A DNA stretch of 49,147 bases. Origin: Candidatus Levybacteria bacterium RIFCSPHIGHO2_02_FULL_37_13. GTDB lineage: Bacteria > Patescibacteriota > Microgenomatia > Levybacterales > UBA12049. Where the stretch lies: positions 1 to 49,147 of the forward strand of contig MFNZ01000028.1 in assembly GCA_001782195.1 (NCBI GenBank), written 5' to 3'. Position numbers and translations under genes: made by a program. How positions within the stretch are numbered: the first letter of the stretch is position 1; each line of letters starts with the position of its first letter. Shown here one piece after another: positions 1 to 49,147 of the stretch. Under the pieces are notes generated by a model. That model was not told where the DNA came from. It worked only from the letters and a program-made list of their open reading frames with translations, and made no database searches.

Positions 1-74
1 GAGAAAAGGGGAGTCAAAGTTATTCCATGTTCGGGATTGATAAGAGTCAAACGAAATGGACGGTAGAAGATTGA
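1..74 (+). CDS. possible 3' end of a gene cut by the window edge
   Basis: Two plus-strand frames are open from the first base. One stops at TAG 64-66 (tail ...SGLIRVKRNGR) and the other at TGA 72-74 (tail ...DKSQTKWTVED). Either could be the tail of a gene that starts before the window. Too little is visible to choose or to name a product. The end overlaps the start of an AT-rich palindromic repeat (62-184). Confidence 0.25.
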   Translation, partial: EKGSQSYSMFGIDKSQTKWTVED

Positions 75-184
75 AGGTAGAGAATGGTATTTTGAAGATG
101 GAGGATGGATGATTGATTGGATATTTTCTATCTTCTAGTTTCTAACCTCAAATTACTACCTTCTACTTTCCACCATCTATCGTC
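62..184. repeat. AT-rich palindromic intergenic repeat, divergent copy
   Basis: The first half is purine-rich (GGTAGAAGATTGAAGG...) and the second half is its rough inverted complement (...CTACCTTCTACTTTCC), so the segment can fold on itself. In style it matches the about 112-bp elements at 17952, 25178 and 38418 but is clearly diverged from them. It fills the gap in front of the MFS gene. Confidence 0.5.
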
Positions 185-192
185 AAAGCAAT

Positions 193-1422
193 ATGGAGAT
201 TTTCAAGAAGGCAATTATTGGCAATGATATTTTACGCGTATTACGGATCAAGCCATTTCTTTTAATACTAACTTCTCAATTCCTCTCAAACCTCGCGTTT
301 AACATGCAGCATTTTGTCTTAATTTTTATAATTTATGGACTTACCCGTTCGAATACCGCTGTTTCAGCTGTAATTCTTTCTTTCACAATTCCCGCGGTTT
401 TATTCAGTTTAATTTCCGGAGTGCATGTTGACAGGTGGGATAAAAGAAAAATCCTGTTTTTTACAAATATTATCAGAAGTATTCTTATTTTGTTATTTTT
501 AGTTCCAAATCTTCATGTTGGATTTATGTACACCATAACTTTTTTAATAGCTCTCACAACGCAATTTTTTATTCCTGCCGGATCGGCAGTTGTTCCGCTT
601 CTTGTTCCAAAGCGTTTTATAATGTCTGCAAATTCTGTTTTATATTTGGGTGTTTACGCGACAATGTTCCTGGGATACATATTTGCAGGATCTTTTCTTC
701 TAATTTTGGGTAAGCCATATACAATTATTTTTCTATCTTTCCTTTTTTTTGCAAGCGCTTTTTTTATTTTGCCCATAAAACCGCAATATCGAAATCGGGA
801 TTATAAATCAAAAGACATTGAAACATCGTTTTTTGAAGAATTACATGAAATACTGCCATTTATTAAAAAAACAAGGAAAGTTGTTCAGGCATTGGTTGTA
901 CTGACTATCGCTCAGGCAGTAATCTTTATGTTTGCTGTTTTGGGTCCCGGGTACGTAGCTACAATTCTTAATGTTGAAGTCGAAAGACTTTCGCTTTTGC
1001 TTATTGCTCCTGCGGCTTTTGGCATGCTAATCGGGGCATTTTTACTGGGGAGTATTGGAAAGAAATTTGAGTTCAGATGGCTATCGGGGATAGGATTTCT
1101 GCTTTCCGGAGTAATTTTTGCCTTATTTGCGCAAGCGGAAAACGTTGCCTCCGTCTTACCTATTTTAATTATTTTTTCCGTATTAGTTGGATTTGCAATT
1201 TCACTAATATTTATCCCGGGACACGCAACGCTTCAGACGGAAACCACCGAAAAACTAAGGGGGAGAATTTATGGATTGTTGAATGCTTTAACCGGCGTTG
1301 TATCATTTTTGCCTGTAGTTCTTGCCGGAGGACTTGCAGATATTATTGGAGTAGGAACAGTTGTAACCGGAGTTGGAGTAATTATGATCATTGTTAGTAT
1401 TTTTTTCTTTGTTTTCGCGTAA
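193..1422 (+). CDS. MFS permease (drug/siderophore-exporter-like)
   Basis: A 409-residue, very hydrophobic protein with about 12 predicted membrane helices. The short loop VHVDRWDKRK after helix 2 fits the MFS G-x-x-x-D-R-x-G/D-R-R/K signature. The second half carries the matching loop before GRIYGLLNALTGVVSFLPVVLAGG-like helices. This places it in the DHA3/EntS-like branch of the major facilitator superfamily, exporters driven by proton exchange; the substrate cannot be read from sequence. It is followed after 6 bases by an Lgt-like membrane protein and then by rluA, suggesting a three-gene unit. Family call is firm, substrate unknown. Confidence 0.8.
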   Translation: MEIFKKAIIGNDILRVLRIKPFLLILTSQFLSNLAFNMQHFVLIFIIYGLTRSNTAVSAVILSFTIPAVLFSLISGVHVDRWDKRKILFFTNIIRSILILLFLVPNLHVGFMYTITFLIALTTQFFIPAGSAVVPLLVPKRFIMSANSVLYLGVYATMFLGYIFAGSFLLILGKPYTIIFLSFLFFASAFFILPIKPQYRNRDYKSKDIETSFFEELHEILPFIKKTRKVVQALVVLTIAQAVIFMFAVLGPGYVATILNVEVERLSLLLIAPAAFGMLIGAFLLGSIGKKFEFRWLSGIGFLLSGVIFALFAQAENVASVLPILIIFSVLVGFAISLIFIPGHATLQTETTEKLRGRIYGLLNALTGVVSFLPVVLAGGLADIIGVGTVVTGVGVIMIIVSIFFFVFA

Positions 1423-1428
1423 AAAATT

Positions 1429-2139
1429 ATGCACTTATTAATTCTTGTTATTTTACTTTGTTTTTTTATTTTTCTTTTCGCACTTTTCGTTTTAACGCGT
1501 GATGATTTTGTTTTAATCAGGAAAGACGTAACATTAGATGTAGTTTTTAACATATCCTTTGTTGCATTTGCAGTCTCTTTAACTTCGTCTCGGATTTTGT
1601 ATGTAATTTTAAATCCAAGTTCGGACTTTTTGAATCCTTTAGTTTTCTTGCTTTTTCCATACTTTCCTGGGCTTTCTCTTTTGGGCGCTGTTGCTGGAGG
1701 AGTATTGTTTTTGGTGATTATATGCAAGCAACTAAAATTACCTATAGGTAGGTTAATTGATTATTTTTCCATTTCTTTTCTAAGCAGTTTGCCAATAGGC
1801 ATAATTGGCTATTTTTTGCTGGAAGGGGAAAATTTATTCAAGATGGGACCAATAATTTTGGTTTTGGTTTACACTGTTTTATTTTTTATTTTAATCAAAA
1901 TTTTATTACCCCGTCTTTTGTCAGGGAGACTAAAGGATGGAACAATCGGGCTTATATTTCTAATTTGTTTTTCCTTAATATCTCTGATTTCAGGCTTCAT
2001 GGCAAGAGGAAAAAATATGTTCAATTTAGGCCTGGAAGACCTTATTTTAGTGATTACGCTTTATGCATCTTTAGTTTTTCTATTTAGACAAGAGAAGCTT
2101 TTGACAAAAATAAAAAAACTCAAACTGAAGAGGAATTAA
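1429..2139 (+). CDS. Lgt-like polytopic membrane protein
   Basis: 236 residues with about seven hydrophobic segments. The stretch SRILYVILNPS followed by FPYFPGLSLLGAVAGG resembles the arrangement of prolipoprotein diacylglyceryl transferase, in which an arginine-containing helix precedes a G-G-x-S-x-x-G-G-x-x-G loop. The usual Lgt histidine (HGG) is not present, so catalysis in the classical way is doubtful. It sits 6 bases after the MFS gene and 4 bases before rluA, so the three are probably cotranscribed. The call is fold-level only; it may be a degenerate Lgt or another membrane protein with similar topology. Confidence 0.45.
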   Translation: MHLLILVILLCFFIFLFALFVLTRDDFVLIRKDVTLDVVFNISFVAFAVSLTSSRILYVILNPSSDFLNPLVFLLFPYFPGLSLLGAVAGGVLFLVIICKQLKLPIGRLIDYFSISFLSSLPIGIIGYFLLEGENLFKMGPIILVLVYTVLFFILIKILLPRLLSGRLKDGTIGLIFLICFSLISLISGFMARGKNMFNLGLEDLILVITLYASLVFLFRQEKLLTKIKKLKLKRN

Positions 2140-2143
2140 AACT

Positions 2144-2929
2144 ATGGAGCCGAAGGTTATTTTTGAGGATAATGATATTTTGGTTTTGGATAAGCCTGCG
2201 GGGATGATTGTAAATAAATCGGATACTACGAAAGACGAGGAAACACTTCAAGATTGGGTAGAAAAGTATTTGAAAATCCGAATACCAAAATCCGAAATAC
2301 GAAACAAATCAGAAATACAAAATTCAAATGACCAAAACGGTTTCGAATTTCGAGATTCGAATTTCGAATTTTCGAATAGGGCGGGGATTGTTCATAGATT
2401 GGATAAGGAGACTTCGGGAATTCTTTTGGTTGCTAAAACTCCGGAAGCGTTTGAAAATATGCAGAAACAATTTAAAGAGAGAAAAGTTAAAAAAACATAT
2501 CTAGCGCTTGTTCATGGGGAAGTAAAGATTCCAGAAGGAGAAATTAATGTTCCGGTTGGAAGGCTTCCCTGGAATAGGAAAAGATTTGGCGTTTTGGCAG
2601 AGGGAAGGGAAGCGGTAACGCGTTACCGCGTAATTTCTAATTTCAAATTTCTAATTTCTAATGAACAATTGACGTTTCTTGAGTTGTATCCGGAGACGGG
2701 GAGAACGCACCAGATTAGAGTTCATTTAAAATATTTTGGTTATCCGATTTTTGCAGATCCTCTTTATGGAGGCAGGAAAACCGCAAGAAACGATCGGAAG
2801 ATTTTGTCCAGAATCTTTCTCCACGCGGCAAAAATTAGTTTTTATCACCCAAAAAGCGGCGAGGTTATTTCATTCGAAAGCCAATTGCCGGAGCAGCTGA
2901 GCCAATTTTTAGAAAAGCTTGAATCTTGA
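2144..2929 (+). CDS. RluA-family pseudouridine synthase with an in-frame repeat insertion
   Basis: 261 residues. The catalytic motif HRLDKETSG (catalytic Asp about residue 87) and the downstream GRTHQIRVHL and ADPLYGG motifs are diagnostic of RluA/RluC/RluD enzymes, which isomerise uridines in rRNA or tRNA. No S4 domain is visible at the N-terminus. Residues about 45-78, rich in Asn, Arg, Phe and Glu (KSEIRNKSEIQN...FEFRDSNFEFSN), do not belong to the family. They are encoded by a dispersed DNA repeat also found in carB, inserted in frame just before the catalytic motif. The gene ends with TGA, showing that UGA is a stop here. Specific target base not assignable. Confidence 0.9.
   Translation: MEPKVIFEDNDILVLDKPAGMIVNKSDTTKDEETLQDWVEKYLKIRIPKSEIRNKSEIQNSNDQNGFEFRDSNFEFSNRAGIVHRLDKETSGILLVAKTPEAFENMQKQFKERKVKKTYLALVHGEVKIPEGEINVPVGRLPWNRKRFGVLAEGREAVTRYRVISNFKFLISNEQLTFLELYPETGRTHQIRVHLKYFGYPIFADPLYGGRKTARNDRKILSRIFLHAAKISFYHPKSGEVISFESQLPEQLSQFLEKLES
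2268..2379 (+). repeat. in-frame coding repeat, FEFR family, copy in rluA
   Basis: About 110 bases built from runs such as AAATCCGAAATACGAAAC and TTCGAATTTCGAGATTCG. The same succession of words occurs in carB (15776-15903, gene strand minus), including AAAATTCAAATGAC in both. The copy adds about 34 residues to the pseudouridine synthase without shifting the frame. Confidence 0.8.
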
Positions 2930-2965
2930 TTTCGCATTTGTTTATTGGTAGTATTATATGGATCC

Positions 2966-3087
2966 GTCTAAGTTTAGCACTCGGCTTTACAATTCTATTC
3001 GAATACGCCTCGTGCTGCACTTTTGGGCGGATGTAAGAAACTCTAGAACTCTCCCGACAAGTCGGGTTCGTTAAGAGTTTCTAACAG
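2966..3087. repeat. compound palindromic element, copy 1
   Basis: An outer dyad (ATCCG ... CGGAT, with TAGCAC/GTGCTG-like inner pairing) is followed directly by a long hairpin: AGAAACTCT...CCCGAC-AA-GTCGGG...AGAGTTTCT. The same two-part structure recurs at 6475-6580 with different stem bases but the same CTCCCGACAAGTCGGG core. It ends just before the ribosome binding site of the 48-residue gene, so it may act as a leader or processing structure, or be a REP-like repeat. Confidence 0.65.
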
Positions 3088-3100
3088 GTGGTGATTTATT

Positions 3101-3247
3101 ATGGGGAGTTTTGGAGGATTTTACAAAGGAGAAAAGAAAAAAAAGAAAAAAGATTCGAATAAAAACATTTCCGCTTCATCTATAGGAATGGGCGCGCCAA
3201 CAATTGTCATGCCCGAGATTGTTTCCAAGAAACCAAAAGGTTACTAA
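3101..3247 (+). CDS. small Lys/Gly-rich protein of unknown function
   Basis: A 48-residue frame, MGSFGGFYKGEKKKKKKDS... ending ...IVSKKPKGY, preceded by AGGTGG seven bases upstream of ATG and ending 3 bases before the next start. The glycine/aromatic head, lysine run and basic tail look like a designed short protein rather than chance, and nucleic-acid binding would be plausible (inference). I believe short proteins of this style occur in other Microgenomates genomes, from memory only. Too short for most gene callers. Confidence 0.65.
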   Translation: MGSFGGFYKGEKKKKKKDSNKNISASSIGMGAPTIVMPEIVSKKPKGY

Positions 3248-3250
3248 AAA

Positions 3251-4057
3251 ATGATAAAAAAGGCGCGTGTTAAAAAAAACAATACAAAATTTGCGGTTTT
3301 GTTCGTACTTTTTGTTTTTGTAATCATTTTGATATCTGCTGTTTTAAAAGTGGCGTCTGTAATAAGGCAAAGCAAGTTTGACGGAAATAATCGCTTCACA
3401 ATAAGTGTTTCAAACAACAAAAATCTTGAAGTTATATCTTTCTCTCCGAATAATCATTCAATATCCACCTTAAGGATAGAGGATGGAAAAAAAGATTTAA
3501 AATTAGGACAGTTTTTAAAAATCCCCATGGATGGATTTATAATGGGTGATTCACTTAAAACAGACAAAGATATATCAGGCTTAATGAATGATATTTTATT
3601 TAGCTACAATAAAATAAAAACAAACCTCACCATTATAGACATATTAAGACTTGTTTTTGCCTCAAAAACTACAGCTTTAAACAATATAGAGGTTTACAGT
3701 ATTTCCATATCTTGGGATGAAAATAGGATCGACAAGATTGTTGAGAAGATATTTAAAGATGAAGAAATTGAAAAAGAAAATCAAACAATTGAAATTATTA
3801 ATACGACAGATATAGGCGGTTTGGGCGGAAGACTTGCAAAGCTTATTGCCAATATGGGAGGAGGCGTAATACAGGTCTCGACTCGGAATAACAATCCACA
3901 AAAAGAATCCCTCATTTTGTATAATGGCAAAAAAACCTTCACGGTTGATAAATTAAATAAAGTTTTGGGCTTCAAACCTACTATTTCGAGTAAGCAATCA
4001 ATCGCGGATATCACGATAATAATTGGAGAGGACAATAAGGATCCGTTGACTTTCTAA
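3251..4057 (+). CDS. membrane-anchored LytR_C-domain protein
   Basis: 268 residues. One N-terminal membrane helix (about residues 14-35), then an extracytoplasmic part. The last about 90 residues, beginning IEIINTTDIGGLGGRLAKLI and ending in SSKQSIADITIIIGED, follow the LytR_C pattern (beta strand, N-G/T-T, G-L-a-x-r-l-a, closing strand I-T-I-I-I-G). The middle may be a degenerate LytR-CpsA-Psr domain, but the arginine and aspartate clusters needed for lipid phosphate transfer are not evident. A role at the cell envelope is inferred. It is tightly coupled to the 48-residue gene (3 bases). Confidence 0.6.
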   Translation: MIKKARVKKNNTKFAVLFVLFVFVIILISAVLKVASVIRQSKFDGNNRFTISVSNNKNLEVISFSPNNHSISTLRIEDGKKDLKLGQFLKIPMDGFIMGDSLKTDKDISGLMNDILFSYNKIKTNLTIIDILRLVFASKTTALNNIEVYSISISWDENRIDKIVEKIFKDEEIEKENQTIEIINTTDIGGLGGRLAKLIANMGGGVIQVSTRNNNPQKESLILYNGKKTFTVDKLNKVLGFKPTISSKQSIADITIIIGEDNKDPLTF

Positions 4058-4058
4058 A

Positions 4059-4721
4059 TCAGGATTCTTCCGATTCGCGGGGGGAGTGATTTAAAACCGA
4101 GGGTTTATCATTATTTTGCAAAAAAGATGGTTGGTTTTTGAAGCGTGTTGCTCTTTTTTTCTCTTTTATAAAAACAACTACAGAATGATTATTTGCCGAC
4201 CGAACAAAAGTCTCGTATTGATTCCCTCCTTTTATAAATCTAATTAGCCTTTTCCCTATATCGTCCGGCAACGCGCCTATATATTGTTTTTCTATGTCGT
4301 GAATAAAAACTTTGAGACGTTTTATGGAAGTGGTGAGAGGTTGTCCGATCCGTAAATTTGCAATAATGCGCGGTTGGGCCAGATTAAATAGCTCTATAAT
4401 TTTAGTTTTTCCGGTTTCTTCAAGAAAAGTATTGCGAACATAAGGGATGGATTGGTTGTTGGTATTTTTACTCAAAGTTTTGGTATCTGTAAGCCGCTTC
4501 ATGTTTCTAATGGCTATTGGATTAAGTGAATCCAACTCTAGAACTTTTTTGTAGGTTGCTTTTGCCTGTTTGATTTTGCCAAGGATTGTAAATGCAAATG
4601 CCAGACGGTTTAGGGCTTCGATGTCGTTTGGATTATCGTTTAGAAGAGCCTTGTTTATTGAAGTTGCGTTTTGCCAGTCTCCAGCTAATGCCGTTTGAAT
4701 TGCTAGATTTTTTGATGGCAT
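4059..4721 (-). CDS. TPR-repeat protein of unknown role
   Basis: 220 residues. The first about 80 residues contain two tetratricopeptide units (DWQNATSINKALLNDNPNDIEALNRLA and IKQAKATYKKVLELDSLNPIAIRNM parts), followed by about 140 residues of no recognised family, with a positively charged tail. TPRs usually mediate protein-protein contact. It is convergent with the LytR_C gene (1-base gap) and divergent from yebC, so the 64-bp gap at 4722-4785 serves both promoters. Confidence 0.65.
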   Translation of the reverse strand: MPSKNLAIQTALAGDWQNATSINKALLNDNPNDIEALNRLAFAFTILGKIKQAKATYKKVLELDSLNPIAIRNMKRLTDTKTLSKNTNNQSIPYVRNTFLEETGKTKIIELFNLAQPRIIANLRIGQPLTTSIKRLKVFIHDIEKQYIGALPDDIGKRLIRFIKGGNQYETFVRSANNHSVVVFIKEKKRATRFKNQPSFLQNNDKPSVLNHSPRESEES

Positions 4722-4748
4722 AGCTGTTAGGTATTCTACTGCAATTTA

Positions 4749-4778
4749 TTGCAAAAGTCAATATGAAAAAGGTATAAT
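4749..4778 (+). promoter_or_regulatory. promoter of yebC, nearly leaderless
   Basis: TTGCAA (4749-4754) and a perfect TATAAT (4773-4778) are separated by 18 bases. Initiation about 7 bases after the -10 box would fall at or next to the ATG at 4786, so the mRNA would have no room for a Shine-Dalgarno sequence. Confidence 0.7.
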
Positions 4779-4785
4779 ATTGGTT

Positions 4786-5508
4786 ATGAGTGGGCATTCT
4801 AAGTGGGCGACGATAAAAAGACAAAAGGGTGCTGCCGATGTAAAAAGGGGCCTTGCTTTTACGAAAATTTCAAACGCAATAACAATTGCTGTCAGAAGGT
4901 CAGGGGGAGTTGCGGATCCGGAAAACAACTTTAGGTTAAGAATTGCAATCGAAAAAGCCCGTGAGGCTAATATGCCTAAAGGAAATATCGAAAGAGCCCT
5001 TCGGCGAGCTTCTGGCGAGGAGGGAAGAGGAGTGGAAGAGGTTGTCTATGAGGGTTTTGCGCCAGGCGGAGTAAGCGTTATAGTTGAAGCTGTCACGGAC
5101 AATTCACTGCGAACAACGAGCGAGATCAAAAGTATTTTCAACAAAGAGGGGGCAAGTTTTGGAGAGAGGGGATCTGTTTCTTACCAATTTACAAATAAAG
5201 GAAGAATAAGTATTGAAAAAAATGGCAAGTCGTTAGACGAGATATTTAATCTGGCAGCGGAAAGCGGGGCGGAGGATTTGGAGGACGAAGGTGAGGACGT
5301 TGTTGTCTACACAAGCCCGCAGGATCTATCAATTGTAAGGAGCAAGCTTGAGGAATCGGGCCTTAAATTACTTGATACGGAAATAGTAAGAAAACCTGTT
5401 CAGGCGATAACTATTGGGGACGAGGAGCAACGGGAAAAAATAATTAATTTCTTGCGGAAATTAGAAGATTTAGATGATGTACAAAAAGTTTATTCAAATC
5501 TTGCGTAA
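4786..5508 (+). CDS. yebC: YebC/PmpR-family protein
   Basis: 240 residues from the ATG at 4786. A TTG two codons earlier is in frame but would lie inside the promoter region, and the family begins MSGHSKW. Family hallmarks run along the length: MSGHSKWATIKRQKGAAD, NMPKGNIERALRRASG, the YEGFAPGGVSVIVEAVTDN block, and the NKEGASFGERGSVSYQF loop. YebC proteins were described as DNA-binding regulators and more recently as ribosome-associated factors helping translation of proline runs. Length is typical (about 240-250). Its 3' end overlaps the next gene by 35 bases in another frame. Confidence 0.95.
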   Translation: MSGHSKWATIKRQKGAADVKRGLAFTKISNAITIAVRRSGGVADPENNFRLRIAIEKAREANMPKGNIERALRRASGEEGRGVEEVVYEGFAPGGVSVIVEAVTDNSLRTTSEIKSIFNKEGASFGERGSVSYQFTNKGRISIEKNGKSLDEIFNLAAESGAEDLEDEGEDVVVYTSPQDLSIVRSKLEESGLKLLDTEIVRKPVQAITIGDEEQREKIINFLRKLEDLDDVQKVYSNLA

Positions 5509-6295
5509 GGCAAAATCTCTCTTGAGGATTTCAAAAAGACAGAAATTTATTGTAAGTGTTTTTATTTTGTCTTCGTTGTTATTTCTTTTGCAGCACTTGT
5601 TTGGTAAATCCGGTGTATACATAGCTTTTCTGCTTTCTTTTTTAACATTGATATTACTCTTTTGGTCTACATTTAGAGATTTAATAGAAACCCGCTCATT
5701 TCAGGTATTTATTCTTCCGTTTTTTTTCAGCCTATCTTTCGGGCTCTTTTATTTTCTGGTTCCGGCCCGATTCTTAACAAGACTTGTTATGACTTCATTA
5801 TACGCGGTTGGATTGTATTCTTTGCTTCTTTCCGTTAACATATTTATTGTTTCGTCCATCCGGACAATAGCGCTATTGTCTTCGGCTCGTACCGTATCTT
5901 TTACAACTGCGCTTTTATCTTATTTCTTTCTGTCGAATGTAGTTTTTTCTTTACATACAAATGTTTTTATTACCCTGATATTAATTTTTGGATTTTCTTT
6001 CCCTCTTATCTTGCAATCTATCTGGACATATACTTTAGATAAGCATTTGTTTTCTCAAATTTTTTGGGTACTTCTTTTGACCATATGTTTGGTTGAAATT
6101 TCTTTAATTTTGTGGTTTTTTCCGACCATTCCTACAATCATGGCTCTTTTTTTAACCGGATTTTTTTATATCGTAGTTGGGTTGTCGCTGGTATGGTTTG
6201 AAAAAAGATTATTTAAAGGCGTGATCTGGGAATACATTTGGGTAGCAATTGTTGTTTTTTTGGTATTTGTTTTTTTTACTATTAAGGGTACTTAG
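5474..6295 (+). CDS. polytopic membrane protein, unknown function
   Basis: 273 residues with a short basic N-terminus (MMYKKFIQILRKAKSLLRISKRQK) and about eight hydrophobic helices separated by short loops. No catalytic or transport signature is visible. The start ATGATG at 5474 lies inside the end of yebC, giving translational coupling. The overlap suggests a conserved pair, but no function follows from that. Not recognised with certainty. Confidence 0.6.
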   Translation: MMYKKFIQILRKAKSLLRISKRQKFIVSVFILSSLLFLLQHLFGKSGVYIAFLLSFLTLILLFWSTFRDLIETRSFQVFILPFFFSLSFGLFYFLVPARFLTRLVMTSLYAVGLYSLLLSVNIFIVSSIRTIALLSSARTVSFTTALLSYFFLSNVVFSLHTNVFITLILIFGFSFPLILQSIWTYTLDKHLFSQIFWVLLLTICLVEISLILWFFPTIPTIMALFLTGFFYIVVGLSLVWFEKRLFKGVIWEYIWVAIVVFLVFVFFTIKGT

Positions 6296-6326
6296 GGGCG
6301 GGGGAAAGGGGAGAGAGGTGCGCCCC
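6295..6326 (+). terminator. GC-rich hairpin after the yebC operon
   Basis: GGGGCG (6295-6300) pairs with CGCCCC (6321-6326) right at the stop codon of the membrane protein. The loop is purine-rich and the T-tract after it is weak (TTATTAG), so it could be a terminator or an mRNA-end stabiliser. Confidence 0.4.
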
Positions 6327-6474
6327 CTTATTAGCAGAGGATGATATAGATTGATATAGTAATTAATTAAATATTATAGGATGTTCATCACATTTTAAAT
6401 GTGGATAACTTATATGTTTCACGGGAATTAACTCCACTTTTCACACCGTAGGAGCTTATGTCTTGTCTCCCTTC

Positions 6475-6580
6475 AGTCCGCCTAATCTTTCGTACACGGC
6501 GCAAAGAGCGATTTATCGGCGGACATTAGAAGCAGTATTTACTCTCCCGACAAGTCGGGATCGTAAACTGCTTCTAATGA
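6475..6580. repeat. compound palindromic element, copy 2
   Basis: GTCCGCC...GGCGGAC forms the outer dyad and is followed by the hairpin TTAGAAGCAGTATTTAC - CCCGACAAGTCGGG - GTAAACTGCTTCTAA. It has the same architecture and core as 2966-3087, but the flanking stem has changed on both sides so that pairing is kept. Confidence 0.7.
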
Positions 6581-6634
6581 AAAAAATACGAAAGCCACTT
6601 GCGTAGCATATATTTTATTCTTCTTTTCAGAATG

Positions 6635-6762
6635 AGGCTAAAAGTAAGACTTTAGATCGTAAAATGGATCTAAAGTACACTATAGCCTGAGCAGTTAGGG
6701 ACTGCTTAACTTATTGTTTTCGAAGCTAAAATTCGTAGTTTAGATAGGTTTATCAATCTAAA
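6635..6762 (+). ncRNA. candidate structured RNA
   Basis: Four perfect hairpins lie within 128 bases, one nested inside an outer 6-bp stem. There is no reading frame. Family unknown; strand chosen arbitrarily as plus because flanking genes read that way. It may be part of a longer RNA spanning the 6.6-7.05 kb stretch. Confidence 0.3.
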
Positions 6763-7161
6763 TGTAACACTGTCCAGACCTTGAGGAGAGAGGGGTTCTC
6801 GATCTAAGTTATATTAATGATAAAGTAAAGAATAAGAATTTGTTTCAAAACATATTGTTCGAGCGTAGTCGAGAACAAGCTTCTCGATTCGCTTGGCTCT
6901 CTCGAAGAATATAGACTCTTTAAACGAATTCTGATGAAATAGTGGTGAAAAGACTGGGAGAAGAGAAACTAGTTATGTCGTACAATAATACTTTTACGAC
7001 GTCAGCCAGATACAAACTTTCGGAGAAGTGGTCTTAAACAGTTATTTTTTCGTTAACTTTTTGGTCAAATAATTCCTACGCTCTGGTTTGCTTTCCTCTA
7101 TTTATCGTTATTTTACGTTATTTTAAAATACTTATCCTGTCCCCTACTATAGGTTTCTGCC

Positions 7162-7190
7162 TTGTAAAATTACTTAAAATTTGTTATTAT
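7162..7190 (+). promoter_or_regulatory. promoter of the first triple winged-helix gene
   Basis: TTGTAA (7162-7167), a 17-base spacer and TATTAT (7185-7190). The expected start of transcription is about 7197, leaving a leader of about 7 bases before ATG 7204, with no Shine-Dalgarno sequence. Confidence 0.6.
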
Positions 7191-7203
7191 TTTGCAATAA
7201 ATT

Positions 7204-8487
7204 ATGGTTCAACAAGCAGAAGCGCTTAGAGATGCATTTTCAAGGCGTGGGTTTATAGAGCAAGCTGAGGCCGCTGAACGTTTTCGCCAAGAAATCAGCG
7301 AACTTCCTGATACCCCTAAAGATCTGGACGGTGTTGTATTGTTTGATGCGCAGACCCAGGTAGGTTCAGACCAACAATTAGAAAAAGTAATTTCTCATTC
7401 GGGATTTACCTATGCCTTACAATTAAACACAGTAGTAGTGAATGGTAAAGGAACACAGTTGGGTATACCGGAAGGAAAAGTTTTAAATTTATTACTGCAG
7501 AATATGGGCACTATTGTAACGTATAAGCAGTTTGAAGTGGTTTGGGAAGGTAAGCAAGTTAATCTTCCCACTGTTTTAAGACGTCATATTAGTACGCTTA
7601 GGGACGCCTTGGAGCCTGATAAAAAGGAGGGAGAGTTTCAATATTTACTGAATGAACGGGGAAAGGGATATAAACTGGTTGATCCAAATAAAGCGATGCT
7701 TTCCTCAAATCAGGATCTTGACAAGCAGGAAGCAATTATGAGGACAAGTGAAATTGCGCATATTGATAATAATAATGTTTCGACTCCGGAAGGGATGATA
7801 TTTCGTCATTATGCATTTACATTTGATTTACAGACAGGACGTGTTGTGATGAAAAAGGATGGTGAAGATGTAAGGTTGACTGATACAGAAAGAAGATTAT
7901 TGGGTTTATTAGCTCAAAGACACGATGTGGTCGTGTTGCATAAAGAAATTTGCATGAAGATATGGGGTAGAAATGAGTCTGATGGTAATAGTTATGAAAA
8001 GAAGGCTGTGGAAAGACTAAGAAGGAAGATTGAGCCAGAAATTAAAGATAGAAAAAAGTCTAAAATTTTACGCTCTGTCCCTGGTTTGGGATATGTCTTA
8101 AATACTGAACCTTACAGAATATATAGTCATAGTGGATTTACTTACTATCTAGAAGATAAGCGTGTGGTTTTGGCTAATGGTAAAGAGTATCGTTTAGATA
8201 AGCATAAGCAAGAGAATGTAATTTTAGAGTTGCTAACAGAGAGTCCAGGTAAAATCGTGCGGGAAGGGGTGCTTGAGGAGGCATTAGATGATCTTAGTAC
8301 AGGCGAAATGTACGTAGATTCTCCATTAACAAAATATATGTTTAGACTACGAAAAAAGCTTGAGCCAAACGGGAGAAGGGGCAATTTTCGATATATTATC
8401 TATGAGAGAGGGATTGGATACAAGTTAGTTGATCCTGAGAGAAGTGAAAATTCTCCTGTTGCTGTATTTGAAAAGCTTTATGCTTAG
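7204..8487 (+). CDS. three tandem OmpR/PhoB-type winged-helix domains, no receiver
   Basis: 427 residues. After a charged helical head (about 1-65) come three copies of the Trans_reg_C winged helix-turn-helix at about 66-160, 200-300 and 303-412. Each starts with an aromatic beta hairpin (HSGFTYALQLNTVVV, HYAFTFDLQTGRVVM, HSGFTYYLEDKRVVL). Each has a recognition-helix region with LRDALEP, LRRKIEP or LRKKLEP and ends in the wing motif G-x-G-Y-x-L. There is no phosphoacceptor domain and no membrane segment. OmpR-type domains normally occur once, after a receiver, so three in a row should read an extended or repeated operator (inference). A paralogue with the same layout follows at 10044. Confidence 0.8.
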   Translation: MVQQAEALRDAFSRRGFIEQAEAAERFRQEISELPDTPKDLDGVVLFDAQTQVGSDQQLEKVISHSGFTYALQLNTVVVNGKGTQLGIPEGKVLNLLLQNMGTIVTYKQFEVVWEGKQVNLPTVLRRHISTLRDALEPDKKEGEFQYLLNERGKGYKLVDPNKAMLSSNQDLDKQEAIMRTSEIAHIDNNNVSTPEGMIFRHYAFTFDLQTGRVVMKKDGEDVRLTDTERRLLGLLAQRHDVVVLHKEICMKIWGRNESDGNSYEKKAVERLRRKIEPEIKDRKKSKILRSVPGLGYVLNTEPYRIYSHSGFTYYLEDKRVVLANGKEYRLDKHKQENVILELLTESPGKIVREGVLEEALDDLSTGEMYVDSPLTKYMFRLRKKLEPNGRRGNFRYIIYERGIGYKLVDPERSENSPVAVFEKLYA

Positions 8488-8492
8488 TTTAT

Positions 8493-9962
8493 TTAGTTAG
8501 CGAATTTGTCAACAATTAGTCTTTGGAGATCGGAGTTAAGGCCGTCATAACCAAGCGCCCATATACCGACCCCTTTTAGATTTTTGGCAGATACAAAATC
8601 GTACTTAATACCCAAAGACCGGACATTTTCAAAATGCACTTCGCGTTGAGTTCCTTTATCTGTATATTTGTACGATGGAGTTTGGGATGTTTCATCCCAG
8701 ATTAAATTGTGAACTTTGCTGACTTGAGCAATTTCCGCATAGGAAATAATTGCAGCGCTGGGACTGCCGATTGAAGAATCAAGAGTTATTGGCCAATCAT
8801 ACGCATAGTACGGAACAGCCAGAATAATTTTTTCAGGCGGTACTTTTTCAAGGTATCCTTGCATCAAACCAATGATATTTACAGCTCCGCCCATTGGGGA
8901 AATAGGCCCCGGTGGGCCAAGAGAATAATGCATGTCGTATCCCATTATGACAAATGCGTCTGTATTTTTGGATAAAGCTTGCAGATCAAACAGATCGCGC
9001 ACAGAGCCGGACATGATATAAGTATCGATAGTAAGTATGCCTGTTGGAATTTGGCGTTTGAGTTCGGTATTTAGATTGATTACAAGACGTGTGAATCCGT
9101 TTCTAACGTTATCCGTTGGTGAGCCGATATATTCAAAATCCAGATTGATTCCGTCAAGGTTTTTTGAATTTACAAAATATAGAGCATTCGAAATAAAGGT
9201 TTGTACAGCGCTATCCGATGATACAAGATTTTCTATATCGGTGTTGTTGAAAGATTTAAAAGTTAAATACACCTTTAATCCCTTACTTTTTGCTGTTTTT
9301 ATGAGACTGTCAAGTTTTGGATCTTTCCACATACCCCAACCGCCGTCCGCCTGGCTATCGCTATGAGATGTTATAACATTTCCCTTTCCATCGATTGATA
9401 ATCCAAAAAGACTAATTGAGGTAAGATGGCTTAATTCAATTTTGTCAGCTTGCGAGAGCATCCAGTAAGGAAAAAATCCCAAAACTTCTTTCTTAGGGGC
9501 ACTGCTTATAAGCAAGGGTAAACTGGACTTGGGAAAAGAAAACACTCTTTGGGAATCAATCGGAGCTACATTTGCATAAACCTTTGGCACAATTGGATTG
9601 TTGCTTGTCGTATTTACATTTTTTGTAATATTGTTTGTAATAGCCAGAGGGGTTTTGGTTGACTCAACGGATGGTTTATACAAAAATGTTGTATACCCGA
9701 TAGAAATAAAAGCCAAAATAGCTACAGTTGCGGAAGCAGTTTTTTTGAAACTTGTAAAGGAAATTTTTGGAAAACTTAATTTGGACACAGAGAATTGATC
9801 GGAGTAATTAGGCAATCCTGTTATTTGGCGCATGGCCTCATTGAATTCTTCTTCTCTTGCTCCAAAACTTATCAGGCTTGCCTTTATTGAGCTAAGGTTG
9901 TTTTTGTATTCAGGATGAGCTTCTATATACTTTTTAGCAAATCTTACGTATCCATCTCTCAT
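8493..9962 (-). CDS. membrane-anchored GH18-family hydrolase
   Basis: 489 residues. A helical N-terminal domain (about 1-52) precedes a single membrane helix (about 76-95), a Ser/Asn/Thr-rich linker and a glycoside hydrolase family 18 barrel from about residue 158. The active-site signature DGINLDFEY (acid Glu about 277) is intact, and the MGYDMHY strand follows. The D-x-x-N-x-D-x-E form matches spore-cortex and peptidoglycan-active members more than true chitinases. The enzyme should face outward and cut beta-1,4 amino-sugar polymers, for example cell wall or host glycan. It stands alone on the minus strand between the two winged-helix regulators, which suggests it may be one of their targets (inference). 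Confidence 0.85.
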   Translation of the reverse strand: MRDGYVRFAKKYIEAHPEYKNNLSSIKASLISFGAREEEFNEAMRQITGLPNYSDQFSVSKLSFPKISFTSFKKTASATVAILAFISIGYTTFLYKPSVESTKTPLAITNNITKNVNTTSNNPIVPKVYANVAPIDSQRVFSFPKSSLPLLISSAPKKEVLGFFPYWMLSQADKIELSHLTSISLFGLSIDGKGNVITSHSDSQADGGWGMWKDPKLDSLIKTAKSKGLKVYLTFKSFNNTDIENLVSSDSAVQTFISNALYFVNSKNLDGINLDFEYIGSPTDNVRNGFTRLVINLNTELKRQIPTGILTIDTYIMSGSVRDLFDLQALSKNTDAFVIMGYDMHYSLGPPGPISPMGGAVNIIGLMQGYLEKVPPEKIILAVPYYAYDWPITLDSSIGSPSAAIISYAEIAQVSKVHNLIWDETSQTPSYKYTDKGTQREVHFENVRSLGIKYDFVSAKNLKGVGIWALGYDGLNSDLQRLIVDKFAN

Positions 9963-10004
9963 AATTCATGCCGAATGGGTCATGAAATAATTATGCATTT
10001 TATC

Positions 10005-10034
10005 TTGTTGTTTTGTCAAGCGATTTGATATAAT
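10005..10034 (+). promoter_or_regulatory. promoter of the second triple winged-helix gene
   Basis: TTGTTG (10005-10010), 18 bases, TATAAT (10029-10034). Transcription should begin at about 10041, only about 3 bases before ATG 10044, so the message would be practically leaderless. Confidence 0.65.
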
Positions 10035-10043
10035 ACGCTAGTA

Positions 10044-11249
10044 ATGAGCTCTCAACAGGAAATGCTTCGCCGAACAACCGAATTTAATACTCCACAGCAA
10101 GATCAACATGAAGAGGTAGTTTACAGAAGTGATGGTGTCGTATATAATCATGCCGATTTTTCCTACGATCCTAATAATCCTGGTATTGTTGTGGCACAAG
10201 GAATAGAAAAACGCTTGTGGCCAACAGAAGAAAGATTGTTAAAACTTTTTATCGCAAAACCAAATGAAATAATAAAGCCTAATGAGTTAAAAAAAGATGA
10301 CGGACAAGAGGCATCAGGCGTATATGTAAGATTTTTCGTTTTTTCTTTAAGAAAAAAGCTTGAGCCAGATCCCAAGCATCCTGTTGTAATTATCAACAAT
10401 CAAGGTCTGGGTTATTTTTTAAGAGATAAAAATCAGCTACTGGAAGAAAACAAAACAGTATCTCCCTATCGTTCAGTGGAAAATACTTCAGATAAGTTAT
10501 TGGGTCAGAATTTAAAAGTAATTCACCCGGATTTTACTTATGACGGTTATGATAGAAAAGTTGTTGTGGACGGTCAAGCTACAAGGTTAACTCGCAGAGA
10601 GGACGATCTTCTTAGGGTTTTCTTAACATATCCAAACAGAATGTTTCGTTCATCTGAATTGAATGACATGGTTTTTAGGGACAATTATTCGGACTATATT
10701 TCAAAATTGATAAAGGCTTTGAGATCAAAAGTTGAGAGAGACAGTGCTAATCCTACAGTTATTATTAATTTTCCTCGCGCCGGATATTTTTTGAAGGATA
10801 ATGGAGAGATGAGAATAATTCGTATGGAGGATGAACCACAAGTATAGCCATTAGAAACGAAAGGGTCAGAATTATCATATACCCATCGTGGTTTTAAATA
10901 CTTTCCACAAAGTTCTACTGTCGAAGTTAATGGTACTTATGCCCAAATAAAGGCGACCCAGAATTTATATTTAAAACTTTTTGTTCGAAATCCCAATATT
11001 ATTATAGAACATAATGAATTTGCGAAACTATTGCGAAGAAGAAAAGAAGGGGACAATTATCTTAAAAGTAAAAAAGTAGTGAAGAAGCATATTATGAATC
11101 TAAGGCGAATATTAGAACCGGATAAACGCCATGGAGAATATGAATATATACTTTCAGAGCATGGTTGGGGTTATAAATTATATGATCCAGATAGACTGGA
11201 GTCAAACCCTATCGCGTCGCAAAATATTTACAATTCTTGGGATTTGTGA
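10044..11249 (+). pseudogene. triple winged-helix regulator interrupted by one in-frame UAG
   Basis: The reading frame starting at ATG 10044 stops at TAG 10845-10847 (267 residues, two winged-helix domains at about 36-130 and 165-258). It then continues in the same frame with no other stop to 11249. The continuation, from PLETKGSELSYTHRGFKYF to ...GWGYKLYDPDRLE, is a complete third winged-helix domain with the LRRILEP and G-x-G-Y-x-L motifs of its siblings. Including the UAG the frame is 401 codons plus stop, close to the intact 427-residue paralogue. No ATG or GTG follows the UAG early enough to restart before the domain; the first TTG (11031) lies in the middle of it. Options are a recent nonsense mutation, UAG readthrough giving two protein forms, or a sequence error. 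Confidence 0.75.
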
Positions 11250-11261
11250 TTAAATAGTCAC

Positions 11262-12194
11262 ATGAGTGGTTCTTTGCCCGAATTAATTGACCAATTTTTA
11301 GAATATCTGGAGATAGAAAAAAATTGTTCAAAATTGACTATTCGTGACTATAAACACTATCTGGAAGTCTTCGCAGAATGGTTTGAAACTTCCCTACCCC
11401 TTAAATTTATTTCCGATTTGGATTTGCAAACTGTTAGGAAGTATAGGGTTTTTTTGGCTAACCGCGTTGACGACAAAAGTATGACGTTAAAACGCGTTAC
11501 ACAGAATTATTACGTTATCGCGCTTCGATCTTTTTTGCGATATCTTATTAAAAACGACCATAAAGTGCTTGAACCATCCAAAATTGATTTGCCCAAGACA
11601 GAAAGCCGGTCTTTAAAGTTTTTGGATAAAGATCAGGTGGATCGATTGGTTACAGCGATCGATACATCAAAAGAAGAAGGTATAAGAGACAGGACAATTT
11701 TGGAGCTTCTTTTTTCAACCGGCCTTAGGGTTTCGGAGTTAGTAAGACTTAATCACAACCAAGTAAATCTGGATAGAAAAGAATTTGGGGTAATTGGAAA
11801 AGGAGGGCGCGCAAGGCTTGTATTTGTTTCAGATAGAGCAACAGATTGGATAAAGAGGTATCTTGAGAAGAGAAAAGACCGCTTCTCTCCTTTATTTATC
11901 CGTTATTCAGGACGTGTTATTGAGGAAAATAATGGAGAGAAAATGAGATTAACTGCAAGAAGTGTTGAGCGAATTGTAAAGAAATATGTTAGGCTTGCGA
12001 GATTGCCGGTTGACGCAACTGTGCATACACTCAGACATTCCTTCGCAACAGATTTGCTTTCAAACGGCGCGGATCTAAGGAGTGTCCAAGAGATGTTAGG
12101 GCACAAAAACATCTCAACCACCCAGATTTATACCCACGTAACCAATAGGCAGCTGCGAGACGTTCATCAATCTTTTCACAGTGGAAATAAGTAA
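11262..12194 (+). CDS. Xer-family tyrosine recombinase
   Basis: 310 residues: an N-terminal SAM-like core-binding domain (about 1-105, LIDQFLEYLEIEKNCSKLT) and a C-terminal catalytic domain. Catalytic residues are visible: Arg in STGLRVSELVRL, Lys in the GKGGRARLV hairpin, H-x-x-R in HTLRHSFATDLL, His in LGHKNISTTQ and the nucleophile Tyr in IYTHV. Length and composition fit XerC/XerD/XerA proteins that resolve chromosome dimers, rather than phage integrases. The start is 12 bases after the winged-helix frame, so it may share that transcript. Single-Xer systems are common in reduced genomes. Confidence 0.88.
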   Translation: MSGSLPELIDQFLEYLEIEKNCSKLTIRDYKHYLEVFAEWFETSLPLKFISDLDLQTVRKYRVFLANRVDDKSMTLKRVTQNYYVIALRSFLRYLIKNDHKVLEPSKIDLPKTESRSLKFLDKDQVDRLVTAIDTSKEEGIRDRTILELLFSTGLRVSELVRLNHNQVNLDRKEFGVIGKGGRARLVFVSDRATDWIKRYLEKRKDRFSPLFIRYSGRVIEENNGEKMRLTARSVERIVKKYVRLARLPVDATVHTLRHSFATDLLSNGADLRSVQEMLGHKNISTTQIYTHVTNRQLRDVHQSFHSGNK

Positions 12195-12196
12195 TT

Positions 12197-12255
12197 TTAC
12201 CGAAGTGTTATATCTATAACAATCCCATATCGTTAGCATATCTACGCTTCGGTAA
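12197..12255. terminator. bidirectional terminator-like structure
   Basis: TTACCGAAG (12197-12205) pairs with CTTCGGTAA (12247-12255), and a second perfect hairpin TGTTATA/TATAACA (12206-12221) sits inside. It lies between the convergent xer and pyrC genes; the right arm overlaps the last codons of pyrC. Confidence 0.5.
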
Positions 12256-13342
12256 GGACTTTTCCGAATCCTGGTTCTACTAATATTCTATCGTTTTCGA
12301 AGACTTTTTTGTCTCTTATAAATACTCTTTTGACTTTGCCTTTTACTTTCCATCCGTCGAATGGAGACCAGCCACACTTTGTAAAAAGTGATTTATGATT
12401 TATGATGTAAGATTTGTGAATATCTATTTCTATTTTAGTTTCCGGGTCGATTTTAATATTGAAAATTTTTGCGGGATTTGCATGACAGAGCCGAACAACA
12501 TCATCAATTGTTAACCGATTTTGAGAAACCGCTGTTAGCAAAAGAGGAAGAGTTGTTTCAAGACCGGGAACGCCATACGGAGGATTGGTTGATTGTTTTT
12601 CTTCAATGGTGTGGGGCGCGTGGTCGGATTCGATAACGTCAATATAGTTCAAATTCTTCCAAAGAAAGTCCTTATCTTTTTTACTCGAAAGGGATGGTTT
12701 CATTTGTCCAAAAGATCCAAGTAATTTAGCATCATTTTCTGTTAAAAATAAATGATGAGGGGTAACTCCGCAAGTTACAGGTATCCCCTGCTCTTTTGCA
12801 TTTATTATCATTTGAAGTTCGGATGAGAGACTTATATGACAAAAATGAGTTGGGATTTTTGTTTTTCTAATGATATTTATCACGTCTTCAACTCTTTTTT
12901 CTTCCGCATGAACAAGAATGGGTTTGACCATTGCTCCATTGTTAAATTGTTTAATTGTTAAATTGTTTGCGCTTTTCCAAGCTGTAAATATTTTTTCCAG
13001 CAAGTTTTTATCAGTTAAAAAATTGCCGGTAGTTTGGTTTAAATATAGTTTGAGGCCCATTACTTTATGCTTAACTTTCTCAAATTCATTAAGATTATCC
13101 CCCATTGATCCAAAATAAAATTCCACATCGCAAACTATTTTTTCCTTGGCGATTTTTATTTTTTCCTCCAATTTCTCAAGAGTTGTTATTGGAGTTTTGT
13201 TATTTGGCATGTCAAGAATTGTGGTATATCCCCCACTCAGTGCAGCACAAGTACCGGTATAAAAATCCTCTTTTTCTGTTTGCCCGGGATCCCTCAAATG
13301 CACATGCGGATCAATAAGCCCAGGCAATATTAAATTAGACAT
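12242..13342 (-). CDS. pyrC: dihydroorotase
   Basis: 366 residues. The metal-binding DPHVHLRDPG motif lies near the N-terminus. The later strand GLKLYLNQTTGN carries the Lys expected to be carboxylated, and ESDHAPHTIEEK provides the metal Asp and substrate histidines. It closes carbamoyl-aspartate to dihydroorotate, step three of UMP synthesis. It overlaps the carB stop by 8 bases, so it is translated from the pyrB-carA-carB-pyrC transcript. A short AT-rich repeat (12938-12972) encodes NNLTIKQFNNG within residues about 124-134, an in-frame addition in a loop before the KPILVHAEE strand. It belongs to the shorter bacterial class I type. Confidence 0.93.
   Translation of the reverse strand: MSNLILPGLIDPHVHLRDPGQTEKEDFYTGTCAALSGGYTTILDMPNNKTPITTLEKLEEKIKIAKEKIVCDVEFYFGSMGDNLNEFEKVKHKVMGLKLYLNQTTGNFLTDKNLLEKIFTAWKSANNLTIKQFNNGAMVKPILVHAEEKRVEDVINIIRKTKIPTHFCHISLSSELQMIINAKEQGIPVTCGVTPHHLFLTENDAKLLGSFGQMKPSLSSKKDKDFLWKNLNYIDVIESDHAPHTIEEKQSTNPPYGVPGLETTLPLLLTAVSQNRLTIDDVVRLCHANPAKIFNIKIDPETKIEIDIHKSYIINHKSLFTKCGWSPFDGWKVKGKVKRVFIRDKKVFENDRILVEPGFGKVLTEA
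12938..12972. repeat. KQFNN-family repeat, copy in pyrC
   Basis: Near-perfect tandem words TTGTTAAATTGTTTAATTG and TTAAATTGTTT. Related words occur in carB (13903), in folD (22354) and in the alpha/beta hydrolase gene (33612), always read in frame with products like NNLTxKQFNN. Confidence 0.65.
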
Positions 13343-16300
13343 ACTCCTCCCATGATTTTATTGGTAAGTTATTGATGTCTTTTTCAACAATTGCTTTTAC
13401 GAAGAGTTCGGCTTTTTGGCGGTTGGTAAAAAGAGGAATGTTGTGGTCGATTGCTGCCCGCCTGATAGTATAATGATCGCTTTCATCTTTTTGGAACTTA
13501 GTTTCGACTAAGTTTATAGCCAAGTCCACTTTTCCTTTCTGGAAATACTCAAGTACATTTGGAGATTTTTTCTCCTGAATTTTGTAAAGATGTTTTGAAT
13601 GAATGCCATGATGCCTTAGGAATTTTGCTGTTTTTTCCGTTGCAAAAATTGGAAGATTAAGTTTTGCAAGGCTCATTGCTGATTCTAAAAACTTGATTTT
13701 GTTCTCTTCTCCTCCTAAACTTATAAATATTCCCTTTCTGGGAATTTTTCCGCCAACCGCAAGTTCTGCTTTGAGAAATGCTTCTTCTAAATCTTCTCCG
13801 AAGCAGGCCACTTCGCCTGTGGATGCCATCTCAACGTGCAAGATCGGGTCGGCTCCGGTGAGGCGGGCAAAAGAAAATTGCGGAGCCTTGACTGCGACAA
13901 AATTTAAATTGTTAAATTGTTTCATTGTTACATTGTTAACTTCTAGACTCTCCCTCGACTTTGCTCGGGATTCGGTCGAAGAATAAATATTTTGATTCTT
14001 TCTAAAGAATGAATCAACAGAAAGTTTGATAAAGTCAAGACCCGTCACTTTAGAAATAAACGGGAAAGTTCGGGAGGCGCGAAGATTTACTTCGATAACC
14101 TGCACCTCTTTTTCTTTTGCCAGAAACTGTATGTTTAAAGGACCGCTAACATGAAGTGCTAATGCAATTTTTCTACCTATTTCTTCAATTTTTCTTTGCG
14201 TATCAACATATACTTTTTGAGGAGGTAAAACAATTGTGGCGTCTCCTGAGTGAACGCCGGCATTTTCTATGTGTTCGGATATTACATTCACGATTACAAT
14301 TCCGTTTTGGGCAACAGCATCAAGTTCTATTTCCTTGGCATCTTCTATAAATTTGGAAATAGTTAAGGGATAATCTTTTGAAACAATTGCAGTCTGTTTT
14401 ATTATGTGGGTTAGGTCGTCTTTGTTGTGGCAGACGCGCATTAGTGTCCCGGATAGAACGAAGGACGGCCGGATAAGTACGGGATATGAGACGCGCGAGC
14501 AAAAAGCAATTGCCTGTTTAAGTGTTGTTACCTTTTCCCATGCAGGCTGAGAAATGTTTAATTTATCCAAAAGTTTACCAAATTTACTTCTATTCTCTGC
14601 TCTATCGATATCTTCAGGATCGGTACCTAAAACATTAAAGCCTTGAGCTTTCAGAGATTTTGCGCGGTTGTTAGGCGTTTGTCCGCCAACCGATACAATA
14701 ATGCCTTCCGGATTTTCAAATTCATAAATGTCCGCGATTCGTTCGAATGTGAGTTCTTCGAAATATAGCCGATCGGAAATATCGTAATCGGTAGAAACGG
14801 TTTCGGGGTTGCAGTTAATGATAATTGATTTTCTATCGTATTCTTTAAGGCTAATTGCGGTATTTACGCTTGTCCAGTCAAACTCAACCGAGGATCCAAT
14901 GCGGTATGGCCCGGAACCTAAAACTATTACTCCTCTTTTTTTAAGAGGCATTACATCATGGTGGAAGCCATTGTAAGTAAGATATAAATAATTGGTTTTG
15001 GCGGGAAATTCTCCTGCTAATGTATCAATCTGGAATACATAAGGTAATATATCAAATTTTTTTCGAAGTTTCCGTATGTCCAATCCTGTTACGCCTAGCA
15101 TGTCGCCGATTTTTCTGTCGGAAAATCCAAGCTGTTTTAAGCGAAGCAAACGCTGTTTTGATAATATATTGCTCTTTCCACGCCTGTCTCGCCTAGCTCG
15201 CAGGCGAGCTCCTTCACTTCGTTCAGTCCGCTCCTCATCAACTATATTTTTTATTCTATGCAAAAACCAGGGATCGATTCCTGAGTGTTGGTAAATTTCT
15301 TCAACAGATAAGTTTTCTCTTAGAGCTTGTGATATTGCAAACATGCGTTTGGGAGTTGGTTCTTTTAATTCGTGGATTATAGATTTACCATTTTTTAACA
15401 TTACTTTGTCTGTTGCTCCTTCAAAATCCAAATCAAGCATTCTGATTGCTTTTTGATAAGCCTCTTCAAATGTTCGGCCAATACTCATTACCTCACCAAC
15501 AGATTTCATGCTTGATCCTATTTTTTCATCTGCTCCTTTGAATTTTTCTATATCCCATCGTGGAATTTTGACAACTATATAATCTAGCGACGGTTCAAAA
15601 CAGGATTGGGTTATTTGGGTAACTTTATTTTTTATATCAATCAGATTTTTACCTAAAGCTAGTTTTGCGGCAACATAAGCAAGTGGATATCCGGTTGCTT
15701 TACTGGCAAGAGCGGAACTGCGGGAAAGGCGAGCGTTAACTTCGATAACGTAATACTCGATAGGGAAATCTCGAAATCCTAAATCCGAAGCACGAAACAA
15801 ATTCGAATTTTCAAAATCCGAATGTTCAAAACGTTTTGAATTTCTGTCATTTGAATTTTGATATTGTTTCGAATTTCGATATTCAAATTTCGGATTTAAC
15901 GCGAATTGGACATTACATTCCCCTATTATATTAAGGCTTCTTGCAATTTTTATCGCTGCATTTCTTAATGTTTGATATTCAAAATTATTTAGGGTTTGAG
16001 AGGGCGCGACAACAATTGATTCTCCGGTGTGAATGCCCAGGGGATCCATATTTTCCATATTACAAACAGTGATGCAGTTATCGTATTTGTCCCTAACTAC
16101 TTCGTATTCGATTTCTTTGTAATGATGCAAATATTTTTCAATTAAAATTTGAGGAACAAATGACAAAGCTCGTCTTACTATTTTCTTGAGTTCTTTTTTG
16201 TGATAAGCAACACCCGAACCCTGTCCCCCAAGCGCAAAGCCGGCCCTTGCCATTACAGGATATCCAATAGTTTGGGCGATTTTTAAAGCGCCCTCGATTG

Positions 16301-16742
16301 TTGTAGCGGAATTACTTGGCGGTATAGGCAAACCAATTTTTTGAAGATGCTTTGCGAATTTACTTCTGTCCTCGGTTAAGATAATTCCGGATATTGGAGT
16401 ACCCAAAATTTTAACTCCGTGTTTTTTTAAGATGCCCTTTTTATGTAATTCAATTCCGCAATTAAGAGCTGTTTGTCCTCCAAAGGATAAAAGAATTCCG
16501 TCCGGTTTTTCTTTTGCGATTATTTTTTCAACAAAAAAAGCATCAACCGGCAAAAAGTAAACAGTGTCAGCAAGAAATTTAGATGTTTGAACAGTTGCTA
16601 TATTTGGATTTACAAGAACGGTTTTTACTCCCTCTTCTTTTAGAGATTTTATTGCTTGAGATCCTGAATAATCAAATTCCCCAGCCTCTCCGATTTTTAG
16701 AGCGCCCGATCCAAGGACTAGTACTTTCTTTATTTTTCTCAT
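13335..16742 (-). CDS. carB: carbamoyl-phosphate synthase large subunit with three repeat insertions
   Basis: 1135 residues against about 1070 for the family. Two ATP-grasp halves are evident (first LGSGALKIGEAGEFDYSG; second LGSGPYRIGSSVEFDW), followed by a C-terminal MGS-like regulatory domain. It makes carbamoyl phosphate from bicarbonate, 2 ATP and ammonia supplied by CarA. The extra length is explained by three segments. Residues about 279-322 are an FEFR-family repeat between NVQFALNP and EYYVIEVN. Residues about 499-521 encode EERTERSEGARLRARRDRRG. Residues about 919-945 hold a KQFNN-family repeat between SFFRK and FVAVKAP. All keep the frame and avoid catalytic motifs, so the enzyme is expected to work. 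Confidence 0.95.
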   Translation of the reverse strand: MRKIKKVLVLGSGALKIGEAGEFDYSGSQAIKSLKEEGVKTVLVNPNIATVQTSKFLADTVYFLPVDAFFVEKIIAKEKPDGILLSFGGQTALNCGIELHKKGILKKHGVKILGTPISGIILTEDRSKFAKHLQKIGLPIPPSNSATTIEGALKIAQTIGYPVMARAGFALGGQGSGVAYHKKELKKIVRRALSFVPQILIEKYLHHYKEIEYEVVRDKYDNCITVCNMENMDPLGIHTGESIVVAPSQTLNNFEYQTLRNAAIKIARSLNIIGECNVQFALNPKFEYRNSKQYQNSNDRNSKRFEHSDFENSNLFRASDLGFRDFPIEYYVIEVNARLSRSSALASKATGYPLAYVAAKLALGKNLIDIKNKVTQITQSCFEPSLDYIVVKIPRWDIEKFKGADEKIGSSMKSVGEVMSIGRTFEEAYQKAIRMLDLDFEGATDKVMLKNGKSIIHELKEPTPKRMFAISQALRENLSVEEIYQHSGIDPWFLHRIKNIVDEERTERSEGARLRARRDRRGKSNILSKQRLLRLKQLGFSDRKIGDMLGVTGLDIRKLRKKFDILPYVFQIDTLAGEFPAKTNYLYLTYNGFHHDVMPLKKRGVIVLGSGPYRIGSSVEFDWTSVNTAISLKEYDRKSIIINCNPETVSTDYDISDRLYFEELTFERIADIYEFENPEGIIVSVGGQTPNNRAKSLKAQGFNVLGTDPEDIDRAENRSKFGKLLDKLNISQPAWEKVTTLKQAIAFCSRVSYPVLIRPSFVLSGTLMRVCHNKDDLTHIIKQTAIVSKDYPLTISKFIEDAKEIELDAVAQNGIVIVNVISEHIENAGVHSGDATIVLPPQKVYVDTQRKIEEIGRKIALALHVSGPLNIQFLAKEKEVQVIEVNLRASRTFPFISKVTGLDFIKLSVDSFFRKNQNIYSSTESRAKSRESLEVNNVTMKQFNNLNFVAVKAPQFSFARLTGADPILHVEMASTGEVACFGEDLEEAFLKAELAVGGKIPRKGIFISLGGEENKIKFLESAMSLAKLNLPIFATEKTAKFLRHHGIHSKHLYKIQEKKSPNVLEYFQKGKVDLAINLVETKFQKDESDHYTIRRAAIDHNIPLFTNRQKAELFVKAIVEKDINNLPIKSWEEYV
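13903..13985. repeat. KQFNN-family repeat plus adjacent insert in carB
   Basis: The words AAATTGTTAAATTGTTTC and ATTGTTACATTGTTAAC are followed by a GC-richer stretch (CTCCCTCGACTTTGCTCGGG). The gene-strand product is SSTESRAKSRESLEVNNVTMKQFNN-like, absent from ordinary CarB. Confidence 0.6.
15178..15245. repeat. palindromic insert in carB
   Basis: A GC-rich block CGCCTGTCTCGCCTAGCTCG / CAGGCGAGCTCC... contains the inverted words CTCGC..GCGAG and AGCTCG..CGAGCT. It encodes the highly charged EERTERSEGARLRARRDRRG, which does not belong to CarB. This is a different family from the other two carB inserts. Confidence 0.55.
15776..15903 (-). repeat. in-frame coding repeat, FEFR family, copy in carB
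   Basis: Read on the gene strand it shares the order of words with the rluA copy (AAATCCGAAAT, CGAAACAA, AAAATTCAAATGAC, then GTTTTGAA/ATTCGGATTTTG). It adds about 43 residues (FEYRNSKQYQNSNDRNSK...FEHSDFENSN). Confidence 0.75.
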
Positions 16743-16753
16743 ATTTATCTCGA

Positions 16754-16818
16754 TGTCATCCTGAATTTATTTCAGGATCTCGGTTCAAACGAGATGCTGA
16801 AACGAGTTCAGCATGACA
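16754..16818. repeat. TGTCAT-family palindromic repeat, intergenic between carA and carB
   Basis: A 65-bp dyad running from TGTCATCCTGAA to TTCAGCATGACA, with two inner hairpins around TTCAGGATCTCG and CGAGATGCTGAA. It occupies nearly all of the 80-bp carA-carB gap and so lies within the operon mRNA. Same family as 17248, 24441, 27978 and 34062. Confidence 0.85.
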
Positions 16819-16822
16819 ACCA

Positions 16823-17923
16823 TTAAAGTCTTTCCAGAAAATAATCGAAAACCCACTCTGTATCATTTGGTCCCGGATTTGCTTCCGGATGAAATTGGAC
16901 AGACATAATTGGAAGTTTATTGTGAATTATTCCTTCATTTGATCCATCATTTGCATTGGTAAACCAAGACTTAAAATCTTTTGGGATTTTGTAGACTTCG
17001 AATCCGTGGTTTTGGGTGGTTATAAAACACTTTTTTGAGCTTTCCATAATGCAGGGTTGGTTTTGGCTTCTATGTCCGAATTTTAGTTTGCGTGTGTCTC
17101 CTCCCGCGGCAAGAGCTAAGATTTGGTTTCCTAAACAAACACCTAATGTTGGAATTCTTCTTTGAAGAACTTTTTTAATTGTTTGAATAGTTTTGTCAGC
17201 CATTTTCGGATCGCCCGGACCATTGGAAATAACAATGCCGTCTATCTTGTCATGCTGAACTTGTTTCAGCATCTCGTTTGAGCCGGGATCCCGAAACGAG
17301 TTCGGGATGACACTGGAGAACGGGTCGAAGTCCCATGGAACAGTCATAACTCGTATTCCTCTTTTCAACAAACATTTAGCGATATTTCCTTTTGCACCGC
17401 AATCAAAAAGCAATACGGTTTTTTTACCTCCGCCAGCCGGCGGACCCTGCACTATTATTTTTTGGGTTGAAACTTTCGCGACAAGATTTTCTTTGTTTGG
17501 GTCGTAAAACTTAACATCATCTTTTAAAACTATTTTTCCCAATAACGTTCCTTTTGTTCTTATTTTTTGGGTCAAAAATCTTGTGTCGGTAATTTCTAGA
17601 GCCGGGATTTTTTCCGATTTTAACCAAGCGCTTAATGTTTGTTTGCTTTGGAAATGAGAGGGAGTATCTATGTAGTTTGACACTATTAATCCAGAGATTT
17701 TTATTCCGTAGGATTCCCAATATTTTTTATCCGGGACTCCGTAACTGCCAATTAAAGGATAAGTTAAAATCAAAATTTGGCCAAGATATGAGGAGTCGGT
17801 TAAGCTTTCAGGATATCCAACCATTCCTGTTGAAAAAACAACCTCGCCGGCGATGCTTTTGTTAGCACCGAAGCTTGTTCCTTCGAATTGTGAGCCATCT
17901 TCCAAGGTAAGTTTACCAAGCAT
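16823..17923 (-). CDS. carA: carbamoyl-phosphate synthase small subunit with a repeat insertion
   Basis: 366 residues. An N-terminal CPSase_sm_chain domain (LEDGSQFEGTSFG, TGMVGYPESLTDSSYLGQ) is followed by a class I glutamine amidotransferase domain with nucleophile Cys in LGVCLGNQ and the FHPEANPGP end (catalytic His/Glu). It hydrolyses glutamine and passes ammonia to CarB. Residues about 204-225 (SVIPNSFRDPG...EMLKQVQHD) are foreign to the family. They come from a 65-bp palindromic repeat, inserted in frame between PWDFDPF and KIDGIVISNGPGDP. The gene is first after pyrB, 173 bases downstream of it, with an AT-rich repeat in the gap. Confidence 0.94.
   Translation of the reverse strand: MLGKLTLEDGSQFEGTSFGANKSIAGEVVFSTGMVGYPESLTDSSYLGQILILTYPLIGSYGVPDKKYWESYGIKISGLIVSNYIDTPSHFQSKQTLSAWLKSEKIPALEITDTRFLTQKIRTKGTLLGKIVLKDDVKFYDPNKENLVAKVSTQKIIVQGPPAGGGKKTVLLFDCGAKGNIAKCLLKRGIRVMTVPWDFDPFSSVIPNSFRDPGSNEMLKQVQHDKIDGIVISNGPGDPKMADKTIQTIKKVLQRRIPTLGVCLGNQILALAAGGDTRKLKFGHRSQNQPCIMESSKKCFITTQNHGFEVYKIPKDFKSWFTNANDGSNEGIIHNKLPIMSVQFHPEANPGPNDTEWVFDYFLERL
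17248..17312. repeat. TGTCAT-family palindromic repeat inside carA
   Basis: From TGTCATGCTGAAC to TTCGGGATGACA, with inner pairs CTTGTTTCAGCATCTCG and CCCGAAACGAGTTCGGG. Its arms resemble the intergenic copy at 16754 and are translated in carA. Confidence 0.85.
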
Positions 17924-17951
17924 GTTATAAATTCTAAAACTTAGGAAATTG

Positions 17952-18065
17952 GTTGTTAGAAATTGGAAAATAGTAATGGAAAGTGGAAAATTGAAATTAG
18001 TATGTAATCCATTTTCTAGTCTCTATTTTCTATAACCACTTTCTATTTTCCATAAACTATTTTCA
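17952..18065. repeat. 112-bp AT-rich dispersed repeat, copy A
   Basis: Starts GTTGTTAGAAATTGGAAAA and ends CATAAACTATTTTCA. Long stretches are shared with 25178-25290 and with the inverted copy at 38418-38529. The first half (GGAAAATAGTAATGGAA) and the second half (CTTTCTATTTTCC) are partly complementary. It lies in the pyrB-carA gap. Confidence 0.85.
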
Positions 18066-18095
18066 TTTATTTAGGATTTAATGATTATAATTTAC

Positions 18096-19067
18096 TTAGC
18101 TTTTGCCCAATACTAAAGCTAAGAGTGCCATCCTGACATATGTTCCATTCCTAATCTGAGTTTTCAAATATATAGCTCGAGGATCATTATCAACTTCGGG
18201 CAATATCTCCCCTACTCTTGGAAGAGGATGCATTAATATCGTATGTTTGCCGGCGTATGTATCCAAAAATTTTTGGCTTACGACAAACTTGTTTTTTACT
18301 TTTTCGTAGTCTTTAATATTTTCGAATCTTTCCTTCTGAATTCTTGTCCAGTACCATACTTCTGTATTTTTGGGAATATCTTGTTCGTTTTGAATCTCAA
18401 TAATTTTTATTCCCCGATTCGTAAAATCAGAATACTCTTTTCTTGACAAACGAAGCTCGTCCGGGGAAAGTAGATACACTGTATTTTTTGGATATAAAGA
18501 TAGGCCTCTTATTAAAGAGTGTACTGTTCTGCCGTTTAGCATGTCTCCTGCTATAAGCAAGTTTAGATTGTCGAGTCTTTCGAATTTTTCATAAATAGTA
18601 TAAAGGTCAAGAAGCGCTTGAGTTGGGTGTTCCCCTATCCCATTTCCGGCATTAACGATAGGCACAAGTCTTGCAATTTCCGCAGCTTTTGATGCAGCGC
18701 CAACCGTTGGATGTCTTAGAACAATTGCGTCGGAATATGCTTCAAAGACTCTTATAGTGTCTTCGAATGTTTCGCCCTTTACAACAGATGAAAATTGTTG
18801 GGGATTTAGGATTTCTACTGTTTGTCCGCCGATTTGCTTAACTGCGGTTGAGAAAGATCCAAAAGTCCTACTTGATGGTTCGTAAAAAAGTAAAACAACT
18901 ATTTTTCCTGCGAGAATTTTGGAAGGCATTGCCTTAAACGCAATCTCGCGCATTTTTGGAACAAGGGAGAATAATATTTTTATATCTTTTTGGGAAAATT
19001 GATCAAGAGAAATAATGTCTTTTCCTTTAAAATTGCCGTTGATTTTATTAGAAAGACTGTTGTCCAT
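18096..19067 (-). CDS. pyrB: aspartate carbamoyltransferase, catalytic chain
   Basis: 323 residues. The carbamoyl-phosphate site FYEPSSRTFGSF, the HPTQALLDLYTI loop and the closing HPLPRVGEI motif are all present. It joins carbamoyl phosphate and aspartate to carbamoyl-aspartate in the cytoplasm. No regulatory chain (pyrI) is seen nearby, so the enzyme is probably the unregulated trimer type. It is the first gene of the pyrB-carA-carB-pyrC unit. A hairpin followed by seven U lies directly in front of the ATG (see 19068-19096). Confidence 0.93.
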   Translation of the reverse strand: MDNSLSNKINGNFKGKDIISLDQFSQKDIKILFSLVPKMREIAFKAMPSKILAGKIVVLLFYEPSSRTFGSFSTAVKQIGGQTVEILNPQQFSSVVKGETFEDTIRVFEAYSDAIVLRHPTVGAASKAAEIARLVPIVNAGNGIGEHPTQALLDLYTIYEKFERLDNLNLLIAGDMLNGRTVHSLIRGLSLYPKNTVYLLSPDELRLSRKEYSDFTNRGIKIIEIQNEQDIPKNTEVWYWTRIQKERFENIKDYEKVKNKFVVSQKFLDTYAGKHTILMHPLPRVGEILPEVDNDPRAIYLKTQIRNGTYVRMALLALVLGKS

Positions 19068-19096
19068 AAAAAAACCAGAGTTTTTCTTGCCTCTGG
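19068..19096 (-). promoter_or_regulatory. terminator-like leader hairpin touching the pyrB start codon
   Basis: On the minus strand CCAGAG, a 10-base loop and CTCTGG are followed by seven T and then directly by ATG. A possible promoter upstream (TTGACC 19131-19126, 17 bases, TAAAGT 19108-19103) would start transcription at about 19096, the first base of the hairpin. The leader would then consist only of hairpin plus U-tract. This looks like an attenuator or a translation-blocking stem tied to pyrimidine supply, but the mechanism is inferred. Confidence 0.5.
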
Positions 19097-19187
19097 GATT
19101 TTACTTTAGCAGAAATTATCGTTATGGTCAATGAGGAAAATATTTTGCGGATGGACAAAAAAGAAGTATTTTGATAGAATTTTTTGC

Positions 19188-19382
19188 GTGAATGAAAGAG
19201 GAAGTTTTCTTGGTATTTTAGTTGAAAAATTGTCATTCGCGCGAGAGGTTGAGGATCGTAAGGGAGTATCAACGAACGCTTTGGAAAAAGATGTTTTAAG
19301 ACAGATCAGTCAAGTAAGTAAAGCACAAAATGGCAATATCATTTCCGGTGAAGGCGTAACCAAATCCGGAATTGAAGGTTGA
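19188..19382 (+). CDS. possible small protein between pyrB and purC
   Basis: A 64-residue frame from GTG 19188 (VNERGSFLGILVEKLSFARE...GEGVTKSGIEG). Composition is protein-like, with a helical charged middle and a Gly-rich tail. A possible promoter TGGACA (19152-19157), 17 bases, TAGAAT (19175-19180) would again place initiation at the start codon. No family recognised. An in-frame ATG at 19131 would overlap the divergent pyrB promoter and is less likely. Confidence 0.4.
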   Translation: MNERGSFLGILVEKLSFAREVEDRKGVSTNALEKDVLRQISQVSKAQNGNIISGEGVTKSGIEG

Positions 19383-19441
19383 AAAATTCTCCTCATTGAT
19401 TTTTGGGTTGTAAATAAGGTATCTTCTATATAATTACAAAT

Positions 19442-20413
19442 ATGTCGCAACAAGAGTTTGATCCTCAAACAGGAGACACCTTACGTAAACCTAGGGATAA
19501 TTTTCCGCCATTAATGTCTCTGGGAGAAATATTTCCAGGCATCGATAGAGATTTTAGAATCCACAGAGGGAAAGTTCGGGAAAGTGTTGATTTAGGCGAC
19601 AAGCTTCTTATGGTTGCGACAGATAGAATATCTACCTTTGATGTTGGGCACCCCAATGGAATACCGGGCAAAGGGGAAATATTAACCCAAATGACTCTGA
19701 GTTGGCTTAATTTACTCGGGAGGATTGTTCCAAATCATCTCATAACAGCTAATGCTCAAGAATTCCCAGAGCCTTTTAATAATAATGCGCTGGCAGGACG
19801 ATCCATACTGGTTAAAAAATTGAGAATGGTTCATATAGAGGGTGTTGCTAGAGGGTATATTACAGGTTCTGCGCTGGCAGAGTACGGTAAGACTGGAGCT
19901 GTGTGTGGAATTCGATTGCGATCAGGACTTGTTGAGTCAGAAAGATTGGATGAGCCTATATTTACCCCGTCAACAAAAGCTACTGTAGGACATGATGAAA
20001 ATATAGATTTTGAGAGAATGGTAGCGATCATAAAGGAGAATTTTCCTGATTTAGACGCTAATTCATTAGCTAAACATTTAAAAGAAAAAACATTGGAATT
20101 ATATTTGGCTGGCGCTGAGTATGCTTTATCTCGTGGAATTATAATTGCTGATACAAAACTAGAATTTGGGCTTAATGATGAAGGGAAATTAGTTCTGGGT
20201 GATGAGGTTTTTACTCCGGACTCCTCTAGATTTTGGGATGCAGCTTTATATCAGTCTGGTAGATCCCAAGATAGTCTCGATAAGCAATACGTTAGAGACT
20301 ATGTGACATCAATAGGATGGAGCAAACAACCCCCGGCGCCATTTCTACCCCCTGAAGTAGTAAGCAGAACCTCTCAAAAGTATGCAGAAGTGCAAAGAAG
20401 GCTTTTTAGTTAA
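19442..20413 (+). CDS. purC: SAICAR synthase
   Basis: 323 residues. Starts with the lobe HRGKVRESVDLGDKLLMVATDRISTFD, the ATP-binding beginning of phosphoribosylaminoimidazole-succinocarboxamide synthases. The central HIEGVARGYITGSALAEYGKTG and late DTKLEFG motifs follow. It couples CAIR with aspartate in purine synthesis. Length is that of the longer (about 300) class. TATATAAT (19427-19434) lies 7 bases before the ATG, so the message is likely leaderless. No other pur genes are in the window. Confidence 0.93.
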   Translation: MSQQEFDPQTGDTLRKPRDNFPPLMSLGEIFPGIDRDFRIHRGKVRESVDLGDKLLMVATDRISTFDVGHPNGIPGKGEILTQMTLSWLNLLGRIVPNHLITANAQEFPEPFNNNALAGRSILVKKLRMVHIEGVARGYITGSALAEYGKTGAVCGIRLRSGLVESERLDEPIFTPSTKATVGHDENIDFERMVAIIKENFPDLDANSLAKHLKEKTLELYLAGAEYALSRGIIIADTKLEFGLNDEGKLVLGDEVFTPDSSRFWDAALYQSGRSQDSLDKQYVRDYVTSIGWSKQPPAPFLPPEVVSRTSQKYAEVQRRLFS

Positions 20414-20433
20414 CACCTGAGAGCGTTCTGGTT

Positions 20434-20495
20434 TGGATTTTCTGCCGATTTAACTAGGTTTCCTAAGAGCATCGCGACGTTGAGTGGGACTACCT
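20434..20495 (-). pseudogene. remnant of a folD 3' end
   Basis: On the minus strand this reads VVPLNVAMLLGNLVKSAENPNQ before a stop, matching the C-terminus of the full folD (GVGPLNVAMLLENLATATENQ) at both protein and DNA level (shared CTCAACGTCGC, ATGCTCTTAG). It begins inside the stop region of the PIN gene. It forms a direct repeat with 21772-21832 on the far side of a 1.3-kb block, suggesting that the block was inserted at, or carried with, a folD end. Confidence 0.7.
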
Positions 20496-20918
20496 TCCTG
20501 ACATCTCTTCGAGAAGTTCTTTTGGGGTTACGATACGTAATGGCAAAAACTTTTTCTTTATATCTGGTCGTACTACATGTTTTTTGTCCAGTGAAACTAA
20601 ATATGCACATTTAGTAAGCAGTGCTCCTGCAAAAAGATGTGCATCTTCTTCCTCTACGTAATCTTTAAAGGGCTCAATCTCTTCAGCAGTAATACTTTCT
20701 CGTATTATTAGCCCACTATTTACGATAAATTGACCTATCTTTTCGTATGATCTTTTCAATTTTTTTGGCTTGTCTTTCTCAAGTATTTCTTCTAGTACTG
20801 TCTGTGAAGTAATTCCTATGAAAACTTTTGACTTAATATGCTGAAGAAGCATCGAAGAACCGCCTGTTGGTGATAATAAAGCAGCAATGATAACTGAAGC
20901 GTCAAAAAATACTCTCAT
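20490..20918 (-). CDS. PIN-domain toxin of a VapBC-like pair
   Basis: 142 residues. The acidic pattern of PIN ribonucleases is visible: FFDASVIIAAL at the N-terminus, Glu in VLEEILE, Asp in EEEDAHLFAGAL and Asp in VSLDKKH. Such proteins cleave RNA when freed from their antitoxin. The start overlaps the stop of the AbrB-type gene (ATGA), the usual antitoxin-first arrangement. The gene's 3' end runs into the folD remnant. Good family call, RNA target unknown. Confidence 0.8.
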   Translation of the reverse strand: MRVFFDASVIIAALLSPTGGSSMLLQHIKSKVFIGITSQTVLEEILEKDKPKKLKRSYEKIGQFIVNSGLIIRESITAEEIEPFKDYVEEEDAHLFAGALLTKCAYLVSLDKKHVVRPDIKKKFLPLRIVTPKELLEEMSGR

Positions 20919-21205
20919 GCACGAGAAATGCTGGAAAGGTTTTGTTGCACTTTTTGAGCAAGTTTTTTAGATATAGCGTCCTCTTTTAGGAAATCGTCAA
21001 TTTCTGCTTTTGTGTAAACTCGATATGGGGTTTTTGGGCTTTGCGCAGATTCTATAATTACTTTATTTCCCTCTTTTTTAGCCTTTACAATATCGCCATT
21101 TTGGATTCTCATTTCATCTCTCCATTTTTTCGGAAGGGTCACCATTCCCTCTCCTAAAACTTTTAGCCATTGTTCTTGGGTAATATTAGTTGCAGCTTGG
21201 TTCAT
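20915..21205 (-). CDS. AbrB/SpoVT-type antitoxin
   Basis: 96 residues. The swapped-hairpin core LGEGMVTLPKKWRDEMRIQNGDIVKAKKEGNKVIIES fits AbrB/MazE DNA-binding domains. The helical tail (about residues 60-96, with KAEIDDFLKEDAISKK) should neutralise the PIN partner. It probably represses its own operon, as is usual for the family. Overlaps the toxin by 4 bases. Confidence 0.8.
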   Translation of the reverse strand: MNQAATNITQEQWLKVLGEGMVTLPKKWRDEMRIQNGDIVKAKKEGNKVIIESAQSPKTPYRVYTKAEIDDFLKEDAISKKLAQKVQQNLSSISRA

Positions 21206-21305
21206 AATCTCTTTAGTTTAACTTTCCAACTTCTTAAATTATAAACTATCCAACTCTCTGGTGTCAATGAGGAAAAAATTAATGTACCAACCATGGGTCG
21301 GATGC

Positions 21306-21731
21306 TTACTGCTTGCTAGGTTTAATATGATTCCCAAATATGAAGTTTGCGAATTGAGAAGCGTCTTTTTGTAAAGTTAACAGCTCGTCTATATTAGATG
21401 CTTTTGCTGTGGGCACTAGGTAACCTCTCATACTTATTTCCCATTTAATTGGACTTTTTGAGTTGTAGTCTTCAGTAGCTTGGCGTAATCTGGCAAGTCT
21501 TGTTGATAGTTCAAGCGCATTTGGATACATAAAGGGGAAGGGGAAAAAAGTTACCCATGGATGGAGGCTTCCGTCAGGTTTATCCAAATGTCCTTCACAT
21601 GATTCGTTTGTTTTTATGCCCAGTCCTGTTAGAGCTCTAACAAGGTCAGCAATCCCTTTTTCGATTCGATCATTGGGCAAAGGAATATCTTTCAATTCCC
21701 GCCATTCTTGGCTCATTGGAGATTCAATCAT
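21306..21731 (-). CDS. uncharacterised protein with a CEGH motif
   Basis: 141 residues, not recognised. It carries TNESCEGHLDKPDGSLHPWV, a Cys-Glu-Gly-His cluster that looks like a metal or active site. It is mostly helical elsewhere and has no membrane segment. The start could be Met 1 or the Met at residue 6 (MSQEW). It lies between folD and the toxin-antitoxin pair, within the block bounded by folD-end repeats, so it may be cargo. Confidence 0.55.
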   Translation of the reverse strand: MIESPMSQEWRELKDIPLPNDRIEKGIADLVRALTGLGIKTNESCEGHLDKPDGSLHPWVTFFPFPFMYPNALELSTRLARLRQATEDYNSKSPIKWEISMRGYLVPTAKASNIDELLTLQKDASQFANFIFGNHIKPSKQ

Positions 21732-21771
21732 ACTAACTAAACATTGTATTTAAACGGATTTCAAAATACAA

Positions 21772-22601
21772 TTACTGATTTTCCGTCGCGGTAGCTAGGT
21801 TTTCTAAGAGCATTGCGACGTTGAGGGGGCCGACTCCGCCTGGGGTTGGGGTATAAAATGATGCGATATTTTTAATTTTTTCTTCATCATAGTCTCCGTG
21901 GAGTTTGCCATCATTTCCCTTATGCAAACCCACTCCTATTAAAATAACTCCTCTTTTGAGCATTTCTGGTTTTATAACATCCGGTTTCCCAACAGCGGAA
22001 ATTATTACATCTGCAGTTTTTATAATTGCTTCTGCGTTTGGGGTTTTAGTGTCAATGACTAAAGGTTCAATGTTCATTTCTCTAAGCATCTTAATTATTG
22101 GCTTACCACCTGTTTCTCCTTTGCCAATAACGACTATTTTTTTAGATTTTAGCTTTGCAAGGTGAGACCTTGCGAGGCTAGGGACCTCTTTCAAAATCCT
22201 TAAAGCTGCTAAAGCAATTGGGGGACGGAATTTGGAGTTTGGGTGGAATCCGTCAACATCTTTATTGGGCTTAATGGCAAGAGAAATTGTGTTTGTGTTA
22301 ATACTTGCAGGGAGTGGGCGCTGGACAATGATACCATGAATATTGTCATCATTGTTCAATTGTTCAATTGTTGCTAGTAATTTACTTTCGCTTACATTTG
22401 GTGGTAATTGTTTTACTGATATTTTTGCGCCAATATCTTTGCCTTTTATTTCTTTTTGGTTAACATAAGCAACAGAAGCGGGGTCTTTATCTATAAGAAT
22501 AATTGCAAGATGAGGAGTTTTCCCTGCTCTTTAAGTTTGTCAATTCTTGGTTTTAGATTCTCGAAGATTTCGTTGGCAATTTGTTTTCCATCAATTTTCA
22601 T
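21772..22601 (-). CDS. folD: FolD, requires a -1 frameshift at GGGAAAA
   Basis: Methylenetetrahydrofolate dehydrogenase/cyclohydrolase. The frame from ATG 22601 reads MKIDGKQIANEIFENLKPRI...KEQGK and then runs to a stop after 36 codons. The rest of FolD is in the -1 frame: TPHLAIILIDKDPASVAYVNQKEIKGK (catalytic Lys), HGIIVQRPLP, DVDGFHP, VIGKGETGGKP and TPTPGGVGPLNVAMLLENL. The switch falls on the minus-strand heptamer G-GGA-AAA (22524-22518), in the phase required for -1 slippage, and would give 276 residues, the normal length. Without it only a 195-residue piece lacking the catalytic Lys is open. It begins 3 bases after the gyrA stop. Confidence 0.8.
22518..22524 (-). other. slippery heptamer GGGAAAA in folD
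   Basis: Read on the minus strand as CA-G GGA AAA C. This is a canonical X-XXY-YYZ heptamer in the correct phase for tandem -1 slippage. No obvious downstream pseudoknot was seen by eye. Confidence 0.6.
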
Positions 22602-22604
22602 CAA

Positions 22605-25160
22605 TTATTCTTCTCCGCAGGTTGCAGAAGTAACCCTATCGGATTTATTTGAAAATCTCATTAATGCAACACCTTGGGTATTTCTGGAACGCCTTGGCAC
22701 CGAGGAAATTTCAAGCTTTACTACCTGTCCTCTATTTGATGTAATAATTACGTCTTTGCAATTAGGCGGAATTACCTGGGCAAAAGCAACTTTTCCGGTT
22801 TTGGGTGTTACTTTGGCAACTTTTACTCCCTTCCCTCCCCTTCTTTGTCCTCTGAATTCTTCAACAGATGTTTTTTTGCCAAGGCCATTTTCCATAATGG
22901 TTAACAAATCAACCTTAGCGCTTTTATCTATTACGTCCATGCTTATAACTCGGTCGCCCTCGTCCAACCTTATCCCTCTTACTCCCATTGTATTTCTGCC
23001 CATGGGCCTTATAGAATTCTCTGAGAATCTTATTGCTTTGCCATCGTGGCTTGCTAAAATCACATCCTGATTTGCATCTGTTAACATGCTCCAAGCAAGC
23101 TCATCGCCTTTTTCCAGTTTTATTGCTGTTATTCCGTTTTTTCTTATATTTTCGAATTCAGATAACGATGTCTTTTTAACAGTGCCTTTTTTAGTAGTAA
23201 GAAATATATGTTTGGTTAACGATTCATTCTGATATGTAATAAAAGATTCAACTTTTTCGCCTTGTTCGATATTAATTAAATTAACAACAGCAGTGCCCTT
23301 GCTTGTTCTTTGAGACTCCGCTATTTCAAATGCACGCAGCTGATATACCTTGCCGCGATTCGTAAAGAATAAGATATTGTCGTGTGTTTGCGCGTAGCGG
23401 ATATTCAAAATTCCGTCTTCGTCTTTGGTGGTCATGCCTCTTACTCCCTTACCGCCTCTTTGCTGAACTCTAAAACTATTTAAACTCTGCCGTTTTATAT
23501 ATCCTGTGTTTGTCAGAGTTATTACCGTTGGGTCATTTGGAATAAGATCTTCTTCGGAGAATTCGCCTACCTTACTTTTGAATACCCGTGTTCGTCTTGC
23601 GTCCTGGTATTTATTTTTAAGATTTAATAGTTCGTCTTTTATAACTGTTAAAATTTTTTCTGAATGATTCAAAAGGTCTTCTAAGTATGCAATTGTTTCT
23701 TTTACCATATCATACTCATCTTCTATTTTTTGCCGCTCAAGTGCCGCGAGGCGTCTTAACTGCATGTCCAAAATCGCAGTTGCCTGAAGTTCTGACAGCT
23801 TGAATTTTTCCATTAAGTTTTTCTTCGCATCTTCCTGTGTTTTGGATGCTCGTATGGTTTTGATTACAGCATCGATATTATCAACAGCAATCTTTAAGCC
23901 TTCCAAAATATGCAGCCTTGCTTTTGCCTGGCGCAGTTCAAATTCAGAGCGTCTTCTGACAACCTGATATCGATGTTTTAAATACTCCTCAAGAATTGTT
24001 TTAAGATTTAGGGTTTGTGGAGTTCCATCAACAAGCGCTACAACATTGACTGAAAAAATTGTCTGAAGACTCGTATGCTTGAAAAGATTGTTTAACACTT
24101 TCTTGGGTATCGCGTCTCTTTTGAGCTCTACAACAATTCGGGTACCATGCCTGTCTGATTCATCGCGCAAATCAGAGATGCCTTCTATTTTTTTCTCCCG
24201 GGCAAGGTCGGCAATACGGGCAACCAATAATGCTTTATTAACCTGATAAGGAATTTCCGTAACGATGATCGCGGATTTGCCATTCCCAATATCTTCAATA
24301 TCTGCTTTTCCTCTAATTAGCACTCTTCCCCGTCCGGTTGTATAAACATTTTTAATCTCATTAATATCATAAATTGCTCCGGCTGTTGGGAAATCAGGAC
24401 CTTTGATGAATTGGAGAAGCTCGTCAACGGTAACCTCCGATGTCATCCCGACTGAATCCTGAGCTTGTCGAAGGAGAGTGGAGGGATCTTTTTCACGGTT
24501 TTTTGATGAAAGAGATTCCTCGCCCGGCTTTGCCGGACTCGGAATGACAGGAGGCGTGATTTTCATCTTCCCGATCATAAACACAATCGCGTCAATAACT
24601 TCCGCCAGATTGTGAGGCGGAATTTTTGTGGCCATACCAACGGCAATTCCTTCGGACCCCATTAACAAGAGATTTGGCAGTTTGGCCGGAAGAAAAACCG
24701 GTTCTTTAATAGTTGCGTCAAAGTTGTCTATGTAGTTAACAGTTTCTTTATCCAAATCAAATAACATTTCTGCAGTAATGTTGGCTAATCTTGCCTCTGT
24801 GTATCGCATTGCCGCCGGGGGGTCGCCATCCATAGACCCAAAATTTCCCTGCCCGTCAACCAATGGATATCGCATAGAAAAACTTTGAGCAAGTCTGACT
24901 AATGCATCATATATTGGCAAGTCGCCATGAGGATGATATTTTCCCATTACTTCTCCGACAATTTTTGCGGATTTTGAATACTTTGCCGAATGGGTTAGGC
25001 CCATTTCATGCATGGCAAAAAGAATTCTTCGGTGGACCGGTTTTAAACCGTCTTTTACATCGGGCAGAGCCCTTGAAACAATAACAGACATCGCGTAATC
25101 AAGGTACGCCCGTTTCATCTCCCCTGTTATTTCTGTTTTTAATAATTTACCAATATCCAT
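22605..25160 (-). CDS. gyrA: DNA gyrase subunit A with a repeat insertion
   Basis: 851 residues. Active-site Tyr lies in [10 protein letters not shown] (about residue 120). The C-terminal pinwheel blades include the GyrA box QRRGGKG near residue 776, which separates gyrase from topoisomerase IV. Residues about 204-240 ([11 protein letters not shown]...[15 protein letters not shown]) come from a 109-bp palindromic repeat and lie within the tower/winged-helix region between [11 protein letters not shown] and [10 protein letters not shown]. The quinolone region reads [10 protein letters not shown], with Leu where E. coli has Ser83. It makes negative supercoils with GyrB (28048) and is followed directly by folD. 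Confidence 0.95.
24441..24549. repeat. TGTCAT-family palindromic repeat inside gyrA
   Basis: Runs from TGTCATCCCGAC to CTCGGAATGACA (109 bp), longer than its siblings because the centre carries an extra segment with CTGAGCTTGTCGAAGG. Translated in frame in gyrA as about 36 additional residues. Confidence 0.8.
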
Positions 25161-25177
25161 AAGTTAAATAGAAATTA

Positions 25178-25290
25178 GTTGTTAGAAATTGGAAAATAGT
25201 AATAGAAATTGGAAATTTGAAATTAGCATAATCCATTTTCTACTCTCTATTTTCTATTACCGCTTTCTATTTTCCATAAACTATTTTCAT
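25178..25290. repeat. 112-bp AT-rich dispersed repeat, copy B
   Basis: Nearly the same sequence and orientation as 17952-18065, placed 17 bases in front of the gyrA start. It therefore lies where the gyrA promoter should be, between gyrA and hppA. Confidence 0.85.
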
Positions 25291-25335
25291 TTGTTTAGGA
25301 CTAAGTGCTTCGCCCCGTTAGGCGTGGCTTCGAAT

Positions 25336-27357
25336 TTATACAATGAAAGAAGCAATTAACAGCGCCACAATGTTCAAAACTTTAATCATCGGATTAATAG
25401 CAGGCCCGGCTGTATCTTTGTATGGATCGCCAACTGTATCTCCGGTGACTGCTGCCTGATGGGCAAAACTTCCTTTTCCGCCTAAATTACCCTCCTCGAT
25501 AAATTTTTTGGTATTATCCCATGCAGCTCCACCTGTTGTCATAGAAATTGCTACAAAAAGACCGGTTATTATACTTCCAACCAACAATCCTCCCAGCGCT
25601 TTTGGTCCCAGGAAAAATCCAACAGCAATCGGAGAAACAATTGTAATAAGAGTTGGGAAAACCATTTGTTTAATCGCTGCCTGTGCTACAATATCAACTA
25701 ATTTTCCGTATTCGGGTTTTGCAGCTCCATTCATTATGCCTTTTATTTCCTTAAATTGCCTTCTTACTTCATTAACAACAGCAACACTTGTTTTGCCAAC
25801 GGCTTCCATTGCCAGCGCGCCAAAAAAGTATGGCAAAGCGCCACCTATAAATAGTCCGACAATTACCATTGGATCGGAAAGAGAAAATGAAGTTAATTTT
25901 ACTTCTTGCGTATAACTTGCAAATAGTACCAAAGCCGCAAGACCCGCAGATCCTATCGCGTATGCTTTGGTAACTGCTTTTGTGGTATTTCCAACCGCGT
26001 CCAACGGATCGGTAACATTTCTAACCTTTTTATCCAAACCGGCCATTTCCGCAATGCCTCCTGCGTTGTCTGTGATCGGGCCAAAGGCATCAATCGCGAC
26101 AATAATTCCTGTTAAAGAAAGCATAGATACTGCCGCAATAGCTATCCCGTAAAGCCCTGCTAAATTAAACGCGATTAGAATCCCGGCAGATATCAAAAGA
26201 ATTGGAGCAAGAGTTGATTTCATAGAGTTTGCTAAGCCTGCTATTACATTGGTGCCATGGCCGGTTGTTGAAGCATTGGCGATTATTATTACAGGAGCGA
26301 ATTTTTTGGATGTGTAATATTCGGTAATTACAACCATGCCGATTGTAATAATAAGCCCTACGATTGATGCGTAGAAAAGATTTAAGCTTGAAAAACTTTC
26401 TAATCCATTTGGAAAAAGAGCATTGGTTAGCATATAAAAACCAAAAATCGCAATGCCTATTGATATTGCCAGCCCTTGGTATAAAGCGCTCATTATTTTT
26501 TTGCCCCTAAGCTTTACAAAATACGTGCCGATAATTGAAGCAACTATCGAGATCGCGCCAATTAGTAACGGATAATTTAATACTGTCTGGTTTCCGTTAA
26601 AAGTAAGATCTCCCAAAATCATCGCGGCAACAATGGTTATCACATACGTTTCAAACAAATCAGCTGCCATTCCGGCATCATCCCCTACATTATCCCCTAC
26701 CAAATCCGCAATAACTCCGGGATTTCTTGGGTCGTCCTCCGGTATCCCTTTTTCTATTTTTCCAACCATGTCTGTTCCAACATCTGCAGCTTTTGTAAAA
26801 ATGCCGCCGCCTAATCTTGCGAATACAGAAATTAAAGATCCTCCAAATCCAAGAGCGATTAGGGGCTGTAGGCTATATGGCTCAAAATATTTAGTTGTAA
26901 TTAAATAATAAAAGCCGCTAACAGAGAGAAGCGCTAGGCCTGCTACCATTAATCCTGTTATTGCTCCGCCTTTGAAAGCCAAAGAAAAAGCCGAAGATAG
27001 ACCGCTTTTGGCAGCCTCGGCTGTTCTGACATTGCTCCTGACTGCTATGCTCATCCCGACAATTCCGGCAATCGCCGAAAAAATGGCTCCAATTGCAAAG
27101 CCAATCGCAGAAAGCGTGCCAAAGGTAAGATAAAGCAAAACAAAAATCACAGCTCCGATTATCGCGACAACTTTATACTGCCGTTTCATATAAGCAGTCG
27201 CGCCTTCTTTGATGGCATCGGCAATGTCGTTCATTTTCTTGTCACCCTTTGGGGATGATAAAACGTTTTGGGTTAGGAAAACACTGTAGATAACAGAAAG
27301 AAGCCCGGCAACAACGCTTATTGTCAAAGCGTTGTTTATAACAAAAGATAAGTCCAT
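25336..27357 (-). CDS. hppA: membrane-bound proton-pumping pyrophosphatase
   Basis: 673 residues with about 16 membrane helices. Substrate loops are conserved: [45 protein letters not shown] in the first half, [16 protein letters not shown] in the middle, and [11 protein letters not shown] and [21 protein letters not shown] near the end. The sequence [16 protein letters not shown] has Lys where the K+-dependent class has Ala, so this should be the K+-independent H+ pump. It uses pyrophosphate from biosynthesis to energise the membrane, useful in a fermentative cell with few respiratory genes. Monocistronic by appearance. Confidence 0.95.
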
Positions 27358-27408
27358 AACTATAGAAATATTATACTAAAATAAACGACAGAGTGCAAAG
27401 TTTAAATA

Positions 27409-27921
27409 TTAAGACGCTTTGGGGAAAGGGGTTGGCTTTGTTGTAGGCAGTCTGCCTTCAAAGTCATCTACGATAGCGCTTGATCTGCCATATGTTATTT
27501 CCCTAAGCTTATCAGGGTTATAAGTTGTGTTTGTGGTAGCGACAATTTCTAAAATCATCGTTGTAGTTATTTCCCGATCATGCGCATTATAAGCAAAAGA
27601 TTCTCCTACAGTTAAGATTTGTTTTTCAAGAATTTCGGGTGATAGATCAGTTTGATTTATGTCTCTTATAGCTGTGCTCGCATTGGCATTTATTAATCGA
27701 GCTTTACCGTCTTCAGGATACAAATGGTAGATATTAAATTCTGTTCTAAAATAAACGTCTGTAGCTCTTTCTCGTTCGCCTCCTGTTTCCTCACCAAATA
27801 TAGTAGATAAAGGAAAATATTGTCCTCGGCCTTTTATTTGATACCCTAATTTATTGCCTTTTAAAGCAACCTTTGTTGCAGGCAGCTCGGTATTCTCAAG
27901 CTCTTCATGACGCGCTGTCAT
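27409..27921 (-). CDS. uncharacterised soluble protein
   Basis: 170 residues, no family recognised. Beta-rich middle (NKLGYQIKGRGQYFPLSTIFG, DVYFRTEFNIYHLYPEDGKARL), no membrane segment or signal peptide, Pro/Thr-rich tail. Stands alone between hppA and gyrB with a palindromic repeat upstream. Codon use looks like that of its neighbours, so I take it as real. Confidence 0.55.
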   Translation of the reverse strand: MTARHEELENTELPATKVALKGNKLGYQIKGRGQYFPLSTIFGEETGGERERATDVYFRTEFNIYHLYPEDGKARLINANASTAIRDINQTDLSPEILEKQILTVGESFAYNAHDREITTTMILEIVATTNTTYNPDKLREITYGRSSAIVDDFEGRLPTTKPTPFPKAS

Positions 27922-27977
27922 GGCCTTATGCTACTGCTGGATTGGCCGATTGTCAAGCCTTAGATTTTGGTGTTTCG

Positions 27978-28042
27978 TGTCATCCCGAACTTGTTTCGGG
28001 GTCTCGCTTCGCTCGAGATGCTGAAATAAATTCAGCATGACA
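27978..28042. repeat. TGTCAT-family palindromic repeat, intergenic after gyrB
   Basis: TGTCATCCCGAAC ... TTCAGCATGACA with inner CTTGTTTCGGGGTCTCG and CGAGATGCTGAAAT. Ends 5 bases before the gyrB stop, in the gap to the 170-residue gene. Confidence 0.85.
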
Positions 28043-28047
28043 TGGTG

Positions 28048-30237
<2,190 letters not shown>

Positions 30238-30810
30238 TTATATATTTGTCGGTATCAGTTTTTTAATTCTTTTAAATTGATCTCTAAATCTAGCATCAAC
30301 ATTTTTGAAGACTTCTGGTTTACCCTCAATACTAGATAGTATTGATTCCAATTTCTTACGTTCTCTTTCGTTACTTCGTTTTATAATCTCTTCTATGAGC
30401 AGTTCGGGTAAAAAATACATTGAATAACGTCTTTTTATGTTATACCAAGAGTAGGGATCGTATTTCTCTTCTATATTTTGTCCGTAGTTCTTCTCTTTTC
30501 TTTTTGTTCTTTCTATAACCAATCTAAAACCGCTTCCAGATAAAGATAGCCAAGCATTGACTCTGGCAATTGTATTGTGACTTACTTTCAATATTTTCCT
30601 TATGGCATCGTATGTGTTTCCTTTTATTAGTAGCCTTGCAATTTCAAGTCTTTTTGCCAGCATTTCAAGTTCCTGGGGAGAAAGAAGATCAGCTAAAAAT
30701 TGAGCAGCCTCTTCCTTTTTATGTATCGAAGTTAAAGCTTCACATAAGGCAATTAACAGTTCTTGTCTCTCTTTTTTAGTTAGCTTTGGAATCCTTGAGA
30801 ATTTAGCCAT
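30238..30810 (-). CDS. TrpR/YerC-family transcriptional regulator
   Basis: 190 residues from ATG 30810 (MAKFSRIPKLTKKERQELL). The central part LLSPQELEMLAKRLEIARLLIKGNTYDAIRKILKVSHNTIARVNAWL is the TrpR/YerC/YecD helix-turn-helix pattern. About 90 C-terminal residues form a charged helical extension with no named family. An upstream in-frame ATG at 30846 exists, but the spacer, -10 box and a 28-bp palindrome lie between the two, so the shorter start is favoured. The gene probably represses itself through that palindrome. Effector unknown; tryptophan is not implied by family alone. Confidence 0.75.
   Translation of the reverse strand: MAKFSRIPKLTKKERQELLIALCEALTSIHKKEEAAQFLADLLSPQELEMLAKRLEIARLLIKGNTYDAIRKILKVSHNTIARVNAWLSLSGSGFRLVIERTKRKEKNYGQNIEEKYDPYSWYNIKRRYSMYFLPELLIEEIIKRSNERERKKLESILSSIEGKPEVFKNVDARFRDQFKRIKKLIPTNI
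30327..30344. promoter_or_regulatory. second operator-like palindrome inside the TrpR-like gene
   Basis: CAATACTAGATAGTATTG is an 18-bp palindrome apart from the central GA, with the same 14-bp core as the site at 30818-30831. It lies about 490 bp away in the 3' coding part, a spacing that would suit looping. Confidence 0.55.
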
Positions 30811-30838
30811 ACCATTAATACTAGATAGTATCGATGGT
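30811..30838. promoter_or_regulatory. 28-bp operator-like palindrome over the promoter of the TrpR-like gene
   Basis: The pattern is ACCAT-nn-ATACTA-GA-TAGTAT-nn-ATGGT. On the minus strand the proposed promoter is TTGATT (30846-30841), 17 bases, TAGTAT (30823-30818), so the palindrome covers spacer and -10 box and ends at the base before ATG. This is the classic place for an autorepressor. The half-site CTAG is shared with the known E. coli trp operator core ACTAGT. Confidence 0.65.
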
Positions 30839-30899
30839 AAAATCAAGGAGCAGAAAATAGTAGATTTGTTTATCTGAAATCAGTGAGGTTTAAATTAGA

Positions 30900-31952
30900 C
30901 TATACTCTTCTTATGGTTTTTCTGATAGTTTCAATTGCGTAGTTTATTAGGTATTTTGGTTTATTGATTATTAAATCTTGGGCGTGGAGGTATTCTACAT
31001 CCTGTCCGCCAAATCCGCGCTTAAAAAGTGATAATCCTGAAAATCTATGAGTAGGTTTGTCAATTGGCGAAACTCCCCAAAAGTTGTAACGTGTCATCCC
31101 CCGTTTTTTGGCTTCCAAGATTGCCTCCCATTGGATAAGATATGCTCCTCCATAATTTCTCCCTTCATCGGTACTTGCGCCATAATGATATACTGCTTCT
31201 TTGCCATAAAAAATAACAAAAGCCTGAGCTAAGAATTTATTATTAAACTCTGCATTATACAAAAGCGCATGTCCGCTTTCGGCAAAAACTTTGAACTGTT
31301 CATGCAAAAAATTGTAGGAAAATGGTACAAAATTTTGTCTTTTTGCTGTTTGGATTTGTAAATCATAGAAATCTTTTATCAAAGAAATATCAGTTGATGC
31401 TGTTATTTTAATGCCTTGTTTGATTGCCTTTTTGATTTCGTAACGCGTTGTTTTTCGCATTTGAGAAAGGAGCTCTTCTTCGGTTTTAGTTATATCAAGT
31501 TGAGAAGTTAGCTCAGCGTGAAGATGCATTGGCGCGTTGATAAATCCAAGTTTTTTAAATAAATTCTTTGAAAAATCATCAGAAACAAGTTGCGGTCTTA
31601 CTCTTACGAAAACGCAATTTTTTTCTTTAGCGATTTTTTTAATTTCTTTAACAAAAGCATTTACGAGATTTTGGTTTTGCCAATCGATAATCGGTCCGCC
31701 GGGAACTGTTAAATACCGTCCGCGTTTCGCATTTTCAACAATCGAAAGCATTACTCCGACAAGCTTGTTATTTTCATAAAATCCTGTTCTTTGAATTTCA
31801 TTTTTTAATTTTTTATGAAACTCTCCCCAGTACCACGATTGCAAAAAATTTGCCTCTTCGTGTTTGGCTAAAAACTCTTCCCGTTCATTTTTACTGTCAA
31901 TATTTTTTACCAAGTATAATTCTGCACTTGGTTTCATTGTGATTTCAGCCAT
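30900..31952 (-). CDS. FemAB-family aminoacyltransferase-like protein
   Basis: 350 residues. Two GNAT-like halves typical of FemX/FemA: LAKHEEANFLQSWYWGEF at the start, MRKTTRYEIKKAIKQGI in the middle, and the closing YNFWGVSPIDKPTHRFSGLSLFKRGFGG. Relatives attach amino acids from aminoacyl-tRNA to the peptidoglycan stem. Overlaps the upstream DegT gene by 19 bases, last in a four-gene minus-strand cluster with a MurF-like ligase, supporting a cell-wall role. Confidence 0.85.
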   Translation of the reverse strand: MAEITMKPSAELYLVKNIDSKNEREEFLAKHEEANFLQSWYWGEFHKKLKNEIQRTGFYENNKLVGVMLSIVENAKRGRYLTVPGGPIIDWQNQNLVNAFVKEIKKIAKEKNCVFVRVRPQLVSDDFSKNLFKKLGFINAPMHLHAELTSQLDITKTEEELLSQMRKTTRYEIKKAIKQGIKITASTDISLIKDFYDLQIQTAKRQNFVPFSYNFLHEQFKVFAESGHALLYNAEFNNKFLAQAFVIFYGKEAVYHYGASTDEGRNYGGAYLIQWEAILEAKKRGMTRYNFWGVSPIDKPTHRFSGLSLFKRGFGGQDVEYLHAQDLIINKPKYLINYAIETIRKTIRRV

Positions 31953-33070
31953 ATATTAATTTGTTCTGCAATTTTTATCGCGTCATCTTCTGAGACATTT
32001 TTGTGAGTTGGTAAGTTAAGAATTGTATTTGCTGCAACTTTTGCGTTTTTAATATTATCATCAACGCTATCGTACCAGACATCCGAAACATACACGCCCT
32101 TGTCTTTGAGAGACTTAATAAGAGATTTTCTATTTTCCACAAAAATACAATACCGAAGAGTTGAGGGATAAGATATTTTTGGCTCAAGCATATTGTTATA
32201 TATACCTACAATTTTCTTTCTGTGATTCAGGTTTTCTTCAAGATTGTCAAAGGCGTGCAGAACCAAACTGCAATACCAATTTGGCAGATCGTATTTAGTA
32301 TAAAAACTTTCATTCATTGGTTTTGACAAAAGATTAAAGGATTTAAGTAGAAGATGAATAAATTTACCAATCCCGAAAGGATAAGATTTTCGGATTTTAA
32401 ATGTAAAAAGAGGATAAAGTCGATCGATCGTTTGCTGCCTGCCTTGTAAGGTCTTACCTTGAGAAGCTAAATGATTTTGATATTTATTCTTTCTTATTAT
32501 TAAAGCGCCGCCGGAGATAGCGTCGATAATTTTATCCTGACTAAATGATAAGACAACAAAATCTCCAATAGTTCCAGCTTCTTTGCCGTTTTCATAAACA
32601 GTCCGGACACTATGCGCGAGATCTTCGATCAAAATAAGATTATTTTCTTTGCAGATTTTTGCGATTTTTTCTATGTCGCAAGGGTAGCCCAAAGTGTTTT
32701 GAATAATCACAACTTTTATTTTCGGGTTTCGTTTTAAAGACTGTTCCAGTGTTTCTGCGGAAAAGTTTAGGTCTGAAGATCTTGGAAGATCAAGTAGTTC
32801 AGTTTCATAACCTTCATTATTAATCGCCTTGTAAACAGCGTAACAAGTAAATCCGTTTATAGCGACAAAACTATCTTTTGGAAGTTTTAAAATCTCAATT
32901 GCTAGCCCTATTGCCTCTCTTCCTTTATATGCAAGAATTGCTTTTCCCTGATATTTTTTCTCCAAAAAATCTATAAGTTCTTCTTTGTACAATTTTTTGT
33001 TTTGAGCAAATAAAGCCTTTAGAGCAAATTTTAAATTGTAATTCGAACCTAATGAGTTAAAGATGTTCAT
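31934..33070 (-). CDS. DegT/DnrJ/EryC1-family PLP aminotransferase-like protein
   Basis: 378 residues. Fold-type I PLP pattern: Gly/Ala-rich AYKGREAIGLAIEIL, LIEDLAHSV (Asp contacting the PLP ring) and VLSFSQDKIIDAISGGAL with the internal-aldimine Lys. The family transfers amino groups to sugars or acts on other cell-surface precursors. Overlap with the FemAB gene suggests that both work on the same envelope component. Substrate not assignable; the region around the active-site Lys is diverged from sugar aminotransferases. Confidence 0.75.
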   Translation of the reverse strand: MNIFNSLGSNYNLKFALKALFAQNKKLYKEELIDFLEKKYQGKAILAYKGREAIGLAIEILKLPKDSFVAINGFTCYAVYKAINNEGYETELLDLPRSSDLNFSAETLEQSLKRNPKIKVVIIQNTLGYPCDIEKIAKICKENNLILIEDLAHSVRTVYENGKEAGTIGDFVVLSFSQDKIIDAISGGALIIRKNKYQNHLASQGKTLQGRQQTIDRLYPLFTFKIRKSYPFGIGKFIHLLLKSFNLLSKPMNESFYTKYDLPNWYCSLVLHAFDNLEENLNHRKKIVGIYNNMLEPKISYPSTLRYCIFVENRKSLIKSLKDKGVYVSDVWYDSVDDNIKNAKVAANTILNLPTHKNVSEDDAIKIAEQINIWLKSQ

Positions 33071-33088
33071 AGAATTAATTTTAAATTT

Positions 33089-33889
33089 TCAATTTCCAAT
33101 TTTCATTGAATTTTCAATATTTAAATTTTTAATTATGATTTCAGCTACATCACTTGTATGGGTAAACATGGGTGAGTGTTTGGCGTTGTCAACAATATTT
33201 AGTTTTGAGTTTTTGATCAACTTGTTCATAAGTTTTCCATCGGAAAGAGGAGTTGTTTGATCATTCTCTCCCCAAATGATTAAAGTTGGGACTGTAACTT
33301 TATTCAAGCTTAATGACTTATCTGAATTAATGAGATTTAACATGGTTTGTTTCATAATTGGATTTGCATTTTTATAATCGCTCTCCCCTACTATTTTATA
33401 TAATATGTTTTTAAGTTTCTGTGACGAACTAAATTTTTTGCCAACTTTTGAAATACTTTTGAACAACATTCGTTTAAAACGGATTACCAAATTATTGCGA
33501 TAAATTCCCGCGCTATCAATTAAGATTAATTTTTCTAATTTTTCCGGATGTTTTATTGCAAAATTAAGAGCGATTCGCCCGCCGTTGGAATGACCGATTA
33601 AGATGACTTTATTGTTAAATTGTTTTATTGCATCAGCCACGTTTGACGTGGTTAAATTGTTAACTTTTTGATTGTCTATTTTCTGTTTCAACCATTCTAC
33701 GTAATCATTTATGTTCCATGGTTTGTCTATTTTTTCAGTCAGGCCTGGAACATTAAGCATCTCAACCTCAAACCCATTTTTTTTGATTAAATCAATAAGG
33801 GGGTTCCATTTTTCAGTTGAGTATGTCCAGCCGTGTAGAATAAATATTTTATTGTTTATAGTCCCCATTGTTTTCTCCTTTTTTCCCAA
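33089..33889 (-). CDS. alpha/beta-hydrolase with a small repeat insertion
   Basis: 266 residues. Oxyanion loop HGWTYSTEKW, nucleophile elbow LIGHSNGGRIAL (Ser in G-H-S-N-G), Asp in LIIWGENDQTTP and His in DNAKHSPMF complete a hydrolase triad. Substrate unknown. Residues about 73-93 (VNNLTTSNVADAIKQFNN) are encoded by a KQFNN-family repeat lying right before the nucleophile strand. Starts inside the end of the MurF-like gene (34-base overlap) and so is translationally coupled. Confidence 0.8.
   Translation of the reverse strand: MGKKEKTMGTINNKIFILHGWTYSTEKWNPLIDLIKKNGFEVEMLNVPGLTEKIDKPWNINDYVEWLKQKIDNQKVNNLTTSNVADAIKQFNNKVILIGHSNGGRIALNFAIKHPEKLEKLILIDSAGIYRNNLVIRFKRMLFKSISKVGKKFSSSQKLKNILYKIVGESDYKNANPIMKQTMLNLINSDKSLSLNKVTVPTLIIWGENDQTTPLSDGKLMNKLIKNSKLNIVDNAKHSPMFTHTSDVAEIIIKNLNIENSMKIGN
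33612..33668. repeat. KQFNN-family repeat, copy in the hydrolase gene
   Basis: Words TTGTTAAATTG and GGTTAAATTGTTAAC flank the central palindrome CCACGTTTGACGTGG. It stays in frame and adds about 18 residues before the catalytic-elbow strand. Confidence 0.6.
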
Positions 33890-35196
33890 ACTTTTTCGCG
33901 TCTGCAGAGTTTTTTAATATCATTTTTATCAGCCAATAAATGTTCGATAATTCCTTCAAGAAATCTAGCGCCTTTAAATAGTACCACTTCCCCACCCTTC
34001 AGATTGTTCATCAAATAATCCAAAGCATCTTTTGGCATCAGAAACTTTATTATTTGCACCGTGTCATGCCGAACTTGTTTCGGCATCTCAATTCTTGAGG
34101 AACGGGATCCTGAAACAAGTTCAGGATGACCATGGGTTAGCCTTGGATAAGCGTATTTTAGTAGTCTTGGCCCAATCAAAATGACCTTTTCTAATCTCAT
34201 TGAGGATACAAATTCTCCAAGTCTTTCATGTTCTTCTTTTTCTTCGTTTCCAAGCTCAATCATATCTCCCAAAACCAGCCATTTTTTATCGCTTGGATAT
34301 TGATCAAACATTCCAAGAATAGACTTTACTCCATCCGGGGTCGCGTTATACGAGCTATCTATAATAATAGTGTTTTTAATTCCTTTAAATAGACCGCATC
34401 TTCCAGGCGGCAAGGTAAATTTCGAGAATGAGAAATCAGGTCTAATTTTAAGAAAATCAAGTAAAGCAAGTGTCATTTGGATTGAATAAGAAGTTTCTTT
34501 TGGAAGAAGTAGATTAATAGAATAGTCGTTGATATTAATCTTAAATTCTGTATGGTCTTTTAGTATTTTATAATCGGATAAATCTTTTTGACTAATATAT
34601 TTAATTTTTGCTTTTGATCTTTGGGATTCTTTTTTAATTAAATCATCATCAGCGTTTAGGATTGCCAAATCTGATGTATTTTCTAAAAAATATCCAAACT
34701 CATGCGCTATAGCCTGCTCGACTGTTTTAAAGTCTTGATTTTTAACAAGATAGTCAAAATTTACAGTGTGGGTCCTACTGACATTTGTCCAAAGAGTAAT
34801 ATTAGGTTGTAGTAAGCTTGCTAAAAATTTACCTTCGAATGGACGGTCGCAATCAGCTTCAACTACATATAATTTTTCTTTGTAGGGTCTCTTAAAAGCT
34901 TTGAAAGGAGCAAATAAAAAAAGATACAGCCATTCGTCAGGCGTTAGGCTCTTGCGTTTTAATCCCAAAATATCAAATGGTATTCCAAAACTGCTGTTTG
35001 CCAGATGCGAGTATCGCGCTTTATCTTGAAGCTGAGATTCAATAAGATGCAAAAGAGTTGTTTTCCCGCTTGAACCTGTTACTAATATAATAGTAGGCTT
35101 CCAAATGGAGAGCTGAATCTTCGCAAAGAACCTAAAATAGTACGCAATCGGGAAATAGAGTAGGCTTTTAATTTGTTTAATCATGGGTAAAAACAA
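33856..35196 (-). CDS. MurF-like Mur ligase with a repeat insertion
   Basis: 446 residues. P-loop VTGSSGKTTLLHL, middle-domain HTVNFDYL, and the MurF-type stretch IIDSSYNATPDGVKSIL...WLVLGDMIELG. Mur ligases join an amino acid or dipeptide to a UDP-muramyl peptide with ATP. Unlike true MurF the N-terminal UDP-binding domain is short and starts with a hydrophobic segment, so the substrate may differ (related enzymes act on other envelope polymers). Residues about 355-378 (HGHPELVSGS...EMPKQVRHD) are a TGTCAT-family repeat in frame. First gene of its cluster. Confidence 0.8.
   Translation of the reverse strand: MFLPMIKQIKSLLYFPIAYYFRFFAKIQLSIWKPTIILVTGSSGKTTLLHLIESQLQDKARYSHLANSSFGIPFDILGLKRKSLTPDEWLYLFLFAPFKAFKRPYKEKLYVVEADCDRPFEGKFLASLLQPNITLWTNVSRTHTVNFDYLVKNQDFKTVEQAIAHEFGYFLENTSDLAILNADDDLIKKESQRSKAKIKYISQKDLSDYKILKDHTEFKININDYSINLLLPKETSYSIQMTLALLDFLKIRPDFSFSKFTLPPGRCGLFKGIKNTIIIDSSYNATPDGVKSILGMFDQYPSDKKWLVLGDMIELGNEEKEEHERLGEFVSSMRLEKVILIGPRLLKYAYPRLTHGHPELVSGSRSSRIEMPKQVRHDTVQIIKFLMPKDALDYLMNNLKGGEVVLFKGARFLEGIIEHLLADKNDIKKLCRREKVWEKRRKQWGL
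34062..34131. repeat. TGTCAT-family palindromic repeat inside the MurF-like gene
   Basis: TGTCATGCCGAAC ... TTCAGGATGACC with inner arms TTTCGGCATCTC and GGATCCTGAAAC. Read in frame; the peptide PELVSGS...KQVRHD mirrors the carA product IPNSFRDPG...KQVQHD. Confidence 0.85.
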
Positions 35197-35220
35197 CCAC
35201 TCGTATTTTACCAGTTATGA

Positions 35221-35390
35221 GTAAAATATTCTATAAAATCAGTAAAGTATCATCTTTTGTTCGTATCCGGTTAGCTTTGAACATCGGGTGTTGTTTGGGC
35301 TCGAATCTAAGGATTACATCCTGTTAACCGGATCGTCAATAAGAAACCGATATAGGATCGGTATAGATAGTTATTAGTCATCCTCTAACA
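35221..35390. other. structured intergenic region between divergent genes
   Basis: ATCCGGTTA (35265-35273) pairs perfectly with TAACCGGAT (35325-35333), enclosing a smaller hairpin AATC-taag-GATT (35304-35315). A second hairpin ACCGAT/ATCGGT follows (35346-35362). It lies between the MurF-like gene (minus) and the repeat coiled-coil gene (plus). It could be a leader RNA of either; the promoter TTGACG (35391), 17 bases, TTAAAT for the plus gene starts after it, which favours a separate element or a minus-strand leader. Confidence 0.4.
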
Positions 35391-35444
35391 TTGACGCATT
35401 TTGTTATATTGATTTAAATCAGTTAATGTTGTTAAATAAGAGGT

Positions 35445-35801
35445 ATGAACGATATAAGTAAGAAACTTGCCTCTATTGAAAAAGTTATAAGCGCAATCAA
35501 AGGAAACATGGCTACCAAAGATGACATTAAAAACATGGCAACCAAGCAAGATTTAAAGACCATGGCTACCAAAGATGACATTAAGGGAATGGCAACCAAA
35601 CAAGACTTGAAGGCCATGGCAACAAAAAAAGACTTGAAAAGCCTTGAATCAAAAATCCTCGATAGGATGGAGGAATCTCAGATGGAAATTATAGCAGCTG
35701 TTGACAAACATAAGGCAGATAAAGAAAGCATTATAGTTTTGGAGAAAAGAGTGGAGCGCCTTGAAGATAATGCTGGACTTCCCCCATATGCAGATCAATG
35801 A
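35445..35801 (+). CDS. coiled-coil protein with tandem MATKxDLK repeats
   Basis: 118 residues. From about residue 24 the octet M-A-T-K-x-D-[LI]-K occurs five to six times with minor changes, then a Glu/Arg-rich coiled coil (LEKRVERLEDN). The DNA of this part is a 24-bp tandem repeat (ATGGCAACCAA..GA.TTAAA). Such proteins are found widely in bacteria and phages and their function is unknown. The repeat number can change by slippage. AAGAGG one base before the ATG is too close for a good Shine-Dalgarno site. Confidence 0.65.
   Translation: MNDISKKLASIEKVISAIKGNMATKDDIKNMATKQDLKTMATKDDIKGMATKQDLKAMATKKDLKSLESKILDRMEESQMEIIAAVDKHKADKESIIVLEKRVERLEDNAGLPPYADQ
35516..35640 (+). repeat. 24-bp tandem coding repeat
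   Basis: About five units of ATGGC(A/T)ACCAA(A/G)(C/G)A(A/T)GA.(A/T)T.AA. with strong unit-to-unit similarity. Translates to MATKxDLK. Likely variable in number between strains. Confidence 0.7.
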
Positions 35802-35802
35802 A

Positions 35803-36492
35803 TTAATAGATATTTAAAAAGAGGTTTTCGAGGGCGAGACGCGGGTTAACATTAGTGGTTTTTAGAATTATGTGGGTTTTCTGGAAAGAGATTAAGATAT
35901 TAACATAGTCTTTGGTCTTTGGTCTTTGGTCGCTGGCAGTTGGTTCGTTTTTGTAATTCGTAAGAAGAGTTTGTCTTGCAACAATGATCATTTTTTCAAG
36001 CCAGGGAACTACATCTTCTTTGTTTTTTGTGATATCCTGAGCGAGTTTTAGCCTATCCCCTACTCCAATTGAAAGTAAAGATATTAAGATATTAAAATAT
36101 TGAGCGGTTTCCTCTCTCGAAAGTTCAGTAGGGTTATCTTTTAAATTAATTATTTCACATCTTGAAAGAATTGTTGGAAGCATAAGTTCTTTGTTTGGGA
36201 CAGCCAAATATATAAGTGTATGTTGGGGCGGTTCTTCCAATAGCTTTAAGAGCGCATTTTGAGCTTGAATCGTAATTCCGTTAGTTCCATCTAAAATTAC
36301 AGCTTTTGTTTTACTTTTAATTGGCTTTAAGATTATTTTTTTCTTAAGATTTTTTACATCCTCTACTCCTGCTGTTTTTTCAAAAGAATTGATATCGAGA
36401 TCTATTTGGTCAATACCGTTATCAGTGCATAGTTTTATCGCGTAATCAATTGCTGTTTTTGGGTTTTTGGAAACGATTAGAAATGAATGCAT
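35803..36492 (-). CDS. DNA polymerase III delta-prime-like clamp loader subunit
   Basis: 229 residues. AQNALLKLLEEPPQHTLIYLAVPNKELMLPTILSRCEII is the strongly conserved Sensor-1/SRC block of gamma/delta-prime subunits. The N-terminus lacks a Walker A loop, as in delta-prime. The protein is shorter than HolB (about 330), as common in reduced genomes. Residues about 182-196 (TASDQRPKTKDY) derive from a short tandem TCTTTGGTCTTTGG repeat, another in-frame insertion. Helps load the sliding clamp. Convergent with the coiled-coil gene (1-base gap). Confidence 0.8.
   Translation of the reverse strand: MHSFLIVSKNPKTAIDYAIKLCTDNGIDQIDLDINSFEKTAGVEDVKNLKKKIILKPIKSKTKAVILDGTNGITIQAQNALLKLLEEPPQHTLIYLAVPNKELMLPTILSRCEIINLKDNPTELSREETAQYFNILISLLSIGVGDRLKLAQDITKNKEDVVPWLEKMIIVARQTLLTNYKNEPTASDQRPKTKDYVNILISFQKTHIILKTTNVNPRLALENLFLNIY
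35904..35945. repeat. short tandem repeat inside the delta-prime gene
   Basis: Three units of TCTTTGG in direct succession followed by TCGCTGGCAGTTGG. Translated on the minus strand as DQRPKTKDY. Multiples of three keep the frame. Confidence 0.6.
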
Positions 36493-36503
36493 ATTTGCTG
36501 CTT

Positions 36504-36617
36504 GACCCTCCTGATCTCAGCATTCGCCTTTTCAGTACTATTCGTCCCGCTGAGCGGGATTCGTACACGGCTCATGCTTCGATTTCAGGCGGGTCTTCGT
36601 CGGCAAGCTGAGCTTGC
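36504..36617. repeat. compound palindromic element, variant copy
   Basis: GACCCTCCTGA ... TCAGGCGGGTC forms the outer stem. Inside are GTAC..TCGTCCCGCT-G-AGCGGGATTCGTAC and ATGCT/AGCAT pairing, and then a separate perfect hairpin GCAAGCT-G-AGCTTGC (36603-36617). It fills the space between the divergent delta-prime gene and pilB. The core differs (CCCGCTGAGCGGG) from the two copies at 2966 and 6475 (CCCGACAAGTCGGG), but the layout is alike. Confidence 0.6.
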
Positions 36618-36621
36618 CTCC

Positions 36622-36651
36622 TTGACATTATAACGTAATTTTTCATATTAT
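36622..36651 (+). promoter_or_regulatory. promoter of the pilB operon
   Basis: TTGACA (36622-36627), 18 bases, TATTAT (36646-36651). Initiation would fall at about 36658, one base before ATG 36659. A strong, practically leaderless promoter for the pilus ATPase genes. Confidence 0.7.
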
Positions 36652-36658
36652 TAAAATA

Positions 36659-38389
36659 ATGCCCGATCCTTTTAAATCACCATCTGAAAACAAAACTTTG
36701 TTGGATATTTTGCTGTCAAAGCATTTGTTAACTGAAGATCAGTATAGAGATGTAAAAGTAAATAGCGCAACAAAAGGATTGTCCGAAGAAATTGTTTTGG
36801 TGTCAAAAAACATAGTAAGCGAAAAAAATATTGCAGAGGCAAAAGCTGCTCTTTTGGGTGTTCCATTTATAGCTTTGGAATCGGCATCTTTTTCTCCTCA
36901 GGCGCTTGGTTTTATACCTGCGTCTGTAGCAGAGAGGTTCTCTCTTATTCCTTTTTCCTACGATGACAAGACAAGAATATTGTCTGTTGCGATGAGTAAT
37001 CCTATTGACTTGGATGCTGTTTCATTTGTCCGTCAAAAAACAGGCCTTAATATAAAAATCTTTGCTGCGGAAAAAAAAGACGTAGAAAAAGCTATTGATG
37101 TTGAGTACCGGCAGGGGTTGGTTGGCGAGGTCGGAGCGGCCTTAAAGGAATCGGAGGAGTCTAAGGCGAGTAGGACCCATACATATGATAGCAGCAGTAT
37201 AGCGCAAATTGTTACGGAAGCCCCAATTGCAAAAATTGTTTCGACTATTTTGGATTACGCAGTTGCCAGCAGAGCTTCAGATATTCACATAGAGCCTCAA
37301 GGAGATAGAATTAGAGTTAGGTATAGAATAGATGGTATTTTGTACGATAGGTTAAGTCTTCCTCGAAATGTTCATGACGCTGTTGTATCTCGTATAAAAA
37401 TCTTATCGGAGATGAAAATAGATGAGCATCGTATTCCTCAGGATGGTAGATTTAACTTTAAAGTGGCAGATAAAGAGGTGGACCTTCGTATTTCCGTGTT
37501 GCCAACAGTCAATGGAGAAAAAATAGTCATGAGGCTTCTTCGCAAATCAGGCGGGATTCCAACGCTTGAAGAGCTTGGCTTAAGCGGAAGCAGTCTTAGG
37601 AACTTAGAGACTGCCATCTTGCGACCGCATGGCATTATAATTGTTTGCGGTCCAACCGGAAGCGGTAAAACGACAACTCTTTATTCTGTTCTTTCAAAGC
37701 TAAACACAACAAGAGTAAATATTATGACTCTTGAAAATCCTGTTGAGTATGAAATGCAAGGAATTAATCAAGTAGCTATAAATCCTGCTGTTGGCCTTAC
37801 TTTTGCAACAGGTCTTCGATCTTTTCTTCGTCAGGATCCAAACATTATATTGGTTGGAGAGATACGCGATCAGGAGACAACGGATCTGGCTATTCAAGCA
37901 GCGCTTACCGGGCATTTGGTTTTTTCAACCCTGCATACTTCAAATGCTGCCGGGGCGCTTCCCCGCTTGGTAGATTTAGGCGCTCAAGCATTTCTCCTTT
38001 CATCGACAATGAATGCGGTTTTGGCTCAAAGGATAGTTAGAAAAATTTGTTCTCATTGTAAGGAAAGCTATTTACCTCTTCCACAATTAGTTAAAGAGAT
38101 GAAAGAAGTGTTGGGAAAACTTTTTCCGGCGGATCCGGAGGTTAAACTGTACAGAGGAAAAGGATGTGAAGAATGTGGCGCTTCGGGATATTTGGGCAGG
38201 ATTGGTATTTATGAAACATTGAAAATGTCCGAGAAAATATTGGGTCTTGTCATAGAGAACTCGGATAGTGGTACAATAGAAAAACAGGCAGTACAGGAGG
38301 GCATGATTACGATGAAACAGGACGGATATTTGAAGGTTTTACAGGGAATAACTACTGTTGAGGAAGTAATCAGAGTAGCTCAGGAGTAA
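36659..38389 (+). CDS. pilB: type IV pilus extension ATPase PilB
   Basis: 576 residues. N-terminal T2SSE_N domain (about 1-160), then the ATPase: Walker A GPTGSGKTTTLYSVL, Asp box ENPVEYEMQGINQVAIN, Walker B NIILVGEIRDQET, His box GHLVFSTLHTSNA. Two Cys pairs (CSHCKES and CEECGASG) form the zinc site that separates PilB/GspE from PilT. Powers pilus assembly at the inner membrane. Followed by pilT and pilC. In CPR cells type IV pili are thought to serve contact with hosts and DNA uptake. Confidence 0.95.
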   Translation: MPDPFKSPSENKTLLDILLSKHLLTEDQYRDVKVNSATKGLSEEIVLVSKNIVSEKNIAEAKAALLGVPFIALESASFSPQALGFIPASVAERFSLIPFSYDDKTRILSVAMSNPIDLDAVSFVRQKTGLNIKIFAAEKKDVEKAIDVEYRQGLVGEVGAALKESEESKASRTHTYDSSSIAQIVTEAPIAKIVSTILDYAVASRASDIHIEPQGDRIRVRYRIDGILYDRLSLPRNVHDAVVSRIKILSEMKIDEHRIPQDGRFNFKVADKEVDLRISVLPTVNGEKIVMRLLRKSGGIPTLEELGLSGSSLRNLETAILRPHGIIIVCGPTGSGKTTTLYSVLSKLNTTRVNIMTLENPVEYEMQGINQVAINPAVGLTFATGLRSFLRQDPNIILVGEIRDQETTDLAIQAALTGHLVFSTLHTSNAAGALPRLVDLGAQAFLLSSTMNAVLAQRIVRKICSHCKESYLPLPQLVKEMKEVLGKLFPADPEVKLYRGKGCEECGASGYLGRIGIYETLKMSEKILGLVIENSDSGTIEKQAVQEGMITMKQDGYLKVLQGITTVEEVIRVAQE

Positions 38390-38417
38390 AAATTCGAAGC
38401 ACTAAATCTTAAACAAT

Positions 38418-38529
38418 TGAAAATAGTTTATGGAAAATAGAAAATGGTTATAGAAAATAGAGATTAGAGAATGGATTGTGCAAATTTCAATTTTCCAATC
38501 TCCATTACTATTTTCCAGTTTCTAATAAC
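38418..38529. repeat. 112-bp AT-rich dispersed repeat, copy C (inverted)
   Basis: Reverse complement of the copies at 17952 and 25178 (for example TGAAAATAGTTTATGGAAAA here, TTTTCCATAAACTATTTTCA there). Lies within the pilB-pilT gap. An FEFR-like fragment follows at 38546-38577 (TTTCGATATTCGAATTTCGG). Confidence 0.85.
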
Positions 38530-38581
38530 TAATTTCTAAGCTGTAAGATTTCGATATTCGAATTTCGGATTTTCATAAAAT

Positions 38582-39649
38582 ATGGATATTCAGGAATTAT
38601 TTCATTTAACAATTAAAAATAACGCATCAGACCTGCATCTTTTGGTAGGTATTCCTCCCAGTGTTCGCGTAGACGGATCGTTAAGGTACTTATCGAATCG
38701 TCCCGCTATAACGGAAGAAGACATGGAAGCGATGATTTATTCGCTTTTAACGGCAGAGCAGAAAGATTTTTTACAGGCCAATAAAGAACTGGATTTTTCT
38801 TTTGGGTTCGGCGGCGGGACTTACGGAAACTTGGGCCGTTTCCGCGCTAATATATATTATCAAAGACGGTACCTAAGCGGCGCTTTCAGACTGTTTCCCC
38901 CGAATATACGAACAATTGAAGAGCTGCATTTGCCAAAAGTTCTTAATAATTTTGCAAAGCTAAAACAGGGTTTTGTTTTGGTTACAGGGCCTAACGGGCA
39001 TGGTAAATCTACAACGCTTGCATCGATAATTAATCAGATAAATCTTGAAAGGGCTGCTCATATTTTAACCATTGAAGACCCGATAGAGTATATGTATCCA
39101 AGCGGTAAAAGTATTGTATCGCAAAGAGAGATGCATATAGATACTCATTCTTGGGATACCGCGCTTCGCGCCGCGCTTCGTGAAGATCCCGATGTTGTTT
39201 TAGTTGGAGAAATGCGTGATCCGGAAACAATTTCAACCGCAATTAGCGTTGCCGAAACCGGCCATTTGGTCTTCTCAACTCTTCATACAAACTCTGCTTC
39301 CCAAACTGTTGATAGAATGATTGATGTTTTTCCTGCCAACCAGCAAGCTCAGGTAAGGATTCAGCTTGCCGCTACACTTAAAGGAATCGTTTCACAGCGT
39401 CTTTTGCCCGCAATAAACGGAGGAAGAGTGCCGTCATGCGAACTACTTATTGGAACAAATGCGGTTGCGGGCATAATAAGAGACGGCAAAACGCATCTTC
39501 TGGATTCTGTTATACAAACATCCCAGGATGTTGGCATGATTAGCCTTGAGAATTCTTTAGCTTCTTTGGTAACAGAGGGCGTTGTTGATGCCGAAACCGC
39601 AAAAGGTTACGCGATACATCAGAGTGATTTTTCTCGACTTTCGAAATGA
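38582..39649 (+). CDS. pilT: type IV pilus retraction ATPase PilT
   Basis: 355 residues. PAS-like N-terminal domain (NNASDLHLLVGIPPSVRVDGSLRYL), then Walker A GPNGHGKSTTLASI, Asp box IEDPIEYMYP, Walker B VVLVGEMRDPETI, His box GHLVFSTLHTNSA. No zinc Cys pairs, as expected for PilT. The P-loop has Asn-Gly-His in place of the usual Thr-Gly-Ser but keeps G-K-S-T. Powers retraction, hence twitching or DNA pull-in. 4 bases before pilC. Confidence 0.93.
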   Translation: MDIQELFHLTIKNNASDLHLLVGIPPSVRVDGSLRYLSNRPAITEEDMEAMIYSLLTAEQKDFLQANKELDFSFGFGGGTYGNLGRFRANIYYQRRYLSGAFRLFPPNIRTIEELHLPKVLNNFAKLKQGFVLVTGPNGHGKSTTLASIINQINLERAAHILTIEDPIEYMYPSGKSIVSQREMHIDTHSWDTALRAALREDPDVVLVGEMRDPETISTAISVAETGHLVFSTLHTNSASQTVDRMIDVFPANQQAQVRIQLAATLKGIVSQRLLPAINGGRVPSCELLIGTNAVAGIIRDGKTHLLDSVIQTSQDVGMISLENSLASLVTEGVVDAETAKGYAIHQSDFSRLSK

Positions 39650-39652
39650 AAA

Positions 39653-40861
39653 ATGAAGCTGTATTATAAGGCAATAGGAAAAGATGGAAAGTTTGTCCAA
39701 GGAATTATCGAAGCAAAAGACCCAAGTCAAGCCGCAGGATATTTAAGGAGTAAGGAATTTGTCCCTGTTCGCATCTCCAAACAGGAAAAGAATAAGTTCT
39801 TAGAATCGATTCCCATAATTGGACATAGAGCCAGCTCCAGGGATATTTTGATTTTTACAAGGCAGTTATCCGCAATGTTATCGGCAGGACTTACGCTTAT
39901 TAAATCCCTTGATATCTTGAAGGACCAGTTAAACAAAGGATTGATGTCGGAGGTAATAGATGGGATTATTAGCGATATTGAAGAAGGAGAATCATTTTCT
40001 TCCGCAATTTCTAAATTTCCGAAAGTGTTCTCGCCAATTTACGTATCGATGATTAAAGCATCAGAATCCTCAGGTCTTTTAGATAAAGCCCTTTCCAGAT
40101 TCGCGGACGATCTTGAGAAAGAACAAAGATTAAATAGCACTGTAAAAGGAGCTCTATTGTACCCCGCAATCGTTGTAGCGGGAATGGTTGCTGTTGCCGC
40201 AATTATGATGATATTCGTTATGCCTACCCTATCGGAACTTTATAAAAGTTTTCCGGATGCGCAGTTGCCTTTGCCAACGCAGATTGTGATCGGCGTTTCA
40301 AATTTTACAGTTAAATTTTGGCCTGTTCCTGTTATATTTTTAGTATTAATTAGTTTATTTTTCAGACGTTGGCGCAGGACTGAAGCAGGAAGGCTTATTT
40401 TCGATAGCTTGATTTTAAAACTTCCTATTTTTGGCACGCTTATCAGAAAATTGATACTTACAAAACTTTCAAGAACTTTGGGTCTTTTAGTCGGGACAGG
40501 CACTTTGGTGGTTCAGTCTCTCGAACAAGTGGCAGATGTTACCGGAAATATCCATTACAAAAATGCAATCGTAGATGTGTCAAAAAGAGTGGAAAAAGGC
40601 GAATCAATGGGAGATGCCATGTCTCACTATGCTCTATTCCCTCCGGTGCTTATTCAGCTTATCAAAAGCGGCGAGCAAACAGGAAAAATAGATGAGATAC
40701 TTGTAAAAGCTTCCGAGTATTTTGAGGGAGAAGTTGATGAAACAGTCAAAACGCTAACAACTGCGATGGAGCCGGCGATTATGGTAATATTAGGCATTGG
40801 AGTAGCGTTTTTGGTTATTTCTGTGCTCACGCCGATTTACAGCTTAATATCATCATTTTAA
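39653..40861 (+). CDS. pilC: type IV pilus inner-membrane platform protein PilC
   Basis: 402 residues. Two T2SSF domains (about 60-185 with TRQLSAMLSAGLTLIKSLDIL, and 265-390 with LSRTLGLLVGTGTLVVQSLEQV) and three membrane helices (about 165-190, 220-240, 370-395). Connects the cytoplasmic ATPases to the growing pilus. The family start MKLYYKAIGKDGKFVQGIIEA is intact. Last of the pilB-pilT-pilC set; pilins, pilM-N-O and pilD are not in the window. Confidence 0.93.
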   Translation: MKLYYKAIGKDGKFVQGIIEAKDPSQAAGYLRSKEFVPVRISKQEKNKFLESIPIIGHRASSRDILIFTRQLSAMLSAGLTLIKSLDILKDQLNKGLMSEVIDGIISDIEEGESFSSAISKFPKVFSPIYVSMIKASESSGLLDKALSRFADDLEKEQRLNSTVKGALLYPAIVVAGMVAVAAIMMIFVMPTLSELYKSFPDAQLPLPTQIVIGVSNFTVKFWPVPVIFLVLISLFFRRWRRTEAGRLIFDSLILKLPIFGTLIRKLILTKLSRTLGLLVGTGTLVVQSLEQVADVTGNIHYKNAIVDVSKRVEKGESMGDAMSHYALFPPVLIQLIKSGEQTGKIDEILVKASEYFEGEVDETVKTLTTAMEPAIMVILGIGVAFLVISVLTPIYSLISSF

Positions 40862-40869
40862 AATTAAGG

Positions 40870-40940
40870 TTTCATCCTTCGACTTCGTCCCGCTAAGCGG
40901 GACTTCGCTCAGGATTTCAGCCGCGGCTTCAAGCTACGGC
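40870..40940. terminator. palindromic region between pilC and the response regulator
   Basis: Contains CGTCCCGCT-A-AGCGGGAC (same core as the 36504 element), then CCGCGGCTTCAAGCTACGGC. It sits between two convergent genes, so it may end both transcripts. No long T-tract on either strand. Confidence 0.4.
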
Positions 40941-41308
40941 TTCAAGAATTTTTTAACATTGTCAATTAATTGGCCGGGAGTTATATCGGTTTTTACAATA
41001 TATGAGCTAGCACCCTTATTTAGAGCTTGTTGCACCATAGCATCCTTAGTTAGATTAGTCAGAAGAATTATTGGGCCATTTTTTTCTTTTGGCGGGTTTT
41101 GAGAAATTGCTTTTATAACATCCAATCCTCCGGCTTTTGGCATCACCATATCCAAAAGAACTAAATCATATCCGCCTTTTTTGACTTTTTCTACTCCCGA
41201 TACTCCATCTTCGGCATTATCAACTTCAAATCCGGCATTTTGCAAAACTTCCGTATAAAGTTCTATTATGTACGGATTGTCCTCAATAAGCAAAATCTTT
41301 TTGGCCAT
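40934..41308 (-). CDS. single-domain response regulator
   Basis: 124 residues, only a receiver. Acidic pocket IEDN, phosphoacceptor Asp in LVLLDMVMP, Thr in ILLTNLT and Lys in IVKTD are all present. No output domain, so it acts by protein contact, like CheY or PilG. Placed next to the pilus genes and 6 kb from a histidine kinase; a role in pilus control is possible but not shown. Confidence 0.88.
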   Translation of the reverse strand: MAKKILLIEDNPYIIELYTEVLQNAGFEVDNAEDGVSGVEKVKKGGYDLVLLDMVMPKAGGLDVIKAISQNPPKEKNGPIILLTNLTKDAMVQQALNKGASSYIVKTDITPGQLIDNVKKFLKP

Positions 41309-41350
41309 TAGGCTGAAGGTATCATAGTTTTAGCAAGAAAGTCAATACTC

Positions 41351-41388
41351 CTTGCCATTTTTTGAAGTTATGTGTATTATGATAATAA
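41351..41388. repeat. left direct repeat of the XRE cassette (promoter-bearing)
   Basis: CTTGCCATTTTTTGAAGTTATG... recurs almost unchanged at 42538-42577 in the same orientation. It contains a promoter TTGCCA (41352-41357), 17 bases, TATTAT (41375-41380). After it GTGGGTATATTTTTTCAA leads into a stop within nine codons, so this copy drives no obvious gene. Confidence 0.75.
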
Positions 41389-41418
41389 CGTGGGTATATT
41401 TTTTCAAGAATCTTAGTT

Positions 41419-41589
41419 CTACAATAAACTTTTATTTTTTTTGTTATCACTTCTTGTTTTTAATTCCATCAAATCCCAAAGTACATTGTGGATTTCAAGT
41501 CGCACATCTTTTAGTATTTCATCAAGCTCTTGTGCTTTTTTATCTAAGTCAATCAGTATTTGAGGTAGTTTTTTTAATGAAGTATCCAT
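41419..41589 (-). CDS. small coiled-coil protein divergent from the XRE regulator
   Basis: 56 residues (MDTSLKKLPQILIDLDKKAQELDEIL...). The start at 41589 is chosen because a near-consensus promoter TTGACA (41627-41622), 17 bases, TATAAA (41604-41599) puts transcription within a few bases of this ATG. The longer frame from 41619 would begin upstream of the transcript. All helical and charged. No family recognised. With the XRE gene it forms a divergent pair inside direct repeats. Confidence 0.6.
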   Translation of the reverse strand: MDTSLKKLPQILIDLDKKAQELDEILKDVRLEIHNVLWDLMELKTRSDNKKNKSLL

Positions 41590-41637
41590 ATGAATAATTT
41601 TATAACATACAGTAGGCATATTGTCAAGTATTTGATA

Positions 41638-41683
41638 GCAATAATATGCATCAAATATTCAATATAGAATATGCATTTATTGC
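41638..41683. promoter_or_regulatory. nested operator-like palindromes
   Basis: Outer arms GCAATAATATGCAT (41638-41651) and ATGCATTTATTGC (41671-41683) are near-perfect complements. Inner arms ATATTC (41655-41660) and GAATAT (41667-41672) are perfect. The site lies between two divergent promoters and overlaps the -35 region of the XRE gene (TATAAT at 41693-41698), suggesting autoregulation. Confidence 0.6.
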
Positions 41684-41705
41684 GTTTTGCTGTATAATAC
41701 ATATT

Positions 41706-42503
41706 ATGCTTACATCAACCTTGGGTGGATTAATAAAGGATCATAGAATAAAAAAAAGACTTTCGCAATTAGAGGTGTCTCTTCGGATTGGCTGGAAGGA
41801 CAGTACCCGCCTGTCAAAAATAGAACAGGGAAGAGTAGGAAAGCCAACTCGTGAGACCTTAGACAAGATCGTGAATGCGCTAGAGCTTAATGCATATGAC
41901 AGGGGACAGATATTTCTAGCGACTCGCATTGTCCCAACAAGCGAAGAGGTAAACAGCGTTATTCTGAAAGTTAAAGAAAAAATGAAAGATTTTAAATATC
42001 CACTGATGCTTGTTGATTTTACGTGGAATACTTTTTATTTTAATAAACTTTGCATTGACCTTTTTAAACTATCTGATAAAGAATACCGTTTTTTAGAAAA
42101 AAATAAACTAAATTGGCTAGAACTACTTTTTCTGCGCAAGAGCTTCAACAATGTTAAACTAAAGGCTGGTTATACTGAAATGAGCATGAGCGTTTCAGAA
42201 GAATACTTTATTAGCCATTTTAAATTTGAACAGTCCAATAATACTAGCGAAAAGTGGTTCAGAAATCTTTTGCTAAAATTAAGTAAAGATTCTAATTTTC
42301 GGAAATTGTGGGCTAAAACTCCTCCTTCCAAAGAAGAACATTTTTACAACTATGAAATTAACCATTTTACAGGTAACTGGCGTGGAAAAGAGGAAACATT
42401 AAGATTCCATATTTTTGCAGTACACCCGACCTTCGATTCAAGATTTGCTTTATTAATTCATCAGCCTGCCGACGTAAACACATTCAAATTCTACGCAAAA
42501 TAA
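41706..42503 (+). CDS. XRE-family regulator with MmyB-like ligand domain
   Basis: 265 residues from ATG 41706, 7 bases after TATAAT. Upstream in-frame ATGs (41646) lie inside the palindromes and are rejected. Helix-turn-helix at about 5-70 (LGGLIKDHRIKKRLSQLEVSLRIGW...RLSKIEQGRVGKPTRETLDKIVNAL). The C-terminal part matches the MmyB-like PAS-type domain: LVDFTWNTFYFNKLCIDLF, NWLELLFLRKSF and the closing FHIFAVHPTFDSRFALLIHQP. In actinobacteria such regulators bind small ligands. In this compact CPR genome it looks acquired, supported by its direct-repeat borders. Confidence 0.8.
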   Translation: MLTSTLGGLIKDHRIKKRLSQLEVSLRIGWKDSTRLSKIEQGRVGKPTRETLDKIVNALELNAYDRGQIFLATRIVPTSEEVNSVILKVKEKMKDFKYPLMLVDFTWNTFYFNKLCIDLFKLSDKEYRFLEKNKLNWLELLFLRKSFNNVKLKAGYTEMSMSVSEEYFISHFKFEQSNNTSEKWFRNLLLKLSKDSNFRKLWAKTPPSKEEHFYNYEINHFTGNWRGKEETLRFHIFAVHPTFDSRFALLIHQPADVNTFKFYAK

Positions 42504-42537
42504 GCCCAAAATCTCGACCCGCAAAAATTATTAACTT

Positions 42538-42577
42538 CTTGCCATTTTTTGAAGTTATGTATATTATAAATAAATGG
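42538..42577. repeat. right direct repeat of the XRE cassette and promoter of the next gene
   Basis: CTTGCCATTTTTTGAAGTTATG..., about 36 of 40 bases as in 41351-41388. TTGCCA (42539-42544), 17 bases, TATTAT (42562-42567) should start transcription at about 42574, 5 bases before ATG 42579. Confidence 0.75.
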
Positions 42578-42578
42578 T

Positions 42579-42809
42579 ATGACGAAAAAAACTAAGTCTT
42601 CTCTGGGTCAATCTTTTAAAAATATAAAAAGGTTTAGACTTCACCATAAATTGATTTTTTCTCTCATTGGAATTGTAGGGATAATTTTGGTATGGAGAGG
42701 AGTCTGGACATTTTTTGATAATGCTCCCCTACTGAATGATCCAGTAGTTTCAATTATTGTTGGTTTTCTTTTAGTCGCTTTTTCAGGACTTTTCTTTAAA
42801 TTACTTTGA
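42579..42809 (+). CDS. small two-helix membrane protein
   Basis: 76 residues: basic head (MTKKTKSSLGQSFKNIKRFRLHHK), helix at about 26-46 (IFSLIGIVGIILVWRGVWTFF), loop DNAPLLNDPVV, helix at about 58-76. No known function. Its promoter lies in the right-hand direct repeat. 22 bases before the decarboxylase gene and possibly cotranscribed. Confidence 0.6.
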   Translation: MTKKTKSSLGQSFKNIKRFRLHHKLIFSLIGIVGIILVWRGVWTFFDNAPLLNDPVVSIIVGFLLVAFSGLFFKLL

Positions 42810-42831
42810 TGTTTTTAACCAATAGATAAGT

Positions 42832-43950
42832 ATGAAACTCAACAAACAAATTATAAATAAAAGTAATCAATTCAAAACCCCATTTTTACTTGTTGATTTA
42901 AAACAAGTAAGTAAACATTACAATAATATCAAGAAAAATTTATCTGGCGTAGAAGTATTCTATTCAATGAAGGCAAATGATCATCCACGCATAGTTGAAA
43001 CATTGGTAAAAGAAAATGCATCATTTGATATTACTTCCGAAAGAGAATTAAATTCATTAAATAAAAATAGTCTCTCTTCAAAGAAAATTACCTGTTTAAA
43101 TCCAATAAAATCCCCAGAGTTTCTTAAAAGGCTTTTTGAAAATAAAATTACTATTATGGCATATGACTCATTTGATGAAGTGGATAAAATTGCAAGATAT
43201 GCTCCTGGAAGTAAGCTTGTTCTTCGAATAGTGGTTGATAATGAAGGAAGCGATTGGCCATTAACAAAAAAATATGGTGTAAATCCAGCGGAAGCGCTTC
43301 CTTTATTGAAATATGCGCTGGGAAAAAAATTGCAGCCAATCGGATTAACATTTCACGTTGGCTCTCAATGTCGAAATAAAAATAACTGGGTTAATGCCTT
43401 ATTTGTCTGCGAAACTTTATGGGCATTAGCAAAAAAAGAAAACATTCACTTTAATTTTTTAAGTTTGGGAGGAGGTTTGCCAATCCAACATGACAGACCA
43501 ATACCAGCGTTAGAAGATATTGGTAAGGGAATAAAAAAAATGCTGAGCAATAATTTTAAATCAGCAGATTCCCCGCTTAGAGTAGCTATAGAACCAGGGC
43601 GGGCAATCGTAGGAGATAGTGCAATAATGGTTACGTCGGTTATTGGAAAAGCAAAAAGAGGAAGTGAAAATTGGCTATATGTAGATACTGGCGTATTTAA
43701 TGGCTTTATGGAAACGATAGATGGATTTACTTATGACATCAAAACGATAAAAAATACTGCGATAAAGAAATTTACAATCGGCGGACCTTCTTGCGATAGT
43801 GTTGATATTCCCTTTAAGAATGTTGTTTTAGAGGATGTAAAGATAGGAGACAAAATATATGTTTTGAATGCAGGCGCATATACTACAGTGTATGCATCTA
43901 CTTTTAATGGCTTTGAAATACCCAAAACATATTTTTTGAGTGACGATTAA
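42832..43950 (+). CDS. ornithine/diaminopimelate-decarboxylase-fold enzyme, ornithine type
   Basis: 372 residues. Fold-type III PLP enzyme: FYSMKANDHPRIV holds the PLP Lys (about 46), LTFHVGSQ binds the cofactor phosphate side, the LGGGLP glycine loop and AIEPGRAIVG follow. The late GGPSCDSVDIPF provides the catalytic Cys-Asp pair and GAYTTVYASTFNGF closes. The C-D motif and ending match ornithine decarboxylases rather than LysA. Would make putrescine, the entry to polyamines, if the substrate is ornithine (inference). Followed after 13 bases by an EamA exporter. Confidence 0.85.
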   Translation: MKLNKQIINKSNQFKTPFLLVDLKQVSKHYNNIKKNLSGVEVFYSMKANDHPRIVETLVKENASFDITSERELNSLNKNSLSSKKITCLNPIKSPEFLKRLFENKITIMAYDSFDEVDKIARYAPGSKLVLRIVVDNEGSDWPLTKKYGVNPAEALPLLKYALGKKLQPIGLTFHVGSQCRNKNNWVNALFVCETLWALAKKENIHFNFLSLGGGLPIQHDRPIPALEDIGKGIKKMLSNNFKSADSPLRVAIEPGRAIVGDSAIMVTSVIGKAKRGSENWLYVDTGVFNGFMETIDGFTYDIKTIKNTAIKKFTIGGPSCDSVDIPFKNVVLEDVKIGDKIYVLNAGAYTTVYASTFNGFEIPKTYFLSDD

Positions 43951-43963
43951 GTAAGTATATTAT

Positions 43964-44860
43964 ATGGGTATATTTTTTTCAATCCTCTCTCCTGCAATTG
44001 CGGGAATCAGCAATTACATCGATAAAATTTTCTTAGATAAATACAAAATACTACCGGTTGTGATAACCATCTATAGTGGAATGGCTGGATTTGTTATAGG
44101 ACTTGTGATTCTTTTTTTTACAGGTTTTTACCCAGTTGATTTTAGGTTAACCATGATTGTTCTTGCCTCAGGTTTTCTTACTAATTTATATCTTCTTCCC
44201 TATTACAAAGCATTAACATACGATGAGACATCTCGTGTTATTCCTTTTTTTCAATCCATTCCTATATTCGTGTTAATTTTAAGTTTTTTATTTTTGGGAG
44301 AGACCTTAAGCCTGAAACAATACATCGGCTGTTTTATTATAATTTTTGGTTCGTTTATGATTGCTTTAGAAAAATTTGACCTTAAAATTTTTAAAATTCG
44401 TCCAGCATTTTGGCTTATAATGCTATCAAGTTTTTTATATGCTATTTCGGTTGTGTTATATAAAGTTGGTGTTGAGGAAATTCCATTTTGGCATACCCTA
44501 CCATATGAGGGGTTTGGAATGATCTTAGGATCATTAGCAATTTTTACATACAAGGATAACAAACAAATATTTTTAAAGCAGGCAAAAGGCTTTAAGAAAA
44601 ATATATATGTACTTTTGTCAATAAATGAGATCATTTACGTACTTGCCCGATATACAACATATTTTGCGCTCTCATTAATTTCGGCAAGTATCGTAAATGT
44701 TTTATCGGGATTCCAGCCTTTTTTCGTATTGATATTCGGAATTATACTTTCTCTCTGGTTTCCTAAAGTATTGAGAGAGGTTATAAATAAAAAAGTCCTT
44801 TTTCAGAAAATAACATCTATTTCTCTTATGTTCATAGGATTATACTTTATTTTTTCTTAA
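43964..44860 (+). CDS. EamA/DMT-family transporter
   Basis: 298 residues, about 10 membrane helices in two EamA halves (FLTNLYLLPYYKALTYDETSRVIPFFQSIPIFVLILSFLFLGE in the first half is the clearest signature). Drug/metabolite transporter superfamily; substrates range over amino acids, sugars and amines. Downstream of the decarboxylase, so export or uptake of its substrate or product is plausible but unproven. Overlaps the convergent DUF2156 gene by 4 bases. Confidence 0.85.
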   Translation: MGIFFSILSPAIAGISNYIDKIFLDKYKILPVVITIYSGMAGFVIGLVILFFTGFYPVDFRLTMIVLASGFLTNLYLLPYYKALTYDETSRVIPFFQSIPIFVLILSFLFLGETLSLKQYIGCFIIIFGSFMIALEKFDLKIFKIRPAFWLIMLSSFLYAISVVLYKVGVEEIPFWHTLPYEGFGMILGSLAIFTYKDNKQIFLKQAKGFKKNIYVLLSINEIIYVLARYTTYFALSLISASIVNVLSGFQPFFVLIFGIILSLWFPKVLREVINKKVLFQKITSISLMFIGLYFIFS

Positions 44861-45768
44861 GCCCTTTCCTTTATTATATATTTTTTAAGATAGAATACTG
44901 GTCGCCAAAGTTTTTTTGCTTTTTTTAAGCCTGAAATACCAAGGTCTTGTTCATAGTTAAGATATGCACACCCCAATTCCTTAAGTATTTTTGCCGTCTC
45001 GTGGTTAAGAAAAGGATAGATGCCTTGATATGTATTATCCCCTTTTTGTAAACTCATTCCTGCATAATTGCCTGGAAGAAGATGATACGTTGTAAATCCA
45101 ATAAGTTTATTTTTATGATAGACCCCCAGTCCTGATATGTTGCGTAAGCCCGCTAAATCAAATAATTTTTCAACAGCTATTAATTCAATTTCTGTTTCAC
45201 TTCGTTTTCTTCCTTTTTGTTTTTCCCAAAGGTAAAATAATTTTTTTATTTCTTGTTTTATTTCGTCTTGAGTTAAATCCAGACGTTTTATTACATAATC
45301 AGAGTATAGTTTTTTAAATAGTTTAACAAGGTTTCGTTTGTTATGGTATTTACTTCCCATCAAGCTTACTAATTCGTTAACTGATAGAATGTAGTCAAAG
45401 TTATCTTGATCTTCCGTGATAGAAAAAAAGTCTTGCAGATTGGGTGATGATATAATACTTATTTCAGGAATATGTTTTAGCTGTGGAGCAAGATTTTCTT
45501 CTTTACTTTTTAATAATAATTTTGTAATGGTATTTTTAGCATTATTAGTACCCAGGAAAGTATAGAAAGATTCGTCTGTAATATAATCTTGACGATTTAC
45601 TACGAGATTGTTATCGAGAATAGAGATTGCAGTGTCAGTTCGTGGGTTGTAAATCCACAAGTCTATAAATTCGAAATCATTATATGGTGGAAACTGTTTA
45701 GTAAAGTCTTCGATAGCATTTCTATCATTAAGTTCTAATTTCTTAAAGTTAGGAAAAGTCGGGATCAT
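44857..45768 (-). CDS. DUF2156 / LPG_synthase_C-like GNAT protein
   Basis: 303 residues. Opening FPPYNDFEFIDLWIYN and central KYHNKRNLVKLFKK, then GLGVYHKNKLIGFTTYHLL and GMSLQKGDNTYQGIYPFLNHETAKIL, follow the phosphatidylglycerol-lysyltransferase C-terminal (DUF2156) pattern with two GNAT-like halves. No membrane flippase part, so it is a soluble member whose acceptor is unknown; related proteins transfer aminoacyl groups from tRNA. Divergent from the membrane gene at 45829. Confidence 0.75.
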   Translation of the reverse strand: MIPTFPNFKKLELNDRNAIEDFTKQFPPYNDFEFIDLWIYNPRTDTAISILDNNLVVNRQDYITDESFYTFLGTNNAKNTITKLLLKSKEENLAPQLKHIPEISIISSPNLQDFFSITEDQDNFDYILSVNELVSLMGSKYHNKRNLVKLFKKLYSDYVIKRLDLTQDEIKQEIKKLFYLWEKQKGRKRSETEIELIAVEKLFDLAGLRNISGLGVYHKNKLIGFTTYHLLPGNYAGMSLQKGDNTYQGIYPFLNHETAKILKELGCAYLNYEQDLGISGLKKAKKLWRPVFYLKKYIIKERA

Positions 45769-45793
45769 GTATAGGTTATTATAAATGTACGCC

Positions 45794-45821
45794 TTGACTT
45801 ATTGCAAGAAGTGTGTATAAC
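45794..45821 (+). promoter_or_regulatory. promoter of the membrane protein gene
   Basis: TTGACT (45794-45799), 16 bases, TATAAC (45816-45821). The GTG start codon at 45829 lies 7 bases after the -10 box, i.e. at the expected first transcribed base. Confidence 0.6.
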
Positions 45822-45828
45822 ATAAAGT

Positions 45829-46647
45829 GTGTTGGAAACTATTAAAAAGCAATGGTCCGCAAAAACTGCTGTAGTTTTTTTTATCCTCCTTACAGCTTGG
45901 TGGATTATTTTACAATTTATGAATCTTCCTCATGAAAGTGAGTACAATCAGTTATGGGCCGCTGTATATGGATTAGTAGCATTATGGGGAGGAATATGGG
46001 GTGTAATTATTTCACAAAAATGGGGAGGACTTCAAAGCGTTATGGGTAAAAGCATACTCTTTTTCGCTTTGGGTTTGCTTTCTCAAGAAATAGGACAAGT
46101 ATTATATTCTTACTATATTTATTTTCTGCATCAACCGATTCCTTATCCATCAGTGGGAGATTACTTCTTTTGGGCTACCGTACCTCTTTACATTATTGCA
46201 GTAATATATTTAGCTAGAGCATCAGGCGTACACATTTCACTGCGATCTGTTACGGGCAAATTACAAGCAGTGTTAATTCCAGCAGGAATACTTTTATTAT
46301 GTTATGCCATATTTCTACAAGGTTATGAATTTGACTGGGCTGATCCTATTAAAATTTTAATTGATTTGGGGGTTCCGATTGGAGAGGCAGTATATATTTC
46401 GATTGCACTTTTAACGTACATGCTGACCAGAGGTTTGCTAGGAGGAATAATGAAAAATAAAGTATTATTTATACTTATTGCTCTACTGGGTGAATTCATT
46501 GCTGATTGGGTTTTTCTGTATCAAGCAAGTCGTGAAATATGGTATGCGGGTGGGATAAATGACTATATGTACTTTGTAGCTTACTCTCTTATGGTATTAG
46601 GACTTTTGCAATTAAACACCGTATTGGCAAAAATAAGAAATAAATAG
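45829..46647 (+). CDS. seven/eight-helix membrane protein, sensor-like
   Basis: 272 residues starting at GTG (MLETIKKQ). About eight hydrophobic helices. The stretch FLHQPIPYPSVGDYFFWATVPLYIIAVIYL resembles the P-x-P-S-x-A-D-x-x-Y-L element of membrane sensor domains found in front of some GGDEF/EAL and kinase proteins, but here no output domain is attached. A small gene and a soluble histidine kinase follow, so a split sensor is conceivable. Confidence 0.55.
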   Translation: MLETIKKQWSAKTAVVFFILLTAWWIILQFMNLPHESEYNQLWAAVYGLVALWGGIWGVIISQKWGGLQSVMGKSILFFALGLLSQEIGQVLYSYYIYFLHQPIPYPSVGDYFFWATVPLYIIAVIYLARASGVHISLRSVTGKLQAVLIPAGILLLCYAIFLQGYEFDWADPIKILIDLGVPIGEAVYISIALLTYMLTRGLLGGIMKNKVLFILIALLGEFIADWVFLYQASREIWYAGGINDYMYFVAYSLMVLGLLQLNTVLAKIRNK

Positions 46648-46658
46648 CCTTAATTATT

Positions 46659-46937
46659 ATGGATATCTTTGCGAAGATAGCCGAAAAAATTATTAGAGAA
46701 CAGGAAGGCATTATCGGGCCAGTTGCTTTAGAGCAGGCAGGTAAAGTGCCCGGGCTTACTCTAAATTGGCCAAAGCATGAAGTTGTGCTTGTGGGCGATA
46801 AAAAGGAAATAGTAGAAAAACTTGTTGAACAGTACGAACATCTTTTTGGCCAAGCGTCGGTTGAGGTGTGTAAAGACGCAGTAAAAGATTTGATTTCAAC
46901 AATTCCCAAAACCCAAATGCCGCAATTTCTTCAATAA
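46659..46937 (+). CDS. small soluble protein of unknown function
   Basis: 92 residues (MDIFAKIAEKIIREQEGIIGPVALEQAGKVPG...STIPKTQMPQFLQ). Mixed helix/strand, no known family, no Cys. Lies 11 bases after the membrane gene and before the histidine kinase, so it may belong to the same signalling unit. Confidence 0.6.
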   Translation: MDIFAKIAEKIIREQEGIIGPVALEQAGKVPGLTLNWPKHEVVLVGDKKEIVEKLVEQYEHLFGQASVEVCKDAVKDLISTIPKTQMPQFLQ

Positions 46938-46940
46938 CAA

Positions 46941-46969
46941 TTGACATTAAGTATTAAGTGGATTATTCT
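46941..46969 (+). promoter_or_regulatory. promoter of the histidine kinase gene
   Basis: Perfect TTGACA (46941-46946), 17 bases, TATTCT (46964-46969). Leader of about 14 bases to ATG 46991 without a clear Shine-Dalgarno sequence. Confidence 0.55.
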
Positions 46970-46990
46970 TAAATAAAGTCAATATTAATT

Positions 46991-48382
46991 ATGGCTCAAT
47001 TGCCGGGTATTATATCCCGCATTATTGGCAAAACAAATAATCAGGCTTATAAAAGCCCTTACGGAGTACAGGGACTTCTGTACAGGCTCGTTCTGATAAT
47101 GGCTTCAACCATCCGTTTGGAAGACTTAACCCATCAACTCTTGAGTGAACTGCTTACCAAAATGCATATTCATAATGGGGCGTTTGTGCTTATAACCGAG
47201 GAGGGTAAAATATATGAAGTAACGCATGAGGGCTATACTTCGGCTCCGGAATTTGATGAAGAAGAAATAAAGACTCTTCTTAATCAACCCAACACATTAG
47301 TTTTTGAAGAGTATGTAAGTGGATCGCTTAGGAATATAATGCGAAAACTTCACGCGGCAGTAGTTGTTAGATTGCATACGGAAAAAGAAAATATTGGCCT
47401 TTTGATTCTTGGAAGAAAAACATCTTTCGATTATTCCTATACGGCATTGGATAAGCAGGTGCTTGAAATCCTGGCTCCGGAGGCGGCAATTGCTGTTCAA
47501 AACGCCCAGAGTTTTGAAGAGATCAGAAGGTTTAATATAACCTTGGAACAAGAAATTAATAATGCAACATCTGAGCTTAAAAAAAGCAATGAAGAAGTTT
47601 ACAAGAAGAATGTTGAGCTTGCTAAGATGGGAGAGCGTCTCTCGGATGCGAATGATAAATTAAAGTCTTTGGATAAACTTAAAGACGAATTTATTTCCCT
47701 TGCTTCTCATGAGCTAAGAACCCCGATGACAGCTATTAAATCCTATCTTTGGATGGTATTGCAAGGCGATGGAGGTAAAGTGTCGGAAAAACAGACAGAA
47801 TACTTAAATAGGGCGTATAAATCAACAGACCATTTAATAGTTCTTGTAAGCGATATGCTAAATGTTTCAAGGATAGAGTCAGGAAGAATTACGCTTAATC
47901 TTACTCAGACGAAACTGGATCAGGTTGTAGACGATGTTATAGCAGAATTAACTCCCCGCGCAACTGAGCTGGATATTGAAATTTCTGCGGTCCCCAATCC
48001 TTCTTTGCCGCAGGTTTTGGCTGACCAGGACAAAATAAAAGAGGTATTAATAAATTTAATAGGCAATGCGTTTAAATTTACCCCAAAAAAAGGTAAAATA
48101 ACCATTTCTTTAGCGCAAAAAGATGGAATGGTTGAGACAACAATATCGGATACAGGGATAGGTATTAAAAAAGAAGATATGCCAAAGCTTTTCCAGAAGT
48201 TTAGCATGGTAGGAGATAGTACGCAAAGAGCTCAAAATGCTCAGGGAACAGGGCTTGGCCTTTATATATGTAAATCTATAATAGAATTGCATGGAGGTAA
48301 AATTTGGGTTAATTCTCCGGGAATCGGGAAAGGAACAGCATTTACATTTTCCTTAAAAATTTCTAAATCAAGCTCAGCTTGA
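46991..48382 (+). CDS. soluble GAF-type sensor histidine kinase
   Basis: 463 residues without membrane helix. N-terminal GAF-like domain (about 35-170), coiled coil (about 180-225), HisKA with phospho-His in SLASHELRTPMTAIKSYLW (His about 241), HATPase with N box (INLIGNAFKFTP), G1 (DTGIGI) and G2 (GTGLGLYICKSI). Phosphorylates a response regulator; the receiver-only protein at 40934 is the only candidate in the window. Its input would be a cytoplasmic signal or the preceding membrane protein (inference). Confidence 0.92.
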   Translation: MAQLPGIISRIIGKTNNQAYKSPYGVQGLLYRLVLIMASTIRLEDLTHQLLSELLTKMHIHNGAFVLITEEGKIYEVTHEGYTSAPEFDEEEIKTLLNQPNTLVFEEYVSGSLRNIMRKLHAAVVVRLHTEKENIGLLILGRKTSFDYSYTALDKQVLEILAPEAAIAVQNAQSFEEIRRFNITLEQEINNATSELKKSNEEVYKKNVELAKMGERLSDANDKLKSLDKLKDEFISLASHELRTPMTAIKSYLWMVLQGDGGKVSEKQTEYLNRAYKSTDHLIVLVSDMLNVSRIESGRITLNLTQTKLDQVVDDVIAELTPRATELDIEISAVPNPSLPQVLADQDKIKEVLINLIGNAFKFTPKKGKITISLAQKDGMVETTISDTGIGIKKEDMPKLFQKFSMVGDSTQRAQNAQGTGLGLYICKSIIELHGGKIWVNSPGIGKGTAFTFSLKISKSSSA

Positions 48383-48416
48383 CAAAGGTATTTAAATTAC
48401 TTTAAAGTAAAATAGT

Positions 48417-49147
48417 ATGGATTTCCTGTTGGCTTTAAAAATTCCGGGTATGACCGGAACAATTGTGCCGCCGGCGAATGTTCCAACAGGCGGTTTATTT
48501 TCAACAGGACAGGATGTTATTCGAGCCGGTATCACCTTTTTTCTTATAATAGTTATTCTTTTAGCTATATTTTATCTTCTCATTGGAGCTCTTCGTTACA
48601 TTTTCTCAAGGGGCGATAAGCAAAAAATTCAAGGAGCGAGAGAAAAGATCACATATTCGATTGTCGGGCTTATAATTGCTTTTTTGGCATTTGCTTTGAT
48701 GACGATAGTCAGCCAGTTCTTTAATGTTCCACTGCTTTCTCCTTTTACAGTCTCGGTCTCCCATAGCTGTGGAGCATGTACAAATATTGATCCTATCAAT
48801 GTAACTGCCAGAGGATATGATATAAAAGTCGGGATAAGACTTGTATGGGTACATGTAGATAAGGACGGGGATGGGAATGCCGGGAATGATGTAGGTGAAT
48901 CATTGCGTTGCGAATCGGGTATTTGCAGTTGGGATTTGAGTACGTTTGCTCCGGGAACATATATATATACTGGTCAAGCAGAAAATAGAGCAGGTGACAA
49001 TATATATACCGAAAAGAAAAGTTTTACTATTACAAGACCAGGTTGTAATTTGATAAAGTCATGCGACACTTGCATAGTTTTTGGATGTATGTGGGCAAGA
49101 AGTGAGTTTAAACCTCTTGGTTGTTATACTATTAGTGATGGAAATAT
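48417..49147 (+). CDS. two-helix pilin-like membrane protein with Cys-rich exported domain (incomplete)
   Basis: 243 codons are open from ATG 48417 to the window end with no stop. Residues about 35-60 and 75-100 are membrane helices separated by the basic loop FSRGDKQKIQGAREKITYS, as in the TrbC/VirB2-type two-helix proteins common in Patescibacteria. A large outside domain follows with an acidic DKDGDGNAGNDVGES stretch, which looks like a calcium loop, and eight Cys (for example CGAC, CESGIC, CDTC), suggesting disulphides. TTGACA (48379-48384) with TAAAGT (48403-48408) may be the promoter, starting next to the ATG. Confidence 0.7.
   Translation, partial: MDFLLALKIPGMTGTIVPPANVPTGGLFSTGQDVIRAGITFFLIIVILLAIFYLLIGALRYIFSRGDKQKIQGAREKITYSIVGLIIAFLAFALMTIVSQFFNVPLLSPFTVSVSHSCGACTNIDPINVTARGYDIKVGIRLVWVHVDKDGDGNAGNDVGESLRCESGICSWDLSTFAPGTYIYTGQAENRAGDNIYTEKKSFTITRPGCNLIKSCDTCIVFGCMWARSEFKPLGCYTISDGN

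Follow-up and report, generated by a model that had tools for sequence, protein, structure and literature searches.

An in-frame UAG ahead of the third winged-helix domain of a tandem gene next to xerC in a Candidatus Levybacteria genome

Two winged-helix genes and their surroundings

Two genes encoding tandem winged-helix proteins were found in the window, meaning the whole 49,147-nucleotide stretch of DNA that was analysed. They lie on either side of a glycosyl hydrolase gene, and a gene for a XerC-like recombinase follows (Table 1). The best matches of this recombinase in named genomes are in Candidatus Levybacteria or Levyibacteriota (Microgenomates, Patescibacteria). Here the two winged-helix genes are called the 7204 gene and the 10044 gene after the positions of their starts.

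When the 10044 gene is translated up to 11249, 267 residues are followed by a single TAG, another 133 residues and then TGA. A previous reading, made from the sequence only, had claimed that this frame is open from its ATG to its end apart from the one TAG, and translation confirms it. The UAG is the sole lesion across the 402 codons of the frame, and there is no homopolymer at the site.

Table 1 Features of the interrupted winged-helix gene and its neighbours in the window.
Feature	Coordinates	Strand	Description
Winged-helix paralogue	7204..8487	+	N-terminal helical region and three winged-helix domains, unbroken; ends in TAG
GH18	8493..9962	-	Glycosyl hydrolase family 18, between both winged-helix genes, syntenic with genome G007
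Two-domain winged-helix ORF	10044..10847	+	267 aa; ATG start, two PF00486 stretches, ends at the in-frame UAG
Winged-helix domain 1	10137..10436	+	Profile match, 104.8 bits
Winged-helix domain 2	10515..10805	+	Profile match, 99.9 bits
In-frame UAG	10845..10847	+	Falls in the domain 2-3 linker; from translation, with domain ends from profile matches
Start-less open frame	10848..11249	+	133 codons and TGA, with winged-helix domain 3 (10872-11192)
XerC-like tyrosine recombinase	11262..12194	+	12 bases past the end of the interrupted frame

Domains of both genes match PF00486 (Trans_reg_C), the DNA-binding domain of OmpR/PhoB-type regulators. In the 10044 gene, two stretches before the UAG match with an E-value of 1.5e-19 (70.3 bits) and the part after it with 4.8e-7 (30.2 bits), all against a curated cut-off of 26.2 bits. 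No receiver domain is among the Pfam matches of either protein at E-values up to 0.1, and the only matches besides PF00486 are two weak ones below their cut-offs in the part after the UAG. Proteins of this tandem type differ from known PF00486 regulators in that no receiver or sensor was found and in that two to four DNA-binding domains stand in tandem per chain. The product of the 10044 gene is probably a DNA-binding regulator. Its domains 1 and 2 are sisters (support 89/89) in a domain tree that was used solely for this pair, the domain classes in it having weak support (61/87).

A non-coding stretch of 900 bases precedes the 7204 gene and contains a 24-nt core, GTCGTACAATAATACTTTTACGAC, at 6977-7000 (within 6974-7003). 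The two arms of the core form an imperfect palindrome about a 6-nt centre, and the xerC-like gene begins ~4 kb downstream of it. An exact match of this core occurs in 43 of the 73 genomes of the family, in one copy each and in two copies in G070; the reversed core, used as a control, has zero matches in the same 73 genomes. Across 12 aligned loci upstream of xerC it is almost invariant, and paired arm changes are seen in L306 and L312. The core is a candidate dif site and looks like part of a Xer system in which site and recombinase gene are linked, an arrangement described for XerS/difSL (PMC2731167).

Further conserved blocks lie in the same non-coding stretch at 6342-6445, 6489-6596 and 6853-6912, the latter two of which match at several scattered places in relatives as dispersed hairpin repeats. 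The region 6400-7160 folds far above its shuffles (z of -6.0 with 20 shuffles). No Rfam match was found in the conserved non-coding stretch; other contigs carry tmRNA and a weak match to RNase P.

The open frame after the UAG

The sequence-only reading described the part after the UAG as a complete third domain with no early start and no decay, and both descriptions hold. Domain 3 has the PF00486 match given above, and the 33 codons that follow the UAG include none of ATG, GTG, TTG, CTG, ATT, ATC and ATA. The earliest common in-frame starts are TTG at codon 62 (11031), GTG at codon 78 and ATG at codon 83, all of them inside domain 3. For lack of a candidate codon, a restart of translation past the UAG, whether by reinitiation or from another start, was rejected.

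The probability that a 133-codon run is stop-free by chance is ~8e-5 at the local base composition. The codon-use score after the UAG is 0.049 in frame, which is gene-like, and negative in both other frames. For this genome it is on the low side, with 8.6% of the gene windows of 133 codons scoring below it, and it resembles that of the adjacent xerC.

Absence of decay is supported by profile scores. Against a profile built from the 14 other domains in a leave-one-out manner, domain 3 scores 84.2 bits and ranks in the top five of the 15 domains, whose scores span 44.1 to 86.7 bits, although such scores compare domains that are ~25-37% identical, so that slight decay could escape notice. Domain 3 also retains the invariant residues of the alignment. 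In an AlphaFold2 model that drew on six domains of the window, domain 3 was predicted to adopt the OmpR/PhoB fold with a mean pLDDT of 79.9 (core ~90). The model has an N-terminal four-stranded sheet, three helices and a C-terminal hairpin, i.e. the strand-helix-strand order of the family. A Foldseek search with it found the DNA-binding domains of PhoP, YycF, ToxR and PhoB at a probability of 1.00, and also CadC.

How long such a frame would last without selection was estimated by a simple neutral simulation, in which the indel rate was assumed to be one per ten substitutions. At 1% divergence, 51% of the runs kept the frame of domain 3 open and free of indels; the share fell to 26% at 2%, 3.8% at 5% and 0.2% at 10%. 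These figures leave two options, a young lesion or selection on domain 3; were domain 3 neutral, the lesion would be young.

Relatives and the number of domains

No close orthologue of the 10044 gene was found in the genus, the genome contigs or the viral contigs scanned; the genus contains this one genome in the collection. Nor was an orthologue sharing the UAG found in the genus, the genome contigs or the viral contigs.

Tandem winged-helix arrays are present in only a few genomes of the family, and the number of domains per gene in the relatives ranges from 1 to 4. Single-domain members occur (G062, G024 and L297). G032 has an array that runs into a contig end after two or more domains. In G040, an unbroken four-domain frame lies immediately upstream of xerC; its domains are ~25-31% identical to domain 3 of the window, and it is a positional counterpart rather than a proven orthologue. 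The sequence-only reading had taken the three-domain paralogue at 7204 to mean that three domains are the normal form. The paralogue does have three domains, but the argument fails because the number of domains is not fixed in the relatives.

On a separate contig of G032 (L250, 256-546), a 97-codon start-less winged-helix frame lies immediately upstream of xerC. It may be an assembly junction, a rearrangement or a decayed gene. We set it aside as an independent second case and do not count it as evidence, since the sequence preceding it appears unrelated and a junction is possible.

The closest relative among the genomes compared is G007, whose XerC is 86% identical. It has a neighbourhood in common with the window that ends in GH18 and xerC, in which ~85 bp separate these two genes with no winged-helix gene between them. 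The 10044 gene was thus either lost in G007 or gained in the genome of the window, and its absence from G007 means that the gene can be done without.

G007 does have an array nearby (L049 5991-7361, minus strand), made of a two-domain frame, a TAA and a one-domain frame in the same phase. This resembles the 10044 locus in having two domains, a stop and then one domain in phase, near GH18 and xerC. It differs in that it occupies the place equivalent to the 7204 gene and not the 10044 gene, in that the stop is TAA, and in that the second frame has an ATG of its own, the third codon after the TAA, and an additional N-terminal region. At this place the window has one three-domain frame (7204-8487) and G007 has two frames of two domains and one, which points to rapid domain fusion, fission and shuffling.

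Fission of the 10044 gene, in which ribosomes would reinitiate past the UAG or use a non-standard start to make domain 3 separately, finds a parallel in the two consecutive frames of G007 and in the single-domain members. However, no start is available within 33 codons of the UAG, and the extra N-terminal region of the second frame of G007 is missing in the window. We regard fission as very unlikely.

Decoding of the UAG and the origin of the stop

The genome is a draft of 1,087,847 bases in 66 contigs, estimated as 84% complete. Among 33 tRNA genes found by ARAGORN in 1,087,083 bases, none has a CUA anticodon, although this is not proof of absence because of the incompleteness of the genome. 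TAG terminates 112 of the 546 long ORFs in the recovered genome, and also terminates the 7204 paralogue at 8485-8487. A homologue of RF1 (prfA) is present with an open frame (G000:C1:79333-80205, on L165; 315 aa between stops). It scores 336 bits, less than the curated prfA cut-off, and its match begins at model position 54. The protein may therefore be truncated, and a short RF1 may be typical of this group.

The genome (~1.09 Mb) was also scanned for same-frame, gene-like continuations of at least 60 codons after a stop, with coding score and lack of a start in the first 30 codons as the criteria. The interrupted 10044 frame is the only clean case, since the other six hits of the scan overlap longer ORFs, and the idea of many interrupted genes in this genome was rejected. 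With a single clean case in the recovered genome, general recoding is not visible.

The organism, therefore, probably does not decode UAG as sense. Reassignment or suppression of UAG throughout the organism has nothing for it beyond the 10044 frame itself, and is contradicted by the long ORFs, and the paralogue, that UAG terminates, by the lack of a second interrupted gene of this sort or a CUA tRNA, and by the presence of RF1. On stop usage, tRNAs and RF1 it was rejected, and we give it practically no chance.

Readthrough could also be confined to this UAG. A near-cognate tRNA would then read it in a selected fraction of cases, with both the two- and the three-domain protein being needed. The undecayed domain 3 and the position of the stop between domains count in favour of such readthrough, and many in-frame stops in bacterial genes do keep dN/dS below 1 (Belinky et al. 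2021, PMC7918605). On the other hand, in-frame stops tend to be lost again within short evolutionary spans (PMC7918605), and UAG is less read through than UGA in E. coli reporters (PMC11126739), where the order is UGA > UAG > UAA. There is no stimulatory hairpin after the UAG, as the fold z-scores relative to shuffles are 0.64, 0.31 and -0.42. The CUA tRNA was not found, RF1 is present and UAG is a routine terminator, and no orthologue bearing the UAG was found. Selected readthrough by a near-cognate tRNA is accordingly improbable.

The sequence-only reading had proposed low-level readthrough as a way to tune binding to repeated operators. This proposal gained no positive support in the form of a CUA tRNA, a hairpin or an orthologue sharing the UAG, and the operators were not seen either: the promoter region of the 10044 gene (9940-10060) has no repeated operators and one 9-nt inverted repeat only. 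A more specific version is very doubtful. In it, selection would keep the linker UAG as a readthrough site, the two-domain protein would be the major and the three-domain protein the minor form, and the differing reach of the two on DNA would tune a regulon, all of this close to the candidate chromosome-dimer resolution site (dif).

The main rival is an assembly error. The codon would be a sense codon in the organism, the UAG having entered the consensus by a base error or from a minority strain, and the gene would encode an intact three-domain regulator. The draft state of the genome allows this, the sequence is intact on either side of the UAG, and an isolated event is what is expected of a stray error. 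Such lesions are, however, rare elsewhere in the genome, so that the assembly is not generally error-ridden, and the local sequence is not a difficult one, lacking a homopolymer at the site. We consider an artefact or a minority variant unlikely.

The best explanation is a recent nonsense substitution, real or polymorphic in the strain, which accounts for all findings with the fewest assumptions. Probably it truncates the 10044 gene and a two-domain protein remains. The ancestral gene would have encoded a receiver-less tandem chain of three OmpR/PhoB-type winged-helix domains. One nonsense substitution, recent and falling in the stretch that joins domain 2 to domain 3, would then have made translation stop at the UAG at 10845, so that the cell would make the 267-aa two-domain protein, with a trace of a longer product by background termination errors, and domain 3 would be a start-less, undecayed remnant. 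The features of such a mutation are in place, namely a single lesion, an undecayed remainder and no start for the remainder. The explanation fits because domain 3 is undecayed, the case is isolated, the frame in G040 is open and G007 is without the gene. We infer that the UAG is real in the organism and recent, and that the gene is either dispensable or functional with two domains.

Against this explanation, the assembly would look identical if it contained a wrong base or had taken up a minor variant of the strain, and the linker is also where a stop would be expected if the two-domain form were selected or two products were intended. A very recent nonsense mutation had been named earlier as the alternative to readthrough, and it fits everything measured, although neither can be proved from one consensus sequence.

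In-frame stops are widespread in bacterial genes; some purifying selection often acts on them, and they tend not to last long (PMC7918605). The 10044 locus agrees well with this picture, its gene being intact apart from one in-frame stop, with TAG among the published examples. It differs in that the published cases were filtered by dN/dS and by stops that several species share, whereas here there is one genome with no close orthologue. A search of the available literature on tandem OmpR-type domains, winged-helix regulators of Patescibacteria and readthrough in CPR returned nothing relevant.

The locus thus adds one more in-frame stop in a bacterial gene and calls for caution in annotation: the piece after the UAG should be annotated as part of the interrupted gene. 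If readthrough were shown after all, a single gene would here yield DNA-binding proteins that differ in domain number, which would be rare in Patescibacteria. Tandem receiver-less winged-helix arrays are a fast-changing group, with 1 to 4 domains that are split, duplicated or lost, and as such merit attention.
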